The notes under the pieces were generated by a model. The model made no database searches. It saw only the letters and a list, made by a program, of their open reading frames with translations, and had not been told where the DNA came from. Source: Lentzea tibetensis (lineage in GTDB: Bacteria; Actinomycetota; Actinomycetes; Mycobacteriales; Pseudonocardiaceae). From it: a DNA stretch of 64,000 bases. The position numbers and the translations under genes were made by a program. The stretch is from NCBI RefSeq assembly GCF_007845675.1, contig NZ_VOBR01000002.1, positions 421,321-485,320 of the forward strand, written 5' to 3'. Shown one piece after another: positions 1 through 64,000 of this stretch; the stretch's first letter is position 1; every line of letters begins with the position of its first letter.

Positions 1-438
1 CGCGGTGAACTCGTCGAGCCCTGGGAACACCGGAACGGAGGGTTCGCAGAACACCCCGTTCGCCACGACGAGCCGGTCGAACGTCTCCGTGGCGCCGTCG
101 AACTCGAGCGTCCACCCGCCGTCCGGGCCGGGGCGTGCCGCCGTCACCTCCGTGCGGAGGCGCAGCGGGATGCGGAACGACGCGGCGTAGTCCGCGAGGT
201 AGGTCTGGATCTGGGCGCCGGTGGGCCACTCCGGGAAGTCCTCGGGCATCGGGAAGTCCGAGAACGAGTACTGGGCTTTCGGGCTCTGCGTCGTCAGGCC
301 GGGGTAGCGCCGCGTCTCGCTCCAGACACCGCCCACGTCCGGAGTCCGGTCGAAGACCTGGACGTCGTGCCCGGTCTGCCCCAGCACCTTCGCGGTGACG
401 AGTCCGGCGACGCCGGCGCCGATGACCGCGACCCTCAT
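1..438 (-). CDS. flavin-containing monooxygenase, N-terminal part (cut by window edge)
   Basis: This is the N-terminal 146 residues of an FAD/NAD(P)H-dependent monooxygenase of the FMO/Baeyer-Villiger type. The protein opens with VAVIGAGVAGL, a GxGxxG Rossmann motif for FAD at residues 3-13, followed by an acidic FDR at the end of beta-2 and a GGVW motif. The second half keeps the pattern of FMO proteins (YPGLTTQSP, then LVVANGVF). The ATG at 438 overlaps the TGA of the upstream cupin gene (ATGA), so the two are translationally coupled. Its place in an IclR-cupin-FMO unit divergent from a ring-cleavage operon suggests that it hydroxylates or oxygenates the upstream substrate of that pathway. 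The real substrate cannot be told from the sequence. The rest of the gene lies outside the window. Confidence 0.85.
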   Translation of the reverse strand, partial: MRVAVIGAGVAGLVTAKVLGQTGHDVQVFDRTPDVGGVWSETRRYPGLTTQSPKAQYSFSDFPMPEDFPEWPTGAQIQTYLADYAASFRIPLRLRTEVTAARPGPDGGWTLEFDGATETFDRLVVANGVFCEPSVPVFPGLDEFTA

Positions 439-887
439 GGCATCCGCAGTTCGATGCCGAAGTCCGCCATGACGGCCTGGATCTTGGAGATGTCCTTGGG
501 GCCGGGCGGCAGGTCCGCCAGCGCCTGGTAGTACCGCTCGAGCCCGGCGGGGGAGACCACGGAGATGACGCGTGACTCGTCGGCGTAGGGGTTGCGGAAC
601 GCGTGCACCACGTCGCGCGGCAGGAACAGGAAGTCGCCGTGCTCCAGCACGAAGTCCTCGCCGCCGAGATGGACGTCCAGGCGCCCGGAGAGGCAGATGA
701 ACGACTCGTCCTCGCGGGTGTGGACATGCGGCGGGGGACCGTCGGTCTCCGGCGGGATCGTGTACTCGAACAGCGAGTAGGCGTCGTGGGTCGACTTGCC
801 GTTGGTCTTCATCGTGATGCCCAGCCCGATCGCGGCGATCCCGTGGCCTTCGCGCGAGGGGAGCATGTAGCCACCGCCCAGTGTCAC
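435..887 (-). CDS. cupin-domain protein (cupin_2 type)
   Basis: A 150-residue single-domain cupin. The metal-binding motif 1 is visible as PPPHVHTREDESF (His, His and Glu ligands) and motif 2 as GDFLFLPRDVVHAF, which contains the fourth ligand His. A longer open frame runs to 989, but I chose the GTG at 887 because AAGGAGA lies five bases upstream, and the extra N-terminal residues look non-coding. The gene ends in an ATGA overlap with the monooxygenase downstream and follows the IclR regulator. Small cupins in such loci act as dioxygenases, isomerases or sugar/aromatic-binding proteins, and no exact activity can be assigned. A second, unrelated cupin lies in the divergent operon at 2523. Confidence 0.8.
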   Translation of the reverse strand: MTLGGGYMLPSREGHGIAAIGLGITMKTNGKSTHDAYSLFEYTIPPETDGPPPHVHTREDESFICLSGRLDVHLGGEDFVLEHGDFLFLPRDVVHAFRNPYADESRVISVVSPAGLERYYQALADLPPGPKDISKIQAVMADFGIELRMP

Positions 888-985
888 CGTGGTCTCCTTC
901 GAGTCGCCGGATGGAAGCGCGATCACAGCCTGAGGGCAGCCGAGGTGGCACGCCAAACGGCAGTCCCGCTCACCGGGACCGCACT

Positions 986-1753
986 TCACCGCCTGGTCGA
1001 GTACGCCCGCGACGCGGCAGCGGCGGCGAGCCGGACGGCGGGCCCGATCCGGTCCGCCCGCACCAGCTGCGTGGGGCCGGTGACGGACAGCGCGGCCACG
1101 ACGTCACCGAGCGGGCCGAAGATCGGGGCGGCCACGCAGCTCACGCCGATGTTGCCCTCCTCGCGGTCGACCGCCCAGCCGCGGTGCGGGATCGCCGCCA
1201 GCTCGCGCAGCACGGCGACCGAGGTGGTGAGGGTGCGCGGGGTGCGCGGCGTGAGACCCGCGGCGATGACGGCCTCGACGGTCGGCGCGTCCGAGTACGC
1301 CAGAATCGCGCGGCCCAGCGCGGAGCAGTGCGCCGGGATCATCCCGCCGACCTGCGACAGCATCGGCATCGCCCGGTGGCCGGTGATCTTCTCCACGACC
1401 AGGACCTGGGTCCCGTCGAGCACCCCGAGCTGCACCGTGGTCTTGGCCGCGCTGTGCAGGTCGTGCAGGAACGGCAGCACCGCCTCGCGGAGCTCGTGCC
1501 GCACGGGCGCCAGCCCCGAGAGCTCGAACAGCCGGTTGCCGATGCGGTACCGGTCCTTCGGTTTGTCCAGCCAGCCGAGCTGGATCATCTTGTCCGCGGT
1601 GCGGTGGGTGGTCGACCGGGGCAGGCCGCACCGCGCGACCAGCGTCGCGAGGGTGAGCTCGCGATGCGTGGCGTCGAACGCGCCGAGGATCGCCGCGGCT
1701 CGGTCGAGGCCGCCCACGGCGTCCGAAGTGCGATCCCGCTCAGCGGGACTCAT
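986..1753 (-). CDS. IclR-family transcriptional regulator
   Basis: A 255-residue IclR regulator. The N-terminal winged HTH covers about residues 10-70 (GGLDRAAAILGAF, then LVARCGLPRSTTHR as the recognition helix). The C-terminal effector domain has the usual signatures GLAPVRHEL, GGMIPAHCSALGRAILAY and GWAVDREEGNIGVSCVAAPIF. ATG at 1753 is preferred over the in-frame GTG at 1765 because GTGGAG then serves as the ribosome site. Only 38 bp separate this start from the divergent catabolic operon at 1792, so one operator in that gap probably controls both directions. IclR proteins commonly sense an aromatic acid or a ring-cleavage product. Confidence 0.93.
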   Translation of the reverse strand: MSPAERDRTSDAVGGLDRAAAILGAFDATHRELTLATLVARCGLPRSTTHRTADKMIQLGWLDKPKDRYRIGNRLFELSGLAPVRHELREAVLPFLHDLHSAAKTTVQLGVLDGTQVLVVEKITGHRAMPMLSQVGGMIPAHCSALGRAILAYSDAPTVEAVIAAGLTPRTPRTLTTSVAVLRELAAIPHRGWAVDREEGNIGVSCVAAPIFGPLGDVVAALSVTGPTQLVRADRIGPAVRLAAAAASRAYSTRR

Positions 1754-1791
1754 CGTTGGCTCCACGAGTCCATGCGTCTCAGGCTAACCCG

Positions 1792-2523
1792 GTGACCGAG
1801 ACCCTCACCCGAACCGCGTTCGTGGGCGGTGGCGCCGCCGGCATCGGACACGCCGTCGCCGAGCACCTGGCGCGTTCGGGCCACCGGATCATCATCACCG
1901 GACGCCGGGCGGACGTGCTCGAGACCGCGGCGGCCCGGCTGCGAGACCTCACCGGCGTGGACGTCAGCTCGCTGGTGGACGACATGGCCAGCCCCGAGGC
2001 CGCGGTCACCGACGTGGACGTCCTCGTGCTCAACGCGGGAGGCCCAGCGCCCGGCCGGGTCCTGGACGTGCCCGACGAGCAGTGGCGGTCGGCGTTCGAG
2101 CTGCTCCTGCTCGGGCCGTTGCGGCTGGCCCGGCTCGCGCTGCCGCACATGGCGGGCCGCGGGTTCGGCCGGGTGGTGTTCGTGACCTCGACCGCCGTGC
2201 GGCAACCGCACCCGGATCTCGCGGTGTCCGTCGTGCTGAGGTCCGCGGTCACCGCGGCGGCCAAGCTGCTGTCGCGGGAGTTCGCGGTCAAGGGCGTGAC
2301 GGTCAACTGCGTGGCACCGGGCGCCACCGACACCGCGCGCCGCAGACAGGTCCTCGCCGCCCGCGACGAGCGCGACGCCGACGACACCGCCACCATCCCG
2401 GTGGGCCGCGCGGCGCGGCCGGAGGAGATCGCGGCGGCGGTGGCGTTCCTGGCGTCCGAGGCCGCGAGCTACGTCAACGGGACCGTGTTCACGGTCGACG
2501 GTGGCAGAACGGAGACGATCTGA
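1792..2523 (+). CDS. SDR-family oxidoreductase (first gene of ring-cleavage operon)
   Basis: A 243-residue short-chain dehydrogenase/reductase. The cofactor motif is atypical (VGGGAAGIGHAVAEHLA, a GGGxxGIG variant of TGxxxGIG). The NAG motif is present as LNAGGPAPG and the C-terminal substrate loop as VNCVAPGATDTARR. Most strikingly, the YxxxK active-site tyrosine is not in place: the helix reads SVVLRSAVTAAAKLL, where SDRs normally have YxAxKAA. Either the enzyme is altered or it uses another arrangement. GTG at 1792 is the start that gives the full Rossmann N-terminus. It overlaps the next gene by one base (TGATG). In the pathway it could dehydrogenate a dihydrodiol or a side-chain alcohol. 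Confidence 0.85.
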   Translation: MTETLTRTAFVGGGAAGIGHAVAEHLARSGHRIIITGRRADVLETAAARLRDLTGVDVSSLVDDMASPEAAVTDVDVLVLNAGGPAPGRVLDVPDEQWRSAFELLLLGPLRLARLALPHMAGRGFGRVVFVTSTAVRQPHPDLAVSVVLRSAVTAAAKLLSREFAVKGVTVNCVAPGATDTARRRQVLAARDERDADDTATIPVGRAARPEEIAAAVAFLASEAASYVNGTVFTVDGGRTETI

Positions 2524-3026
2524 TGGCCGAGTCCGGACCGGACTTCAGCATGGCCGACTTCCTCGGCGCCATCTCGGACACCGTGCGGCCGAGCGCAGCC
2601 CGCCCGATCGTCGTGCGCGCCGGGGAGCTCGAGACGTTGCCCGCCGGCGAGATCCACAACCCGACCACGCTGTCGATCGCGGGAAAGCTGCCGACCGCCA
2701 CGTTCGAGATCTTCCGGCAGACCATCCCGCCGGGGTCGAGCTCGGACATGCAGCGCCACCACCACGAGACCGTGCACTTCGTGATCTCCGGCGACGGGCA
2801 CAGCGAGGTCGAGGACGAGACCGCGTCCTGGTCGGCCGGCGACTTCGTCTACACCCCGCCGTGGACGTGGCACCGCCACTACAACGACTCCGCCGAGCAC
2901 CCGGTCGAGTTCCTGACGATCGAGAACTCGCGGCTGCTGGGCCTGCTGGGCGTCGGACGACGGCAGAGCGCCGGGCTGGTGACCGTGGACGAGGCCCGCG
3001 CCCGATTTCGAGGGGACGAGACATGA
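2523..3026 (+). CDS. cupin-domain protein in ring-cleavage operon
   Basis: A 167-residue cupin. Motif 1 is seen in MQRHHHETVHFVISGDG (His cluster and a Glu/His ligand set) and motif 2 in AGDFVYTPPWTWHRHYN, a form common in gentisate/hydroxynaphthoate dioxygenase-like and ethanolamine-utilisation-like cupins. The start codon shares one base with the preceding SDR stop, and its TGA overlaps the next ATG, so it is embedded in the operon. The ring-opening enzyme of the pathway is the LigB-type protein downstream, so this cupin may be an auxiliary dioxygenase, an isomerase or a binding protein. Its function is unassigned. Confidence 0.82.
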   Translation: MAESGPDFSMADFLGAISDTVRPSAARPIVVRAGELETLPAGEIHNPTTLSIAGKLPTATFEIFRQTIPPGSSSDMQRHHHETVHFVISGDGHSEVEDETASWSAGDFVYTPPWTWHRHYNDSAEHPVEFLTIENSRLLGLLGVGRRQSAGLVTVDEARARFRGDET

Positions 3027-3892
3027 TCGATCACATCAGCATCTGGGGCGACCTGGCCGACGTCGGCCACGAACTGTCCCACGTGGACGTCGGCGGCGTC
3101 CGCACGCGAGTCCTGCGGGCGGGGGCGGGTCCCGACCTGATCCTGTTGCACGGCACGGGCGGCCACCTGGAGGCGTACTCACGGGACATCGCCGGGCTGG
3201 CCGAGGACTTCCGCGTCACCGCGTACGACATGGTCGGCCACGGCTGGTCGGACCTGCCGGACCAGCCGTACACGATCGACGTGCTGTCCGACCACCTGCT
3301 CGGCCTGATGGACGCGCTGGGCATCGAGTCCGCGCACCTGTCCGGAGAGTCGCTCGGCGGCTGGGTCGTCGCCTGGACGGCGGCGCACCACCCGAACCGG
3401 GTCGACCGGCTCGTGCTGAACACGCCCGGCAACATCGCGAACAAGCCGAAGGTGATGGCGCGGCTGCGGGAGAGCACGATGGCCGCCGTCCAGGACCCCA
3501 GCGACGAGACCGTGCGCCGGCGCGTGGAGTTCCTGTTCCACCACAAGGAGATGGTGACCGACGAGCTGGTGAACCTCAGGCGTGCGGTCTACACCCGGCC
3601 CGGCTTCGTGCGGGCGATCACGAACACGCTGGTCCTGCAGGACCCGTTGGTGCGCAAGGACTTCGCCTGGGACCCGGCCTGGGTCGGCAAGATCGGCGCG
3701 CCGACGTTGCTGCTGTGGACCGAACACGATCCCACGGGCGGGCTCGACGAGGCCGCGATGCTGCTGGACTGGCTGCCGGACGCACGCCTGCACGTGATCT
3801 CCGACGCTGGTCACTGGCCGCAGTGGGAGAAGCCGGACGAGTACCTGCGGACGCACCGCGACTTCCTGCTGCTCGGAAAGGACCCGGAATGA
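3023..3892 (+). CDS. mhpC: meta-cleavage product hydrolase (alpha/beta hydrolase, MhpC-like)
   Basis: A 289-residue alpha/beta-hydrolase of the C-C bond hydrolase group. The oxyanion-loop HGTGG is at about 43-47, the nucleophile elbow GESLGG places Ser at 110, the acid Asp lies in TEHDPTGG near 239, and the catalytic His is in AGHWPQWEKPDEY, a signature of 2-hydroxy-6-oxo-dienoate hydrolases. It should cleave the ring-opened dienoate made by the dioxygenase encoded next, giving 2-hydroxypenta-2,4-dienoate plus a carboxylic acid. Stop/start overlaps (ATGA) on both sides show tight coupling. The side-chain acid, and thus the true substrate, is not determined. Confidence 0.9.
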   Translation: MIDHISIWGDLADVGHELSHVDVGGVRTRVLRAGAGPDLILLHGTGGHLEAYSRDIAGLAEDFRVTAYDMVGHGWSDLPDQPYTIDVLSDHLLGLMDALGIESAHLSGESLGGWVVAWTAAHHPNRVDRLVLNTPGNIANKPKVMARLRESTMAAVQDPSDETVRRRVEFLFHHKEMVTDELVNLRRAVYTRPGFVRAITNTLVLQDPLVRKDFAWDPAWVGKIGAPTLLLWTEHDPTGGLDEAAMLLDWLPDARLHVISDAGHWPQWEKPDEYLRTHRDFLLLGKDPE

Positions 3893-4818
3893 GCGAGATC
3901 GTCGGCTTCGTCGGCCTGTCCCATTCCCCGTTCGCCACCCTGCTTCCGCCGCGAGACCCGGCCGAGCCGGGCGGCCGGTTCCTGGCCGACGTGGCGCGGG
4001 TGGCCGACGCCGTTGCCCGGTTGGCGCCGGACGCGATCGTCGTCATCGGCCCCGACCACTTCCACGCGAACTTCTACGACGTGATGCCGCCGTTCGCACT
4101 CGGGGTCGAGGCTGCCGTCGGTTTCGGCGACTTCGGCAGCCGGTCCGGGCCGTTGCCGATCGCGGCCGAGCTCGCGTGGCTCATCCGGGACGCGCTGGCG
4201 AGCTCCGGGTTCGACCTGTCGCTGTCCTACTCGCTCACCGTGGACCACGGTGTCGTGCAGAGCTACGAGATGGTGACCGGCGGAGCCGACATCCCGCTCG
4301 TGCCACTGGTCGTCAACACCGCCGCCCCGCCGCTGCCGAGCATGGAGCGGTGCGTCCTGCTCGGCACGGTCCTCGGCGCGGCGATCCGGCGGTCGGACTT
4401 CGCCGGACGGGTGCTCGTCGTCGCGAGCGGTGGGCTGTCGCACTGGCTGCCGTCCAACGACCCGCGCACGGTGGAGGGGGAGCGGCGTGAGGCGGTGATC
4501 CACGGGCGTCAGGACGTCCGGGCCTTCGCCGCGGCACGCGAGCCGCGGGTGCGCGCCATGGGCGGCGATCCCACCGCCCGCGTCAACGCCGTGTGGGACC
4601 GCTGGTTCCTCGACCAGCTCGTCGACGGCAACCCGACGCAGATCGCCGCACTCGGTGACGACCACCTCGAGGAGAACGCGGGCAGCGGCGGGCACGAGAT
4701 CCGGACCTGGCTGATCGGGCAGGCCGCGGTCGACGTCCCGCTCGTGTGGACCAGCTACGAGCCGGTGCCCGAGTGGATCACGGGCATGGGCATCGGGGCG
4801 ACCTTCGATGTCCGCTGA
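3889..4818 (+). CDS. mhpB: class III extradiol dioxygenase, MhpB-like (LigB superfamily)
   Basis: A 309-residue LigB-superfamily ring-cleavage dioxygenase. It matches the layout of 2,3-dihydroxyphenylpropionate 1,2-dioxygenase (about 314 residues): LSHSPF near the N-terminus supplies an iron ligand His, VVIGPDHFHANFYDVMPPF carries the second metal site and catalytic His, SLTVDHGVVQ the third region, and VVASGGLSHW a later conserved stretch. The C-terminal PEWITGMG is also typical. The reaction is Fe(II)-dependent meta cleavage of a catechol with an alkyl side chain. It sits between the hydrolase and the hydratase, in reaction order, with overlaps on both ends. Confidence 0.92.
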   Translation: MSEIVGFVGLSHSPFATLLPPRDPAEPGGRFLADVARVADAVARLAPDAIVVIGPDHFHANFYDVMPPFALGVEAAVGFGDFGSRSGPLPIAAELAWLIRDALASSGFDLSLSYSLTVDHGVVQSYEMVTGGADIPLVPLVVNTAAPPLPSMERCVLLGTVLGAAIRRSDFAGRVLVVASGGLSHWLPSNDPRTVEGERREAVIHGRQDVRAFAAAREPRVRAMGGDPTARVNAVWDRWFLDQLVDGNPTQIAALGDDHLEENAGSGGHEIRTWLIGQAAVDVPLVWTSYEPVPEWITGMGIGATFDVR

Positions 4819-5584
4819 AGCGTCCCGGCGCCTGGCCGCCGCCCGTGCGCAGCGGCGGCCCTGCGCCCCGGTCCGCGGCCTGCTCCCGGACATCGGTGCG
4901 GCGTACGCCGTCCAGTCCACCTGGGTCGCGGGCCGGGGTGCGGCGGGAGCGAAGGTCGTCGGCCGCAAGATCGGGCTCACCAACCCGGCCGTGCGCGCGC
5001 AGCTCGGCGTCGACCAGCCCGACTTCGGTGTCCTGCTGGACGACATGGGTTACCCCTCGGGCGCACGCGTCGACGTTCGCCGCACCCTGCAACCGAAGAT
5101 CGAGGCCGAGATCGCCTTCGTGCTGGCCGACGACCTCGCGGGTCCGCGGACGGGTCCGTTGGAGGTGGCCGCCGCGACCGCGTACGTCGTCGCGGCGCTG
5201 GAGATCGTGGACAGCCGGATCGCGGGCTGGGACATCAGCATCCTCGACACCGTCGCCGACAACGCCTCGGCCGGGTTGTTCGTGCTCGGCGACCAGCCCC
5301 GCCTGCTCCGCGACCTCGACCTGCGCGAGTGCACGATGACTCTGTGGCGTGGTGACGACCTCGTCTCGACCGGGGCGGGGGCCGACTGCTTCGGTGACCC
5401 GGCCGAGGCCGTCGCGTGGCTGGCGACGACGGCGCGGGAGCTCGGCAGCCCGTTGCGAGCGGGCGAGGTCGTGCTGTCCGGCGCGCTCGGTCCCGTCGTG
5501 CCGGTGCGGCCCGGTGACCGCTTCCACGCCGTGATCAGCGAGATCGGCGAGGTCTCCGTCAGCTTCACCGGAGGTGGCTCGTGA
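4808..5584 (+). CDS. mhpD: 2-keto-4-pentenoate hydratase (MhpD)
   Basis: A 258-residue member of the fumarylacetoacetate hydrolase/hydratase fold. Visible signatures are [18 protein letters not shown], the metal-binding [14 protein letters not shown] (Glu-x-Glu) and [10 protein letters not shown], followed by [16 protein letters not shown]. It adds water to 2-hydroxypenta-2,4-dienoate to give 4-hydroxy-2-oxovalerate. The start lies 11 bases inside the mhpB gene, and the end overlaps the GTG of the dehydrogenase, consistent with one transcript and coupled translation. Confidence 0.92.
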
Positions 5585-6510
5585 CGAAGGTGGCGGTGAT
5601 CGGCTCGGGCAACATCGGGACGGACCTCATGGTGAAGGTGCTGACACTGGGGGAGCGGCTGGAGATGGCCGCGATGGTGGGCATCGACCCCGCGTCCGAC
5701 GGCCTCGCGAAGGCCCGGCAACTGGGTGTGCCCACGACGTCCGGTGGCGTCGAAGGCCTGATCGCCATGCCGGACTTCGCCGGCATCCGGATCGTCTTCG
5801 ACGCCACCTCGGCGAAGGCGCACGAGGCCAACGCCCGTGCACTCGCGCCGCACGGTGTGCGGATGGTCGACCTGACCCCGGCCGCGCTCGGCCCGTTCGT
5901 CGTGCCCGCGGTCAACCTCGAGGACCACCTGGACGCGCCCGACATCAACATGGTCACGTGCGGAGGCCAGGCGACGATCCCGGTCGTCGCGGCGGTCGCA
6001 CGCGTGACGCCCGTGCGGTACGCCGAGATCGTCGCGTCGATCGCCTCGAAGTCCGCCGGACCGGGTACCCGCGCCAACATCGACGAGTTCACCGCGACGA
6101 CGGCCCGTGCGATCGAGGTCGTCGGTGGCGCGGCGCGCGGCAAGGCGATCATCGTCCTGAACCCGGCCGAGCCGCCGCTCATCATGCGCGACACCGTGCT
6201 CTGCCTGATCGACGACGAGGATCCCTCGGCGCACCAACGAATCCGCGCGTCGATCGGGGCGATGGTCGACGAGGTCGCGGCGTACGTGCCGGGCTACCGC
6301 CTCAAGCAGCAGGTGCAGATCACGCCGGTGACCGGTGACGTGCGCACGCTGACCGGTGGAGCGCCTGCGACCCACCAGGTGTCCGTGTTCCTCGAGGTCG
6401 AGGGCGCCGGCCACCACCTGCCCGCCTACGCGGGAAACCTGGACATCATGACCTCCGCCGCCCTGCGCGTGGCCGAGCACGTGGAGGCGACGTGTTCATC
6501 CAGGACGTGA
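5581..6510 (+). CDS. mhpF: acetaldehyde dehydrogenase, acylating (MhpF)
   Basis: A 309-residue CoA-acylating acetaldehyde dehydrogenase. The N-terminus [14 protein letters not shown] is the NAD-binding Rossmann motif. The catalytic cysteine is at about residue 127 in [13 protein letters not shown], and [21 protein letters not shown] is the conserved catalytic-domain stretch. The start is GTG at 5581 within a GTGA overlap with mhpD. It takes acetaldehyde channelled from the aldolase encoded next and makes acetyl-CoA. The two normally form a complex, and here their genes overlap by 19 bp. Confidence 0.95.
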
Positions 6511-7502
6511 CGCTGCGGGACGGCATGCACGCCGTGCGCCACCGCATCGCGCTCGACGACGTGGCGCGGATCGCGGCCGCGCTCGACGCCGCCGGGGTGG
6601 ACGGGATCGAGGTGTCCCACGGCGACGGTCTCGGTGGCGGCAGCCTCACCTGCGGACCGGGCAGCCACACCGACCGGGAGTGGATCGAGACCGCGGCCGC
6701 GGCCATCTCGCGCGCTCGCCTGACCACGCTCCTGCTACCGGGCATCGGCACCGTCGACGACCTGAGGCGCGCCAACGACCTCGGTGTCCGGTCGGTCCGC
6801 GTGGCGACCCACTGCACGGAGGCCGACATCGCCGCCGAGCACATCGCGGTGGGGCGTGGGCTCGGCATGGACGTGTCCGGGTTCCTGATGATGAGCCACC
6901 TGGCCGAGCCGGGGGAACTGGCCCGGCAGGCGAAGCTCATGGAGTCGTACGGCGCCCACTGCGTCTACGTCACGGATTCCGGTGGCCGGCTGATGATGGA
7001 CGGCGTGTGCGACCGGGTGCGCGCCTACCGCGACCTGCTCGATCCGGTGACGGAGATAGGCATTCACGCACACGAGAACCTGTCGTTGTCCGTGGCGAAC
7101 TCGATGGCGGCGGTCCAGGCGGGTGCGTCGCGCGTCGACGCCTCGCTGGCCGGGCAGGGCGCCGGGGCCGGCAACTGCCCGCTCGAGGCCTTCGTCGCGG
7201 TCGCGAACCTCAACGGCTGGCGCCACGGCTGCGACCTGTTCGCGTTGCAGGACGCCGCCGAGAACCTGGTGCGCCCGTTGCAGGACCGGCCGGTGCGGGT
7301 GGACCGGGAGACGCTGACCCTGGGCTACGCCGGCGTCTACGGCTCGTTCCTGCGGCACGTGGAGACGGCCGCCGAGCGGTACGGGGTCGACGTGCGTTCC
7401 ATTCTCGTCGAGGCGGGCAGACGGGGACTGGTCGGCGGTCAGGAGGACATGCTCGTGGACGTGGCCCTGACTCTCGCGGCGCGCCAGTCACTGGCCCGGT
7501 GA
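6492..7502 (+). CDS. mhpE: 4-hydroxy-2-oxovalerate aldolase (MhpE)
   Basis: A 336-residue DRE-TIM aldolase. The N-terminal [12 protein letters not shown] carries the conserved Arg-Asp and catalytic His. [15 protein letters not shown] gives the Mn(II)-binding His pair. [15 protein letters not shown] is the glycine-rich family signature, and a C-terminal communication domain is present. It splits 4-hydroxy-2-oxovalerate into pyruvate and acetaldehyde. The GTG start at 6492 lies within mhpF. It is the last gene of the operon, and only 21 bp separate its stop from that of a convergent TetR gene, with no obvious terminator hairpin. Confidence 0.95.
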
Positions 7503-7523
7503 CACCCACACGGGATGCCACCG

Positions 7524-8243
7524 TCAGCCCCGGCGACCGATCCCGGCCGCCAGCCCGTCCAGCACCATCCCCAGGCGGCGCTCGAACACCACGTCCGGAT
7601 CGGGGAGGTCCTCGGCCTCGAGGACCAGCCGTCGCAGGTAGGGAAGTCCGCCCTCCTGCAGCAACTGCGTGATGAACGGCCCGGTGTGGCGCTGGTAGCC
7701 AGCGAAGTCCAGGCCGGTGCGCCGCTGCGCCTCGACCTCTCCCAGCTCCTGCACGACGAAGCCCCTGGTGAACTGCAGGGCGGTGGACAGCAGGTCCAGC
7801 ATCCCGTCGATGTCGAGACCGAGCCCGTCCACGCACGCCAGACCGGTTTCGAGGAACCGCCGGGCATTGGGTCCCAGGCTCGGCCGGTGCCCGAACCGGA
7901 CGATCCAGGGGTGGGCGTGGTGGAGCCTGCGCATCTCCCCGGCCAGCCGGGCGACGTCGGCGCGCCAGCTCCCGGACGGGATCCCGGTCAGGTCCAACTC
8001 GCCCAGCACCGCGTCGTACATCAGCTCGGTCAGGTCTTCCTTGCTGCCGATGTGCCGGTAGAGCGACATCGGGCTGTGGTCCATCCGCCCCGCGACCTTG
8101 CGCATCGAGACCGCGTCGACCCCGTCCTCGTCGGCCAGGGCGATCGCGGCCGTGGTGATGGCCCGGTAGTCGAGTGTGCGCGCCGGCCCACGCCCCTGGC
8201 TGGAGAGGCGTGCCCAGATGACGGGCGGCGGTTCGTCGGTCAC
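7524..8243 (-). CDS. TetR-family regulator with TetR_C_1-type domain
   Basis: A 239-residue regulator. The HTH occupies about residues 25-70 (ITTAAIALADEDG, then VSMRKVAGRMDHSPMSLYRHI). The long C-terminal domain resembles that of true tetracycline repressors (TetR_C_1), including the region GFVVQELGEVEAQRR. GTG at 8243 is preferred over the in-frame ATG at 8273 because AAGGAG lies seven bases upstream. It is divergent from a TetX-like flavin monooxygenase at 8355, and two operator-like repeats lie in the 111-bp gap. It most probably represses that gene and is released by the enzyme's substrate. Confidence 0.9.
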   Translation of the reverse strand: MTDEPPPVIWARLSSQGRGPARTLDYRAITTAAIALADEDGVDAVSMRKVAGRMDHSPMSLYRHIGSKEDLTELMYDAVLGELDLTGIPSGSWRADVARLAGEMRRLHHAHPWIVRFGHRPSLGPNARRFLETGLACVDGLGLDIDGMLDLLSTALQFTRGFVVQELGEVEAQRRTGLDFAGYQRHTGPFITQLLQEGGLPYLRRLVLEAEDLPDPDVVFERRLGMVLDGLAAGIGRRG

Positions 8244-8286
8244 GGCAGCGCTCCTTGCGTGTGTTGCGTGCATCCTACGGGCCGCA

Positions 8287-8326
8287 TACGGTGTACACGT
8301 CTAGTCGCGTACGCTGTATACGTCTA
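8287..8326. promoter_or_regulatory. tandem TetR operator-like repeats
   Basis: Two direct copies of TACGSTGTAYACGTCTA occupy 8287-8303 (TACGGTGTACACGTCTA) and 8310-8326 (TACGCTGTATACGTCTA), 23 bp apart and differing at two of 17 positions. Each is itself an imperfect dyad around TGTAYA; GTGTACAC in the first copy is a perfect palindrome. They sit between the divergent TetR gene and the TetX-like gene and would overlap promoter -10 regions. Binding by the adjacent regulator is inferred, not shown. Confidence 0.65.
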
Positions 8327-8354
8327 ACTCGTCGATCTCGTTCGAGGTGTCCCC

Positions 8355-9521
8355 ATGCCGTCTTCGTCCTCCCCGTCCATCGCCGTCGTCGGCGGCGGCC
8401 TCAGCGGGTTGGTGCTGGCCCGGATCCTGCAGCAGCACGACATCGCCTGCACCGTCTACGAGCTCGACGCCACCGCCGACGCCCGGCGGCAGGGCGGCCT
8501 GCTCGACCTGCACGTCGAGTCCGGCCAGCTGGCCCTGCGCGAAGCGGGGCTGTACGAGCAGTTCCGCCTGCTCACCCGGCCGCAGGCAGAGGCGATGCGG
8601 GTGATGGACAAGGCGGGCACCGTCTTCATCGACCAGGCCGCCGAGGGCAACTCGGGCAGACCTGAGATCGACCGGACGGAACTGCGCGCCCTGCTGCTGG
8701 ATTCGCTCGACCTGGGACGGGTCGTCTGGGACCGCAAGCTCAGCCGAGCCCGCCGCATGGACGACGGGCGGTACGAACTCGTCTTCGCCAACGGCTCGCG
8801 CGAGACCGCGGATCTGCTGATCGGAGCCGACGGCGCCTGGTCCCGAGTCCGCCCCCTGCTCTCGAGCGCCTCCCCGGAGTACGCCGGAATCAGCTACGTC
8901 GAACTCCACGTCACCGACGCGCCGGCCAAGGTGCCCGCCTCGGCCGCTCTGGTCGGCACCGGAAGCCTGTTCGCCCTGTCGGACAACAAGAACCTCGGCG
9001 GGCACGGAGGCCGCGACCTGCACCTGGGAGCCATGCTGCGGACCGCCGAGGACTGGCTCGACACACGCGGCGTCGACTGGTCGGACGCGACCGCCACCCG
9101 CACCGCCCTGCTGGCGGAGTTCGCCGACTGGACCCCGGCGCTGACCGACCTGATCCGCCACTGCGACGACGAGATCACACCCCGCCGGATCTACGCCCTG
9201 CCCACCGGCCACGCGTGGCCGCGCACCCAGGGGGTGACCCTGATCGGCGACGCCGCCCACCTGATGTCGCCGTTCGCGGGCGAGGGCGCGAACGCCGCGA
9301 TGCGCGACGCCTGCGAGCTGGCGCTGGCGCTGATCGAGCACGGTGACGACGTCGAGGGCGCGCTGCGTCAGTACGAGACGGCGATGTTCCCGCGCGCCGC
9401 CGACGCGGCCCGGCGGTCCGCCCGCGGGCTCGACCTGTGCTTCGCCGACGACTCCCCGCGTGGCCTGGTCGAGTTCTTCGGCAGGGTGGGCGTCCCCGGC
9501 ACCCCGGCGGGGCACCGGTAG
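8355..9521 (+). CDS. TetX-like FAD-dependent monooxygenase
   Basis: A 388-residue class A flavin monooxygenase. It begins IAVVGGGLSGLVLARIL (FAD Rossmann motif), has the DG motif in LLIGADGAWSRVRP, and has GDAAHLMSPFAGEGANAAM near residue 300, which is the form typical of the TetX/hydroxylase subgroup. The mid-part GGLLDLHVESGQLALREAGL is also TetX-like. The enzyme should hydroxylate a polycyclic or aromatic molecule with NADPH and O2. The partner TetR_C_1-type regulator suggests inactivation of a tetracycline-like or other polyketide compound. The substrate is inference; housekeeping aromatic hydroxylation remains possible. Confidence 0.85.
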   Translation: MPSSSSPSIAVVGGGLSGLVLARILQQHDIACTVYELDATADARRQGGLLDLHVESGQLALREAGLYEQFRLLTRPQAEAMRVMDKAGTVFIDQAAEGNSGRPEIDRTELRALLLDSLDLGRVVWDRKLSRARRMDDGRYELVFANGSRETADLLIGADGAWSRVRPLLSSASPEYAGISYVELHVTDAPAKVPASAALVGTGSLFALSDNKNLGGHGGRDLHLGAMLRTAEDWLDTRGVDWSDATATRTALLAEFADWTPALTDLIRHCDDEITPRRIYALPTGHAWPRTQGVTLIGDAAHLMSPFAGEGANAAMRDACELALALIEHGDDVEGALRQYETAMFPRAADAARRSARGLDLCFADDSPRGLVEFFGRVGVPGTPAGHR

Positions 9522-9566
9522 CAGCGCCGTGCGGGGTTCCGGTGGACATGCGGCTCCGGTGCGGGG

Positions 9567-10145
9567 TCAGGCCCTGGTCCACAGCGTGATGTCGCTGCTG
9601 GTCGCCACCACCAGCGTCGCCCCGGATGGGGAGAATCCGGCCGCACGCAGTTCGGAGTGGCGCGAATGGAAGATGTGCCACCAGGTCTCGCCGTGCGCCC
9701 CGCCGGTGTACGGAGTCCCGGTGGACAACAGCACCCGCTCGTGCGGCCAGTCCGGGCTGGCGACGTCCACCGACCAACCCGTGGTGCCGGTGTGCAGACC
9801 GCCGCCGGCCAGCCCGGCCATGGGCACGCGACGCTGCGCGATCGGCCCGATCCCTTGGCACGTCAAGTCGTTGTCGTCCGGCCAACCCGAATCAGGCTCG
9901 TGGTCGCGGGCCAGGCGCTCACCGGTGACCGTGTCGAACAGTCCGAGCCCGCGTGTGGACGCCACCAGCAGCAGGTCGCGGCCGCTGTCGGGATCAGTGG
10001 CGAATCCAACGCCGAGCAGCCCTCCGACAGCGACCACGTGGCAGTCAGCCGGACGCCACGGTGGGGGCGCCGACACCGTCGGCGCGGCCAGAAACCTCGC
10101 CCGCTGGCCCCGTTGATGGTCGGTGAGCGAGAGATCCTCCGGCAT
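9567..10145 (-). CDS. conserved hypothetical protein (actinobacterial, beta-rich)
   Basis: A 192-residue protein of a family I know only as conserved and uncharacterised in actinomycetes. It contains short beta-propeller-like phrases: CHVVAVGGLLGVGFA, LLLVASTRGLGLFDTVTGERLAR, then SPDWPHERVLLSTG and AAGFSPSGATLVVATSSDITLW. These resemble a few WD-like blades, but the protein is too short for a full propeller by itself. There is no signal peptide or membrane segment. The open frame extends to 10283, but homologous-looking sequence starts at the ATG at 10145. It is convergent with the TetX-like gene and follows a LAL regulator on the same strand. Confidence 0.7.
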   Translation of the reverse strand: MPEDLSLTDHQRGQRARFLAAPTVSAPPPWRPADCHVVAVGGLLGVGFATDPDSGRDLLLVASTRGLGLFDTVTGERLARDHEPDSGWPDDNDLTCQGIGPIAQRRVPMAGLAGGGLHTGTTGWSVDVASPDWPHERVLLSTGTPYTGGAHGETWWHIFHSRHSELRAAGFSPSGATLVVATSSDITLWTRA

Positions 10146-10218
10146 CCCGCGAGTATGCCGGAGCCGAACACCGAGAGCCCTTGCAGGGCAATGATCACGA
10201 TGTGAGCTCGGACGACTT

Positions 10219-13041
10219 TCATGCGTGAGCAGCCGGACCTGCCGAAGGCCTCGTATCCGACCTGGCCCGTTCCGGAAGCGCACTCAGCAGTTCTCTGCGC
10301 GAGCTGATAGCGAGTTTGGCGAAGATCTTCTTGAGGTGCCATTCGACGGTGCGTGGGCTGAGGAACAGCTGACTGCCGATCTCGGGGTTGGTGAGTCCGG
10401 TGCGGGCGAGTTGGGCGATCTGGGCCTCTTGCGGGGTCAGCTCGTCATGGGTTCCAGCTCGCCGTTTGTGGATGGTCTCGCCATTCGCCCGCCGTTCGCG
10501 GCGGGCGCGTTCGGCGAACGCTTCCATCCCCATCTCGACGAACATGCTGTGCGCGGTGCGCAGATGCTCACCCGCCTCGACGCGCCGTCTCTCACGGCGG
10601 AGCCATTCGCCGAACAGCAGGTGCGCCCTGGCGTGTTCGGTGCGCATGCGGGTGCGCCCGAGGTGGTCGATCGCGTCGCGGTAGTGAGCCTCGGCCCCGG
10701 TGACCAGGGCGTTGCAGCGGTCCTGGATGCCCAGGGCCCAGTCGGTTGCGCTGGGGGTGGTGGTCTGTTCGAGTCGCGCTCGTGCGTCCTCGGCGAGTGC
10801 GTGCTGGTCGGTGCGGACGGCGGCCTCGACGAGTTCGGGCAGCGACCAGTTGGACAAGGCCAGCTCGCTCGTCTGCCCAGCACCCGACCTGGCTGCTTCA
10901 CATGCCTGCGGGTAGCGGCCCAGCCCGTTGTACAGCACGGCCTTGGCGTGTTCGACCATGGTCAGGCCCATGCCCTCGCCTCGCCGCATCAGTTGTGCGC
11001 TCACCGCGTGGATCAGTGGGGCCGCGGTGGCCTCGCGCCCCTGAAATGCGGCCAGTGCCAGGGCGCTGTAGTGGGGGAGCCCCAGGACGCCGTACGGGGC
11101 GGTCCCCGCCACGGTGACGTCGGTGACCGCCGCGACCTGCTCGACCAACGATGCGGCAGAGGTGAGCCGGCCGGCGAAGAGCTCAAAGCGGATCTGGGTG
11201 TCGAGCGCGAGGGGAAGCATGTACAGCCCGCCGACCTCGCGCGCGAGCCTCGTGTGCCGAGCGCTCAGCTCCTCCCAACTCTCGTCGTCCCACAGGTCGA
11301 ACGCGGCGTGCGCGGCCGGCCAGAGCCAGCCCATGGCCTGGGTGATCGTGATGTCGGTGGTCCGGAATGCGCGCACCGCGTCTTTGAGCAGTGGCGCTCC
11401 GGCGGCATGGCCTTCGGTGATCACCAGGGCGAGGCCGTCGAGCAGCAGGTCCTGCGGACGAGCCGCCGTCGCCGACGTGGGCGCCGCCCGCGCGGCCCTG
11501 GCCACACCGACCAGATCCACCTCACCGGCCAGCCGGCCCACGATGATCGCCGTGAAGAGCGCACTCAGATAGGTGTCCCGCGATGTCAGCGGGTCCAGCG
11601 GTGCCAGCTCGCGGGCGGCCGTCAGCAGCAGTGGTGGGCCGTCAAGGGCTCGGCTCGAGCCGAACGCGGTCCGTCCACGAAGCAGGTGCGCCCTGGCCTG
11701 CTCACGTTCGTTCAACCGGCCGGCCTCGGCCTGTGCCAGCAGCCGCAGCGCTGCCTCCGCATCGCCGGAGAAGTGCTTGGCCTCGGCGGCTCTCAGTGCG
11801 CGACCAGCCCGCCGCGCCGCATCGGGGGTCAGCTCGGCCGCCCGTTCCAGGAACGCGGCCGCGGCCGCCAGACCGCCCAGGGTCAGCGCCCGCCCGGCCG
11901 AGTGCTCGAGCTCGGCCGCGACCTCCTCGTCCGGGCTGCTCGCCGCCAGCGCACGGTGCCAGGCACGCCGATCCGGGTCCCGATGCGGATCTGTCACCTC
12001 CGCCAACGCCTGGTGCGCCGCTTGACGAGCCGACGGCGCCGCCGCCCGGTACACCGCCGAGCGCACCAACGGATGATGAAACCGGATCTGCTGCCCGGTC
12101 TGCGTGGCGAGCCGCGCGTCCACCGCCGGCGCGAGCGCGCGGAATCCGATCCCCGCCTGCTGGGCGGCGCCCCAGACCAAGGCCGCGTCCCCGGCCGACT
12201 CGGCGGCGGCCAGCAACAACAGTCGCTGAGTTGCCTCGGGCAAGGTGCTGATCCGACGCAGGTAGTGGTTCTCCATCTGCTCGGAAAGCCCACCCGCCCC
12301 CGGCAGATCGAACCCACCGGCCAGCTCCGCCGCGCTCATGCCGCGCGGCAACTCCAGCAGCGCCAGGGGATTGCCACCGGTCTCGACGATGATCCGATCA
12401 CGAATCCGCTCGTCGAGCCGTCCCGGCACAGCCCAGGCCAGAAGCGCCCGCGCGTCCTGATCCTCCAGCCCGCCGAGCGGCAGCTCGGGCAGACCCTCCA
12501 GCCAGCGGGTCACCGGTTCGCGAGCGGTGAACACCAACGCCACCGACTCCGCGAGCAGGCGACGGGCCGCGAACCCGAGGGCCTGACCAGACGCGTTGTC
12601 GAGCCAGTGCGCGTCGTCCACCAGGCACAACAGCGGCCGCTCCTCGGCCACCGCGGACAACAGGCTCAACACCGCCAAAGCCACCAGGAACCGGCTGGGA
12701 ACCTCCCCTGGCGACAGACCCAGCGCGACACGCAATGCGGTCTGCTGCGGCTCGGGAAGCAGGTCAAGTCGTCCGAGCATCGGCGTGCACAGCTGGTGGA
12801 CGGCTGCGAACGGCAGCTCCATCTCGGCCTCGACACCGCAGATGGCCGCTACCCGGAAACCGGTGGCCTGCCGGGCGCAATGGTCCAGCAGCGCGGTTTT
12901 ACCCGTCCCCGCCTCACCGCGGATCACCAGCACGGCGCTCTGCCCGCCGCGGACGTTCTCGATGAGACCTTCGAGCAACTCACGCTCGCCGCGCCGGCCC
13001 AGCAGCACCGGCGGCCGGCTCCCAGGCGCGGCAGTCCGCAT
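10219..13041 (-). CDS. LuxR-family large ATP-binding regulator (LAL)
   Basis: A 940-residue LAL regulator. A Walker A motif GEAGTGKTA lies at 42-50 and a Walker B-like LLCLVDDAHWLD about 90 residues later, forming the STAND-type ATPase. A long helical, TPR-like middle region follows. The C-terminus has a LuxR HTH with LTPQEAQIAQLARTG, then LTNPEIGSQLFLSPRTVEWHLKKIF. Such proteins are pathway-specific activators, often of secondary metabolism. The nearest possible target is the CoA-transferase gene divergent at 13198 across a 156-bp gap. I see no GGGGTA-type box there. Confidence 0.93.
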   Translation of the reverse strand: MRTAAPGSRPPVLLGRRGERELLEGLIENVRGGQSAVLVIRGEAGTGKTALLDHCARQATGFRVAAICGVEAEMELPFAAVHQLCTPMLGRLDLLPEPQQTALRVALGLSPGEVPSRFLVALAVLSLLSAVAEERPLLCLVDDAHWLDNASGQALGFAARRLLAESVALVFTAREPVTRWLEGLPELPLGGLEDQDARALLAWAVPGRLDERIRDRIIVETGGNPLALLELPRGMSAAELAGGFDLPGAGGLSEQMENHYLRRISTLPEATQRLLLLAAAESAGDAALVWGAAQQAGIGFRALAPAVDARLATQTGQQIRFHHPLVRSAVYRAAAPSARQAAHQALAEVTDPHRDPDRRAWHRALAASSPDEEVAAELEHSAGRALTLGGLAAAAAFLERAAELTPDAARRAGRALRAAEAKHFSGDAEAALRLLAQAEAGRLNEREQARAHLLRGRTAFGSSRALDGPPLLLTAARELAPLDPLTSRDTYLSALFTAIIVGRLAGEVDLVGVARAARAAPTSATAARPQDLLLDGLALVITEGHAAGAPLLKDAVRAFRTTDITITQAMGWLWPAAHAAFDLWDDESWEELSARHTRLAREVGGLYMLPLALDTQIRFELFAGRLTSAASLVEQVAAVTDVTVAGTAPYGVLGLPHYSALALAAFQGREATAAPLIHAVSAQLMRRGEGMGLTMVEHAKAVLYNGLGRYPQACEAARSGAGQTSELALSNWSLPELVEAAVRTDQHALAEDARARLEQTTTPSATDWALGIQDRCNALVTGAEAHYRDAIDHLGRTRMRTEHARAHLLFGEWLRRERRRVEAGEHLRTAHSMFVEMGMEAFAERARRERRANGETIHKRRAGTHDELTPQEAQIAQLARTGLTNPEIGSQLFLSPRTVEWHLKKIFAKLAISSRRELLSALPERARSDTRPSAGPAAHA

Positions 13042-13197
13042 CGGCTGAGCGTAGATGCCGGACAGCCTTGCCGGGTACCGATCCCAGGGTGACGACCAGG
13101 GTGTTGGGCCAGGCGGTTCACGGGCGCGGGAAACGCCACCTGGCTGCGTGAATGGATGTCGTAGTGCCGTTCCTACTACTCGGAATCGGGAGCACCG

Positions 13198-14709
13198 ATG
13201 TCAGGCCTCACAGACCAGATCAGGCACAGCGTCAACAATCCCCTGATCTCCACCGACTTCAACTTCACCGCGGTACTCGACGACGTGTTGGGCACTGTCG
13301 GTCTCAGCGTCGAGGACGCTGGTGGGAAGGTGACCTTCTACGGCGGAGCCGACCCGTTGATCGCCAGTCCGTTCTTCTTCGCGTCCGCGTCCGCGGTGGC
13401 GCTCGCCGCCAAGGGTGTTGCCGCTTCGGCGATCTGGCGCGAACGCGGCGGCGACGACCAGGACATCGCCATCGACACGCGGAAGGCGTTCCAGCGGTTC
13501 TCCGGATTCGCGGACGGTCGCTGGGAACAGATCAACGGACGGCCGCCGTCGTACAAGTGGAACAAGTACAACCCGTTCGCCGAAGTGCCGTTCTTCCGCA
13601 AGACCCGCGACGGGCGGCATGTGATCGCGCTCAACGTCTACCCTGGGCTGCATCAGAAGGCTCTGACGCTCCTGGACTCCGCGGACAACGCCAAGTCGAT
13701 CAACGAGGCCATCGCGCGGCGGGACGCCGACGAGCTCGAGCAGGCGGCCGCTGAGGCAGGCGTCATCATCGCCAAGGTGCGATCGACCGAGGAGTTCTTC
13801 CAGGAACAGCAGTACCAGCAGGTGCTGCAGCACATGCCGCTCATCTCTGTCGAGAAGATCGCTGACGGCGACCCGCAGCCGCTGGCAGCCGGTGCGTCAA
13901 CGCCGCTGGAAGGCATCCGGGCCCTGGGAATGGGGCATGTCATCGCCGGCGCCGGGATCGGCAGGGACCTGGCATCGTTCGGGGCCGACGTCCTGAACGT
14001 GTGGCGCCCGGACGACAGCGAGGTCGAGCCGTTCTACTGGGACACACAGGTGGGCATGCGATCGGCGTACCTGTCCGACGCAGGTGACGATCGCGCGAAG
14101 CTCGACGAGCTGTTGCGGGGAGCGGACGTCTTCTTCTCCAACCGTCACCCCGGCTACCTGGAGCAGGTCGGCCTGACCGCCGACGAACTCGCCGTCGGCC
14201 ACCGGGGTCTGATCCACGCGCAGGTGCTGCTGCACGGCGCCGAGGGGCCGTGGGCGACACGTCCGGGATTCGACGAGGTCGGCGCCACCGTCAGCGGGAT
14301 CTTCGCTCTCGGCGGCACCCTCGAAGAGCCCGAGCAGCCACCGATGCTGCCCATCGTCGACAACATCGTCGGCTGGCTCGGCACCGTCGGGGTGCTGGAG
14401 GCGCTCCGCCGCAGAGCCGTCGAGGGCGGCTCGTACCGCGTCCGGGTCTCACTCACCCGCGTCTGCCTCTGGCTGATCTCCCTGGGGATCTTCGACAAGG
14501 AGTTCGCCACCGCCACAGCGGGGAGCACTGCGGAACACTCGGCCATCCCGCCCGAGCTGTTCACAGCGAAGACCCCGCTCGGCACCTACCAGGGCATGAC
14601 TGATCAGATCGAGTTCTCTTCACTTCCGCAGGGATTCACCACCACTGTGCTGCATCCGATGGGCGCCGATCAGCCGGAATGGTTGCCGCGGGCCACCAAC
14701 CCGGCCTGA
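13198..14709 (+). CDS. CoA-transferase family III (CaiB/BaiF) protein
   Basis: A 503-residue protein with CaiB/BaiF features. The second half contains LEGIRALGMGHVIAGAGIGRDLASFGADVLNV, the typical CoA-transferase opening with the Asp of the catalytic region, and DVFFSNRHPGYLEQVGLTADEL. The protein is longer than the usual 400 residues because about 200 residues precede this motif. Such an arrangement occurs in a subgroup that carries both halves of the fold in permuted or duplicated form. GGGAG precedes the ATG at 13198. It is a monocistronic unit ended by a strong terminator. The acyl group transferred is unknown. Confidence 0.8.
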   Translation: MSGLTDQIRHSVNNPLISTDFNFTAVLDDVLGTVGLSVEDAGGKVTFYGGADPLIASPFFFASASAVALAAKGVAASAIWRERGGDDQDIAIDTRKAFQRFSGFADGRWEQINGRPPSYKWNKYNPFAEVPFFRKTRDGRHVIALNVYPGLHQKALTLLDSADNAKSINEAIARRDADELEQAAAEAGVIIAKVRSTEEFFQEQQYQQVLQHMPLISVEKIADGDPQPLAAGASTPLEGIRALGMGHVIAGAGIGRDLASFGADVLNVWRPDDSEVEPFYWDTQVGMRSAYLSDAGDDRAKLDELLRGADVFFSNRHPGYLEQVGLTADELAVGHRGLIHAQVLLHGAEGPWATRPGFDEVGATVSGIFALGGTLEEPEQPPMLPIVDNIVGWLGTVGVLEALRRRAVEGGSYRVRVSLTRVCLWLISLGIFDKEFATATAGSTAEHSAIPPELFTAKTPLGTYQGMTDQIEFSSLPQGFTTTVLHPMGADQPEWLPRATNPA

Positions 14710-14751
14710 TCCGCAGTAGCCGACGACGGCGCCATCGACCCCCTTCGAAGA

Positions 14752-14783
14752 GGCCCGTCCCGCGGTGGCACGTGGGACGGGCC
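14752..14783. terminator. strong hairpin terminator between convergent genes
   Basis: A perfect 10-bp stem GGCCCGTCCC/GGGACGGGCC (14752-14761 with 14774-14783) closes a 12-nt loop, and a further A-T pair can extend it. It lies between the CoA-transferase gene and the convergent SDR-P450 chimera and could serve both strands. No long T run follows, which is normal in actinomycetes. Confidence 0.85.
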
Positions 14784-14824
14784 TTCAGTCCCGGCCGGTG
14801 CCGTGGGACCGAAGCGTCTCGCTC

Positions 14825-15229
14825 CTAGCCGAGGATGACCGGCAGCCTGTCGAGGCGGCGCATGAACGCGCCCGACCGCCACCGGACCGGCTCGTCCACC
14901 AGGGTCGTGTGCGGGAAGCGCTCGAAGAACATGCGCAGCCCGATCTCCGTCTCCAGCCGCCCGAGCTCCGCGCCGATGCACCGGTGCGGGCCGTGCCCGA
15001 ACCCGAGGTGTCCCCGAGTGTCGCGCCGCACGTCGAACCGGTCGGGGACGTGCGGCATCGAGTCCTCGGCGAGGTCCGCCTCCATCACCTCGACGCCGAG
15101 CTCGGCCCTGACCTCGTCGAGAGCCACCTTGTCCCGTCCTGTCACCATGACGTCCGCACCATCCGCGACCATGGCTTCGGTGAAGGCTCTGCCAAGACCC
15201 TTGGCACCACCCGTGATCACGACACGCAC
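14825..15229 (-). pseudogene. chimeric remnant: SDR N-terminus fused in frame to cytochrome P450 C-terminus
   Basis: The 134-residue frame starts at GTG 15229 with AAGGAG five bases upstream. Residues 1 to about 57 are the start of a short-chain dehydrogenase (VVITGGAKGLGRAFTEAM, then VMVTGRDKVALDEV and ADLAED). From about residue 60 the sequence is the last part of a cytochrome P450: PDRFDVRRD, the heme-ligand loop FGHGPHRCIGAELGRLE, and a terminal FERFP stretch. Neither enzyme can be complete. The simplest reading is a deletion that joined two neighbouring genes. It overlaps the end of the CoA ligase gene by 13 bases, so the original order was ligase, SDR, P450. A functional mini-protein is unlikely. 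Confidence 0.8.
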
Positions 15230-16563
15230 GTGCGCTCCTTGAGCAGCCGGCGCAGGATCTTTCCCGACACCGACCGCGGGATCTCGTCGACGAACTCGAC
15301 CTGGCGAATCTTCTTGTACGGCGCGACTCTCTCCGCTGCCCACCGCATGAGCTCGACGGGGTCGACCTCGTGCGCCGCCACCACGAACGCCTTGGGGATC
15401 TCTCCCGCGGCCGCGTCCGGCACACCGACGACCGCCACGTCGGCAACGCCGGGATGCCTGCACAGCAACGCTTCCAGCTCGGCCGGCGCGACCTGGTAGG
15501 CCTTGTACTTGATCATTTCCTTGATGCGGTCGCGCACGTAGAACCTGCTGTGCTCGTCGACGCTCACGAGATCGCCGGTGCGCAGCCAGCCGTCCGCGCT
15601 GACCTGCGGCCCGCGGACCAGCAGCTCGCCGACCTCGGCGTCGGAGTCCGTGCCCGGTTCGACCACGCGCGCCTCGGTGCCGGGCGACAGCGTGCCGATG
15701 CTCTCCGGGTCGGTCGACGCGAAGTCGTCGTCGAACACCTGGTGCGTGCCACCGGCCTCGGTGAGCCCGAAACCCTGGCGGATCAGGCAACCCAGCGTCT
15801 CCTCGGCGCGTTCCCGGTGCACGGGGTCGAGCGGCGCGGCACCGCAGAGCGCGTACCTGAGGTCGGGCAGGTGCCGCTTCGGCGCCTTGGCCAGTGCGGC
15901 CACCACGGGCGGTACGAGGTAGGCGCGCGTGACGTGGTGGTTCTCCAGCGTGTCGAGGTACACGTCGATGTTCACGCGCGGCAGCGTCACCAGGGTCGCT
16001 CCGGCGAGCAGTCCGCTGTTGAGAATGATGGAGAAGCCGTAGATGTGGAAGAACGGCAGGGTCGCCGCCAGCACGTCGTTCTCCGCGACGCGCCAGCCCG
16101 CACGCGTCTGCTCCAGGTTGGCCACGAGGTGGCGGTGCGTGAACCGCACGGGCTTCGTCGCACCGGTCGTGCCGCTGGAGAAGAGGATCGCGGCCGTGCT
16201 CGCCGGGTCGACCGGCGGCAGCTCGGCCTCGGCCTGCGGGAGCTCGTCGAGCAGCGTCGCCCCGGACAGGTCCAGAAGTCGTTGCGTCTCATCAGGTGTG
16301 AGGTCCGGGTTGAGCAGCGCCACCGCGGCGCCCGCCGCCATGACACCGTGCACCGCGACCGGGAACCGCGGGCCGTTGTGCATCCGCAGCGCGACGACGT
16401 CACCGGGTCGGAAGCCGGCGGCACGCACACCGCCCGCCACCAAAGCGACCTGAGACGCGAGCTCGGCGTACGTGATCCGCTCGCCGGTCACGCCGTCGAG
16501 GACGGTGACCTTGTCGCCGTGTTCCCGCGCCAGCACGTGGTCGGGCAGCGAGCACTCCGGCAC
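15217..16563 (-). CDS. AMP-dependent acyl-CoA synthetase, 4-coumarate:CoA ligase-like
   Basis: A 448-residue adenylate-forming enzyme. The P-loop-like SSGTTGATKPV, the A5 motif GFGLTEAGG, the TGD motif, RIKEMIKYKAYQVAPAELE and the C-terminal catalytic Lys in PRSVSGKILRR are all present, so it looks active despite being shorter than the usual 500-550 residues. The start is GTG at 16563; no good ribosome site is seen and an in-frame stop lies just upstream. It should activate a carboxylic acid, aromatic or fatty, as an acyl-CoA. It is divergent from a condensation-type acyltransferase at 16754, which could use the CoA thioester, and is followed by the SDR-P450 remnant. Confidence 0.88.
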   Translation of the reverse strand: MPECSLPDHVLAREHGDKVTVLDGVTGERITYAELASQVALVAGGVRAAGFRPGDVVALRMHNGPRFPVAVHGVMAAGAAVALLNPDLTPDETQRLLDLSGATLLDELPQAEAELPPVDPASTAAILFSSGTTGATKPVRFTHRHLVANLEQTRAGWRVAENDVLAATLPFFHIYGFSIILNSGLLAGATLVTLPRVNIDVYLDTLENHHVTRAYLVPPVVAALAKAPKRHLPDLRYALCGAAPLDPVHRERAEETLGCLIRQGFGLTEAGGTHQVFDDDFASTDPESIGTLSPGTEARVVEPGTDSDAEVGELLVRGPQVSADGWLRTGDLVSVDEHSRFYVRDRIKEMIKYKAYQVAPAELEALLCRHPGVADVAVVGVPDAAAGEIPKAFVVAAHEVDPVELMRWAAERVAPYKKIRQVEFVDEIPRSVSGKILRRLLKERTCVS

Positions 16564-16753
16564 GGGGACCGGGGGGGAGTGGGCTGCGATGAATCACGGC
16601 CGGAGACTATGCAGTGCGCGAGTCTCCCTTAGTCCACATTTTCGTCCTAAGGAAACTGTCCAAGTGGCCATCAGTGCAGGTCGCGGCCTTGTTCCGTCTC
16701 AATTGCGCGTACCGGCGTTGACCGTGTCGTTCGAGCCCGCTTTCACTGGCCGC

Positions 16754-17914
16754 GTGACTCCCACCGAGCGACCGCTGACCGACGGCGAAGCCCTGTTCGT
16801 GCTGGCAGGTTTCGGCCCTGTCGTGGTCAGCACGACCTGCACCGGTCACGTCGATCCCGGGCTGCTCGACCGCGCGTGGCACCGGCTCACCCGCGACTAT
16901 CCGTTGCTGCGCTGCGTGATCCGCCCCGACCTGGTCCTGGAGCTGTGCGACGAGGCCCCGCCGGTGACCGCTGGGGCGGCCTCCTTCGAGGCTGAGGCGA
17001 ACACCCTCCTGGAGGGTGGGGCGGTGAGTCGACTGACGCTGCACCAGGCGGAGGACGCCGCGGTCGTCACTCTCGCCGTCGCCCACGCGGTCTCCGACGC
17101 ACGGCTGGTGCGGACCCTGTTGCACACGTTGTTGCGTCACTACAGCGGACACTCGGCGCCTTCCACGCCGCGCCCGGCGTTCGAACGGACGCTGGAGGAC
17201 CGCCTGCGGGACGTGTGCCAACCGGGCGTTCCCGCAGAGGCATCGATGCCTGTTGTCCTTTCTGGAGGAACGTCGAACGGTTTCGGCGTCCACCACCTCA
17301 CGCTCGGCCAGGACACGACGGCCTCGGTCGTCGCCGTCGCACGGGAGAACGGGCTCACGGTCAACGATCTGCTTTGCGGTGTCGTCTCGTGTGCCGTGCG
17401 ATCACGCTTTCCCGCTGTTGATGGGCCCTTGTCCATCGCGTTGTGCATCCCGGTGGACATCCGGCAGCGGCTGGTTCCGCCCATCGAGCCGGACGCCCAG
17501 CTGTGCTGCGCCCTGCCCGCGGTGGTGACCGTGCAGGCCGACTCCTGCGACGATGTCGTCGAGGTGGCCAAGCGGTTCAGCGTGGACCTGCGCGCGGCCG
17601 TCGACCGGGCCGAGCCGCAGCGGACACGCCTGGCCGTCCGCCTCGACCAGATCGCCCCGCCGCCGCCCATGACGATCATGGTGTCGAACGTCGGTGTGGT
17701 GGAGAGCCCCGCGGGGGTCACCGAGAGCCACTTCGCCGCGACGTTGCGAGGCCCGGTACCCGGCCTGTTCGTGGCCACGGTGGACGGCAGCCTCACGATG
17801 GACCTGGTGTTCGACCGCGCCTGTCAGAGCCCGGCCGTGATGGGCGAGGTGCTGGCGTCGGTCGAGTCGTCACTGGGAGCCCTGACCGGTCACTGCGCAG
17901 TCGGTACGGGGTGA
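16754..17914 (+). CDS. stand-alone condensation-domain acyltransferase (PapA-like)
   Basis: A 386-residue protein of the chloramphenicol-acetyltransferase/condensation fold. It begins RPLTDGEALFVL, and the active-site motif is VAHAVSDA, where HHxxxDG has become AHxxxDA: the catalytic second His and the structural Asp are kept, the first His and the Gly are not. Later conserved parts are SIALCIPVDIRQRL and TIMVSNVGVVESP, as in PapA5-type enzymes. GTG at 16754 is the best start by homology but lacks a clear ribosome site. With the divergent CoA ligase it may esterify or amidate an acyl group. Its 3' end overlaps the convergent AIM24 gene by 25 bases. Confidence 0.75.
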   Translation: MTPTERPLTDGEALFVLAGFGPVVVSTTCTGHVDPGLLDRAWHRLTRDYPLLRCVIRPDLVLELCDEAPPVTAGAASFEAEANTLLEGGAVSRLTLHQAEDAAVVTLAVAHAVSDARLVRTLLHTLLRHYSGHSAPSTPRPAFERTLEDRLRDVCQPGVPAEASMPVVLSGGTSNGFGVHHLTLGQDTTASVVAVARENGLTVNDLLCGVVSCAVRSRFPAVDGPLSIALCIPVDIRQRLVPPIEPDAQLCCALPAVVTVQADSCDDVVEVAKRFSVDLRAAVDRAEPQRTRLAVRLDQIAPPPPMTIMVSNVGVVESPAGVTESHFAATLRGPVPGLFVATVDGSLTMDLVFDRACQSPAVMGEVLASVESSLGALTGHCAVGTG

Positions 17915-18561
17915 CCTTCCGACGCCTGCACGACGACGATGCCCTGACCCGACAACGCGAGCTGGTACGCCTCACCCGAACCGCGTCCGATGACAGCACC
18001 GAGCTTCGCCGTCTTGCGGATCGAGGACTTCAGCGAGGTGGACCACAGGACGGCGGACTGCATGTCGACGAACGTCGGCACGTCCACGTTCAGCACGACC
18101 GGTGTCCCGTAGGCGGTGACGGCCAGCGCTCCGGTGCCCGTGAACGTGGTGTTGAACAGACCGCCGCTGAGCATCGACGCGCCTTCGGTGCGGTTGATGT
18201 CCCACTTGAGCGTGCTGTCGAAGGCGAGCACGTTCTTGCCGTTGACGGTGACGCCCTCGTTCTCCAGGTACAGCACGAAGATCTCGTCGGCGTCCTGGGC
18301 GAGGAACACGTCTCCGCTGCCCGACACCTTCATCAGCGACATGCCTTCACCGGTCAGGGCCTTCTTGAACAGCTTGCCGAGGCCACCGCTGCCTTCGTAG
18401 GCGAAGTCGACTTCACCCTGGTAGGCGACCATCGATCCCTGCTTGGCGAAGAAGAACCCGCCGCTGCCGGTGAGGTCCACCTTGAGCATGCGGTCGTTCT
18501 GCAGTTGGAAGCTTCCCGGCTCGACGGACCGTTCTTCGTGGTTGAACAGTGAGCTGCGCAT
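17890..18561 (-). CDS. AIM24-family protein
   Basis: A 223-residue AIM24/TerD-unrelated beta-sandwich protein. The repeated glycine-rich strands are visible: LTGSGGFFFAKQGSMVAYQGEVDF, then LTGEGMSLMKVSGSGDVFLAQDADEIF and LSGGLFNTTFTGTGALAVTAYG. No signal peptide or membrane helix is present. The family is widespread in actinobacteria and its bacterial role is unknown; the yeast relative supports mitochondrial membrane complexes. It is divergent from the small DUF4342-like gene at 18688 across a 126-bp gap and may share regulation with it. Confidence 0.85.
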   Translation of the reverse strand: MRSSLFNHEERSVEPGSFQLQNDRMLKVDLTGSGGFFFAKQGSMVAYQGEVDFAYEGSGGLGKLFKKALTGEGMSLMKVSGSGDVFLAQDADEIFVLYLENEGVTVNGKNVLAFDSTLKWDINRTEGASMLSGGLFNTTFTGTGALAVTAYGTPVVLNVDVPTFVDMQSAVLWSTSLKSSIRKTAKLGAVIGRGSGEAYQLALSGQGIVVVQASEGHPVPTAQ

Positions 18562-18687
18562 GCTCAGATGATGCAGGTGATCACGGGGTCGCGCATCAGG
18601 CGGAGGTCAGGGGAAACCCTGATGGCAGGGTGCCCGACTGCAGGCACGCTGGAGTCGTCAAAGGAGATCCGCAGTTCGAGGAGAGTC

Positions 18688-18978
18688 ATGAGCGAATCCA
18701 GGCCCGAGTCCACCCGTACCGCCGTCGACTCCGTGGTCGACGCCGTTCGCGGGCTGGTCAGCGAGGGCATCAACCGTCGTGTGGTTGTGCGTGACAGCAA
18801 GGACGACGTGGTGCTGGAGGTGCCGGTGGCTCTCGGGTTGGTCGCGGCGCTGGCCGCTCCGGTGGTCACGACGATCGGTGCCGGTGTCGCGCTGGTCGGC
18901 AAGTGCGGAATCACGATTGAGAACCGCCGGCAGCCCGGTAGTCATCCCGCGACGACGGTCGAGACTGAGCAGGTGTAG
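18688..18978 (+). CDS. small DUF4342-like protein with hydrophobic segment
   Basis: A 96-residue protein. GAGGAG lies close upstream of the ATG at 18688. The N-terminal half is charged (DAVRGLVSEGINRRVVVRDS), followed by a beta-like stretch VVLEVPVALG and a hydrophobic segment of about 22 residues (LVAALAAPVVTTIGAGVALVG), then a short basic tail. This layout matches DUF4342 proteins, which are small and possibly membrane-associated. Function is unknown. Confidence 0.7.
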   Translation: MSESRPESTRTAVDSVVDAVRGLVSEGINRRVVVRDSKDDVVLEVPVALGLVAALAAPVVTTIGAGVALVGKCGITIENRRQPGSHPATTVETEQV

Positions 18979-19004
18979 TCAGCGGCCGCGGGTCCTGAGG
19001 CGGT

Positions 19005-20099
19005 TCACGTGTTCGTGACGTGGCGTCCGGGAACCGACACGAGCCCGCGTCCGGTGGTCAGGGGCAGGTCGAGTGCGGTGAGCAGGCCGGGTGGGGCGTC
19101 CACGACCGCGGGGACGGCGTTGACCAGGCGCATGGCGGTGGATGCCACGCCCGCGGTGTTGTGGTCACCGTCGCCGCCGGTCAGTCGCAGGTCCAGCACG
19201 TAGTTGGGTTCACCGGTGATCTCCACGCGGTAGCAGCCGGTGCCTGCCGGCTGCGGCCAGTCCGGCGCGAGGTCCGGCCGCAGTCTGGTGACGTGTTCGA
19301 GCACCAGCACCGGTTGATCCGCGATCATGCCGCTGACGGTGAACCGCAGTGCCGCCATGGTGCCCTCGGCGATCGTGCGGCCCGCGGCCGTGAACGGTTC
19401 CGGTGCCGGGAGCCGCTCGTGGTGTTCGACGACGGAATCCAACGGAACGTCCAGGGCGGCGGCCAGCTGGCGGACCACGCTGCCCCAGGCGAGCGAGAGC
19501 ACGCCTGGTTGCAGCAGCAGGGGAGTGTGGTCGAGCGGTGTGCCGAAACCCATGATGTCGAACAGCACCAGCGGGTTGTCGTAGGTGGAGTAGTCCGTGA
19601 TCTCCGAGCAGCGGATGAGGTCGATGCGCTGGCAGGTGCCGGACAGCAGCAGGGGTAGCCAGTCGTTGGCCCAGCCGGGGTCGATTCCGTTGACCCACAG
19701 CGAACTTCGACCCTCGGCGGCGGCCTTGCGAACGGGCTCGACCAGCTCGGGTGGCACGGTGCCCTCGGGGTAGGACAGGAACACCGGACCGCTGGCCACC
19801 ACGTTGATGCCCGCCCGCAGCAGCAGGCACAGGTCGTCGATCGCCTCGGTCAACCGGTTGTCGGCCATCGCCGTGTAGACCACGCAGTCGGGTGCGGCCG
19901 CGATCAGCTGATCGGCGTCCGTGGTCGCGTGGATCCCGACCGGGTGGTCCAGCCCGGCCAGCTCTCCCGCGTCACGGCCGTTCTTGGCGGGGTTGGACAC
20001 CCACACGCCCGCCAGCTCCAAGGCGGGGTGGTCGATGATGCCGCGCAACGCCCACTTTCCGACGTTGCCGGTGCTCCACTGCACCACGCGATACGCCAC
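19005..20099 (-). CDS. NAD(P)-binding amine dehydrogenase-like / DapB-like oxidoreductase
   Basis: A 364-residue protein with an N-terminal Rossmann fold, VVQWSTGNVGKWALRGII, and YTAMADNRLTEAIDDLCLLLRAGINVVASGP, as in the dihydrodipicolinate-reductase-like or 2,4-diaminopentanoate-dehydrogenase-like family common in actinobacteria. The family reduces or oxidises an imine/amine or acts on hydrophobic substrates; the real substrate here is unknown. ATG at 20099 follows AGGAGAC. It lies 24 bp downstream of the SDR gene on the same strand, so the two probably form an operon controlled by the divergent TetR. Confidence 0.8.
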   Translation of the reverse strand: MAYRVVQWSTGNVGKWALRGIIDHPALELAGVWVSNPAKNGRDAGELAGLDHPVGIHATTDADQLIAAAPDCVVYTAMADNRLTEAIDDLCLLLRAGINVVASGPVFLSYPEGTVPPELVEPVRKAAAEGRSSLWVNGIDPGWANDWLPLLLSGTCQRIDLIRCSEITDYSTYDNPLVLFDIMGFGTPLDHTPLLLQPGVLSLAWGSVVRQLAAALDVPLDSVVEHHERLPAPEPFTAAGRTIAEGTMAALRFTVSGMIADQPVLVLEHVTRLRPDLAPDWPQPAGTGCYRVEITGEPNYVLDLRLTGGDGDHNTAGVASTAMRLVNAVPAVVDAPPGLLTALDLPLTTGRGLVSVPGRHVTNT

Positions 20100-20123
20100 G
20101 TGTGTCTCCTCGGGTTGCGGGCT

Positions 20124-20912
20124 TCAGAGATCCGGGAGGTTGAAGTCGAGGTTGGGCGCGCCGATCCCGCCGTCGACCCGCAGCACTGATCCCGTGGTGT
20201 AGCCGGATGCCCGTGACGCCAGGAAGAGCACCGCGGCCGCGACCTCGTCGGGGTGCCCCAGTCGGCGCAGCGGCGTCGCCTGTTCCATCGAGGTCCTGAT
20301 CTTCTCGTCGCGGGCGACCACGTCCAGCGCCGAGGTGTGGACCGAGCCGACGTCGATCGCGTTCACCCTGATCCGCGGCGCGAGGTCCGTGGCGGCCAAG
20401 CGCGTGTAGTGGGTCAGGGCCGCCTTCGCCGTGCCGTAGGCCAAAAACCCGCGACCGGCGAGCCTGCCCATCACGGAGGCGATGTTGACCACCGACCCGC
20501 CACCGCCCTCGAGCATGAGCGGTACCGCCGCGCCGGTCAGTGCGTGCGCGGTGGTGACGTTGAAGTGGAAGGCGTCTTCCAGGAAGTCCGGCGTCGTCGT
20601 CAGGAACGTGTTCGGCAGGGTGCCGCCCACGTTGTTCACCACCACGTCCAGCCGCCCGAACCGTTCGGCGGCCGTGTGCGCCAGCGCCGCCACAGCGTCC
20701 ACATCGGACAGATCTGCCGCGACGACGACGGCCCGCCGCCCCAGTGCCTCGATCTTGCCCGCGACCTCCGCCAGCTGCTCCGCGGTGCGCGCGCTGATCA
20801 CCACGTCCGCGCCCGCCTCGGCCAGTGCTATCGCCGATGCCGCGCCGATGCCGCGGCCCGCGCCGGTCACCACCGCCACCGCGCCGGGCAGCCCGAACAT
20901 CTCCGTCACCAC
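20124..20912 (-). CDS. SDR-family oxidoreductase
   Basis: A 262-residue classical SDR. It has [17 protein letters not shown] (TGxxxGIG), the NNVG motif, the catalytic Ser in NIASVMGR, the YGTAK catalytic Tyr/Lys and the C-terminal [11 protein letters not shown]. All active-site residues are present, so it is likely an active NAD(P)-dependent alcohol dehydrogenase/ketoreductase. The start may be GTG at 20912 or the ATG four codons in. A TetR-type operator lies just upstream. It forms an operon with the DapB-like gene downstream. Confidence 0.88.
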
Positions 20913-20922
20913 GCCGCCACTG

Positions 20923-20940
20923 TTAAGCTCTGGTGCTTAA
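20923..20940. promoter_or_regulatory. palindromic operator TTAAGC-N6-GCTTAA
   Basis: A perfect inverted repeat, TTAAGC (20923-20928) and GCTTAA (20935-20940) around TCTGGT, lies in the 68-bp gap between the divergent SDR and TetR genes. A partial second copy of TGGTGCTT follows at about 20952. It is the obvious candidate binding site for the adjacent TetR protein. Binding is inferred. Confidence 0.6.
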
Positions 20941-20980
20941 AAGTCAAGAGGTGGTGCTTGTTGCGTGTTAACGTGGTGCC

Positions 20981-21610
20981 GTGGCCAGCGCGGACGCCAG
21001 AGAACGGATCATCGTCGCCGCCGAGCGGTTGATCGCCGAGCACGGCCCCGAGGTGCCGTTGCGCGACATCTCCACAGCTGCGGGCCAGCGCAACAACTCC
21101 GCGGTCCAGTACCACTTCGGCTCCAGGGACGGGTTGATCGACGCCGTCGCCGAGTACCGCATCGCCGACCTGGAGCAGCATCGCCTCGAGTTGCTCGCCG
21201 CGAGCGAGGCGACCGGCGAAGCGCAGGACATCCGCGCGTTGGTCTCGGCGCTGGTCGTGCCGATGCTGACCATTCCCTACGAACACGGCGCCACCCACTA
21301 CGCCCGGTTCCTCGACCAGGTCCGCACTCACCCGGCACTGGCCGCGGACACCAACCTCGACCGAACGGGGCGGGCAGCCGTCCGGCTGATCATCATGCGC
21401 CTCGACCGCGCGCTGCGGGACCTGCCGCCCGCGCTCAGGCGCCGCCGGCTGCGCGTCCTTCCCACCGTGCTGTTCGCCCTGCTCGCCGACCGCGAGCGGG
21501 CCGTGTGCGCGGGCGACCTGCCGCCGGACGACCCGCACTCGGCCTCGGAGCTGGTCGACCTGATCACCGGCATGCTCACCGCCCCGGTGTCCACCGCCGC
21601 ATCGCCGTGA
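20981..21610 (+). CDS. TetR-family transcriptional regulator
   Basis: A 209-residue regulator. The HTH is at about residues 8-53 (IIVAAERLIAEHG, then LRDISTAAGQRNNSAVQYHFGSRDGL). The GTG start at 20981 has no ribosome site, so the transcript may be leaderless. It is divergent from the SDR/DapB-like unit, with a palindromic operator between them, and so probably represses that unit and itself. Confidence 0.9.
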   Translation: MASADARERIIVAAERLIAEHGPEVPLRDISTAAGQRNNSAVQYHFGSRDGLIDAVAEYRIADLEQHRLELLAASEATGEAQDIRALVSALVVPMLTIPYEHGATHYARFLDQVRTHPALAADTNLDRTGRAAVRLIIMRLDRALRDLPPALRRRRLRVLPTVLFALLADRERAVCAGDLPPDDPHSASELVDLITGMLTAPVSTAASP

Positions 21611-21666
21611 AGCTGGGTGTACCGATCCTGCTGCCGTGGCTGGTTGGGCGACCTGCGTACCCGAGC

Positions 21667-22842
21667 TCATGCCCCACTGACGATCACCATTTCGTTGCCT
21701 TCGGGGTCGGCGACCCGCCAGCGACCCTCCGACTCGTCAAGGAGCCGGCCACCGGCTGCGACGGTCGTGGCGAGGCGCGTCTGCGCGAGGTCCGACGGCA
21801 CAGCGAGCTCGAAGTGGATGCGGTTGCGCTGCCGGCGCCGCTCCGTCTCCGAAGCGTCGAGCTCTTGGAACACCAGCACCGGGTTCAGCCGCCGCGGATC
21901 GTGGATGTCGCTGACCCCGGCTCGCCGGTCGTGGGTGTATCCGAGTGCGGCGACCCAGAACGCGCGGACCGCGGCGACGTCGGCGGCGTCGAGGAAGAGC
22001 TGAGCGAAGCGCGGCAGCCCCGGATCCGCAGTGGCCCCGAGGTCGCGGGCAGCGGTCTGGAGGTTTCCGGCGAGGTCGGTGAAGTCGAGCTCGAGGCCGT
22101 GGGCGTCGTCCTCCCACTGGTCCTTACCGCTGTCGATGATCACGAGCCCTGGGCGCAGGTCCACCAGCAGCGGGAAGCCGGTGTCGTCGGCCAGGGCCGC
22201 TGCTGCGGCGGCCAGGTCACACTGCTGCGTCGGCGAGGTGATGCGGTAGCACGCCATCGCGCTGAACACCGCCTGCCAGTCGGCTGTCCTGGTCCTCTCG
22301 CCGAGCGCCGCGCCCGGCACCAGGTCGACCTCGTTGCTGTCGGGGTCGGTGTGACGGACGCCGAACGGTCCCGATGCCTCACCAAGATTCGCCTGCTCGA
22401 CCGCCGCGGCCGGCCGCACCACGTCGAGGTGGATGCGGTTTCGCAACGGCCGTGACTCGGTCGACTGCCGGATCCGCATCGCGGGGTCGCGCCGCAACGG
22501 ATCCGCCAAACCGCCGTCCTCCCCAGGCGCGTAGTCGAGCACGCGCTGCCAGAACCGCCTCACCACAGACGGGTTCGCGGATTCGAACACGACGCTCAGA
22601 TGCTGCAGCACGGCAGGGTTCGCGGCCAGCTCGAGATCCCGCGCGGCCGCCGACACCGCCTCGGCGTGCTCGTCTGAGTCGAGGCGCACCCGCACGCCTG
22701 TCGCGCGCAGGTCGACCACGATCTCGGCCGACAGCTCCACGATGCGCCCGGCCAGCGCAGCCCCCTCGATCAGCGAAGGCGCGTCGAACCATGCCGTCGC
22801 AACGCCGTCGACCACCCGCCAATCCGTTCCGCTCTCTGTCAT
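21667..22842 (-). CDS. VOC/glyoxalase-like protein with two domains
   Basis: A 391-residue protein. Two glyoxalase-like (VOC) modules are visible, each with the pattern of a late metal-side strand: RNRIHLDV followed by GPFGVRHTDPDSNEVDLV, and RNRIHFEL followed by EGRWRVADPEGNEMVIV. The N-terminal part, before the first VOC module, resembles a small pterin-dehydratase-like alpha/beta domain (WRVVDGVATAWFDAPS), but I am not sure. ATG at 22842 is chosen because residues upstream look non-coding. The substrate is unknown; such proteins include resistance proteins and dioxygenases. Confidence 0.75.
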   Translation of the reverse strand: MTESGTDWRVVDGVATAWFDAPSLIEGAALAGRIVELSAEIVVDLRATGVRVRLDSDEHAEAVSAAARDLELAANPAVLQHLSVVFESANPSVVRRFWQRVLDYAPGEDGGLADPLRRDPAMRIRQSTESRPLRNRIHLDVVRPAAAVEQANLGEASGPFGVRHTDPDSNEVDLVPGAALGERTRTADWQAVFSAMACYRITSPTQQCDLAAAAAALADDTGFPLLVDLRPGLVIIDSGKDQWEDDAHGLELDFTDLAGNLQTAARDLGATADPGLPRFAQLFLDAADVAAVRAFWVAALGYTHDRRAGVSDIHDPRRLNPVLVFQELDASETERRRQRNRIHFELAVPSDLAQTRLATTVAAGGRLLDESEGRWRVADPEGNEMVIVSGA

Positions 22843-23232
22843 GCCCGGCACTGTAGAGCTCATTCGGACGATCGGTCGGGTTGAGTTGGCCGTGCAGCCC
22901 TCGGAGAGGTAGCGGCGTTCGCCTGACCGCCACGCGCCTCGCACTCGTCGTTGCCGCAGACCCTTCCGGGTGGTCAGAGCGATGGCCCGACCACGCGGAA
23001 CGATCCACCTCCAGCAGTGCGATGCCGACGTAGCCGCCCACCGCGACCCGTCGGTTTCCCGGCAGACCGCACGGCAGCGACCGCTCGGTCGTGGCCACCC
23101 GACACGACCCTGGCGACCCCGTCGTCACCGACGAATGACGAGAAGGTCCGAGTCCGCGCGTCCGCGCGTCTGGCGTTTGAGCAGCACTGCAAATGACGTG
23201 CTTCACGCGTCGCCGGGAGTCAGACTGGCCGC
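22843..23232. other. 390-bp stretch with no recognised gene
   Basis: Short open frames exist on both strands, but none has a ribosome site, a domain motif or convincing composition. It presumably holds the promoters for the leftward VOC gene and the rightward gene at 23233. I saw no strong inverted repeat. Confidence 0.5.
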
Positions 23233-23829
23233 GTGACCGAGATCCGGGCCGTCCTGACCCGCCGGATAGTCGACCCTTTCGACCTCTGGCCGGTCGGCGA
23301 ACCGAGCCATGACCCGGTGGTGCTGTCGAAGCGGATGTCGCCGCTCGAGGTCGGTACCGCGATGGCGATCATTGCCGAGTACAACAAGGGTGATGACCGC
23401 GACGACGTGGACACTTTGCGCTTTCTCGCCGAGGAGCACCTCGTCGCGCCCGGAGGACTGCTGGCCCGCGACACGGCCACCGGCGTGGAGGTCGAACCGG
23501 GATGCTGCTGCGGTCTGGAGGACTGGCGCGACTGGTACGGGATTGTGGACGGGACGCCGCCGTGGCTCGGCCACAACCCGGAGCACGTGGTGCGGATCGA
23601 AGACGGCGTCGCACGATTCTGGTCGGGCACAGGGGACGTAGACGCGCCTCCTGTCGAGATCAGCATCGACGAGCTCTCCGACCTGCTCGCCGCCGTCCAG
23701 CAGGACCTTCGTGACTTCCTCGGGCTGGTGGGCGAGTGGGCGACGCCGTACGGCACGGCGCTCGCCGCCGATCTGGTGGCGTCGCTCGACCGGCAGTTGC
23801 GGATCAACGCTCCACAAGGACCTGACTGA
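23233..23829 (+). CDS. hypothetical protein, acidic, probably cytosolic
   Basis: A 198-residue acidic protein that I do not recognise. It starts at GTG 23233. A CCC cluster occurs in EVEPGCCCGLEDWRDWYG, followed by WLGHNPEHVVRIEDGVARFWSG. The layout (CCCGLEDW, a sequence of the G-x-PPWLGHDP type, then a helical DELSDLLAAVQQDLRDFLG) fits a group of uncharacterised actinobacterial proteins. There is no signal peptide. It ends just upstream of the secreted-enzyme regulon. Confidence 0.7.
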   Translation: MTEIRAVLTRRIVDPFDLWPVGEPSHDPVVLSKRMSPLEVGTAMAIIAEYNKGDDRDDVDTLRFLAEEHLVAPGGLLARDTATGVEVEPGCCCGLEDWRDWYGIVDGTPPWLGHNPEHVVRIEDGVARFWSGTGDVDAPPVEISIDELSDLLAAVQQDLRDFLGLVGEWATPYGTALAADLVASLDRQLRINAPQGPD

Positions 23830-23864
23830 GCGATAGCCGGTTCGACGCCTGACCTGGGGCAAAC

Positions 23865-23910
23865 CTGGGGTCGCACCGAAGTACCGCGGGGTTCCTCCCG
23901 TTACTAGCGT
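23865..23910 (+). promoter_or_regulatory. shared-motif promoter, copy A (sulfatase)
   Basis: CTGGGGTCGCACCGA occupies 23865-23879. The -10-like TAGCGT lies at 23905-23910, its first T 40 bp after the first base of the box. The ATG is 15 bp after that T, so the transcript is probably leaderless or has a leader of a few bases. Another CTGGGG half-box lies at 23854-23859, 11 bp (one helical turn) upstream. The same box and spacing recur at 27430 and 31008. Confidence 0.8.
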
Positions 23911-23919
23911 GCCGGGAGT

Positions 23920-25431
23920 ATGAGACGGTTCGTGTTGGTACTGCTGCTGTTGGCCGGGATGGTCACGGCGGCGGCACCGCTCCAGGCCCAGGCATCCCGG
24001 CCCAACATCATCTTCTTCCTGGTCGACGACCTGTCGTCGGACCTGCTGAAGTACATGGACAACACCAGGTCGCTGGCGAACAACGGCACCCGGTTCACCA
24101 ACTACTTCGTGTCGAACTCGCTGTGCTGCCCGTCGCGGGCGTCGATGTTCACCGGTGAGCACCCGCACAACACCGGGGTGTTGACCAACGTGGGCACCGA
24201 CAACGGCGGCTACGCGGCGTTCGAGCGGCACGAGGGCCGCGCGTACGCGCCCGCGTTGAACCGGCAGAACTACCGCACCGGGTACATGGGCAAGTACATC
24301 AACGAGTATCCGGTCGGCGACAACTTCAAGGTGCCTGCCGGGTGGGACGAGTGGCACGTCGCGGGCGGTGCCGGCTACAACGAGAAGAACTACGGAATCA
24401 CCGACTACGTCCGCGAGACCGGTGTGCGGCGGTTTGAACGGGACACCGACACGTACCTGACCGACCGGCTGGCTCGCACCGCCGAGAACTTCATCGAACG
24501 ATCGCGCGCGCAGGCGCCGAACAGGCCGTTCTTCCTGCAGGTGGCGCCGTTCGCGCCGCACCAGCGCGTGCCGTACCAGCCCGGTGAGGGCGAGCCGCGG
24601 TTCCCGCCGGCGCCCCGTGACCGGCCCGGTGGCGAGTTCTCGCAGGGCGACTGCGGCGGGCCGAGCTGCCCGAGCATCGACGTGGCGCGGGAGCTGCCGT
24701 CGTTCGACGAGGACACCGAGGACAAGCCAGGCTGGGTGCGGCGTGCACCGCTGGGGCCCAACGTGGTCGACGAGCTGCGCACCGACTTCCGCAACCGGAT
24801 CCGGATGGTGCAGTCGGTCGACGACTTGGTCGGCCGCGTGCTCGCGAAGCTCACGCCGGCCGAACGCAACGACACGTTCATCGTGTTCGCCTCGGACAAC
24901 GGGTTTCACCTCGGGCAGCACCGGCTGGTGCGCGGCAAGGGCACCGCCTACGACCACGACGTCAATGTCCCACTGCTGGTCAAGCGGCCAGGACGAACCG
25001 GGAACGGCGACTTCGTGCGCAACGAGATGGTGCAGAACGTCGACCTGTTCGCCACGTTCCTCGACATGGCCGGGGCCGGCCCCGCTGACCGCGACGGGCG
25101 GAGCTTCCTCCCGTTGATCCAGAACCAGAACCAGCCGAACTGGCGCAACGCCGCGTTCATCGAGCACCGCAAGCCACAGGGGACCGCGGCGGATCCCGAC
25201 TTCGACGACCTCGCCGCCGCCACGCCCTCGTACCAGGCGGTCCGCACCGCGAACGACCTGTACGTCGAGTACGCGAACGGGGAGAAGGAGTACTACGACC
25301 TGAAGACCGATCCGTTGCAGCACAACAACAAGCCGAACAACCCGCGGGCTGGGCAGCTGGCCGGTCCGCTGCGGGAGCTGGCGAACTGCCGGCAGAACTG
25401 CTGGGCCGCCTCCCACGTGCGGGGAGGCTGA
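23920..25431 (+). CDS. secreted sulfatase (formylglycine type)
   Basis: A 503-residue arylsulfatase-type enzyme with a Sec signal peptide (MRRFVLVLLLLAGMVTAAAP, cleavage probably near residue 24). Metal-binding Asp residues are in FFLVDDLSS (36-37). The formylglycine signature C-x-P-S-R is CCPSRASMFTG with the modified Cys at 69, followed by GKYINEYP. The late metal site is in FASDNGFHLGQHR. It hydrolyses sulfate esters outside the cell, likely of a polysaccharide. The glycosidase gene follows after one base, so they are co-transcribed. The promoter is copy A of the shared box. Confidence 0.92.
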   Translation: MRRFVLVLLLLAGMVTAAAPLQAQASRPNIIFFLVDDLSSDLLKYMDNTRSLANNGTRFTNYFVSNSLCCPSRASMFTGEHPHNTGVLTNVGTDNGGYAAFERHEGRAYAPALNRQNYRTGYMGKYINEYPVGDNFKVPAGWDEWHVAGGAGYNEKNYGITDYVRETGVRRFERDTDTYLTDRLARTAENFIERSRAQAPNRPFFLQVAPFAPHQRVPYQPGEGEPRFPPAPRDRPGGEFSQGDCGGPSCPSIDVARELPSFDEDTEDKPGWVRRAPLGPNVVDELRTDFRNRIRMVQSVDDLVGRVLAKLTPAERNDTFIVFASDNGFHLGQHRLVRGKGTAYDHDVNVPLLVKRPGRTGNGDFVRNEMVQNVDLFATFLDMAGAGPADRDGRSFLPLIQNQNQPNWRNAAFIEHRKPQGTAADPDFDDLAAATPSYQAVRTANDLYVEYANGEKEYYDLKTDPLQHNNKPNNPRAGQLAGPLRELANCRQNCWAASHVRGG

Positions 25432-25432
25432 C

Positions 25433-27421
25433 GTGAAGCCGCTCAGCGCACTCGCGGTCGCTCTCCTGGCCACGCTCGTCAGCGCTCCCAGCAGCGCGGC
25501 GGCTCCGGCCGTGCTGACCGTGTTCACCGGGGAGAGCGAGGGGCCGGTGCCCGGCGCGTTCCTCGGCGTCAACCACCGCTACACGTTCGACGGGTACGGC
25601 ACGTGGGACCCGGTGAACAACCGGCCCGTGCGCGACGTGCTGGAGAAAGCCCGGTCGATGGGCGTGCGGGTGTTGCGCTGGCCCGGTGGCACGGTCGCCA
25701 ACACGACGCAGTGGAAGGGCACGATCGGTGCCGACCGCCGCTGCCAGCGCGACGGGCGCATCGAGCCCGGCGACGCGGGCAACCCGGCGGACGACGTGCT
25801 GTCCGGGAGGCTGCCGTCGTACGGGCTCGACGAGCACCTGCGGCTCACCGCGGCGCTCGGCGCGCAGGCGCAGATCATGGTGCCGATGGCGATTGGAACC
25901 GCGGCGGACGCAGCCGATCTCGTGGAATACCTGAACACGCCCGCCGGTGACGGCATCAACCCCAACGGGGGTGTGGACTGGGCGGAGCTGCGGCCCGCCG
26001 ACCACCGCGGGCCGTACGACGTCACGCGGTGGGAGCTCGGCAACGAGAACTTCCACTCCAGCCAGCGGTACTGGATGTCGCAGAACGAGAACGAGGCGCT
26101 CGAGCAGTACATCCGCGGCGGCACCCGGCGGATCAACACCGAACGGCTGGGCAAGCTGTCCACGCCCGACGGGTCGTGCGGCGGCAGCACTGCGGACGTG
26201 CCCAGCGACGGCAGCGCGAACCAGGTGTTCGACCTCAACTACCCGACGGCGCAGCCAGACGACTTCGAGCTGCGCGTCGGCGGCGAGGTGTGGCAGCGCG
26301 TGGAGGTGCTGGGCGGTCCGCAGGCACAGCAGTACGTGCTCGACGAGTTCCGCGGCACGGTGACGTTCGGCGACGGGCGGCGCGGCATGATCCCGCCGCG
26401 CGGCCAGGCGGTCGTGGCGTCGTACACGTCCACCCACAAGGGATATGTGCAGTTCCGCGCGGCGATGCGGGAGGTCGACCCGGACCTGGAGGTGTGCGCG
26501 TCGTGGGGCAAGCCCGCGTTCGTGCCGAAGTTCGAGGCCATGAAGGGCAACGGGATTCCCCCGGGCAGCGTGTACGACTGCCTCACGACGCACCCTTACA
26601 CGCACTTCTCCGGCAGCCACACCGCCGACTGGGACTCCGAGGTGGAGAGTCACGACTGGCACGTGCTGGGAGCGCTGAACGAACGCCAGAAGTTCGTGGC
26701 GTTGCGCGACGCCGTCCGGCAGCACGCCGCGGGCAACCCGCACCTGGCGATCTCCGAGTTCGGTGCGTTGTGGGGACCTGACGGCGGTGGCGTGTACCCG
26801 GAGTACACCTACTCGATGACGCACGCGCTCTACATGGCGAGCCAGTGGGCCGACTGGCTGGAGCTGGGCGTGCCGTGGGTCGAGGGCAACGACCTGAGCT
26901 CGGACGGGATGTACACGTTGCTCGGACGTGGACGGGTGTACTCCGCCGAGGCATGGGCTCGGGAGGCCGTGCGGCCGATGTTCGACGCGGGCGGTGCGCG
27001 GGTGCGGCAGACGCTCGTCGGCAACCCGCAGCGGAGTCCGAACGAGTCTGAGATGTGCGACGGGCAGGGCACACCGCAGGACCGGTGCCGGTTGAACTAC
27101 GGCAAGCTCACCGCGACCGCGACGCGGGCACCGGACGGCACGGTGCACGTGATGGTGGTGAACCGTTCTCCGGTGGCGGGTGACGCGATCGACACCAGGA
27201 TCGTGCTGCGCGGATTCACCGGCAACGGGAGCGCGAGTGTGCGCACGGTGGCGCCGGAACGGTTCACCTCGGCCAACACCAGGCAGAACCCCAACGCGGT
27301 GGGGATGTCCGAGTCCTGCCGCTCCGTCGGCTCCGATGCGTTCAACGCGAATGTGCCGGCGCACTCGGTCACCCTGTTCACCCTGGCCCCGCAGGGGCGA
27401 CCTGGATGTGTTGGCGTGTAA
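25433..27421 (+). CDS. secreted clan GH-A glycosidase, GH51-like
   Basis: A 662-residue secreted protein with a signal peptide (about 24 residues, ending SSAAAP). The core looks like an alpha-L-arabinofuranosidase-type (beta/alpha)8 barrel: RVLRWPGGTVANTTQWKG, the acid/base Glu in WELGNENF, and the nucleophile Glu in AISEFGALWG. An insert of about 90 residues (DDFELRVGGEVWQRVEVLGG to YTSTHKGYVQFR) splits the barrel, and a beta domain ends the protein. The GH family is inferred from motifs only. As the second gene behind the sulfatase it would act on a sulfated or partly desulfated glycan. Confidence 0.8.
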   Translation: MKPLSALAVALLATLVSAPSSAAAPAVLTVFTGESEGPVPGAFLGVNHRYTFDGYGTWDPVNNRPVRDVLEKARSMGVRVLRWPGGTVANTTQWKGTIGADRRCQRDGRIEPGDAGNPADDVLSGRLPSYGLDEHLRLTAALGAQAQIMVPMAIGTAADAADLVEYLNTPAGDGINPNGGVDWAELRPADHRGPYDVTRWELGNENFHSSQRYWMSQNENEALEQYIRGGTRRINTERLGKLSTPDGSCGGSTADVPSDGSANQVFDLNYPTAQPDDFELRVGGEVWQRVEVLGGPQAQQYVLDEFRGTVTFGDGRRGMIPPRGQAVVASYTSTHKGYVQFRAAMREVDPDLEVCASWGKPAFVPKFEAMKGNGIPPGSVYDCLTTHPYTHFSGSHTADWDSEVESHDWHVLGALNERQKFVALRDAVRQHAAGNPHLAISEFGALWGPDGGGVYPEYTYSMTHALYMASQWADWLELGVPWVEGNDLSSDGMYTLLGRGRVYSAEAWAREAVRPMFDAGGARVRQTLVGNPQRSPNESEMCDGQGTPQDRCRLNYGKLTATATRAPDGTVHVMVVNRSPVAGDAIDTRIVLRGFTGNGSASVRTVAPERFTSANTRQNPNAVGMSESCRSVGSDAFNANVPAHSVTLFTLAPQGRPGCVGV

Positions 27422-27429
27422 GGGAAATC

Positions 27430-27475
27430 CTGGGGTCGCACCGAGATGGGCGGAGGTGGTTCGCGTGCATAGCTT
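27430..27475 (+). promoter_or_regulatory. shared-motif promoter, copy B (barwin-like gene)
   Basis: CTGGGGTCGCACCGA lies at 27430-27444 and TAGCTT at 27470-27475, 40 bp apart by first bases. The ATG at 27483 is 13 bp after the first T of the -10, so the mRNA is likely leaderless. This copy lacks the right-hand GTACC half seen in copies A and C. Confidence 0.8.
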
Positions 27476-27482
27476 GGGTGAC

Positions 27483-27896
27483 ATGACATTCACGCGAAAG
27501 TTCCTCACCGTGGTCGGTGCGGCCTCGGCGATCTCGTTGGTGGCGGCGGTGGACGCCAGCGCCGCCATCCCGTTCGGCAGGGTGATCGACGGCAAGGCGA
27601 CCTACTACGACAACGTCGGCCCCAGCGCGTGCGGCCCGAACATCGACGCGAGCGCGGAGGTGCTGGTCGCGGTGTCGCCCGTCTTCTGGACCACGCCGAA
27701 CCCCAACAACGACCCGCTGTGCCGGAACGTCTTCGTCGAGGTGATGCACAACGGCAAGAAGGTGCGCGCCAAGGTCAAGGACAAGTGCATGGGCTGCGAC
27801 CGCGACCACGTCGATCTGAGCCTGCCCGCGTTCCGCAGGCTCGCCAATCCCGACCGGGGTGTCATCGACGTCAAGTGGAAGTTCGTGCGCGGCTAG
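27483..27896 (+). CDS. secreted barwin/expansin-like (RlpA-type double-psi barrel) protein
   Basis: A 137-residue secreted protein. The signal peptide ends near AVDASA (residue 23). The mature part is one double-psi beta-barrel: GKATYYDNVGPSACG, the block LVAVSPVFW, a second Cys in DPLCRNVFVEV, and KVKDKCMGCDRDHVDLSLPAF with the conserved Asp of RlpA/expansin-like domains. The Cys pattern resembles fungal/plant barwin-like proteins (PR-4) more than bacterial RlpA. It has its own copy of the shared promoter box. Roles could be cell-wall loosening or polysaccharide binding. Confidence 0.85.
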   Translation: MTFTRKFLTVVGAASAISLVAAVDASAAIPFGRVIDGKATYYDNVGPSACGPNIDASAEVLVAVSPVFWTTPNPNNDPLCRNVFVEVMHNGKKVRAKVKDKCMGCDRDHVDLSLPAFRRLANPDRGVIDVKWKFVRG

Positions 27897-27905
27897 GTTG
27901 AACGG

Positions 27906-28928
27906 TCAGGGCGGCGTGACGCCGAGCCGGAGGATCACCCGGTTCAGCTCACGCCGCCCTTGCACGTGCAGCTTGCGGTACACCTGGGACAGGTGCAGCT
28001 CGACCGTCCTGGTGGTCACGCCCAGCTCGGTGGCCACCTCCCTGTTGCTCATGGCGCAGGCCAGCGCCGCCGCTCGCGACTCCTGCGGCGTGAGCCGGCG
28101 CAGCCGGTCGAGCCGTTCACCGAGTTGCCGGGTGTTCTGGATCCACAGTGGATGGTCGAGGTGCTGCGCGATGACGTGCGTGGTGGCGCAGGTCTCGGCC
28201 GCTTCGGTGTGCCTGCCCTGGGTGGCCAGCGCCTGCGCGAGGCTGTGGCGGGCGGGCAGCAGGTCGGCGGTCGCCTTGCTCAGCAGGCGGACGGCGGTGG
28301 TGAGGCGGTCGACGGCGTGTGCGGGGTCGCCGGTCAGTGCCGCCGCGTGCAGGGCTCGTCCCACCGCGTGGGGGGCGCCCCAGCGGCGGGCCGCCACCAG
28401 TTCGGTCTCGGCCAGCGAACGGGCCACCACCGGTCTGCCCGCGTCGTGCGCGCTGAGAGCGGCGGCCGAGCACCAGGGGAGCACCGCCGGGTTCGTGATG
28501 CCCGCGGCTTCGGCGGCGCGGCCGGCGGCCAGGAAATCCGCGCAGGCGCGGTCGTGGTGGCCCTGCGCCTGGTTGAGACGGCCTCTGGCGAACAGCAGGT
28601 CAGCGGTCTCGTCGTGCGAGAGCAGCACGTCCAGTGCCTCGTCGTGGCGACCCAGGTCGATCAACGCCTCGGCGTGCCACGCGGGTGCGGTGTGCAGGTG
28701 GGGGAGTGCCTGCGCGGGGCGTGCGGTGAGGGCGGTGACTCGGGCGGCCAGCACCGGGTTCTCCGCCTCGGCGTGCACACCCGCGTGGATCAGGGTGAGG
28801 ACGCAGCGGCGGATGTCGGCTGCCGCGGCTGATGAGCGCAGGACTTCTTCGGCCAGTGCGATCGCGGCGGGTCGGTTCGTGCCCCGGTTGGTCAGCTCGA
28901 CCGCTCGGTCGGTGCGGTCATCGAGCAC
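27906..28928 (-). CDS. LuxR-HTH regulator without ATPase domain (second of tandem pair)
   Basis: A 340-residue protein: a helical TPR-like region (ALDVLLSHDETADLLFARGRLNQAQG and similar) and a C-terminal LuxR HTH with RLTPQESRAAALACAMSNREVA, then TTRTVELHLSQVYRKL. The N-terminal P-loop domain of LAL proteins is missing. The GTG at 28928 overlaps the end of the upstream regulator by 11 bases; an in-frame GTG/ATG further up would give a long overlap. The helical parts of the two regulators align (AARRWGAPHAVG versus AARRWGEPRTVG), so they arose by tandem duplication. It lies between genes bearing the CTGGGGTNGCACCGA box and is a prime candidate for the activator. Confidence 0.88.
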   Translation of the reverse strand: MLDDRTDRAVELTNRGTNRPAAIALAEEVLRSSAAAADIRRCVLTLIHAGVHAEAENPVLAARVTALTARPAQALPHLHTAPAWHAEALIDLGRHDEALDVLLSHDETADLLFARGRLNQAQGHHDRACADFLAAGRAAEAAGITNPAVLPWCSAAALSAHDAGRPVVARSLAETELVAARRWGAPHAVGRALHAAALTGDPAHAVDRLTTAVRLLSKATADLLPARHSLAQALATQGRHTEAAETCATTHVIAQHLDHPLWIQNTRQLGERLDRLRRLTPQESRAAALACAMSNREVATELGVTTRTVELHLSQVYRKLHVQGRRELNRVILRLGVTPP

Positions 28929-30108
28929 GTAGTGCCCCGGAGAGGTCCTTGCGGCCGTTGACACCGAGCTTTCGGTACACATTGGACAGATGAGCCTCGA
29001 CGGTGTGGACGGTCAGGAACAGGCGTTGCGCGATGGCGCGGTTGCTCAGACCCGCCTCGGCCAGGCCCGCGACCAGGTCTTCCTGCCTGGTCAGCGGCCG
29101 CGCGGGTGCGGGGCCGAGCTGGGCGAGCCCTTCGGACGCCTGCTGGAGCTGGTTCGCGTGCCCGGTGCGGGACGCGGAGGTGTGCGCCGAGGCGTACTCG
29201 CCGCGTGCGGCGTTGGTGTCGCCGCGGGCGGCCAGCCTGCGGCCCAGTTCGAGCCGGGTGCAGGCCAGCTCGTGCTGCGCGCCCGCCACGGCCAGGAGGT
29301 CGGCGGCGTCCGCGAGCAGTGCTGTTCCGTCGTCACCGCGCACCCGGCCGAGCGTGGACAGCGCGGTGCCGACGGTGCGGGGTTCGCCCCAGCGGCGGGC
29401 GGCGGCCAGTTCCTCCGCGGCCAGCTGCTGGGCGAGCTCCTCGCGTTGTGCGGCGTGTGCCGCGAGGGCCGCCTTTCCACGCCACGGCGCGATCGCCGGG
29501 CTCTTCACGCCCAGCGCGAGGAAGTCGTGGCCGCACACCACGTAGTCGACGTAGGCGGCCAGCGGGCGGCCCTTCGCGCGGTGCACCGCGGCGCGGGCGG
29601 TGAGGAACATCGGGCGCATGGCCGACGGTTGGCCGAGCTCGTGGTCGAAGTCTCCTGCCAGCAACGTCTTCTCGGCCTCGTCCACGTCGCCCGTGTCGAC
29701 CAGCACCTCCACGAGCAACGCGGTGGACAGCAGTCGCAGGGAGCTCGCGCCCGGAGGCGCGTCCGTCAGCACGGCTCGTGCCGTGGCCAGGTCGCCCGAC
29801 AGCCGGGCGATCTGCCCGCGCACCTGCGCGTGCATGGTGCGGCGGCGGCGTTCGTCGGCGAGGCCGGGGTTCACGTCGTCGAGCAGGCGTCCGACGTGGG
29901 CGTCGGCGGTGACCAGGTCGCCCGCGGCCACGAGACCGATCATCGACCGCCAGACGCAGACCGGGTCGTCGCGGCACGAACCCGCGTCCAGCGCGGCGCG
30001 GGCGAGACGTGCGGCCTCCGGGAAGTTCGCGCCGCTGATCGTCTGGCGGATTGCCAGCGCGGCGAGGCAGTCGGATCGGTGAGCATCAGTGCGAAGCATC
30101 GTGCGCAT
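28918..30108 (-). CDS. LuxR-HTH regulator without ATPase domain (first of tandem pair)
   Basis: A 396-residue protein. The open frame runs to 30423, but ATG at 30108 is chosen because GGGGGAA lies upstream at normal spacing and the extra residues look non-coding. A TPR-like helical region covers most of the length (LARAALDAG, AEKTLLAGDFD, KGRPLAAYVDYV). The C-terminal HTH is LTRQEDLVAGLAEAGLSNRAIA with LTVHTVEAHLSNVYRKLG. No Walker A is seen. It is co-transcribed with the next regulator. The N-terminal coding part overlaps a secreted-peptide reading frame. Confidence 0.88.
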   Translation of the reverse strand: MRTMLRTDAHRSDCLAALAIRQTISGANFPEAARLARAALDAGSCRDDPVCVWRSMIGLVAAGDLVTADAHVGRLLDDVNPGLADERRRRTMHAQVRGQIARLSGDLATARAVLTDAPPGASSLRLLSTALLVEVLVDTGDVDEAEKTLLAGDFDHELGQPSAMRPMFLTARAAVHRAKGRPLAAYVDYVVCGHDFLALGVKSPAIAPWRGKAALAAHAAQREELAQQLAAEELAAARRWGEPRTVGTALSTLGRVRGDDGTALLADAADLLAVAGAQHELACTRLELGRRLAARGDTNAARGEYASAHTSASRTGHANQLQQASEGLAQLGPAPARPLTRQEDLVAGLAEAGLSNRAIAQRLFLTVHTVEAHLSNVYRKLGVNGRKDLSGALRAR

Positions 30109-30458
30109 GCTGAGTTCCCCCAAGTCAGCACTCGGCGCCTGCGTACGGGCGGGCCGTCCACAGCCGTCGGCAGGGCGGTGAGGTCCGGGACCGGCACGCA
30201 GCGCCTCGGCAGTCGTCCCCTCTTCTTCTTGACCGCCTTGGCTTTCATCGCGCGCGGCTTCGGGCACGGACGGCATCGTGGCGGAGGCTTCTTGCGCTTC
30301 TCCGCGACGATCTTGAGACAGCCGGCCTTCGCCGGCTGGAGCAACTCGACCCGCCACGCCGTGACCGCTGTCGCGTTGACCGGTGCGGCAGCCGCCAGCA
30401 CGATCGCGAGAGCGCTCACACACAGCGCATGCGTGGTCATCACGCGGTAACGGAGCAC
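29940..30458 (-). CDS. putative secreted cationic Cys/Pro/Lys-rich protein
   Basis: The frame opens at GTG 30458 or ATG 30440. A clear signal peptide (hydrophobic core ALCVSALAIVLAAAA, cleavage after NATA) is followed by a strongly basic segment with several Cys (AEKRKKPPPRCRPCPKPRAM, then KAVKKKRGRLPRRC). Codon third positions are strongly G/C over the first 110 codons, so coding is likely there. Downstream it runs 169 bases into the LuxR gene, where codon bias favours the LuxR frame, so the real C-terminus is uncertain or a frameshift has occurred. A TTGACA-17-TACGGT promoter gives a predicted start at about the GTG, a leaderless mRNA. No family is recognised; an antimicrobial or wall-binding peptide is conceivable. 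Confidence 0.5.
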   Translation of the reverse strand: MLRYRVMTTHALCVSALAIVLAAAAPVNATAVTAWRVELLQPAKAGCLKIVAEKRKKPPPRCRPCPKPRAMKAKAVKKKRGRLPRRCVPVPDLTALPTAVDGPPVRRRRVLTWGNSACARCFALMLTDPTASPRWQSARRSAARTSRRPHVSPAPRWTRVRAATTRSASGGR

Positions 30459-30464
30459 GCAGGG

Positions 30465-30493
30465 ACCGTATGAGGCGTCCGTTGAACTGTCAA
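30465..30493 (-). promoter_or_regulatory. sigma-70-like promoter TTGACA-17-TACGGT
   Basis: Read on the minus strand, a perfect -35 TTGACA (30493-30488) is followed by exactly 17 bp and a -10 TACGGT (30470-30465). The predicted start lies about at the GTG at 30458, giving a leaderless transcript for the cationic secreted ORF and perhaps the two LuxR genes. It is the best -35/-10 pair I see in the window. Confidence 0.75.
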
Positions 30494-30506
30494 TACTTAG
30501 GACAGT
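30486..30506. promoter_or_regulatory. MarR operator-like inverted repeat over the -35
   Basis: ACTGTC (30486-30491) and GACAGT (30501-30506) form a perfect 6-bp inverted repeat around AATACTTAG. It overlaps the -35 TTGACA of the leftward promoter and lies just upstream of the divergent MarR gene at 30549. Its size and position fit autoregulation and control of the leftward unit by MarR. Confidence 0.6.
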
Positions 30507-30548
30507 CGCACTCTAGGACTATCCGCATGTGTGGGTATCGTCTGCGCC

Positions 30549-31016
30549 ATGCAGTCCAGGTCGTTCGCCGGTTCGCCGGATGCGCAGGTCGTCACTGGTG
30601 ACCGCGGCGCTCGGACCACGCCCGAGCGGCTGGCGGTCGTGCTGCGTCGTTACCGGGAGGCGATGAGAGACGCGCTCGAGGTGCAGGACTACCGGCCGAT
30701 TCCGCCGACGGCTTTCTGGTTCACGATCGAACTGGCGCGTCAGGAGGGCACCGTCGGCGACCTGGCGCGCAGGCTCGAGATGACCAAGCAGGCCGCGAGC
30801 CGCCTCGCCGACCAGCTCGCCGCGCTCGGCTACTGCGACCGCGAACGCAGCGAGACCAACCGCAGGCAGGTCCTGCTGAGCGCGACCGCGGAAGGCCAGG
30901 GCGCCGCGATGGTGCTGCTGGCCGCCATCCAGAAGGTGGACGCGAGCATGCTCTCGTCGCTGGACAAGGACCAGCGCGAGGCGTTCCACCAGGCGCTCGG
31001 GCAAATGCTGGGGTAG
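30549..31016 (+). CDS. MarR-family transcriptional regulator
   Basis: A 155-residue winged-HTH protein. The recognition region is AFWFTIELARQEGTVGDLARRL, then MTKQAASRLADQLAALGYCDRE and the wing RSETNRRQVLLSATAEG. ATG at 30549 is used; an in-frame GTG at 30531 is possible. It faces the LuxR/peptide unit across a palindrome-bearing gap. Its stop codon TAG (31014-31016) is part of the third copy of the shared promoter box, so transcription through marR enters the thaumatin gene's promoter. Confidence 0.88.
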   Translation: MQSRSFAGSPDAQVVTGDRGARTTPERLAVVLRRYREAMRDALEVQDYRPIPPTAFWFTIELARQEGTVGDLARRLEMTKQAASRLADQLAALGYCDRERSETNRRQVLLSATAEGQGAAMVLLAAIQKVDASMLSSLDKDQREAFHQALGQMLG

Positions 31017-31053
31017 CACCGAAGTACCCCGCGGCCGTTGGTCTCACTAGCTT
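31008..31053 (+). promoter_or_regulatory. shared-motif promoter, copy C (thaumatin-like gene)
   Basis: CTGGGGTAGCACCGA is at 31008-31022 and TAGCTT at 31048-31053, again 40 bp apart by first bases; the GTG start is 13 bp after the first T. Here the box is a full dyad: GGGGTA (31010-31015) and TACCCC (31025-31030) are perfect inverted repeats with a 9-bp spacer. The box begins inside the marR gene. Confidence 0.8.
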
Positions 31054-31060
31054 TCGGTGT

Positions 31061-31798
31061 GTGAGAACACTTTTACGTCCACTGTGGATTGTCCTGCTGC
31101 TGGCACTGGTCGGCTCGCTCGCCGCCGCACCGGCCTCGGCCGCCCCGCCGTACACCGTGAAGCTGGTCAACTCCACCGGCGGCCCCGTCTGGGTGGGCAG
31201 CGGCGTCAACGACGACGGGTCGCAGAAGATCGGCGACCTGCCGAAGCTCGAGGCGGGCGAGTCCGTCAGCGTCCACATCCCGCTCGGGCCGGGAAACCAC
31301 TGGAGCGGCAAGTTCTTCGCCCGCCAGCACTGCAAGGGCGAGCCGGGTTCGACGTTCGGATGCCTGGTGGGGGACTGCGGCGCGCGGCCTGCCCACTGCA
31401 CCACCGGTGAGCAGCCCGCCAGCCTGGCCGAGTTCACCTTCGACCCGCGTGACGAGCCCGCACCCTGGTACAACGTCAGCTACGTCAACGGCGTGAACGT
31501 GCCCATCACGATCAACCCCACCAACGGCCCGTCGCCCAACGGCCAGTTCTGCGGGACCGCCGGGTGTCCCGGCGCGTTGCTGCCCGCGTGCCCCGACGCG
31601 AACCTGCGCAGGCATCCGAACACCGGCAAACCGATGCTGTGCGTCAACCCCAACCGGGACGCGAAAACCCCCTACAGCAACGCGATCACCAGGGCGTGCC
31701 CGAAGGCGTACAGCTGGTCGAAGCACGACGGCGAGCCCGGCAACCGCACGATGTTCAGCTGCCGCGACTGCAACAAGCTGACCGTGATGTTCCACTAG
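31061..31798 (+). CDS. secreted thaumatin-like protein (PR-5 family)
   Basis: A 245-residue secreted protein. The signal peptide ends ASAAP near residue 28. The mature protein shows the thaumatin order: an N-terminal strand YTVKLVNSTGGPVWVG, a CLVGDCG block like the cDCG region, LAEFTFD with WYNVSYVNGVNVPI (the conserved DYYDVSLVDGFN-like region), Cys pairs, and PYSNAITRACPKAYSWSKHDG, which is close to the C-terminal thaumatin signature. GTG at 31061 follows promoter copy C. Thaumatin-like proteins bind or cut beta-1,3-glucans and permeabilise fungal cells. Bacterial members are uncommon. Confidence 0.88.
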   Translation: MRTLLRPLWIVLLLALVGSLAAAPASAAPPYTVKLVNSTGGPVWVGSGVNDDGSQKIGDLPKLEAGESVSVHIPLGPGNHWSGKFFARQHCKGEPGSTFGCLVGDCGARPAHCTTGEQPASLAEFTFDPRDEPAPWYNVSYVNGVNVPITINPTNGPSPNGQFCGTAGCPGALLPACPDANLRRHPNTGKPMLCVNPNRDAKTPYSNAITRACPKAYSWSKHDGEPGNRTMFSCRDCNKLTVMFH

Positions 31799-31826
31799 CG
31801 ATCCGGTCGACGTAGGGGAGGAAGAC

Positions 31827-32672
31827 TTGTCAGGCAAGGAAACGCAAGGGCCGAGCCGCCGTGCCGTGCTGTCCGCGGCGCTGGCCGCGTCGCTGCTGCC
31901 GTGGGGAACGGCGGAGGCGGCGCCGGTGCGGAAGAAGGGGGTGGCGACGTGGCACATGCCCGGCATCAGGGCCGCGCTGGAGGACGTGCGCGCGGGCTGG
32001 TTCCACAACTGGGACTCCACCAGGGGTGACATCGACCCGCCGCCCGGCGTGGAGTTCGTCCCGACCATCTGGGGGCAGGACCACGTCACGCCGGAACGGC
32101 TCCGGCAGGCGGCGGCGCAGGGCACGCATCTGCTGGGCTTCAACGAGCCCGACCTGCCCACGCAGGCGCGGATGACCGTGGAACGGGCGTTGGACCTGTG
32201 GCCCAGGCTGGCCTCGACCGGCAACCGCATGGGCGCGCCGGCCGTGGCGAGCGGCGCGGACCGGGAGGGCGGGTGGCTGGACCGGTTCCTGGCCGGCGCC
32301 CGCACGCGGAACCTGCGCGTGGACTTCATCCCGCTGCACTGGTACGGCGCCGACTTCGGGCCCGCCGCGGTGGGCCATCTGCGCGGCTACCTGAACGCGG
32401 TGCACGCCAAGCACCGGAAACCGTTGTGGGTCACCGAGTTCTCGCTGATCGACTTCTCAGGGCCGACACCGCGGTATCCGACGCAACGGCAGCTGGCGAC
32501 GTTCGCCGGTGCCGCCGCGGAGATGATGCACGGCCTGCCGTTCGTCGAGCGCTACGCGTGGTTCGCGCTTCCGGCCGACCGAGGTGGCACCGGTCTGTAC
32601 CGCGGCGCGACGCCCAACGAGGTCGGCCGCGCCTACCGGGCCGCACCCGGAAACCGAGGGGGAGACATCTGA
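31827..32672 (+). CDS. secreted GH128 family glycosidase (beta-1,3-glucanase-like)
   Basis: A 281-residue protein with a Tat-like signal (SRRAVLSAALAASLLPWG). The barrel shows the GH128/Asl1-like signatures: FHNWDSTRGD, the acid/base Glu 107 in GFNEPDL, LHWYGADF and the nucleophile Glu 204 in LWVTEFSLIDF. GH128 enzymes cut beta-1,3-glucan. The start is TTG at 31827, supported by GGGGAGGA nearby. It follows the thaumatin gene by 28 bp and overlaps the chitinase start (ATGA), so all are one operon. Confidence 0.85.
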   Translation: MSGKETQGPSRRAVLSAALAASLLPWGTAEAAPVRKKGVATWHMPGIRAALEDVRAGWFHNWDSTRGDIDPPPGVEFVPTIWGQDHVTPERLRQAAAQGTHLLGFNEPDLPTQARMTVERALDLWPRLASTGNRMGAPAVASGADREGGWLDRFLAGARTRNLRVDFIPLHWYGADFGPAAVGHLRGYLNAVHAKHRKPLWVTEFSLIDFSGPTPRYPTQRQLATFAGAAAEMMHGLPFVERYAWFALPADRGGTGLYRGATPNEVGRAYRAAPGNRGGDI

Positions 32673-33352
32673 TGAAGTTCCGTGTTGCCGGGTTGTTGCT
32701 GGCGGCCGTCTGCTCGGTCGTCGCGCCACCCGCGTCAGCCGACGCGTTCATGATCACGCAAGGCCAGTACGACCGGATGTTCCCCAACCGCAACGACTTC
32801 TACACGTTCGCGGGCCTGCGTCAGGCGGCGAACTCGTTCCCGGCGTTCGCCAACGGTGACGACAGAACCGTGCGCAGGCAGGAGTTCGCGGCGTTCCTGG
32901 CGAACGTCAGCCACGAGACCGGCGGCCTGCGGTTCGTGGTGGAGCAGAACCCCGGCGGCGACTACTGCGAACCCCGGCCGTTCGGCTGCCCCGAGGGGCC
33001 GGCCGCGTACCACGGGCGCGGACCGCTGCAGCTCAGCTGGAACTACAACTACCAGGCGGCAGGCGACGCGCTGGGCGCGGACCTGCTGCACCGCCCGAAC
33101 CTGCTGCAGACCAACGCGACGCTCTCGTGGCGCGCCGCGCTCTGGTACTGGATGACCCAGAACGGCCCCGGCAGCATGACGCCGCACCAGGCGATGGTGC
33201 GCGGCCGCGGCTTCGGCGAGACCATCCGCAGCATCAACGGCGCACTCGAGTGCAACGGCGGCAACCCGGCGCAGGTCGCCAGCCGCGTGCGCGTGTACCG
33301 CGAGTTCACCGGGATCCTCGACGTCCGGCCCGGCGACCAGCTGTCCTGCTGA
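32672..33352 (+). CDS. secreted GH19 chitinase
   Basis: A 226-residue protein with a Sec signal (MKFRVAGLLLAAVCSVVAPP, cleavage near 25). The catalytic domain is GH19-like: LANVSHETGG with the acid Glu at about 82, YHGRGPLQLSWNYNY, the block LSWRAALWYWMTQN, and TIRSINGALECNGG near the C-terminus. Cys residues are spaced as in bacterial GH19. No chitin-binding domain is present. The ATG overlaps the glucanase stop, giving coupled production. It hydrolyses chitin, including fungal wall chitin. Confidence 0.92.
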   Translation: MKFRVAGLLLAAVCSVVAPPASADAFMITQGQYDRMFPNRNDFYTFAGLRQAANSFPAFANGDDRTVRRQEFAAFLANVSHETGGLRFVVEQNPGGDYCEPRPFGCPEGPAAYHGRGPLQLSWNYNYQAAGDALGADLLHRPNLLQTNATLSWRAALWYWMTQNGPGSMTPHQAMVRGRGFGETIRSINGALECNGGNPAQVASRVRVYREFTGILDVRPGDQLSC

Positions 33353-33388
33353 GCTCCCGTTGAACCACAAGAGATCGGAAGAGCTGTC

Positions 33389-33760
33389 GTGAAAGCACAA
33401 AGCCGCATCGCAATGGCAGCGGCAGTGGCCGCCGGACTGGCTGTGGCCGTGGCGCCGGGCGCATCCGCGGCGCCGAGCTGCCCGGACGGCAGGTATTGCC
33501 TGTACGACGGAGCCGACTACACCGGGCGGCTGGTCGTCTCCGACCGGATGGTGGTGCGCCGGATGGCGCCGCGCGCGGACGACCGGGTGTCCTCGATCAT
33601 CAACAACACCGGCATGGACCTGCACCTCTTCCAGGATCCCGACCTCAACGGGTTCGGCTGGCAGGACATCAACGGGATCGTGCGCCGAGGTGCGAAGGTC
33701 TCGCTGGCCACGCCCAGGCCGAACGACAACACGCTGTCCTCGTACTTCCTCTACGGGTGA
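33389..33760 (+). CDS. secreted beta/gamma-crystallin or I36-inhibitor-like protein
   Basis: A 123-residue secreted protein. The signal peptide ends AVAPGASAAP near residue 28. The mature part, CPDGRYCLYDGADYTGRLVV to RVSSIINNTGMDLHLFQDPD, has the Cys pair, the YxGxxxxF-like pattern and the VSSIxNxT phrase of peptidase-inhibitor family I36/beta-gamma-crystallin-like proteins. GTG at 33389 is used. It is the last gene of the thaumatin-glucanase-chitinase run and may be an inhibitor, a stress protein or another antifungal. Confidence 0.78.
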   Translation: MKAQSRIAMAAAVAAGLAVAVAPGASAAPSCPDGRYCLYDGADYTGRLVVSDRMVVRRMAPRADDRVSSIINNTGMDLHLFQDPDLNGFGWQDINGIVRRGAKVSLATPRPNDNTLSSYFLYG

Positions 33761-33775
33761 CATCGTCGGAGTCGA

Positions 33776-34055
33776 TCAACTGAGAGGTGGCCGCCGCTCG
33801 ACCAGGCCAGACGATTCCCGTGGCACGGGGATGGCTGCGGTAGCGGGAGTCCGGGTAGTCGGCGGCGCTGACCGTCGACCAGCCTCCCAGTACGCCCTGG
33901 TGATCGGCTCCAGCTCATCCTCGGCGGGCTCGCGGCCGGCCTTGCGGATCCAGTACTGGACGATCCACGCGGTGGCGCCGTTGAACACCGTCCCGAGTCG
34001 CTGATGGCGCTCGCCGAAAAGGCCAGCCGCTCGCTGAAATGGACCATCCCGGCGC
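33776..34055 (-). pseudogene. C-terminal fragment of a regulator (TetR-like?)
   Basis: On the minus strand a coherent frame reads FQRAAGLFGERHQRLG, then TVFNGATAWIVQYWIRKAGREP and ELEPITRAYWEAGRRS before stopping at 33776. This looks like the last helices of a regulator ligand domain. The upstream part runs into the start of the divergent AraC gene, so no N-terminus is left. I see no start codon with a ribosome site. Family assignment is weak; it may be a decayed neighbour. Confidence 0.35.
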
Positions 34056-34088
34056 GCGATGCCGGCGGGCGTCGGCGATGCTGTGGGC

Positions 34089-34928
34089 GTGGAGTACGTG
34101 TCCAGAGTGCCGCGACCGCCGCTGGACGGGCTGATCGACGACCTCTACTACCTGGAGGGTGCGCCGCCGTACGCCCGGCTGACGCTGCCGGCGGCGCCGT
34201 CGGCGTTGCTCATCGTCAACCTCGGGGCGCCGTTCCGCATCCGCGCCGGCACCGGCATCGAGACGGCCGAGTACACCGACGGCTGCGTGGTCACCGTGCC
34301 CACCCGCGCGTGGGAGTTCGGCTACCCACTCCGGACCCGGTCCGTCGGCGTGCACTTCAAGCCGTGGGGGCTGGCGCCGTTCTTGCCGATGCCCTCAGCC
34401 GAGCTGTGTGACCGGCCGGTGACGGTGGAGCAGGTTTGGGGCCGGCCCGCCACTGCTGAGCTGCGAGACCGGCTGGCCGCGGCGGACGGACCGCACGACA
34501 TGCTGACGCTGCTCGAGGAGGAGCTGATGCGACGGCTGTGCGAGACCGCCGGCCTGGGGCTGGTCCGCCACACGAGCAGCGTCATCGCGGCGACCAGCGG
34601 GGCGGTGGCGATCGGCGACCTGAGCGTGGCATCCGGTGTCAGCAGCACTCATCTGGCACAGCGGTTCAAGGAGCTCATCGGCGTCACGCCGAAGCGGCTG
34701 GCCCGCACCTACCGCTTCACCGCCACCGTGTTCGCGATCAACCCCGCCGGACCGATCGACTGGGGCGACCTCGCCGGTGGCGCAGGCTACTTCGACCAGG
34801 CCCACTTCGGCCACGAGTTCCGGGCGTTCACCGGGCTCACGCCGACCCGGTACGTCGAAGTCCGGCGGCGGTTCCTGCGCGAACATCCGGGCCACGCGCT
34901 GGACGGCTGGCCGCTGCCTGCCGATTGA
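34089..34928 (+). CDS. AraC-family transcriptional regulator
   Basis: A 279-residue regulator. The N-terminal domain is the DUF6597-type sensor (DGLIDDLYYLEGAPPYARLTLPA, GVHFKPWGLAPFL). The C-terminal AraC HTH pair covers about 190-275: AIGDLSVASGVSSTHLAQRFKE and AGYFDQAHFGHEFRAFTGLTP. The start is GTG 34089 (VEYVSR); ATG 34059 is an in-frame alternative. It is upstream of the small DHFR-like gene on the same strand, with 65 bp between them. Confidence 0.88.
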   Translation: MEYVSRVPRPPLDGLIDDLYYLEGAPPYARLTLPAAPSALLIVNLGAPFRIRAGTGIETAEYTDGCVVTVPTRAWEFGYPLRTRSVGVHFKPWGLAPFLPMPSAELCDRPVTVEQVWGRPATAELRDRLAAADGPHDMLTLLEEELMRRLCETAGLGLVRHTSSVIAATSGAVAIGDLSVASGVSSTHLAQRFKELIGVTPKRLARTYRFTATVFAINPAGPIDWGDLAGGAGYFDQAHFGHEFRAFTGLTPTRYVEVRRRFLREHPGHALDGWPLPAD

Positions 34929-34993
34929 TTTCTTACAAGAGCGACAGCTCACGACACGCTAATTTGGGGCACCCCAAAGCAGAGGAGAGCCTC

Positions 34994-35575
34994 GTGGGCA
35001 AGGTGGTCATGTACGGCTCGGTGTCGGTGGACGGCTTCGTCGCGGACGAGAACGACCAGCCCGGACCGCTGTTCGACTGGTTGTCCAGCGGTGACGTCCC
35101 GTTGGACGAGAGCGGCGCGTTGAAGGTGTCGCAGACCTCCTACGACTACACCCGGTCGTACTGGGACCAGATCGGGGTGACGATCGCCGGCCGCCACGTC
35201 TTCGACATGACGGACGGCTGGGACGGGAAGCCTCCGAGCGGGATCGACCACGTGGTCGTCGTGACGCACCGGCCGCAGCCCGAGGGCTGGGACCCCGAGG
35301 CGCCGTTTCACTTCGTCGACGGCGTCGAGGCAGCCGTGGCCAAGGCGCAGGAACTTGCGGGTGACCGCTTGGTCGAGGTCGCCGCTGGCGACGTCGGTGG
35401 CCAGGTGCTTGCCGCGGGTCTGGTCGACGAGGTGCGCATGGACGTCGTACCCGTGGTGTTCGGGTCCGGCAAGCGCTACTTCGGGTCGGTCGACGCGCAG
35501 CACCTGTTGGAGGATCCTGACGTGGTGATTCAGGGCAACCGGGTGCTTCACCTGCGCTGTCGGGTGCGCCGCTGA
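34994..35575 (+). CDS. dihydrofolate reductase family (RibD C-terminal) protein
   Basis: A 193-residue RibD-C/DHFR-like protein. Signature phrases are VVMYGSVSVDGFVADENDQ, TIAGRHVFDMTDGWDG and the C-terminal GLVDEVRMDVVPVVFGSGKRYF. The GTG at 34994 is preceded by AGAGGAGAG. Such small proteins reduce unknown substrates; they are common in actinobacteria beside regulators. It is probably controlled by the AraC gene upstream. Confidence 0.88.
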   Translation: MGKVVMYGSVSVDGFVADENDQPGPLFDWLSSGDVPLDESGALKVSQTSYDYTRSYWDQIGVTIAGRHVFDMTDGWDGKPPSGIDHVVVVTHRPQPEGWDPEAPFHFVDGVEAAVAKAQELAGDRLVEVAAGDVGGQVLAAGLVDEVRMDVVPVVFGSGKRYFGSVDAQHLLEDPDVVIQGNRVLHLRCRVRR

Positions 35576-35800
35576 CCGATCTGAGCGGGGTACGCGAAGA
35601 AGTCCACTCGAGATCACTGGTTGCCGGTTTCCGTCGTGTCACTGTCCAAAGTGGTCGCTGTGGCGGCGCAGGTGGACAGATCGATCACGGCGTGGGCCCT
35701 GTGGTGGGCAGGCCGCGCAGCTTCGGTGCCGGATCTGAACCTGTGCGCCACCAAGGCCGGGCGGGACGTGTAGCCGGAGCGGTGGCTTGGCACCTCGACG

Positions 35801-35834
35801 AGGAGGCGGCCACCGGTGCGCGGTGCCGCCTCCT
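35801..35834. terminator. bidirectional hairpin terminator
   Basis: AGGAGGCGGC-C-ACCG (35801-35815) pairs with CGGT-GCCGCCTCCT (35821-35834): a 14-bp stem with one bulged C and a 5-nt loop. It lies in the 343-bp gap between the convergent DHFR-like and SRPBCC genes. The rest of that gap (35576-35918) shows no gene that I can support. Confidence 0.7.
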
Positions 35835-35918
35835 ACGACCTGTCATTCCCGTCGTGCCGCGGTTTCGCCGTGTTGCTCGAACAGACACGGCCTTCCGGGT
35901 GCACGGCAGGGACAGGAC

Positions 35919-36383
35919 TCACTCGGACAACGCTTGTGCTGCGGTGTTCCGAGCTTCGATCGCGTTGATGGTCTTTTCGAAGGCGTTGACGAGGACGTGT
36001 TTGCCGATCGTGCCGAGCACGACTCCCAGCAACCGCCCCTTGAGGTTCTTGCCCTCGCGCACGACGACGGCGTCCACGTTGGTCGTCCCGGTGGTCAGCC
36101 GAGTGAAGGTGTAGCTGTAGCCGGAGCGGCCGCCCCACACGTTGGAGTCGGTGGTCGTGATGACGACGCGGTCGCCGTCGGACCAGTCGTAGTGCAGACG
36201 TTCCCAGACGCCGCCGGAGCCTTCCGTCACGTCGGCCTGGTGGTTGCCCTGGGCGTGCACCTGGAGGTACTCGTCGTGGCTGTTCGGGAAGAGCTCCGCG
36301 CGGCCCGGTCCGAAGTCGGTGAGCGCGGCGACGAACTGCTCGGGTGTCGCGGTGGTCGTCTTCTTGAGGTTGATGGTGGACAT
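35919..36383 (-). CDS. SRPBCC/START-like protein
   Basis: A 154-residue helix-grip protein. It begins INLKKTTTATPEQFVAAL, continues GGVWERLHYDWSDGDRVVITTTDSNVWGG and ends with the amphipathic helix KHVLVNAFEKTINAIEARN, which matches polyketide-cyclase/START-like proteins (SRPBCC). It binds a hydrophobic ligand or stabilises a reaction; no active site is clear. It lies 10 bp downstream of the alpha/beta hydrolase gene. Confidence 0.82.
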   Translation of the reverse strand: MSTINLKKTTTATPEQFVAALTDFGPGRAELFPNSHDEYLQVHAQGNHQADVTEGSGGVWERLHYDWSDGDRVVITTTDSNVWGGRSGYSYTFTRLTTGTTNVDAVVVREGKNLKGRLLGVVLGTIGKHVLVNAFEKTINAIEARNTAAQALSE

Positions 36384-36393
36384 TTCTTGCTCC

Positions 36394-37221
36394 TCACTCG
36401 GTGTTCCGGTTCGACTGCCACCAGGTGGTGACGATGCGGGCGTAGTCGTTCGCGCCTTCCTCCCAGACGAAGTGGCCGGCGTCGACGACGTCGAGCCTGC
36501 TGTTGGGCAGGCGTTCGTGCAGGTACTGAGCGTTGGACACGGGTACCACCGCGTCCTTGGCTCCGGAGATGACCTGCACCGGCGTGGCGATGGTGGGCAG
36601 CAGCTCGCCGAGGATCGGGAGCTCGGCGGGATATGCCCGGACGTACGGCATCTGGTCGACGAATCGCTGACCCCAGTAGGAGGCGAGGTAGTCCTCGCGC
36701 ACGACGTCGGGCAGCTCGTAGCCCTCGATCGTGTTGATCGCGATCGTCACGACGTCCTTGGGGCCCAATGCCCGATACGGCGCCAGGTCCTCGGCGCGTA
36801 CCCAGTCGTCCAGCGGGCTCCCCAGGTCCAGCGGGACCGCAGCTCCGCCCGTACCGACGACGACGGTGCGGAACCGGTCCGGGTGCTGAGCCGCGGCGAA
36901 CAGCACCGCGCTGGTGCCGATGTCCGGGCCGACCACGTGCGGCTTCTCCAGCCCGAGCTCGTCGGCGATCCGCACGATGAACTCGCTCATCGCCTTGGGG
37001 GACAACAGGTCCTCGCGAAGCTCGGAGTGCCCGAACCCCGGCAGGTCCACTGCGACCAGGCGGGCGTGCTCGGCGAGGCGCGACCAGGTCGCGTCGTAGG
37101 CGTACAGGCTTTCCGGCCACGGGCTCAGCAGCAGCGCCTCGGCGCCCCCGCTCTCGCTGCTCTCGGCGTACCGGATGGACAGTCCGTCCATGGTCCGGAA
37201 CCTGGGCCTGATCTCGCTCAT
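36394..37221 (-). CDS. alpha/beta hydrolase, epoxide hydrolase/dehalogenase-like
   Basis: A 275-residue alpha/beta hydrolase. The nucleophile elbow reads VVGPDIGTSA, so the nucleophile is Asp, as in haloalkane dehalogenases and epoxide hydrolases, not Ser. The His is in DAGHFVWEE near the C-terminus, with a likely acid in ISGAKDAVVP. ATG at 37221 follows AAAGGGCAGAGAC. The gene starts a unit with the SRPBCC gene. The substrate is unknown. Confidence 0.85.
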   Translation of the reverse strand: MSEIRPRFRTMDGLSIRYAESSESGGAEALLLSPWPESLYAYDATWSRLAEHARLVAVDLPGFGHSELREDLLSPKAMSEFIVRIADELGLEKPHVVGPDIGTSAVLFAAAQHPDRFRTVVVGTGGAAVPLDLGSPLDDWVRAEDLAPYRALGPKDVVTIAINTIEGYELPDVVREDYLASYWGQRFVDQMPYVRAYPAELPILGELLPTIATPVQVISGAKDAVVPVSNAQYLHERLPNSRLDVVDAGHFVWEEGANDYARIVTTWWQSNRNTE

Positions 37222-37274
37222 GTCTCTGCCCTTTCAGTGATCCGGCGGGGTGGCCCCGCCGGATGTCGCGTCGT

Positions 37275-38087
37275 TCAGCTGGTTTCCTGGGCTGCGCGTT
37301 CGATCAGCCGGGCGGTGATGTCGGGCCGGGAGAGGAGCACGGCGTGCGAGGCACCGGCGACGGTCACCGTGACGCCCTTGGCGCGTGCGGCCATGAACTG
37401 GTGCGCGGCGGGCGTGATGCTCTTGTCGCCGGTCGGGATCAGGAAGTACGACCGGATCGACTGCCACGCCGGTGCGCCGGACGGTTCGTCGAACGCGGCG
37501 GCGTTGATGGGTCGCTGCGCGACGGCCGCGAGTTGCGCGTCCTGCAGGGGAGCGTCGGCGGCGAACTGCTGCGGGAACGAGTCCTGACGGACTCGGAGGT
37601 CCACCGCGCCGTTGCCCAGCGGGATGGGTTCGAGGGTCTCACCCAGGGTGCTGCCGGGGAACCTGGTCTGAATCTGGTTGGGCGTCTCACCGTTGTCCGG
37701 GGCGAATCCCGCGACGTAGACGAGAGCCTTGACCCCGGCGTTGCCGCGGGCGGCGTTGGTGATGACCGTGCCGCCGTAGGAGTGGCCCACGAGCACGACG
37801 GGGCCGGTGATGGTGCGCAGCGTCGCGTCGACGTAGGCGGCGTCGGAAGCCAGGCCGCGCAACGGGTTCGCCGCGGCGACCACCGGGTAGCCGTCGCGGC
37901 GCAACCGGGTGACGACGCCGTTCCAGCTGGACGAGTCGGCGAACGCGCCGTGCACCAGGACGACGGTCGGCTTGGTGCGGCTGTTGCCGTGGTCGGCCGC
38001 ACCCGACGCGGTCGCGGCGCTCAGCACACCGACGACGGCCGCGAGACCGGCGCCAAGCGCGATCATCTTGCGAACGGAGGTGAACAT
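37275..38087 (-). CDS. secreted alpha/beta hydrolase
   Basis: A 270-residue hydrolase with an N-terminal hydrophobic signal (MIALGAGLAAVVGVLSAATASGAA). The core has VLVHGAFADSSSW, the nucleophile elbow GHSYGG, the Asp in PTGDKSITP and the His in GASHAVLLSRP. ATG at 38087 follows AGGAGA at good spacing, so the longer frame to 38204 is rejected. It is divergent from a TetR gene with paired operators between them and is homologous to the gene at 41619, which lacks the Ser. Confidence 0.88.
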   Translation of the reverse strand: MFTSVRKMIALGAGLAAVVGVLSAATASGAADHGNSRTKPTVVLVHGAFADSSSWNGVVTRLRRDGYPVVAAANPLRGLASDAAYVDATLRTITGPVVLVGHSYGGTVITNAARGNAGVKALVYVAGFAPDNGETPNQIQTRFPGSTLGETLEPIPLGNGAVDLRVRQDSFPQQFAADAPLQDAQLAAVAQRPINAAAFDEPSGAPAWQSIRSYFLIPTGDKSITPAAHQFMAARAKGVTVTVAGASHAVLLSRPDITARLIERAAQETS

Positions 38088-38144
38088 GGTGGTGTCTCCT
38101 GCTTCTTGAGGGTGGGTTGCTGCTGCTCCTTCTCGCCTCACAGG

Positions 38145-38212
38145 TATAGCGATCGATTTACTCAACACCTGCGCGGGCTGACGTATGCCCGTGAAGTAAA
38201 GCAATCGCTATA
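38145..38212. promoter_or_regulatory. paired TetR operators in divergent promoter region
   Basis: TATAGCGATCGATTTACT (38145-38162) and its inverted counterpart AGTAAAGCAATCGCTATA (38195-38212) match at 16 of 18 positions when one is reverse-complemented. They flank the 32-bp middle of the divergent gap. The right copy overlaps a perfect TATACT -10 (38209-38214) in front of the TetR GTG at 38222, so that mRNA is probably leaderless; the left one overlaps TATACC on the other strand. This fits joint repression of both genes. Confidence 0.75.
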
Positions 38213-38221
38213 CTTGGTGGT

Positions 38222-38833
38222 GTGACGATGAAGACAGCCGCTCGCGGAGGCCGCGGAGCGCGGGAGCGGATCTTGAAAGCAGCGCAGGAGCTGTTCTACT
38301 CACGCGGCATCCACGCGACCGGTGTGGCGGCATTGATAGAGGCCGCACATGTGTCGCCGCGGACCTTCTACCAGCACTTCGAGAGCAAGAATGCGTTGGT
38401 GGAGGCCTACCTGCTGCGGTTCGAGGCAGACGCCCCCCTCGCTGCCGAGACCGAGCTGGACCGCACCGACCTGGCGGCCGCCGAGCGCCTGCTGGCGATC
38501 TTCACCCCGCTCGAGGAGGCCACGCGCTCACTCGTCCGCGGATGCCCGTTCCACAACGCCGCCGTCGAAGGAGCGGGCGAGCTCCCGCAGGTGGCCCGAG
38601 TGGTCGAACGGCACAAGCGCGCGTTCCGAGACCGGCTCGTCGCCACGGCGGCCGAAGCGGGTGCCGCGGACCCGATGGCATTGGGCAGGCAGCTGGCCGT
38701 GATCTTCGAGGGGGCCAACGCCCTGTCGGCCTCGGTCAACGACACCGAGGTCATCACGGACGCCCGTCGAGCAGCGGCCACTCTGATCGACGTCGCCCTC
38801 GGGACACCATCGGGCACCACGACAGGTGTTTGA
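38222..38833 (+). CDS. TetR-family transcriptional regulator
   Basis: A 203-residue regulator. The HTH is at about 15-60 (ILKAAQELFYSRGIHATGVAAL, then AAHVSPRTFYQHFESKNALV). The C-terminal part contains GCPFHNAAVE, as in the TetR_C_22/LmrA-like group. The start is GTG at 38222, eight bases after a -10 TATACT. Its last codons overlap the LAL regulator gene, so the two are probably co-translated. Confidence 0.92.
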   Translation: MTMKTAARGGRGARERILKAAQELFYSRGIHATGVAALIEAAHVSPRTFYQHFESKNALVEAYLLRFEADAPLAAETELDRTDLAAAERLLAIFTPLEEATRSLVRGCPFHNAAVEGAGELPQVARVVERHKRAFRDRLVATAAEAGAADPMALGRQLAVIFEGANALSASVNDTEVITDARRAAATLIDVALGTPSGTTTGV

Positions 38834-41582
38834 TGTGCCCGTGCCGACGTTCCCGGACCTGGCAACCCAGGACAGTGCGCCACTCGTTGGGCGGGTGGGG
38901 GAGATGCGGCTGCTCGGCAGCGCGATCGACCGGATCCGCGAGCGGGGTGGAGCGGTGGTCGTGCGCGGCGAGGCCGGGATCGGCAAGTCGGCGTTGCTGC
39001 TGGAAACCGGCCGTGCGGCGGCCGGCCACGGCGTGCGGGTGCTGGGGACCACCGGGGTGGAGTCCGAGGCTCGAATCCCGTTCGCCGGGCTGTACCAGCT
39101 GTTGCGGCCCGTTCTCGACGACGTCGCCGCGTTGCCGGGGCCGCAGCGCGACGCCGTGCTCGCGGCGTTCGGCAGGTCCGACGTCGTCGCCCCGGACCTG
39201 CACCTCATCGCGCTCGCGACGCTGAACCTGATGGGTGACGCGGCAGCGCGCACGCCGATGCTGCTGGTGGTCGAGGACGCTCAGTGGCTCGACCCGGCGA
39301 GCGCGGACGTGCTGGCGTTCGTCGCACGGCGGCTGGAGTTCGAGCCGGTCGTGCTGCTCGCGGCGTTGCGGGACGGGTTCGCCTGCCCGTTGGCCGATGC
39401 CGGATTGCCGGAGCTGCCACTGCGGCGGCTGGACAGGACGGCGGCCGCAACGCTGCTCGACGCACGTGCACCGGGCTTGCCGCCCGCCGTCCGGGAGCGG
39501 GTGCTGGCCGAAGCGGACGGCAACCCGTTGGCGCTCGTTGAATTGCCACTCACCGCGGGGCAGGCGGGCGCGGGGACCGCCTGGTTACCGCTGACCACGC
39601 GCCTGGTGCAGGCGTTCGCCGCTCGCGTGTCCGGGCTGCCGACCTCGACTCGGTTGATGTTGCTGGTAGCCGCGTTGAACGACGGTGACCTGTTGACGGA
39701 GGTGGTGGACGCCGCTTCGCTCGCGGACGGGGAGCGGATCGGCGTGGACGACCTCGTGCCGGCGATCGATGGTCAGCTGATCGATGTCGACGAAGAACGC
39801 GTCTGGTTCCGGCATCCGTTGATGCGCACGGCGATTCGCCAGCGGTCGACCATCGGGCAGCGACACCTCGTGCACCGTTCGCTGGCCGATGTCGTGCGTG
39901 GCGACGAAGATCGGAAGGTGTGGCATCGGGCGGCCTCGGCCGCCGGGCCCGACGAGGACGTCGCGGCCGCACTCGACGTCGCGGCCGCGAACGCACACCG
40001 TCGCGGTGGCATGGAGGCCGCCGTCACGGCCTTGGACCGTGCCGCGGCACTGAGCATCGACCCCGTCCGTCGGGGCGAGCGGCTGCTGCGCGGGGCCGAG
40101 CTCGCGTTCGAGCTGGGACGTCACGACGTCGTCGTCCGGCTCCTCGACCAGGCTGGTGGGATCGAGCTGCCGGTGCGGCAGCGGGCCAGGATCGAGTGGA
40201 TCCGGGAGCGGTTCGACGACGGCATCCGCAGCATCGGAGCCGGGCCGCGGTCGCTCACCGAGCTGGCTGGGCGGGCCGTGGCCGACGGCGAGGTCGATCT
40301 TGCGCTGAAAGTGTTGTGGAGCGCGGCGTTGCGCTGCTTCTGGACCGAACCGGGCCGAGCCGCGCGGCAGGAGGTGGTGGCCGCGGCTGAACGGCTGCCG
40401 ATCGAGCCTGACGACGGGCGGCTGCTCGCGATCCTCGTCTTCGCGGCACCGATCGAGCGGGGCGCGGTGGTGCTCGATCGTCTGCGCCACCTGACCGTTT
40501 CGCGTCGGCGAGCCGCCCGTCTCGCCGACGCGGCGATGCTGGTAGGCGCCTTCGACCTCGCGACCGGATTCTGTGCCACGGCGATCGATGAGCTGCGGGC
40601 GCAGGGGAGGCTCGGCGTGCTGGCGCGGTGCCTGGCGGCGCAGGCGTGGAGCGCCGCACACCTCGGCGAACTGAGCGTGGCCATTCCTGCCGCCGAGGAA
40701 GCGGGCAGGCTGGCGAGCGAGACCATGCAGCCGATGATGCACGCGACCGCCAGGGTCACCGAGGCGATGCTCGCGGCGCTGCGCGGTGACGAGGAGACCG
40801 CCGAGAACCTCGCCGCGGAGGCCGAGCGGATGAGCGCACCCGCCGGGGCACGTCCGGTGCTGGCCACGGTGCAGCACGCGCGGGGACTGGCCGCGCTCGG
40901 CAGCGGGCGCTACGCCGAAGCCTACGAACACCTGTGCCGCATGCACGATCCGGCCGATCCGGCCTTTCACGTCGCGCTGCGCTGCTTCGCCATCGGGGAT
41001 CTCGCGGAGGCGGCGGCGCACGGCGGTCGGCACGAGCAGGTGCGTGACGTCCTCGCGGACGTGGAGCAACTGGCTCGCGTGACGTCGTCGCCCGCCCTGC
41101 ACGCCGGTCTGCGCCACGCGCGGGCCGTGCTGGCCGATGACACCTCTGCGGAGGCCTTGTACGAGGCCGCGTTGCGCGAGGACATGCCCCGGTGGTCCTT
41201 CACCAGGGCACGCACCCAGCTGGCGTACGGCGGATGGCTGCGTCGCAGGCGTCGGCCCGCGGAGTCCCGTGCGCCGCTGCGCGCCGCCCGGAACGCCTTC
41301 GACGCGCTCGGTGTCATCCCCTGGAGCGAGTGCGCCCGCCAGGAGCTGCGCGCTTCCGGTGAGACGAGTCGCCACCGCACGTCCGACGCCCGTGACCGGC
41401 TCACCCCGCAGGAGCTGCAGATCGCCCAGATGGTCGCGGAAGGCCTCACCAACCGCGAGGTCGGCCAGCGGCTGTACCTGTCGCACCGGACCGTCAGCTC
41501 CCACCTGCACCGCATCTTCCCCAAGCTCGGCATCACCTCGAGGTCCGAGCTGAACACGGCGTTGCGGATGACCGTCATGTGA
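38826..41582 (+). CDS. LuxR-family large ATP-binding regulator (LAL) with TTA codon
   Basis: A 918-residue LAL protein. Walker A is GEAGIGKSA at 48-56, a Walker B-like MLLVVEDAQWLD follows, a long TPR-like region covers the middle, and the C-terminal HTH has LTPQELQIAQMVAEGLTNREVG with LSHRTVSSHLHRIFPKLG. The GTG at 38826 overlaps the TetR stop; later GTGs are possible. Codon 254 (39585-39587) is a TTA leucine codon, rare in such genomes, so translation may depend on the bldA tRNA. Possible targets are the alpha/beta hydrolase genes that follow at 41619. Confidence 0.93.
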   Translation: MFDVPVPTFPDLATQDSAPLVGRVGEMRLLGSAIDRIRERGGAVVVRGEAGIGKSALLLETGRAAAGHGVRVLGTTGVESEARIPFAGLYQLLRPVLDDVAALPGPQRDAVLAAFGRSDVVAPDLHLIALATLNLMGDAAARTPMLLVVEDAQWLDPASADVLAFVARRLEFEPVVLLAALRDGFACPLADAGLPELPLRRLDRTAAATLLDARAPGLPPAVRERVLAEADGNPLALVELPLTAGQAGAGTAWLPLTTRLVQAFAARVSGLPTSTRLMLLVAALNDGDLLTEVVDAASLADGERIGVDDLVPAIDGQLIDVDEERVWFRHPLMRTAIRQRSTIGQRHLVHRSLADVVRGDEDRKVWHRAASAAGPDEDVAAALDVAAANAHRRGGMEAAVTALDRAAALSIDPVRRGERLLRGAELAFELGRHDVVVRLLDQAGGIELPVRQRARIEWIRERFDDGIRSIGAGPRSLTELAGRAVADGEVDLALKVLWSAALRCFWTEPGRAARQEVVAAAERLPIEPDDGRLLAILVFAAPIERGAVVLDRLRHLTVSRRRAARLADAAMLVGAFDLATGFCATAIDELRAQGRLGVLARCLAAQAWSAAHLGELSVAIPAAEEAGRLASETMQPMMHATARVTEAMLAALRGDEETAENLAAEAERMSAPAGARPVLATVQHARGLAALGSGRYAEAYEHLCRMHDPADPAFHVALRCFAIGDLAEAAAHGGRHEQVRDVLADVEQLARVTSSPALHAGLRHARAVLADDTSAEALYEAALREDMPRWSFTRARTQLAYGGWLRRRRRPAESRAPLRAARNAFDALGVIPWSECARQELRASGETSRHRTSDARDRLTPQELQIAQMVAEGLTNREVGQRLYLSHRTVSSHLHRIFPKLGITSRSELNTALRMTVM

Positions 41583-41618
41583 CGCAAGCGAAGGCGCCCG
41601 GCCAGTACCTACGTTCAC

Positions 41619-42320
41619 GTGGTGGACCCCCGCCCGGCGTTCGTCAACGGAAGCACCCCGACCGTGCTGCTGGTGCACGGCGCGTTCACCGACGCGTCGA
41701 GCTGGGCAGGGGTGATCACCGGTCTGCAGGGCAGTGGCGTCGAGGTCGCCGCGGTGGCGAACCCGTTGCGCGGCATAGCGGACGACGCCGCGTACCTCAC
41801 GAGCGTTGCCGCCGCCATCGACGGTCCGCTGGTGCTGGTCGGGCACGCGTACGGGGGAGCGGTCATCACCGAGTCGGGAGCACGACCAGGCAACGTCGTC
41901 GGTCTCGTCTACGTGGCCGCCTACGCGCCGGCCGAGGGCGAACGCCTGCTGGACCTGACGACCACCTTCCTGGGGCCAGTCCTGCGGCCGGTCGGCGCGG
42001 AGCTGTACCTGACCACCGCCGGCCACTGCGAACTCTTCGGCTCCGACGACGGGTGGCCGGCCGTCGCGCAACGCCCGATCGCCGCGACCGCGTTCGAGGA
42101 ACCGGTCACCACCGCGGCGTGGCGGACGCTGCCGTCCTGGTTCGTCGTCGCCAACGGCGACCGGGCGATCCATCCCGACACACAGCGCTTCATGGCCCGG
42201 CGAGCGGACGCCGACACGGTCGAGGTCGACGCCTGCCACGCCGTTGCCCGTGCGCGGCCGGACGAGGTCGTGGCGCACATCCGCGGCGCCGTGACCGCAC
42301 TGAGCAGGAGGCATCGATGA
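41619..42320 (+). CDS. alpha/beta hydrolase with nucleophile Ser replaced by Ala
   Basis: A 233-residue alpha/beta hydrolase close to the one at 37275 (VLLVHGAFTDASSWAGV, then AVANPLRGIADDAAYL, VGHAYGGAVIT). The nucleophile elbow is GHAYGG: the codon is GCG, so the catalytic Ser of GHSYGG is Ala. The acid Asp (ANGDRAIHP) and the His (ACHAVARARPDEV) are kept. The protein is either inactive as a hydrolase or binds ligand. GTG at 41619 is used. Its stop overlaps the start of the next hydrolase. Confidence 0.85.
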   Translation: MVDPRPAFVNGSTPTVLLVHGAFTDASSWAGVITGLQGSGVEVAAVANPLRGIADDAAYLTSVAAAIDGPLVLVGHAYGGAVITESGARPGNVVGLVYVAAYAPAEGERLLDLTTTFLGPVLRPVGAELYLTTAGHCELFGSDDGWPAVAQRPIAATAFEEPVTTAAWRTLPSWFVVANGDRAIHPDTQRFMARRADADTVEVDACHAVARARPDEVVAHIRGAVTALSRRHR

Positions 42321-43108
42321 CCACGCCCGTTCTCCTCATTCACGGACTGTGGCTGCACGCCACGTCCTGGACCCCCTGGTCAGCCCTGTTCCGCGAGGCC
42401 GGCTACGACCCGGCCGCTCCGGGGTGGCCGGGCGAACCCGACACCGTCGAGGAGGCCCGCGCCCACCCGGAGAGCGTTGCCGGGCACGGCATCGACGACG
42501 TCGTGGAGCACTACGCGAAGATCATCAGCGCGTTGCCTGCCAAGCCGATCCTGATCGGCCACTCCTTCGGCGGCATGATCGCCCAGAAGCTCCTCGGCCA
42601 GGATCTCGCCGCGGCCGCGGTGGCGATCGACGCCGCCCAGATCAAGGGAGTGCTGCCGTTGCCGCTGTCGGCGTTGCGCGCCACGCTGCCGGTCTTCAAG
42701 AATCCCGCCAACAAGAACAGGGCCGTCTCGCTGACCGCCGAGCAGTTCCGGTACGCGTTCGGCAACGCGATCAGCGCGGAGGAGTCGCGGGAGCTGTTCG
42801 AACGCTGGACGATTCCGGCGCCCGGCAAGCCCCTGTTCGAGGCGGCCGCTGCCAACTTCAACCCGCACTCGCCGGCCGAGGTGAACACCTCGAACGAGAT
42901 GCGCGGGCCGTTGCTGCTCGTCACCGGCGGTCGCGACCACACCGTGCCCGAATCCGTCACGCGGGCGACCCTCAAGCAGTACCGGCACTCCGACGCGGTG
43001 ACCGACCTCGTGGAGTTTCCCGATCGGGCGCACTCGTTGACGATCGACCACGGCTGGCGCGACGTGGCCGACGCCACGCTGTCCTGGTTGCGCAAGCACT
43101 CCCTCTGA
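42317..43108 (+). CDS. alpha/beta hydrolase
   Basis: A 263-residue hydrolase. The N-terminal PVLLIHGLWLHATSW, the nucleophile elbow GHSFGG, the acid in VTGGRDHTVP and the His in DRAHSLTIDHGWRD are all present. ATG overlaps the stop of the Ser-less paralogue (ATGA), so an active and an inactive form are made together. The substrate is unknown. Confidence 0.88.
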   Translation: MTTPVLLIHGLWLHATSWTPWSALFREAGYDPAAPGWPGEPDTVEEARAHPESVAGHGIDDVVEHYAKIISALPAKPILIGHSFGGMIAQKLLGQDLAAAAVAIDAAQIKGVLPLPLSALRATLPVFKNPANKNRAVSLTAEQFRYAFGNAISAEESRELFERWTIPAPGKPLFEAAAANFNPHSPAEVNTSNEMRGPLLLVTGGRDHTVPESVTRATLKQYRHSDAVTDLVEFPDRAHSLTIDHGWRDVADATLSWLRKHSL

Positions 43109-43135
43109 GCCACGCCAGCCGCTGAAAGGGGCACT

Positions 43136-43906
43136 GTGGACCTCCACCTGTCCGGAAAGATCGCCGTGGTGACCGGTGCGAGCAGAGGCATCGGACTGGC
43201 CATCACTCGTGCATTGGCCGAGGAAGGCGTCGAAGTCGTTGCCGGCGCCCGCAAACCGGGCCCCGAGCTCGCCGCGGTCCACCCAGTCGAGGTGGACCTG
43301 GCCACGCCGGAAGGTCCGGCGCTGCTCGTCGACGCGGCGGTGTCGGCCTTCGGTGGCCTGGATCTGCTGGTCAACAACGTCGGCGCGGCCACTCCACGCA
43401 TCGGCGGATTCCTGTCGGTCACCGACGAAGACTGGATCTCGGCACTGACCATCAACCTCCTGTCCGCCGTCCGCACCACCCGCGCCGCGCTGCCGCATCT
43501 GCTCGAGCGCGGAGCCGGTGGCATCATCACCATCGCCTCGGTGAACTCGTCGCTCCCCGACCCGCTGGTCATCGACTACAGCGCGGCGAAGGCAGCCGTC
43601 GCCAGCTTCTCCAAGGCACTGTCCAAAGAGGTCGGTCCGCGCGGCATCCGGGTCAACACCATCAGTCCAGGCCCGGTGAGCACCGACCTGTGGCTGGGCG
43701 ACAACGGCGTCGCGGCCACCGTCGCCCAGGCCGGCGGCGGAGACGCGCGGGCGGTGGCCGAACACGCCGCGCGCGACGCGGTGACCGGCAGGTTCACCAG
43801 ACCGGACGAGGTCGCGGACCTGGTGCTGCTGCTCGCCAGCGACCGCACCGCGAACGTCACCGGGGCCGACATCGTCATCGACGGCGGCCTGATCACCACC
43901 CTGTGA
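43136..43906 (+). CDS. SDR-family oxidoreductase
   Basis: A 256-residue SDR: VVTGASRGIGLAI, the NNVG motif, the catalytic Ser in ITIASVNSS, Tyr/Lys in YSAAKAAV and the C-terminal VIDGGLITTL. The active site is complete. The GTG at 43136 follows GAAAGGGG. It is the third gene of the hydrolase unit and may act on the product of those enzymes. Confidence 0.9.
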   Translation: MDLHLSGKIAVVTGASRGIGLAITRALAEEGVEVVAGARKPGPELAAVHPVEVDLATPEGPALLVDAAVSAFGGLDLLVNNVGAATPRIGGFLSVTDEDWISALTINLLSAVRTTRAALPHLLERGAGGIITIASVNSSLPDPLVIDYSAAKAAVASFSKALSKEVGPRGIRVNTISPGPVSTDLWLGDNGVAATVAQAGGGDARAVAEHAARDAVTGRFTRPDEVADLVLLLASDRTANVTGADIVIDGGLITTL

Positions 43907-43945
43907 CAGCGCCCGAACGCCTCCCGGCCGCCGAGGCGGAAGGAC

Positions 43946-44767
43946 TCAGTGGTGCGGCAGGTCGCCGAGCATCCGGGCGAGGTCCATTTCCGCGTCTCTG
44001 GTTTGGAAACCGCGCTCCACGGCAGCTCGGATTCGGCTCTGCGCCTCCGAGTCGCGGACACCGTCTCCGAAGATGTCGGAGTCGCGGCGGAAGTCCTCGA
44101 CCGGTGCGAGCGCTATCGCGTTGACCCGGTTCTTGACCGCGACGTGGCCTGAGCCGGGAAAGCCGGCGATGCGGTGGGCGAGTGCGCGGACGAAGTCGCC
44201 GATCTCGCCGGCGGGCATCGCCCGGTTGATCCAGCCGTACCGTTCCGCCAGTTCCGCGTCGTAGTCCTGCGCGCTCAACATGACCTCGAGCGCCCTGTTG
44301 CGTCCCATGAGGCGCACGAGGTGCTGGGTGGCGCCTCCTCCGGGGAGCAGGCCGAACGCGGGCTCGAACTGACCGAAGATCGCCGACTCGCGCGCGGCGA
44401 ACTGCATGTCGCAGGCCAGCGCGAACTCGTTGCCCGCACCGCGTACCCGCCCCTCGATCTGCGCGATGGTGACCAGGCGGCTCGCGCTCAGGTGACGGAA
44501 CAGCAGCGCGATCGAGGGCTCGCCGACCAACTTCGCGGCCTCCGCCCGGTACTCCGCGATCCGGGTCACGTCGACGTGGGAGATGAAGTAGTCGGGGTCC
44601 TCGCTGGTGAACACGAGCACCTTGGTGGTGTCGTCGGCCTCGGTTCGCTGCAGGAGGGCGACCAGATCACGGACCAGTTCGGGGCCCAGGAGGTTCATGG
44701 GACGGTTTCTGATGCCCGCGAACAGGACGGCATCTTCCGCGCGGACGGTGAGCGTGTCGTAATCCAT
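43946..44767 (-). CDS. enoyl-CoA hydratase/isomerase-family protein
   Basis: A 273-residue crotonase-fold protein: VLVFTSEDPDYFISHVDV, the oxyanion-hole strand RVRGAGNEFALACDMQFAA and FGLLPGGGATQHLVRLMG. The Glu in EFALACD and the region FEPAFGLLPGG suggest hydratase/isomerase activity, but the second catalytic acid is not certain. It is convergent with the SDR gene, with 39 bp between their stops and only a weak CGCCTC/GAGGCG hairpin. Confidence 0.85.
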   Translation of the reverse strand: MDYDTLTVRAEDAVLFAGIRNRPMNLLGPELVRDLVALLQRTEADDTTKVLVFTSEDPDYFISHVDVTRIAEYRAEAAKLVGEPSIALLFRHLSASRLVTIAQIEGRVRGAGNEFALACDMQFAARESAIFGQFEPAFGLLPGGGATQHLVRLMGRNRALEVMLSAQDYDAELAERYGWINRAMPAGEIGDFVRALAHRIAGFPGSGHVAVKNRVNAIALAPVEDFRRDSDIFGDGVRDSEAQSRIRAAVERGFQTRDAEMDLARMLGDLPHH

Positions 44768-44798
44768 GGGGACCTCGTTGTTCGCACGAGTGCTGTCG

Positions 44799-44916
44799 TC
44801 ACCGGGACATGTGGGCGGGGAGCCCGAACTGGAGATGGGGCGTCACGTTGTGCATGGCCCACGCGACATGTTCCTCCTTCTCGCCGACCGGAGCGACGTA
44901 ACCGCCATCGGCTCGG
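44799..44916 (-). pseudogene. orphan C-terminal reading-frame remnant
   Basis: On the minus strand a frame ending at TGA 44801-44799 reads ADGGYVAPVGEKEEHVAWAM, then HNVTPHLQFGLPAHMSR. It has sensible codon choice but no start codon and no upstream domain. It lies in the gap between the hydratase gene and the recombinase fragment and is probably the tail of a disrupted gene. I do not recognise a family. Confidence 0.3.
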
Positions 44917-45085
44917 CGACGGCTGGCAGGGCAGCACCGTGCGGGCGATCCTGGAGAACCCGCGATACACGGGCTACGCGTTCTTCGGACGGTGGACGAA
45001 GCACGAGACGTTGTTCGACCCCGGCAACGTCGCGGCCATGAAACGACTTGTCCCTCGGCTTCGCAGGAAGCCGAGGGACAAGTGA
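44911..45085 (+). pseudogene. serine-recombinase C-terminal fragment
   Basis: The frame LGDGWQGSTVRAILENPRYT, then GYAFFGRWTKHETLFDPGNVA matches the stretch of large serine recombinases just after the catalytic domain (the Recombinase domain, WxxSTVRxILxNPxYxG). No N-terminal catalytic Ser domain and no Zn-ribbon are present. After GNVA the sequence turns into a perfect inverted repeat and stops. This is a relic of an integrase/transposon and marks old mobile-element activity here. Confidence 0.7.
45046..45083. repeat. perfect 17-bp inverted repeat with 4-nt loop
   Basis: ACTTGTCCCTCGGCTTC (45046-45062) and GAAGCCGAGGGACAAGT (45067-45083) are exact reverse complements around GCAG. It coincides with the abrupt end of recombinase homology. 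It could be a strong terminator, or a palindromic end of a small repeat element inserted in the recombinase relic. The gap 45086-45311 shows nothing else that I recognise. Confidence 0.85.
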
Positions 45086-45311
45086 ATGTCGGAGAGTGAC
45101 TTGCTGTTGTCCCTACGCCTCGAACTGCCTGAGGTCAGCTGACGGACTGTGGTCACTTCCTGTGATGCGTGGGCCTGCGGGACCGGGTTACGGATAGGCG
45201 AGCATGCCTCTGACGTGCATTGATGACTCTTCTACCCCGAAGGACAGCAGCCTGCCGCACGTCCCAGGCTTCCGTGACCTGGATTCACTGGACTGCCTCC
45301 GTGTCACCGCA

Positions 45312-45854
45312 CTAGGGACGGTTCTGGCTCGTGAGCCGCCTGCCGCGGATGTAGTTGTCGTCCGCGCGCAGACCTGGGTACTCCTTGAACCCGTTCCAGT
45401 AGATCGTCCTGTTGTCCGAGCACTTCTGGATCTGGAAGTGCAGGTGCGGGCCGGTGGAGTTGCCGGTGTTGCCGGAATAGCCGATCAGTGCGCCGCGACC
45501 GACCTGTCCGCCGACCGGCGGGTGCACCCTGCGCGACAGGTGTGCGTACCGGCTGCACACGTCGCCGTAGTGCTTGATGACGATCGTGTGGCCCCATCCC
45601 TGGCTCAACGTCGACGAGTGCACGGTGCCGGGCATCGTCGTCAGAACCGGGGTTCCGCTGGCCATCGCGAAGTCGACGCCGTGCCAGGTGTAGGGACCGG
45701 AGTTGTGGGAGCTGCCGCCGAAGCCCTGGGTCACCAAGTGAGTGGTACCCGGCTGGTACGGAAGGCTGAACGGACTGGCGGGAGCGGCCTCCGCGGGCGC
45801 GCTCAACAAACTGAGTGACATCGCCGCGGCGGCGATCATAGTCAGGGTTCTCAT
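45312..45854 (-). CDS. secreted M23-family (LytM-like) metallopeptidase
   Basis: A 180-residue secreted peptidoglycan peptidase. The signal peptide is MRTLTMIAAAAMSLSLLSAP (cleavage near AEAAP). The M23 core shows the zinc-binding HGVDFA (with His one residue nearer to Asp than in typical HxxxD), the block YSGNTGNSTGPHLHFQ with the HLH motif, and VIKHYGDVCSRYAHLS with the other catalytic His. ATG at 45854 is used; upstream residues look non-coding. A perfect 14-bp inverted repeat lies 22 bp before the start. It cuts cell-wall cross-links. Confidence 0.88.
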   Translation of the reverse strand: MRTLTMIAAAAMSLSLLSAPAEAAPASPFSLPYQPGTTHLVTQGFGGSSHNSGPYTWHGVDFAMASGTPVLTTMPGTVHSSTLSQGWGHTIVIKHYGDVCSRYAHLSRRVHPPVGGQVGRGALIGYSGNTGNSTGPHLHFQIQKCSDNRTIYWNGFKEYPGLRADDNYIRGRRLTSQNRP

Positions 45855-45876
45855 GGACCGCAACGTTGTCGCGCGC

Positions 45877-45917
45877 GACTTGCAGATTCCTTTCACCGGT
45901 GGTGCAAGGAATCTGCA
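45877..45917. repeat. perfect 14-bp inverted repeat upstream of the M23 gene
   Basis: CTTGCAGATTCCTT (45877-45890) and AAGGAATCTGCAAG (45904-45917) are exact reverse complements around a 13-nt spacer that contains the palindrome CACCGGTG. In the leftward mRNA it would form a long hairpin ending 22 nt before the start codon, or as DNA it could be a large operator. Nothing else recognisable lies in 45855-46192 except the ECF gene ribosome site. Confidence 0.85.
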
Positions 45918-46192
45918 AGGTCCCTCTGTGAGCGCAGACATCGTGGGGCCGATGGCCGAGACCCGACAGGTCCTGAGAACAACGAGCAACCAAGGTCGAA
46001 GCCGCCGCGGTTCGGTCTGCCCGCTGCGACGCGCAGGCACTCGCGTTGACCTTCGGCGCTCTGTCGAAGCGGATTGGAGGCTCCGGCGGCCCGTACGTCT
46101 ACGCGCGAGATGCGAAGTGAGGCACTCTGATTTGTCCCCGCCTCCGCCACGTCGTCAGTTCTGGTGGCCCCCTCGCACCGGTGGAAGGATTG

Positions 46193-47191
46193 ATGACCAT
46201 GACCGACGCTAGACCGCTGGGCGCCGACGAGGCCACGTTCATCGCAGCGGCCCGCTCAGGCGATACGGCGCGGTTCGCGCTCCTCACGGAGCGCCACCGG
46301 CGTGAGCTGCAGGTGCACTGCTACCGGATGCTCGCGAACTACGAGGACGCCCAGGACATGACGCAGGAGACGTTCCTGCGAGCGTGGAACAAGCGGGAGT
46401 CGTTCAAGGGCCACGCAGCGCTGCGGACCTGGCTGTACCGGATCGCGACCAACGCCTGCCTCGACTTCCTGGACAAGCGCAATGACAGCACACCCGTACC
46501 GTCGGGTTCCGAGGTGTTGTACCTGCAGCCGTACCCCGACCGGATGCTCCCCGAGGACCCGCAGGAATCGGTGGTGGCGCGGGAGACGATCGAGCTGGCG
46601 TTCATCGTCGCCGTCCAGCACCTGCCGCCGCGGCAGCGGGCGGTGTTCATCCTGCGCGACGTCCTCGGTTGGCCGGCGTCGAAGGCCGCCGACGCCCTCG
46701 AGCTGACCGTCGCATCGGTGACCAGCGCACTGCAGCGGGCGCGCGTGACGATGCGCGAGCAGCTGCCCGGCCGCCGCCTCGACTGGCGGAGCCCCGCCAC
46801 CCACGAGCTGTCAAGCGACGAGCGCGGCGTGGTGAAGTCGTACATCGACGCCCATGAGCGCAACGACCTCGACGGGCTGATGTCCCTGCTGCGCGACGAC
46901 CTGCGTTTCGCGATGCTGCCCGAGTCGGGCACCGTGATCATGACGGCGAAGGAAGCGGTGGACGGCTGGGTCTCCGGTGGGCTCTTCCAGCGCGGCCACG
47001 ACGACTGGCGCGGTATCGCCACGACGGTCAACCGCATGCCTGCCGCCGTGCTGTACCTCCGCACCCCCGCCGACCCGGAGTACCGGCTGTTCGCGATCGC
47101 CGTCCTGCACATCGTCGACGGGAAGATCGCCGAGCTCACCGGATTCGACGCCTCCGACAAACCATGGCTGGACCTGCCCCCGACACTGTGA
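46193..47191 (+). CDS. ECF sigma factor with SnoaL-like C-terminal domain (SigG/ECF56-type)
   Basis: A 332-residue sigma factor. Sigma-2 is visible in HCYRMLANYEDAQDMTQETF and LRTWLYRIATNACLDFLDKR, sigma-4 in LPPRQRAVFILRDVLGWPAS and VTSALQRARVTMRE. The last 120 residues form a SnoaL/NTF2-like domain (VKSYIDAHERNDLDGLMSLL, then AIAVLHIVDGKIAELTGFD). This extension is typical of the ECF56 (SigG/SigX5-like) and ECF41 groups, where it controls activity in place of an anti-sigma factor. ATG at 46193 follows GAAGG. No anti-sigma gene is adjacent. Confidence 0.9.
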   Translation: MTMTDARPLGADEATFIAAARSGDTARFALLTERHRRELQVHCYRMLANYEDAQDMTQETFLRAWNKRESFKGHAALRTWLYRIATNACLDFLDKRNDSTPVPSGSEVLYLQPYPDRMLPEDPQESVVARETIELAFIVAVQHLPPRQRAVFILRDVLGWPASKAADALELTVASVTSALQRARVTMREQLPGRRLDWRSPATHELSSDERGVVKSYIDAHERNDLDGLMSLLRDDLRFAMLPESGTVIMTAKEAVDGWVSGGLFQRGHDDWRGIATTVNRMPAAVLYLRTPADPEYRLFAIAVLHIVDGKIAELTGFDASDKPWLDLPPTL

Positions 47192-47232
47192 TCACACGTC
47201 CCCATCGTCGATGAGTCCAGCGCACGGGGTGC

Positions 47233-47820
47233 TCATCGCCTCGTCTCGTATCGGGTCAGCACCACGCCGCCGGGAAACGTCCGGGTCTCCACCAGGGTCA
47301 GGTTCACCCAGCTGTCCAGCGCCGTGAAGAACGGCGTACCGCCGCCCACCAAGACCGGTACGGTGACCAGCACGTACTCGTCGATCAGCCCGGCCCGCAT
47401 GGCCGCCCCGGCGAGCGTCGCGCCGCCGATGTCCATCGGGCCGGCGTCCTCGGCCTTGAGCCGGGTGATCTCGGTGACCGCGTCGCCGGTGACCAGGCGG
47501 GTGTTCCAGTCGACCGTGCTGGTCGTCGAGGAGAACACCACCTTCGGCATGGCCCGCCAGCGGCGGGCGAACTCGATCGCCGCCGGTGTGACGCCGGGCT
47601 GCTGGTCGGCGGTCGGCCAGTGGGAGCTCATCGTCTCCCACAGCTTGCGCCCGTACAGCGCCAGGCCCGTCGCCGCCACCCGGTCGGACCACCACTGGAA
47701 CAGCTCGTCGCTCGGCGACGAGTCCGGTCCCTCACCCCCGCTCCAGCCGAGGTCGTCGCCGGGCGCGGCGATGTAGCCGTCCAGGGTCACATTCATGCCG
47801 AAGATCAGTTTCCGCGTCAT
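47233..47820 (-). CDS. dihydrofolate reductase family protein
   Basis: A 195-residue RibD-C/DHFR-like protein. It has LIFGMNVTLDGYIAAPGDDL, VAATGLALYGRKLWETM and the C-terminal GLIDEYVLVTVPVLVGGGTPFF. ATG at 47820 follows GGGAGG. Convergent with the ECF gene, it has a paralogue of different sequence at 34994. Physiological substrate unknown. Confidence 0.9.
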   Translation of the reverse strand: MTRKLIFGMNVTLDGYIAAPGDDLGWSGGEGPDSSPSDELFQWWSDRVAATGLALYGRKLWETMSSHWPTADQQPGVTPAAIEFARRWRAMPKVVFSSTTSTVDWNTRLVTGDAVTEITRLKAEDAGPMDIGGATLAGAAMRAGLIDEYVLVTVPVLVGGGTPFFTALDSWVNLTLVETRTFPGGVVLTRYETRR

Positions 47821-47965
47821 GCCAGCCTCCCGTGAGTCGATCTCACACGTACAGACGGGCGCGGCGCGAAAACCTGATCTGTGCGCGATCTGCGTCCGCA
47901 GCACCTCGGGGACGTCCGAAAACGGACGAAGACGAGTCGTCAGGCGGATAGTGCCAGGCAGGCCG

Positions 47966-48268
47966 GTGCAGTTCACTGAGCCTGTGGATCTTGAGTTGAG
48001 CGCGGGCGGACCTGGTGTGGTGATCGCCGAGGTCCGCGGCGTGCTCGACGAGCGCTCGGCCCGGAGGTTCGAGGAGACCGTGCTGGCCGGGCTGGACCAG
48101 GATCCGGTGCTGATGGTGGTGGATCTGCGCGAAGTGCCCGAGGTCGACGTGTCCGGGGTCGCCGCCATCGTGCGGGTCACCCGACAGGCGGGCGCTCGCG
48201 ACGTCGATGTGTTCGTCACCGGCGGCAGCGCCCTGCTGGGGTTCACCGGTGTCTGCGGCTTCTTCTGA
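47966..48268 (+). CDS. STAS-domain anti-sigma factor antagonist
   Basis: A 100-residue single STAS domain: DLELSAGGPGVVIAEVRGVLDE, LMVVDLREVPEVDVSGVAAIV and VFVTGGSALLGFTGV. The phosphorylatable Ser is expected in DVSG. GTG at 47966 is the most likely start, and an in-frame GTG at 47951 is possible. It probably modulates a switch-type anti-sigma kinase elsewhere in the genome; no partner kinase is near. The 3' end overlaps the convergent AraC gene by 26 bases. Confidence 0.85.
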   Translation: MQFTEPVDLELSAGGPGVVIAEVRGVLDERSARRFEETVLAGLDQDPVLMVVDLREVPEVDVSGVAAIVRVTRQAGARDVDVFVTGGSALLGFTGVCGFF

Positions 48269-49196
48269 GTGTCTCGGACGGCGTTTCCCCGAACCGCTGG
48301 CGATACGCACCTGCGAACCGTCCCAGGTGGACGAACCCCCAAGAGGTGGCGGCGTCGGTGACGGTCAGGCCCGGCGCCGCCGCTGTGAGGTCGCGGTGCA
48401 CCCGGCCCAGCCGCACGTCGCGCAGGTACGTCGTCGGCGACACCCCGGTGTGCCGCTGGAACCCGGCCTGCAGTGCCCGCGCCGAGACCGCGACCGCCGC
48501 GGCCAGGGCGGTGGTCGTCCACGGCTCGTGTGGCCGTTCCTCCAGCAGCTCCACGGCCTGGCGCACCGGTCCCTGCGGGATGCGGCGCGGCGTTTCCAGT
48601 TCCTCGTGATGATCGTGCCGCAGGGTGAGCAACAGGCCATCCAGCACGAGTTGCTCCAGCGTGCTGGCCGCGAGGGGGTGGCGGCGCAGCAGTTCCGGCC
48701 CCTCGACCTCCCGCAGGAACGGGGCGAGCACGTCCAGCACGCCCGGCTGCGGTGCCGTGGCGAACCCGATCCGGCTCACCTGGCGCCCGAGCATGGCCGA
48801 GAGCCGTTGTTCCAGTGCCACCCGCTCCACCATCAGGCACAGCTGCGCGCAGTCGGCGCTCCATCTGATCGACGCGGGCTCACCCGGCAGGTACGCGACT
48901 GTCTCGGCGGCACCGGCGTCCACCGACACGCGCCCGAACGACGACCGCGCGTTTCCCTCCACCGGCATGTCGAAGTGGTAGGCGACTGCGTCGGCCGTGC
49001 ACATGTCGACCTCCTGGCCGTACACGAGGTAGGCGGCCGTGAGCGAGCCGAGCCGGACCGCGTTCAACCGCATGTCGAGCGGCGTGTCGGGGCCCGTGGG
49101 CTCGATCCGGTGCGGCAGGAACACTCGGGTGACCGAGTCCTCGGCCTCGTCGATCCGGGTCGCGCGGGTCACCCGATGGTTGAGCAGTCTTTCCAC
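48243..49196 (-). CDS. AraC-family regulator (AraC_binding_2 type)
   Basis: A 317-residue regulator. The N-terminal ligand-like domain (RLGSLTAAYLVYGQEVDM, then YHFDMPVEG) resembles AraC_binding_2. The HTH pair spans about residues 215-310: LAAAVAVSARALQAGFQRHTG and AATSWGFVHLGRFAGAYRQRFG. ATG at 49196 is used. No neighbouring operon indicates a specific target. Confidence 0.92.
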   Translation of the reverse strand: MERLLNHRVTRATRIDEAEDSVTRVFLPHRIEPTGPDTPLDMRLNAVRLGSLTAAYLVYGQEVDMCTADAVAYHFDMPVEGNARSSFGRVSVDAGAAETVAYLPGEPASIRWSADCAQLCLMVERVALEQRLSAMLGRQVSRIGFATAPQPGVLDVLAPFLREVEGPELLRRHPLAASTLEQLVLDGLLLTLRHDHHEELETPRRIPQGPVRQAVELLEERPHEPWTTTALAAAVAVSARALQAGFQRHTGVSPTTYLRDVRLGRVHRDLTAAAPGLTVTDAATSWGFVHLGRFAGAYRQRFGETPSETLRRSRRHR

Positions 49197-49297
49197 GACT
49201 CACAGGATGCCCAAGTGAGGCGCTTGCGGCCGTAGCCCAGAAGCTTGAAGTGCGTTGTTCATGCAGACGAGGGATCATGATCACGGAGGGTGCGTGG

Positions 49298-49627
49298 ATG
49301 GCCGGACTGGGTGCCGCGGAGGCCGCCGACAGGTACGGCAGGTTCCTCGAGGACCGCGGTTTCGTCGTGCTGCGCAAGGACGGCGGCCTCGAGTTCACCG
49401 CCGAGTCGGCTGACGGCGCGCACCTGGTCGTGGTCGTGCCCTGCTGCCTCACCGGCGTCGAGGTGGGCGAGCTCCAGAAGCCCGGCACGACGGTCGTCTT
49501 CTCCGGGCCGGTGGACCGGGAACTCGTGCACCGTCTCACCATGTTGGACGTTCCGGTCGTCTGGTGGAACGGCTCGATCTGGAACGGGTCGGGCTCGGCC
49601 TACTCGGCGGGCATGACGTCGATGTGA
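49298..49627 (+). CDS. hypothetical protein, small
   Basis: A 109-residue protein. GGAGGG lies seven bases before the ATG at 49298. It has a short helix AADRYGRFLEDRGFVVLRKD, strands LEFTAESADGAHLVVVVP with a CC pair, and ends in a Trp/Gly/Ser-rich tail. The layout hints at a small alpha/beta domain. No family is recognised. It is convergent with the PrsW-like gene. Confidence 0.6.
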   Translation: MAGLGAAEAADRYGRFLEDRGFVVLRKDGGLEFTAESADGAHLVVVVPCCLTGVEVGELQKPGTTVVFSGPVDRELVHRLTMLDVPVVWWNGSIWNGSGSAYSAGMTSM

Positions 49628-49659
49628 CGCGAGTCGGCGCTCGAGCAGCGCGAAGTTGC

Positions 49660-50565
49660 TCAGATCGAGCCGGCGAGCGGGCCTGTTCGGACGCGGTAGA
49701 CGCGCGACGGCGTGCGTGTCTCGCGGCGCGATCGGCGAACCAGCGACCACAGCCACAGCAGACCGACGGCTGAGATCAGCGCCAGCCCCAGCCAGTTGGC
49801 CACCGTGTAAGCGGTGACCTGGGCCGGTGTCGGCTCGGGAACGGCGCCGCGCAGCAGGACTTCGTACTGCCACGGCTCGCCGGTCAGCGCCAAGGTGACG
49901 AGTACTGCGATCATCGACATCGAGTCCCACAGAGCGTGCAGCAGGGACACCCCGAGGAAGGCGAACAACAGCCGCCAGGTCAGCGCGAAGTGGTGCCTGG
50001 TGCTCCACGCGAAGAGCGTGCCGCCGAGTATCGCGGTCCACAGGCCGTGCCCGACCGGTGCCAGCAGTCCGCGCAGCAGCTCGGTCGTCACCAGGTTCGA
50101 CAGGGACAGCCCGGAGGAGGTGAACAACGACGTGAGCGCGTATCCGGCGGACTCGAAGGCGGAGAAACCGAATCCGACCGACGCGCCGAGGATCATCCCG
50201 TCGCGCATGGACTTCACCGCGAGATGCCTGGTCAGCAGCGCCAGGGCGCCGAGTTTCACGGCTTCCTCGATCAGGCCCACACCGACGTACATCCACACCG
50301 ACGGGTTCAGCAGATACGCCTCCAGCACGGACGCGCCCAGCACTCCGAGCACACCGCCGACCACGAACGTGCGGAACACCAGCTCCGCGGTGATCTCGCC
50401 GGAGTCCCGGCGCTCGAACGCCCACGCCACGAACGTCACCGGTACGAGGAAGCTGCCCAGCAGCACCAGCGTGGGGAGCAGGATCGGGTTGCCGGTCAGG
50501 TACGTGACTCCCACCGTGAGCAGCCACAGCACCAGACCTGCCAAGAACATTCGCCGCCACGTCAT
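49660..50565 (-). CDS. PrsW-family intramembrane protease-like protein
   Basis: A 301-residue integral membrane protein with about eight hydrophobic segments. The conserved PrsW motif EEAVKLGAL (Glu-Glu) is at about residues 100-108, and ESAGYALT and LLHALWDSM carry later conserved residues. It ends the long leftward chaperone/redox run, and its ATG overlaps the upstream TGA (ATGA). The classic role is site-1 cleavage of an anti-sigma factor; here it may sense envelope stress. The substrate is unknown. Confidence 0.82.
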   Translation of the reverse strand: MTWRRMFLAGLVLWLLTVGVTYLTGNPILLPTLVLLGSFLVPVTFVAWAFERRDSGEITAELVFRTFVVGGVLGVLGASVLEAYLLNPSVWMYVGVGLIEEAVKLGALALLTRHLAVKSMRDGMILGASVGFGFSAFESAGYALTSLFTSSGLSLSNLVTTELLRGLLAPVGHGLWTAILGGTLFAWSTRHHFALTWRLLFAFLGVSLLHALWDSMSMIAVLVTLALTGEPWQYEVLLRGAVPEPTPAQVTAYTVANWLGLALISAVGLLWLWSLVRRSRRETRTPSRVYRVRTGPLAGSI

Positions 50566-52241
50566 GTCGTCGCTCCGAACGAGAGGTGTTCGTGGACGAG
50601 CCGGACCACCATCGCGCCCTCGCCGACGGCGGAGCCGACCCGTTTGATCGAACCGCTGCGCACGTCGCCGATCGCGAACACGCCCGGCCGGTTCGTCTCC
50701 AGCGGGAACGGTCTTCTGCCCTTGTGCCACCAGGCGTCGTCGGTGGTGACGTGCTCGCCGGTCCGCACGAAGCCGTCCTCGTCGAGTGCGATCAGCGAGG
50801 AGAGCCAGGCCGTGCACGGGGTCGCGCCGATGAACACGAAAAGAGCCCTCACCGGCTGGACGCGCCGGTCGTGGCTCTGGTTGTCCCGCACGACCACGCC
50901 GTCGAGCTTGTCGGCACCGAGCAGCTCCACGACCTCGTGGCGCAGCAGCACCTCGATCCGGGGATGGCTCATCACGCGGTCGACCAGGTAACGCGACATG
51001 TCCTTGTGCAGATCGGCTCCGCGCACCACCAGGTGGACGCGGGGCACCCGGTCCGCGAGGAACACGGCCGCCTGTCCGGCCGAGTTGCCCCCGCCCACGA
51101 TCGCGACCGGGTTCGCCCGGCACTCCCGTGCCTCGTGGATCGTGGCGGCGTAGTAGACGTCGGTCGACTCGAACTCGGCGAGCCTGGGCAGGTCGAGCCT
51201 GCGGTACCGCGCGCCGGTCGCGATCACCAGCGATCGCGTCCTGACCTGTGACGAGTCGTCGAAGCCCACCACGTAGTGGCCGTCGTGCGCGGAGAACGAG
51301 ACCGCCTCCGCGGACACGTTCACCGGCACGCCGAACTTCCCGGCCTGCAGGACGGCGCGTTCGGTGAGGTCCGGGCCGGAGATGCCGGCCGGGAAACCCA
51401 GGTAGTTCTCGATCCGCGAAGTCGTGCCGGCCTGGCCGCCGGCGGCGACCGAGTCGACGGCCACCACGCCGAGCCCGTCCGCGGCCCCGTACACGACGGC
51501 CGCGAGGCCACCGGGGCCGGCGCCGACCACGAGCAGGTCTGCGAGGTCGCTCGGAGGGGACGACGCGTGCAGACCCAGCGCCTGGGCCAGTTCCCGGTTG
51601 CCCGGGTTGCGCAGCGCGCCGCCGCCGGGCACCACGACCACGGGGGTCTCGTGGACGGTCACGCCGAACCTGCGCAGCAGTTCCTCGGCATCGCCGTCGT
51701 TGTCGGTGTCGACCAATCGGTGCGGGATCCGGTTGCGCGCGGCGAACTCCAGCAGCCGCTTGGTGTCCGGCGAGAAGCACGAGCCGATGATCTGCAGGCC
51801 GCTGCCCCTGCCGATCAACACCGCCCGGCGCATCAGGTACGCGCGCAGGACCAGGCCTCCCAGCACCTGGTCGTTGCGCACCAGCTCGTTCAGCTCGGCC
51901 GCGGTCAACTGGACGACCTCGCCGGGCTGTGCGACCACTGCCGTCACGAACGACGGTTGTCCTTCCAGCAGACCGAGTTCGCCGAGGAACCGGCCTGGTC
52001 CATGGGTCCGCACCACCTCGCCGTGCTCCAGCACCTGCACGACGCCGCTGACGATCACGAAGAAGTCGTGATCGCGGTCGCCCTCGGCGTACAGCACTTC
52101 TCCTTCTCGTGTCGGACGCCGGGTGCCGTGCAGCGCGATCTGGTCGATCTGGTCGCCGTCGAGGCGGGGGAAAGCACCGTGCTCGTCCGGTGTCTCCCGC
52201 GGCCCTGACGAAAGCTGCTCAGACGAAAGCCTGGTCGACAT
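50562..52241 (-). CDS. cNMP-binding/thioredoxin-reductase-like flavoprotein without CxxC
   Basis: A 559-residue fusion. Residues about 20-145 form a cyclic-nucleotide-binding domain (GEVLYAEGDRDHDFFVIVSG, then GRFLGELGLLEGQPSF). Residues about 150-235 are a thioredoxin-like region with a single Cys (IIGSCFSPDT). Residues about 238-559 are a TrxB-like flavoprotein: LLVVGAGPGGLAAVVYG, the ATGARY motif, the NADPH motif IVGGGNSAGQ and a C-terminal GDVRSGSIKRVGSAVGEG. The redox CATC motif of true TrxB is replaced by AAT in VYYAATIHEAREC, so disulfide reduction by the usual mechanism is not possible. The gene overlaps PrsW downstream. Confidence 0.88.
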   Translation of the reverse strand: MSTRLSSEQLSSGPRETPDEHGAFPRLDGDQIDQIALHGTRRPTREGEVLYAEGDRDHDFFVIVSGVVQVLEHGEVVRTHGPGRFLGELGLLEGQPSFVTAVVAQPGEVVQLTAAELNELVRNDQVLGGLVLRAYLMRRAVLIGRGSGLQIIGSCFSPDTKRLLEFAARNRIPHRLVDTDNDGDAEELLRRFGVTVHETPVVVVPGGGALRNPGNRELAQALGLHASSPPSDLADLLVVGAGPGGLAAVVYGAADGLGVVAVDSVAAGGQAGTTSRIENYLGFPAGISGPDLTERAVLQAGKFGVPVNVSAEAVSFSAHDGHYVVGFDDSSQVRTRSLVIATGARYRRLDLPRLAEFESTDVYYAATIHEARECRANPVAIVGGGNSAGQAAVFLADRVPRVHLVVRGADLHKDMSRYLVDRVMSHPRIEVLLRHEVVELLGADKLDGVVVRDNQSHDRRVQPVRALFVFIGATPCTAWLSSLIALDEDGFVRTGEHVTTDDAWWHKGRRPFPLETNRPGVFAIGDVRSGSIKRVGSAVGEGAMVVRLVHEHLSFGATT

Positions 52242-52482
52242 AGCACCACCGCCAGTTCTCGCCGGCTTCGAAGGAACGCACGATCGGATGGCCGATGCCG
52301 AAAGCGTGCCTGCGCGCGTGCTTCATCGGCGAGGAGTCGCAACAGCCGACGTGCCCACAGGTGAGGCACAGTCGCAGATGGACCCAAGGGGTGCCCGAGA
52401 TGAGGCACTCCCGGCAGCCCTGCGGGGTCTGCGGCACGACGTCGCGCACGAGTGCGAGGTGTTCATCCACGGCCGCGGTCAT
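52219..52482 (-). CDS. UBP-type zinc finger protein
   Basis: An 87-residue protein. The UBP-type Zn-finger Cys/His set is clear: CRECLISGTPWVHLRLCLTCGHVGCCD, then KHARRHAFGIGHPIV. ATG at 52482 follows GGGAGGACC. It is embedded between the DoxX-like and cNMP-flavoprotein genes with overlaps of 4 and 23 bases. Such fingers occur with TrxB-like flavoproteins in actinobacteria; the role is unknown. Confidence 0.88.
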   Translation of the reverse strand: MTAAVDEHLALVRDVVPQTPQGCRECLISGTPWVHLRLCLTCGHVGCCDSSPMKHARRHAFGIGHPIVRSFEAGENWRWCYVDQAFV

Positions 52483-52904
52483 CGGTCCTCCCGCGTCACG
52501 TCGTCGAGCACCAGCGACAGGCCGATGCCCAGCAACCACACGTCCTTGGCCAGCGAGATGCCCTGTTCGGTCGGTCGCAGGCTGCCCTTCTGCCGCATCC
52601 CGGGTGTCTTCACGTAGAGCCCGAGCAACCCGCCGGCGAACCCGGTGAGCGCGGTACCGGCGACGACCGCCGGTACCAGCGGCACCAGCAGCGCCACGCC
52701 GGTCAGGATCTCCCCGGCCGCGAGCAGCCTCGTGAACCGCTGGGCGTCCAGCTTGCCCAGCACCGGATACGTGGTCGCGGCGAAGCCCAGCAACGACTCG
52801 GCCGTCTGCTGGTCGGCGTGCAGCTTGCCGAGTCCGGAGTTGAGCACGTACGCGCCGGTGGTGACACGCGCGGGCAGTTGTCGCAGCAGGGATCGGCTGA
52901 TCAT
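52479..52904 (-). CDS. DoxX-like membrane protein
   Basis: A 141-residue integral membrane protein with about four transmembrane segments, matching the DoxX-like fold: TGAYVLNSGLGKLHADQQTA, then LLAAGEILTGVALLVPLVPAV and DVWLLGIGLSLVL. It is tightly coupled to the thioredoxin gene (ATGA overlap). DoxX-like proteins are linked to thiol and oxidative stress, fitting the neighbours. Confidence 0.8.
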   Translation of the reverse strand: MISRSLLRQLPARVTTGAYVLNSGLGKLHADQQTAESLLGFAATTYPVLGKLDAQRFTRLLAAGEILTGVALLVPLVPAVVAGTALTGFAGGLLGLYVKTPGMRQKGSLRPTEQGISLAKDVWLLGIGLSLVLDDVTREDR

Positions 52905-53337
52905 GTCCTCACCTCCGGGACGAGAGCGTCGTCCAGCCAGGCGCGCAGTTGGGGTGCGGGCACCGCGCCGGGCTGCCGCGCGATCACCTCACCGTCGCGC
53001 AGGATCATCAGCGTGGGTATCGAACGCACGTCGAACCGTTCAGACAGACGGGATGCGCGGTCCACGTCCACCCGCACGAGCTTGATGTCGCCCGCCCGCT
53101 CGTGCGCGAGCTGGTCCAGCACCGGGCTGACCATCCTGCACGGCCCGCACCACGTCGCCCACATGTCCACCAGCACGGGAACATCCGCCTGCTCGGCCAC
53201 CTCGGCGAAATCGTCGTCGAGCGCGTCGACGATCCACGGCAGTGGCCGGCCGCAGTTGCCGCACTTCGGCTTTCCTCGTGCGGCCACGGGTACGCGGTTG
53301 GTCTTGCCGCAGTTCGGGCACGCGATGTTCGTCGTCC

Positions 53338-53341
<4 letters not shown>
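52901..53341 (-). CDS. trxC: thioredoxin with N-terminal zinc ribbon (Trx2/TrxC type)
   Basis: A 146-residue protein. Residues 8-30 form a zinc ribbon (CPNCGKTNR and CGNCGR), and the thioredoxin domain follows with the active site [10 protein letters not shown] (Cys 65 and 68) and the cis-Pro in SIPTLMIL. This is the TrxC/thioredoxin-2 type. The gene overlaps clpB and doxX (ATGA at both ends). It reduces disulfides and may serve the chaperones made from the same message. Confidence 0.95.
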
Positions 53342-55965
<2,624 letters not shown>

Positions 55966-55995
55966 AGCCGGTTCACCTCCACAGCCAGATCACAT

Positions 55996-56283
55996 TCATG
56001 ACGGTTCACTCCCGCGCACTTGTGCTTCGAGGACTCGGATCCGGTCGAGCAGGTCCAGCACGAGCCCGACCGCGTTGTAGTTGAGCGAGAGCCCGCCACG
56101 CAGCCGCTGGATCCGCGCGATGCGGGCCACGGTGCCCGGCGGGAACCACAGCCGCCCGCTGTCGTCCACCGCGCACTCGATCAGCCCGAGGGCGGCGAAC
56201 CGGCGCACCATGTCCGGGTGGAGTCCGGTGTGGACGGACACGCGGTCGACGCTGAGCCTGGCCGGTTTCGTGAGGACGTACAT
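55996..56283 (-). CDS. CbpM/HspR-like chaperone modulator (MerR-type helix)
   Basis: A 95-residue protein. The layout LSVDRVSVHTGLHPDMVRRF, then AALGLIECAVDDSGRLWFPP and RIQRLRGGLSLNYNAVGLVLD matches chaperone-modulator CbpM, a MerR-like fold that binds the J-domain. Its place, after dnaJ and before clpB, is where actinobacterial HspR usually sits. It is too short and unlike HspR in sequence for me to call it a DNA-binding repressor. The ATG shares a base with the dnaJ stop. Confidence 0.75.
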   Translation of the reverse strand: MYVLTKPARLSVDRVSVHTGLHPDMVRRFAALGLIECAVDDSGRLWFPPGTVARIARIQRLRGGLSLNYNAVGLVLDLLDRIRVLEAQVRGSEPS

Positions 56284-57164
56284 CACGAGCCTCTCGGGTT
56301 GAAGTCGGAGACCGCGGCGAGCTCCTCGAAGAGCTCCCGTTCCCGCTTGCCGAGAGATTTCGGCACCATGATCTTCATGACCGCGTAGAGGTCACCCGGT
56401 TTGCCACGCGGGTTCGGCATGCCTTCACCGCGAAGCCGCAGCCGTCGTCCGCTCGACGAGCCGGCCACCACGCGGACCTTCGCCTCACCGCCCGGCGTCA
56501 TGATCGGTACGGTTGCGCCGAGGGCCGCCTCCCACGGAGCGACCGGCAGGTCCACGACGACGTCGCGGCCTTCCAGCCGGTACCGGCGGTGCGGCGCGAT
56601 CCGGACCACCAGGAACAGGTCACCGGACGCGCCGCCGGCGGATCCGTGCCCACCCTGCCCCGACAAGCGGATGCGCTGGCCGTCCACCACACCGGCCGGA
56701 ATCGTCACGTCCAGCTCGCGGTTGCCGATGGTCAGTCTGCGGTGGCCGCCCCGGTAGGCCTCCTCGACCGAGAGCGTCAGCTCGGCCTCCTGGTCGGCGC
56801 CCGGAATCGGACCGCCGCGGCCGCCGCGGCGGAAGACCCCGCCGAACAGGTCCTCGAAGTCGAAGTCCTCGAACCCGCCGTGGCCCGGCCCGCTCGTGTA
56901 CACCGTGCGTCCCCGAGGAGCGCGTTCGTCGTAGTCCTCCGGGACGCGGCGGAAGTCCGCGCCGAACTGGTCGTACCGCTTGCGTTGCGCCGGGTCCGAC
57001 AGCACCTCGTAGGCCTCGCTGACCTCCTTGAACCGGTCCTCGGCACCGGGGTCGCGGTTGACGTCCGGGTGGTACTGCCGCGCGAGCTTGCGGTACGCCC
57101 GCCCGATCTCGTCGTCGCTCGCTCCACGTGGCACGCCGAGCACGTCGTAGAAATCCGTGGCCAC
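56283..57164 (-). CDS. cbpA: DnaJ/CbpA-type co-chaperone (no zinc finger)
   Basis: A 293-residue type II J-protein. The J-domain (residues 1-75) has the HPD motif in [14 protein letters not shown] Gly/Phe-rich linker ([23 protein letters not shown]) follows, then two substrate-binding beta domains ([20 protein letters not shown] and [12 protein letters not shown]). The Cys-rich zinc finger of DnaJ is absent. It stimulates the ATPase of the DnaK encoded upstream and delivers substrates. Neighbours are grpE and the CbpM-like gene. Confidence 0.95.
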
Positions 57165-57170
57165 GTCGGC

Positions 57171-57650
57171 TCACTCCCGCCGGCGCGACACCGCGACGGC
57201 GGCGGGACGCAGATCGCCGTAGCCCGGCCGCAGCACGCGCACGACCGTGTTCGGTGGCGCGTCCGGGTCGTCCTGCACCGTCACGACCTCGTGCACGGCC
57301 GGGTCGAACGGCACGCCGGTGGCGTCCTGGCGCGGGTAGCCGAGCCGGGCGAGCACCTCGACGGCCTGGTCGAGGGTCGCCCGCACGCCTTCGGCGAACG
57401 CGTCGTCGGAGGCGTGCCCGAGCGCGAGCTCCAGGTTGTCGAGCACCGGCAGCCAGGCCGACGCCACCCGCGCGCGTTCGGCGGTGCGTTGGCGTTCCAG
57501 CTCGCGGCTGTGGCGTTTGCGCACGTTGTCGAGCTCCGCCATGGCGCGCAGCCAGCGGTCCTCCAGCTCGGCGATGTCCGGGGCCTGCTCCTGAGCAGGA
57601 GCGGCCCCGGTCTCGGCCGCGGAGTTCGCGGCGTTCCCCTGGGCGGTCAT
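57171..57650 (-). CDS. grpE: GrpE nucleotide exchange factor
   Basis: A 159-residue GrpE. A long N-terminal helix with a coiled-coil (LEDRWLRAMAELDNVRKRH) leads to the four-helix bundle and the beta domain with GVPFDPAVHEVVTVQDD and VVRVLRPGYGD. It releases ADP from DnaK. The ATG at 57650 is used; an in-frame TTG at 57659 is less likely. No ribosome site is clear. It follows dnaK by five bases. Confidence 0.93.
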   Translation of the reverse strand: MTAQGNAANSAAETGAAPAQEQAPDIAELEDRWLRAMAELDNVRKRHSRELERQRTAERARVASAWLPVLDNLELALGHASDDAFAEGVRATLDQAVEVLARLGYPRQDATGVPFDPAVHEVVTVQDDPDAPPNTVVRVLRPGYGDLRPAAVAVSRRRE

Positions 57651-57655
57651 CGTGA

Positions 57656-59532
<1,877 letters not shown>

Positions 59533-59533
<1 letters not shown>

Positions 59534-60063
59534 TACGACGCACCGCCCGCGGGGCTCATGCCGGAGAGCAGGCGCTGCGCCTCGTCCGCGATCTCCTCGT
59601 CCACGACGAGGTCGTACCGGCTCGGCACCATCATGGTCACGGAGCTGAAGTCGCGTCGGCCACGCTGCAACGCGTAGAAGACCCCGCCCATGAGAGCGCC
59701 GATGGCGGCGCCGAACACCAGGCCGTACAAGGCGAGCGTGAACGCGGCGACGAGCGGGTTGATGAGGTCGAACAGCCCGAAGATCCAGCCGAACAGCAGG
59801 CCGGGGATGGCGCCGGAGGTGGCACCGTTCAGCAGCGCGCGGCCCCAGTTCATCCGGCCGACGACCTGCTCGACCATGCGGACGTCGACGCCGATGATCG
59901 CGGTGCGGCCGACCGGGAACTTGTTGTCCGACAGGTGGTCGACGGCGCGTTCGGCGTCGCGGTAGTTGGTGAACGACGCGATCGTGCGTCGCTGCGACCC
60001 GGTCTGCGCGATGTCACCGCTGGTGTCAACGCGTGTATGCGTACCCGTGTGATGGGTGGTCAT
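59533..60063 (-). CDS. general stress protein 17M-like membrane protein
   Basis: A 176-residue protein. The N-terminal part [20 protein letters not shown], then [19 protein letters not shown] matches the YflT/general stress protein 17M domain. The middle is a glycine-rich hydrophobic segment ([20 protein letters not shown] and [21 protein letters not shown]), giving two to three membrane helices. ATG at 60063 is used. It lies 10 bp after hsp20 and overlaps dnaK by one base. Role in stress is inferred from family and context. Confidence 0.8.
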
Positions 60064-60073
60064 GGCTACCCTC

Positions 60074-60481
60074 TCAGGCGTTGACGGTCGTCTGCTCGGC
60101 AACCTCGATCTTGCGAGGCTTGCTCGACTCGGCGATCGGAATGGTCAGCACGAGCACGCCGCGGTCGAACTCGGCGCTCAGGTCACCGGCGGCGAGCATG
60201 TCGCCGAGGAAGAACTGACGGCTGAACTCTCCGTGCGGCCGTTCGTCGATCAGCACCTCGTCGTTCTCGTGCCGCAGCGGGTCGCGCCTGGCCTTGACCA
60301 TGACCACGTTGCGTTCCACGGTCACGTCGACGTCCTTGCTGTCCACGCCCGGCAGGTCGAGTGCGACGATGCACCGGTCACCGCGGCGGAACGCCTCCAT
60401 CGGCAGTGCGCGTGGCGTGCGGACTGCCTGCTCGGAGAGTCGGTCGAGTTCGCGGAACGGGTCGAAACGCATCAATGTCAT
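60074..60481 (-). CDS. hsp20: small heat-shock protein Hsp20
   Basis: A 135-residue alpha-crystallin-domain protein: MRFDPFRELDRLSEQ at the start, then CIVALDLPGVDSKDVDVTVE, HGEFSRQFFLG and GVLVLTIPIAESSKPRKIEV. ATG at 60481 is preceded by GAGGAAGAG. It is the first gene of the leftward chaperone/redox run and holds unfolded proteins for DnaK/ClpB. Its promoter must lie in 60482-60600. Confidence 0.96.
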   Translation of the reverse strand: MTLMRFDPFRELDRLSEQAVRTPRALPMEAFRRGDRCIVALDLPGVDSKDVDVTVERNVVMVKARRDPLRHENDEVLIDERPHGEFSRQFFLGDMLAAGDLSAEFDRGVLVLTIPIAESSKPRKIEVAEQTTVNA

Positions 60482-60562
60482 CTGGGCTCTTCCTCGTCTG
60501 GATCTTGTGTTCCGTGGGACGTGCATCGCCTCCACCCTGACGAAGACGCGCGTGTGCCGCGT

Positions 60563-60577
60563 CGCCCTGGAAGGGCG
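60563..60577. promoter_or_regulatory. palindrome CGCCCT-gga-AGGGCG between hsp20 and pucR
   Basis: A perfect 6-bp inverted repeat with a 3-bp spacer lies in the 181-bp gap between divergent stress genes and the PucR-type regulator. I do not see HAIR (CTTGAGT-N7-ACTCAAG) or CIRCE. It is a candidate operator for the divergent promoters; evidence is weak. Confidence 0.4.
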
Positions 60578-60662
60578 AATCCCACCCTCTGACCTAGACC
60601 CGGCAGCACTACGGCAACGGCACTAGGCTGCTTGACAGAGGCAGTGACGACGCGGGGGAGGT

Positions 60663-62366
60663 ATGGCTGTCGGAGCCGGAGACCTGGACGGCTGGGCTCG
60701 CGCCCAACTGTCCACTCTGTACGGCCTCTTCGTGCTGTCGATGAAGATGTTCAGCGGCAGGGACCCGGCGAGAATCCTTGCCCTGGCGGCGACTTCGGTG
60801 CCGTCACTGGGGCCGTGCACGGTCGCGGCGACCTATCTCATGACCGACGGCAGCCTCGTGCGGCAACCCGCGGGGCTCCCCGCTGACCCAGAACTCGATC
60901 CGCTCGTGTCCAAGCTCGACGATCGTGGTTCCGGCGCGATGCTTCCCGACGGCACGTGGCGCTGGGCGTTCCTGCTGAGAGGGGCGAGCGGTCTTGCCGG
61001 CTGCCTGGTCGTGGTGGCGGAGTCGGAACCGACGGTCGACGAGATGTTCCTGCTCAAGGTGCTCGGCCAGCAGACCAGCGCCGCGCTGGCGAACGCCACC
61101 CAGCACCGCAAGGGTGACGCGTACGCCGACGGACTGCGCCGGACCAACGACGAACGGTCCGAGGTGAACGCGCAGCTGACCACGACGGTGAACAAGCTGC
61201 GGCAACAACAACGAGTGCACGAGGTGCTGACTCGTGTGAGCGCCAGCGGCGCCGGCGAACAGGGAATCGCGCACGCGCTCAGTGAACTCACCACGCTGCC
61301 CGTGGCCATCGAGGACCAGTTCGGCAACCTGCTCGCGTGGGCCGGGCCGGGGCGTCCGGACCCCTATCCGAAGCTGCCCGCGCGGCGCAGAGAGGACCTG
61401 CTGCGCCGTGCCGCCCGCCGGACGTCCCCGCTGCGAGAGCGGGACCGGCTGATATCGCTCGTCAAGCCGCACCACGAGGTGCTGGGCGTGGTCGCCTTGA
61501 TCGATCCGGCGAAGAGCGCGGGGGAGCACGAGATCTTCACGCTGGAGTACGGCACGATCGTGCTCGCGTTGGAGCTCGCCCACCAGCGCAGCCTCGCCGA
61601 GATGGAACTGCGGCTGCACCGCGAACTCGTGGACGACCTGGTGACCGGCACGGACAACGACAGTGCGTACGCACGCGCCAGCGCACTGGGCCACGACCTG
61701 CGCGGTGCGCACCACGTGGTGGTGGTGCAGTGGGGCGACACCCCAACTGATGGCGCTCTGTCGCACGCGTTGGCCCATGCGATTACCGCGCTCGGGTGGA
61801 AGGCGATGTGCTCACGGCGCTCCGGCGTCGGAGTTGTGATCGTGCGCGGCCATCCGGACGGTGAGGCGCTGTTCCGGTCAGTGGCGCAGGAGCTGGGCAC
61901 CGACACAGGCGTGGTCGCCATCGGTGGCAGCTGCGACACGCCGGACGGACTGCCGCAATCGTTCAAGGAGGCGGTGCGCACGTTGCGCATCCGGCAGACG
62001 TCGCGCAATCCCCGCGGTGCGGCGTCGTTCGAGCAGCTCGGCCTCTACCGGATGCTCGACACGGGGAAAAATCGCGCCGAAGTCACGTCGTTCGTGCAGG
62101 AGTGGCTGGGCGGCCTGATCGACTACGACAACACGCGGGACGCGGACATGGTCCGCACGCTCTCCCATTTCCTGGATTGCGGCGGCAACTACGACCGGAC
62201 CGCGAGCGCGTTGCTCATCCATCGCAGCACGTTGCGCTATCGGCTGGGCAGGATGAGGGAGATCACCGGTTTCGACCTGGGCGACGTGGAGGTTCGGCTG
62301 AACCTCCACGTCGCGACTCGCGCGTGGCAGGTGCTCGAAGGGCAACCAGTGGAGGGCCGCTCATGA
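60663..62366 (+). CDS. PucR-type regulator with GAF-like N-terminus (CdaR family)
   Basis: A 567-residue protein. The N-terminal part (GRDPARILALAATSVPSLGP to LLKVLGQQTSAALANATQHR) looks like a GAF-type sensor, with a coiled-coil linker (TTTVNKLRQQQRVHEVL) and a second sensory region. The C-terminus has the PucR HTH_30: TLSHFLDCGGNYDRTASAL, then LIHRSTLRYRLGRMREITG. ATG at 60663 follows GGGGGAGGT. It is divergent from hsp20 and may control the stress operon and the two genes downstream. The ligand is unknown. Confidence 0.88.
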   Translation: MAVGAGDLDGWARAQLSTLYGLFVLSMKMFSGRDPARILALAATSVPSLGPCTVAATYLMTDGSLVRQPAGLPADPELDPLVSKLDDRGSGAMLPDGTWRWAFLLRGASGLAGCLVVVAESEPTVDEMFLLKVLGQQTSAALANATQHRKGDAYADGLRRTNDERSEVNAQLTTTVNKLRQQQRVHEVLTRVSASGAGEQGIAHALSELTTLPVAIEDQFGNLLAWAGPGRPDPYPKLPARRREDLLRRAARRTSPLRERDRLISLVKPHHEVLGVVALIDPAKSAGEHEIFTLEYGTIVLALELAHQRSLAEMELRLHRELVDDLVTGTDNDSAYARASALGHDLRGAHHVVVVQWGDTPTDGALSHALAHAITALGWKAMCSRRSGVGVVIVRGHPDGEALFRSVAQELGTDTGVVAIGGSCDTPDGLPQSFKEAVRTLRIRQTSRNPRGAASFEQLGLYRMLDTGKNRAEVTSFVQEWLGGLIDYDNTRDADMVRTLSHFLDCGGNYDRTASALLIHRSTLRYRLGRMREITGFDLGDVEVRLNLHVATRAWQVLEGQPVEGRS

Positions 62367-62896
62367 GTGCGGCGTTCGACGGCGTGGAGCTCGAGATGCA
62401 CTCACACCTGTGCGTGTTCCACCGCGGTCGCGCCGAACGGGACGACCTGCTCATCCCGTTCCTGTCGGACGGACTTCGCCGCGGCGAAGCGTGCCAGTAC
62501 TTCGCCGTCGCCGAAGAGGAGGGCGACGCGAAACGGAGACTGGGAGATCTGGGCTCGCAGCTGAGGGAAGGCCGGTATCAGCGCGGCGACGTGCTGGACG
62601 GCGACGCGATCTTGGCCGAGCTGGACGAGTGGTCGCAGACGGAGGGGACGACCTGCCGGGTCGCGGGCGACATGGGCTGGGTGGGGAGGTCACCGCGGCG
62701 CCGGGAACAGCTCGACGCGCTCTTCCGGTACGAGGTGAACGCGGGCCTGTGGGTGAACAGGCGCCAGGTGTACGCGCTGTGCTTCTACGACCTCGACGTG
62801 TTCGACGGCGACGTGATCGTCCCGATGGTGAAGACACATCCGCAGATCTGGATGACCGGCGTGCTCGTCGACAACCCGTACCACCAGCAGCCCTGA
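62363..62896 (+). CDS. MEDS-domain (DcmR-like) sensory protein
   Basis: A 177-residue MEDS domain: HSHLCVFHRGRAERDDLLIPF, LRRGEACQYFAVAEEEG and a C-terminal VNRRQVYALCFYDLDVFDGD. The fold resembles a degraded RecA-like domain; family members sense signals and regulate transcription or anti-sigma factors. The ATG overlaps the PucR stop (ATGA), so it is coupled to that regulator and may modulate it. Confidence 0.85.
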   Translation: MSAAFDGVELEMHSHLCVFHRGRAERDDLLIPFLSDGLRRGEACQYFAVAEEEGDAKRRLGDLGSQLREGRYQRGDVLDGDAILAELDEWSQTEGTTCRVAGDMGWVGRSPRRREQLDALFRYEVNAGLWVNRRQVYALCFYDLDVFDGDVIVPMVKTHPQIWMTGVLVDNPYHQQP

Positions 62897-62929
62897 TTAT
62901 CCGGGATCCCGCGGGGTACTCGACGGCGC

Positions 62930-63970
62930 ATGCAGGAAACCGTTGTGCTCGGTCTGCTCGCCGATCCCGGGCTGGCCACCGACATCGTGGAGGACCTCGT
63001 CGAAGACCTGCCACGGCGGCTGCGCCGCGACGTGGACGGTGACGTGGAGTGGCGGGTGGTGTCCGTGTGCGACCAGTTCGCCGCCGACGAGCACGGGACC
63101 GTGCGGCACGTGGTCGAGGCCGTCCGTGATCAGGTCGTGGAGGAGCGCTGCGATCTGTGGGTGTGCCTGACCGATCTGCCGCGCAGGGCGGGCACAGACC
63201 CGGTGGTGGCCGACGCGAGCGCCGCGGACGGGCTGGCTGTGGCTTCCCTTCCGGCACTCGGAAGCTGGGGCCTGCACCGGAAGACCGGCGACGTGGTCAC
63301 CGCCGTCGTCGGTCAGCTCAGGGACCGTGAAGTCTCGTTGAGGGGGCTCGCTCAGCGCGTGGACTCACCCACCGACGACATCGGCGTGCGGTTCGTGGCC
63401 CCGGGGCTGCGGGGCCGGCTGCGGCTGGTCGCGGGCATGGTCAGGGCGAACCGGCCGTGGAGGCTCGCGATGGGGCTGTCCAGCGTGCTCGTCGCTGCGC
63501 TCGGCACGGGCGCTTACACGTTGATCAGCGCGACCATGTGGACGCTCGGCGCCCACGCGAGCGCGGCCAGGCTGGCGGCGGCGATGCTGCTGTCGATCAC
63601 GGCGATGGTGGTGTGGCTGATCGTCACCCACAAGCTGTGGGAACGCCCGTCCGACGTGGTCGGGAGGGAACGGGCGCGGCTGTACAACCTCACCACCGTG
63701 CTCACACTGGTGCTGGGGATCTCCACGTTGTACCTGGTGTTGTTCGTGGTGGTGCTCGCGTCGGCCGCACTCGTGCTCGAGCCGTCCGTGCTGGCACAGG
63801 AGATCGGCCATCCGCTGACCGTCGGCGACTACCTCGGTCTGGCGTGGCTCGCCGCGTCCGTTGCGACCGTGGCCGGTGCGCTGGGCGCGCGGCTGGAGAG
63901 CGACGAGGCAGTGCGCAACGCCGCATACGGTTACCGCCAGCAGGAGCGCCGGGAGAAGCTCCAGAAGTGA
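62930..63970 (+). CDS. membrane protein of unknown function
   Basis: A 346-residue protein. The first half is cytosolic-like ([20 protein letters not shown], with an Asp-rich alternating alpha/beta pattern). The second half has about four to five transmembrane helices ([73 protein letters not shown]). It is the third gene of the PucR unit, 33 bp downstream. I do not recognise a family function. Confidence 0.7.
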
Positions 63971-64000
63971 CCTCGCAGTGGTGCCGGGGCGCGGTCCAAC

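Follow-up and report, generated by a model that had tools for sequence, protein, structure and literature searches.

A shared box at three promoters

The question raised by this locus of Lentzea tibetensis is why three transcription units encoding different secreted proteins should carry the same sequence element in front of their promoters, and which regulator may act through it. Scanning the window, by which we mean the whole 64 kb stretch of DNA analysed, identified three exact copies of CTGGGGTNGCACCGA, all on the forward strand: box A (23865..23879), box B (27430..27444) and box C (31008..31022). As the first-pass annotation had claimed, the first base of each box lies 40 bp before the first T of a TAGCKT element on the same strand, TAGCGT in unit A (23905..23910) and TAGCTT in units B (27470..27475) and C (31048..31053); TAGCKT has just these three occurrences on the forward strand of the window and two on the reverse strand. 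The start codons (ATG at 23920, ATG at 27483 and GTG at 31061) follow the first T of their -10 elements at 15, 13 and 13 nt, in agreement with the 13 to 15 nt first reported. At the usual spacing of 17 nt the -35 positions of units A, B and C are occupied by TACCGC, TGGGCG and TACCCC, spacings of 16 or 18 nt being no better, and the spacers between box and -10 differ among the three units.

These promoters present the features of class II-type activation of sigma70 promoters, namely a site by the -35 position, a fixed spacing to the -10 and a poor -35, and the first proposal is supported in so far as there is one conserved element at fixed spacing and no -35-like hexamer at any of the three units. 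An activator would bind CTGGGGTNGCACCGA immediately ahead of the vacant -35 position, and RNA polymerase, provided with a good -10 (TAGCKT) and no -35, would need this bound activator in a class II-like position. The box would span approximately -52 to -38 if the start of transcription is placed about 12 nt past the first T of the -10 element, and the transcripts would begin at the start codon or a few bases before it. A study of leaderless actinobacterial genes places TANNNT about 12 bp ahead of the start codon (PMC3160421). Units A to C show this arrangement, with 13 to 15 nt from the first T, and the suggestion that they are near-leaderless agrees with the data as judged from the start position alone; unlike plain leaderless genes, they have a conserved activator-like box before the -10 and no -35.

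Counting loose matches gives the box no distinction. When up to three mismatches are allowed the window contains 19 matches, against a mean of 15.0 in shuffled sequences (17 of 100 shuffles reach 19), and the 16 matches other than the boxes have three mismatches each. Because the motif at this threshold is no commoner than in shuffles, we gave weight only to near-exact copies. Markov models of order 1 to 4 predict 0.001-0.002 exact boxes per window on both strands (0.18-0.34 per genome of 9.36 Mb), which bears out the earlier argument that chance is unlikely to have placed the same box before three different secreted-protein units.

Conservation of the box among Lentzea species

A syntenic cluster was found in two other Lentzea species, L. 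waywayandensis (G023) and L. aerocolonigenes (G001), both having the order sulfatase, arabinofuranosidase-like, double-psi beta-barrel (DPBB), LuxR1, LuxR2, MarR and thaumatin-like with protein identities of 67-93%. The glycosidase gene that follows the thaumatin-like gene is matched in L. waywayandensis and not in the L. aerocolonigenes stretch, and the DPBB frame of the latter stops a few codons short of the end of the window protein. Both species retain all three boxes and -10 elements over diverged spacers, this being clearest at unit A and in L. aerocolonigenes. Among the fixed positions, box A keeps 14/14 in L. waywayandensis and 12/14 in L. aerocolonigenes within diverged flanks, box B keeps 14/14 in both, and box C keeps 13/14 and 14/14, respectively. 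The -10 of unit A is identical at 6/6 positions in L. aerocolonigenes and also reads TAGCGT in L. waywayandensis, where the spacer is 1 nt longer.

Relics of the cluster were found in two further genomes. In G012 (L077) part of marR, box C with 14/14 fixed positions and a broken thaumatin gene remain, and in G002 (L189) box A persists with two changes and an altered -10, while the sulfatase and thaumatin genes are reduced to fragments; the cluster is apparently being lost. Comparing the 12 pairs of orthologous promoters (window, L. waywayandensis and L. aerocolonigenes, with G012 added for unit C), the box retains 12-14 of its 14 fixed positions; in the 10 pairs with spacers of equal length, 9-18 of the 22 spacer positions are unchanged. 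All sequence upstream of the box at unit A has diverged in the alignment of the three clusters, and the spacers of all three units keep 10-13 of 22 positions between the window and L. aerocolonigenes. The flanks of boxes B and C are well kept between the window and L. waywayandensis (17/22 and 18/22 positions in the spacers, fractions of 0.78 and 0.95 upstream, the latter in coding sequence), and the footprint therefore relies mainly on unit A and on L. aerocolonigenes. Box C contains the stop codon of marR, the A at its variable position being the middle base of the TAG.

Altogether 11 instances of the box were compared, three from each of the three clusters and one from each relic, the pattern by which they were gathered fixing most of the box. 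All 14 fixed positions of CTGGGGTNGCACCGA are present in 8/11, the rest having one or two changes. Box and -10, measured between their first bases, lie 40 bp apart in 10/11 and 41 bp apart in copy A of L. waywayandensis, and the -10 is TAGCKT in 10/11 and CAGCGT in the G002 relic. To the right of the box AGTACC follows in 6/8 A and C copies and GATG in 3/3 B copies, and because this sequence differs between A/C and B copies we consider the shared core to be the 15-mer. The symmetry of the box is weak, with no centre averaging 4/7 complementary pairs over the 11 instances. Read by hand as a palindrome centred on N, the box has 3/7 complementary pairs, and we left this possibility as weak. The first-pass annotation had also described copy C as a perfect dyad: it does read GGGGTA-N9-TACCCC, but as a feature of the site the dyad fails, since it is complete (6/6) in only 2/11 instances, the C copies of the window and L. 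waywayandensis, while the other nine have 1-5 of 6.

Near-confinement of the box to the cluster

The search of the genome of origin, in which part of the region reads N so that only copy A is visible and the evidence for copies B and C comes from the window, showed the box to be rare elsewhere: no box followed by N25 and TA was found elsewhere in this genome at 0 or 1 mismatch. Contig 13 carries one further exact box, which has no TA at this distance; with up to three mismatches allowed, the pattern and a reversed-pattern control match 57 and 58 times, respectively. Extending the search for box-N25-TA with at most one mismatch to 25 genomes of the genus (own included) yielded seven matches in five genomes against two for the reversed control, 20/25 genomes having none; this pattern misses copy A of L. 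aerocolonigenes (two mismatches) and that of L. waywayandensis (spacing of 41). Six of the seven matches fall in this cluster or in a relic; around the seventh (G002, contig 40) no homologue of the cluster proteins was found within the 17 kb fetched. Over 298 genomes of the family 30 matches were listed, seven in the genus and 23 outside it against 34 outside for the reversed control, and we rejected a wider regulon beyond the genus because there is no excess over this control. DPBB homologues outside both types of cluster described here (G011 and G020) have no box within 3.3 kb around them, the best matches differing from it at 4 and 3 positions and the one with 3 lacking a TA at the right distance. 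The box plus TA at fixed spacing is thus nearly confined to this cluster and is a cluster-specific, not a global, site. It is a real, conserved control element. A literature search for the string GGGGTNGCACCGA returned no paper, though papers seldom print such strings.

Products of the three units

Unit A (forward strand, as are all the genes of this section) begins with a sulfatase gene (23920..25431; PF00884, E 4.8e-42), followed by an arabinofuranosidase-like gene (25433..27421) with weak, below cut-off matches (PF06964, E 1.5e-4; NF051901, E 7.5e-14). Unit B encodes a DPBB protein (27483..27896; PF03330). Unit C starts with a thaumatin-like gene (31061..31798; PF00314, E 1.2e-30), and a gene for a protein with a glycoside hydrolase catalytic core (31827..32672; PF11790, E 9.2e-42) is probably its second gene, given the gap of 28 bp. 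Secretion was judged by eye from the N-termini, which are signal-peptide-like in the sulfatase, arabinofuranosidase-like, DPBB and thaumatin-like proteins. The label barwin-like, first given to the unit B product, holds as a fold, but the protein scores 200 bits against NF041659, a cysteine/serine endopeptidase inhibitor (papain-inhibitor) family, above the cut-off of 150; because it passes this cut-off, protease inhibitor seems the better guess. Immediately past the cluster, a peptidase inhibitor I36-family protein is encoded (33389-33760, forward strand).

The products of this regulon resemble plant pathogenesis-related families (a thaumatin-like protein and a barwin-fold inhibitor), accompanied by a sulfatase and glycosidase-like proteins. 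We found no paper joining thaumatin-like and barwin proteins in actinobacteria or bacteria. Alignment of the thaumatin-like protein against named genomes gave three loci, all from Lentzea, in a scan that used two short peptide patterns and possibly left out the window's own records.

Candidate regulators and a proposed control circuit

Between units B and C the cluster encodes three regulators. LuxR1 (27906..28982, reverse strand) has a LuxR-type helix-turn-helix (HTH; PF00196, E 8.4e-9) behind a possible TPR-like region with matches below the cut-offs, and LuxR2 (28918..30108, reverse strand; 396 aa from the proposed ATG) has the same HTH (E 3e-13); the scores of 35.4 and 49.6 bits exceed the Pfam cut-off of 23.5 for this GerE domain, and the pair lies within the cluster in 3/3 species. 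At the head of their operon a frame for a possible small secreted, basic (lysine-rich) and Cys-containing protein (29940..30443, reverse strand) overlaps LuxR2 in another frame and is kept in both other species; its residues from 30066-30443 gave no Pfam match. The third is a MarR-family gene (30549..31016, forward strand; PF12802 and PF01047), divergent to the LuxR operon, near-leaderless behind a -10-like TATCGT (30536..30541, forward strand) and ending within box C. The LuxR operon has a full promoter on the reverse strand, TTGACA (30488..30493) and TACGGT (30465..30470) at a spacing of 17 nt in 3/3 clusters. Overlapping this -35 is a dyad, ACTGTC-N9-GACAGT (30486..30506), kept in 3/3 clusters, which occurs once in the window when gaps of 8-10 nt are allowed and whose sequence is unlike the box; we propose it as the MarR operator.

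Because units A to C lack a -35 while the LuxR operon has a full promoter, we read the box as an activator site, which it very probably is judging from the sequence, and the dyad as a repressor site. The best explanation of these features would be a cascade in which a signal-sensing MarR keeps the LuxR pair off through the dyad over the -35 of their operon until the signal arrives, and the LuxR pair (one or both), once released, switches on all three secreted-protein units through the box. We give this cascade as a whole about an even chance of being right. Repression of the LuxR operon by MarR is somewhat probable, and the LuxR pair, which is the likeliest candidate for binding the box, has about even odds of doing so. 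LuxR-type dimers usually bind dyads, and the lack of strong symmetry in the box therefore counts against the LuxR pair as its binder.

The kind of arrangement is already known, and we regard it as a sound and fairly ordinary local control circuit. MarR-family divergent autoregulation is a general pattern, and the locus is like it in having marR divergent to the LuxR operon and a conserved dyad over the -35; it would be unlike the usual case in that the proposed target is a regulator operon controlling three other promoters. Like MalT and the LAL regulators, LuxR1 and LuxR2 bear the LuxR-type HTH at the C-terminus, and MalT boxes are G-rich and asymmetric. The MalT model NF003420 covers the HTH of LuxR2 only, with 33.7 bits, far below the cut-off of 537 bits, and unlike these large ATPase proteins LuxR1 (358 aa) and LuxR2 show no ATPase domain. 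Neither shows a receiver match (as in NarL/FixJ) nor, unlike PAS-LuxR regulators, a PAS match at E 0.001. For PimM, a PAS-LuxR regulator of Streptomyces clusters, the box CTVGGGAWWTCCCBAG lies in the -35 region of the regulated promoters (PMC9774167). A conserved box at the -35 region and the cluster-specific LuxR-type regulation proposed here are like this system, and the PimM half-site CTVGGGA resembles the CTGGGGT of our box; unlike the 16-bp palindrome of PimM, the box is asymmetric, has another right half and does not conform to the full PimM consensus.

Alternative explanations

Binding of the box by a regulator encoded elsewhere, be it another LuxR/LAL protein, a SARP or a two-component regulator, is the first alternative, and we consider it rather unlikely. 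There are dozens of LuxR-type proteins in the genome (55 LuxR2 matches in G000 among 61 scored of 206 candidates), and a box without strong symmetry is consistent with such a regulator; no SARP gene (BTAD, Trans_reg_C) was present among the 10 window proteins scanned. Against this, box-N25-TA at up to one mismatch occurs almost only in this cluster, one of the five genomes with matches (G002) having its match outside the cluster, and this near-restriction fits a cluster-situated regulator better.

We consider it quite improbable that MarR recognises the box itself and acts on the three units without an intermediate, whether as their activator or as an antagonist. The marR gene overlaps box C, the 6-N9-6 dyad of window copy C has the same geometry as the dyad on the marR side, and the G012 relic keeps partial marR, box C and a partial thaumatin-like gene, with no LuxR1 or LuxR2 homologue found in the 19.9 kb fetched. 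The dyad at the divergent promoter of marR has, however, another sequence (ACTGTC/GACAGT), and the divergent promoter of its own gene is the usual position of a MarR operator. Moreover, the dyad of copy C is not conserved, and the G012 copy is a broken remnant whose retention says little. Patterns of presence do not separate these candidates, since all three clusters have both the MarR and the LuxR genes and both relics have either lost them or keep them in broken form.

Three near-identical elements within about 7 kb could also have arisen by recent copying of a single promoter inside the cluster, without regulatory selection, but the differing spacers and the occurrence of each copy at its own orthologous place in three species, with surroundings diverged at least in L. 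aerocolonigenes, make this most improbable, and the footprint already largely refutes it. Chance similarity in GC-rich promoters, to which the abundance of loose matches in shuffles and in the reversed control would conform, is refuted by the exact-match expectation together with the orthologous conservation.

The cascade from MarR through the LuxR pair to the box would describe a compact regulon, retained across species, for which site, spacing and candidate regulators are defined and a test needs no more than three short promoters and two or three proteins.

Paralogous LuxR-pair clusters

In 9/25 genomes of the genus (G004, G005, G007, G008, G010, G016, G018, G022 and G023) a LuxR pair also precedes a thaumatin-like gene (54-55% identical) and a DPBB gene; the 19 kb around these nine paralogous clusters (L177-L185) yielded no MarR or sulfatase homologue. 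A conserved block, AACYTTGCGGRCYSACCGTG, precedes the thaumatin gene in all nine. We examined this block as a variant of the box and rejected it, the sequence match not being beyond chance: 8-9 of 14 positions match, and in 8/9 regions 2-10 other places of 319 match the box as well or better (none in the ninth). At the register of TAGCKT the nine promoters all have GATCGT or GATGGT (GATSGT), sharing the second and last bases with it. The data therefore support a link of LuxR pairs with thaumatin and DPBB genes, but not a shared recognition code. For the LuxR pair as binder of the box, the recurrence of such pairs in clusters that yielded no MarR homologue speaks in favour, and the poor match of the block speaks against.

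A bolder and, in our view, unlikely possibility is that LuxR1 and LuxR2 bind the asymmetric 15-bp box as a heterodimer, one subunit per half, within a cascade headed by MarR, and that related pairs with boxes of their own, such as the block of the nine paralogous clusters, form a widespread switch in Lentzea. Were it true, there would be a cluster-situated switch for secreted proteins resembling plant pathogenesis-related (PR) proteins, and for other clusters.

In the paralogous cluster of L. waywayandensis, one of the nine and the one checked for this feature, a CAP protein (L185:8725-9252) follows the thaumatin-like and DPBB genes; we take CAP proteins to be PR-1-like, thaumatin-like proteins PR-5-like and DPBB proteins PR-4-like. 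Further adjacent LuxR-type pairs occur at L186 and L187 (G019) and at L188 (G008), with no thaumatin or DPBB homologue in the 19 kb fetched, and by eye the neighbour of these pairs is either a large gene resembling those of ATPase regulators or what is probably a biosynthetic cluster.
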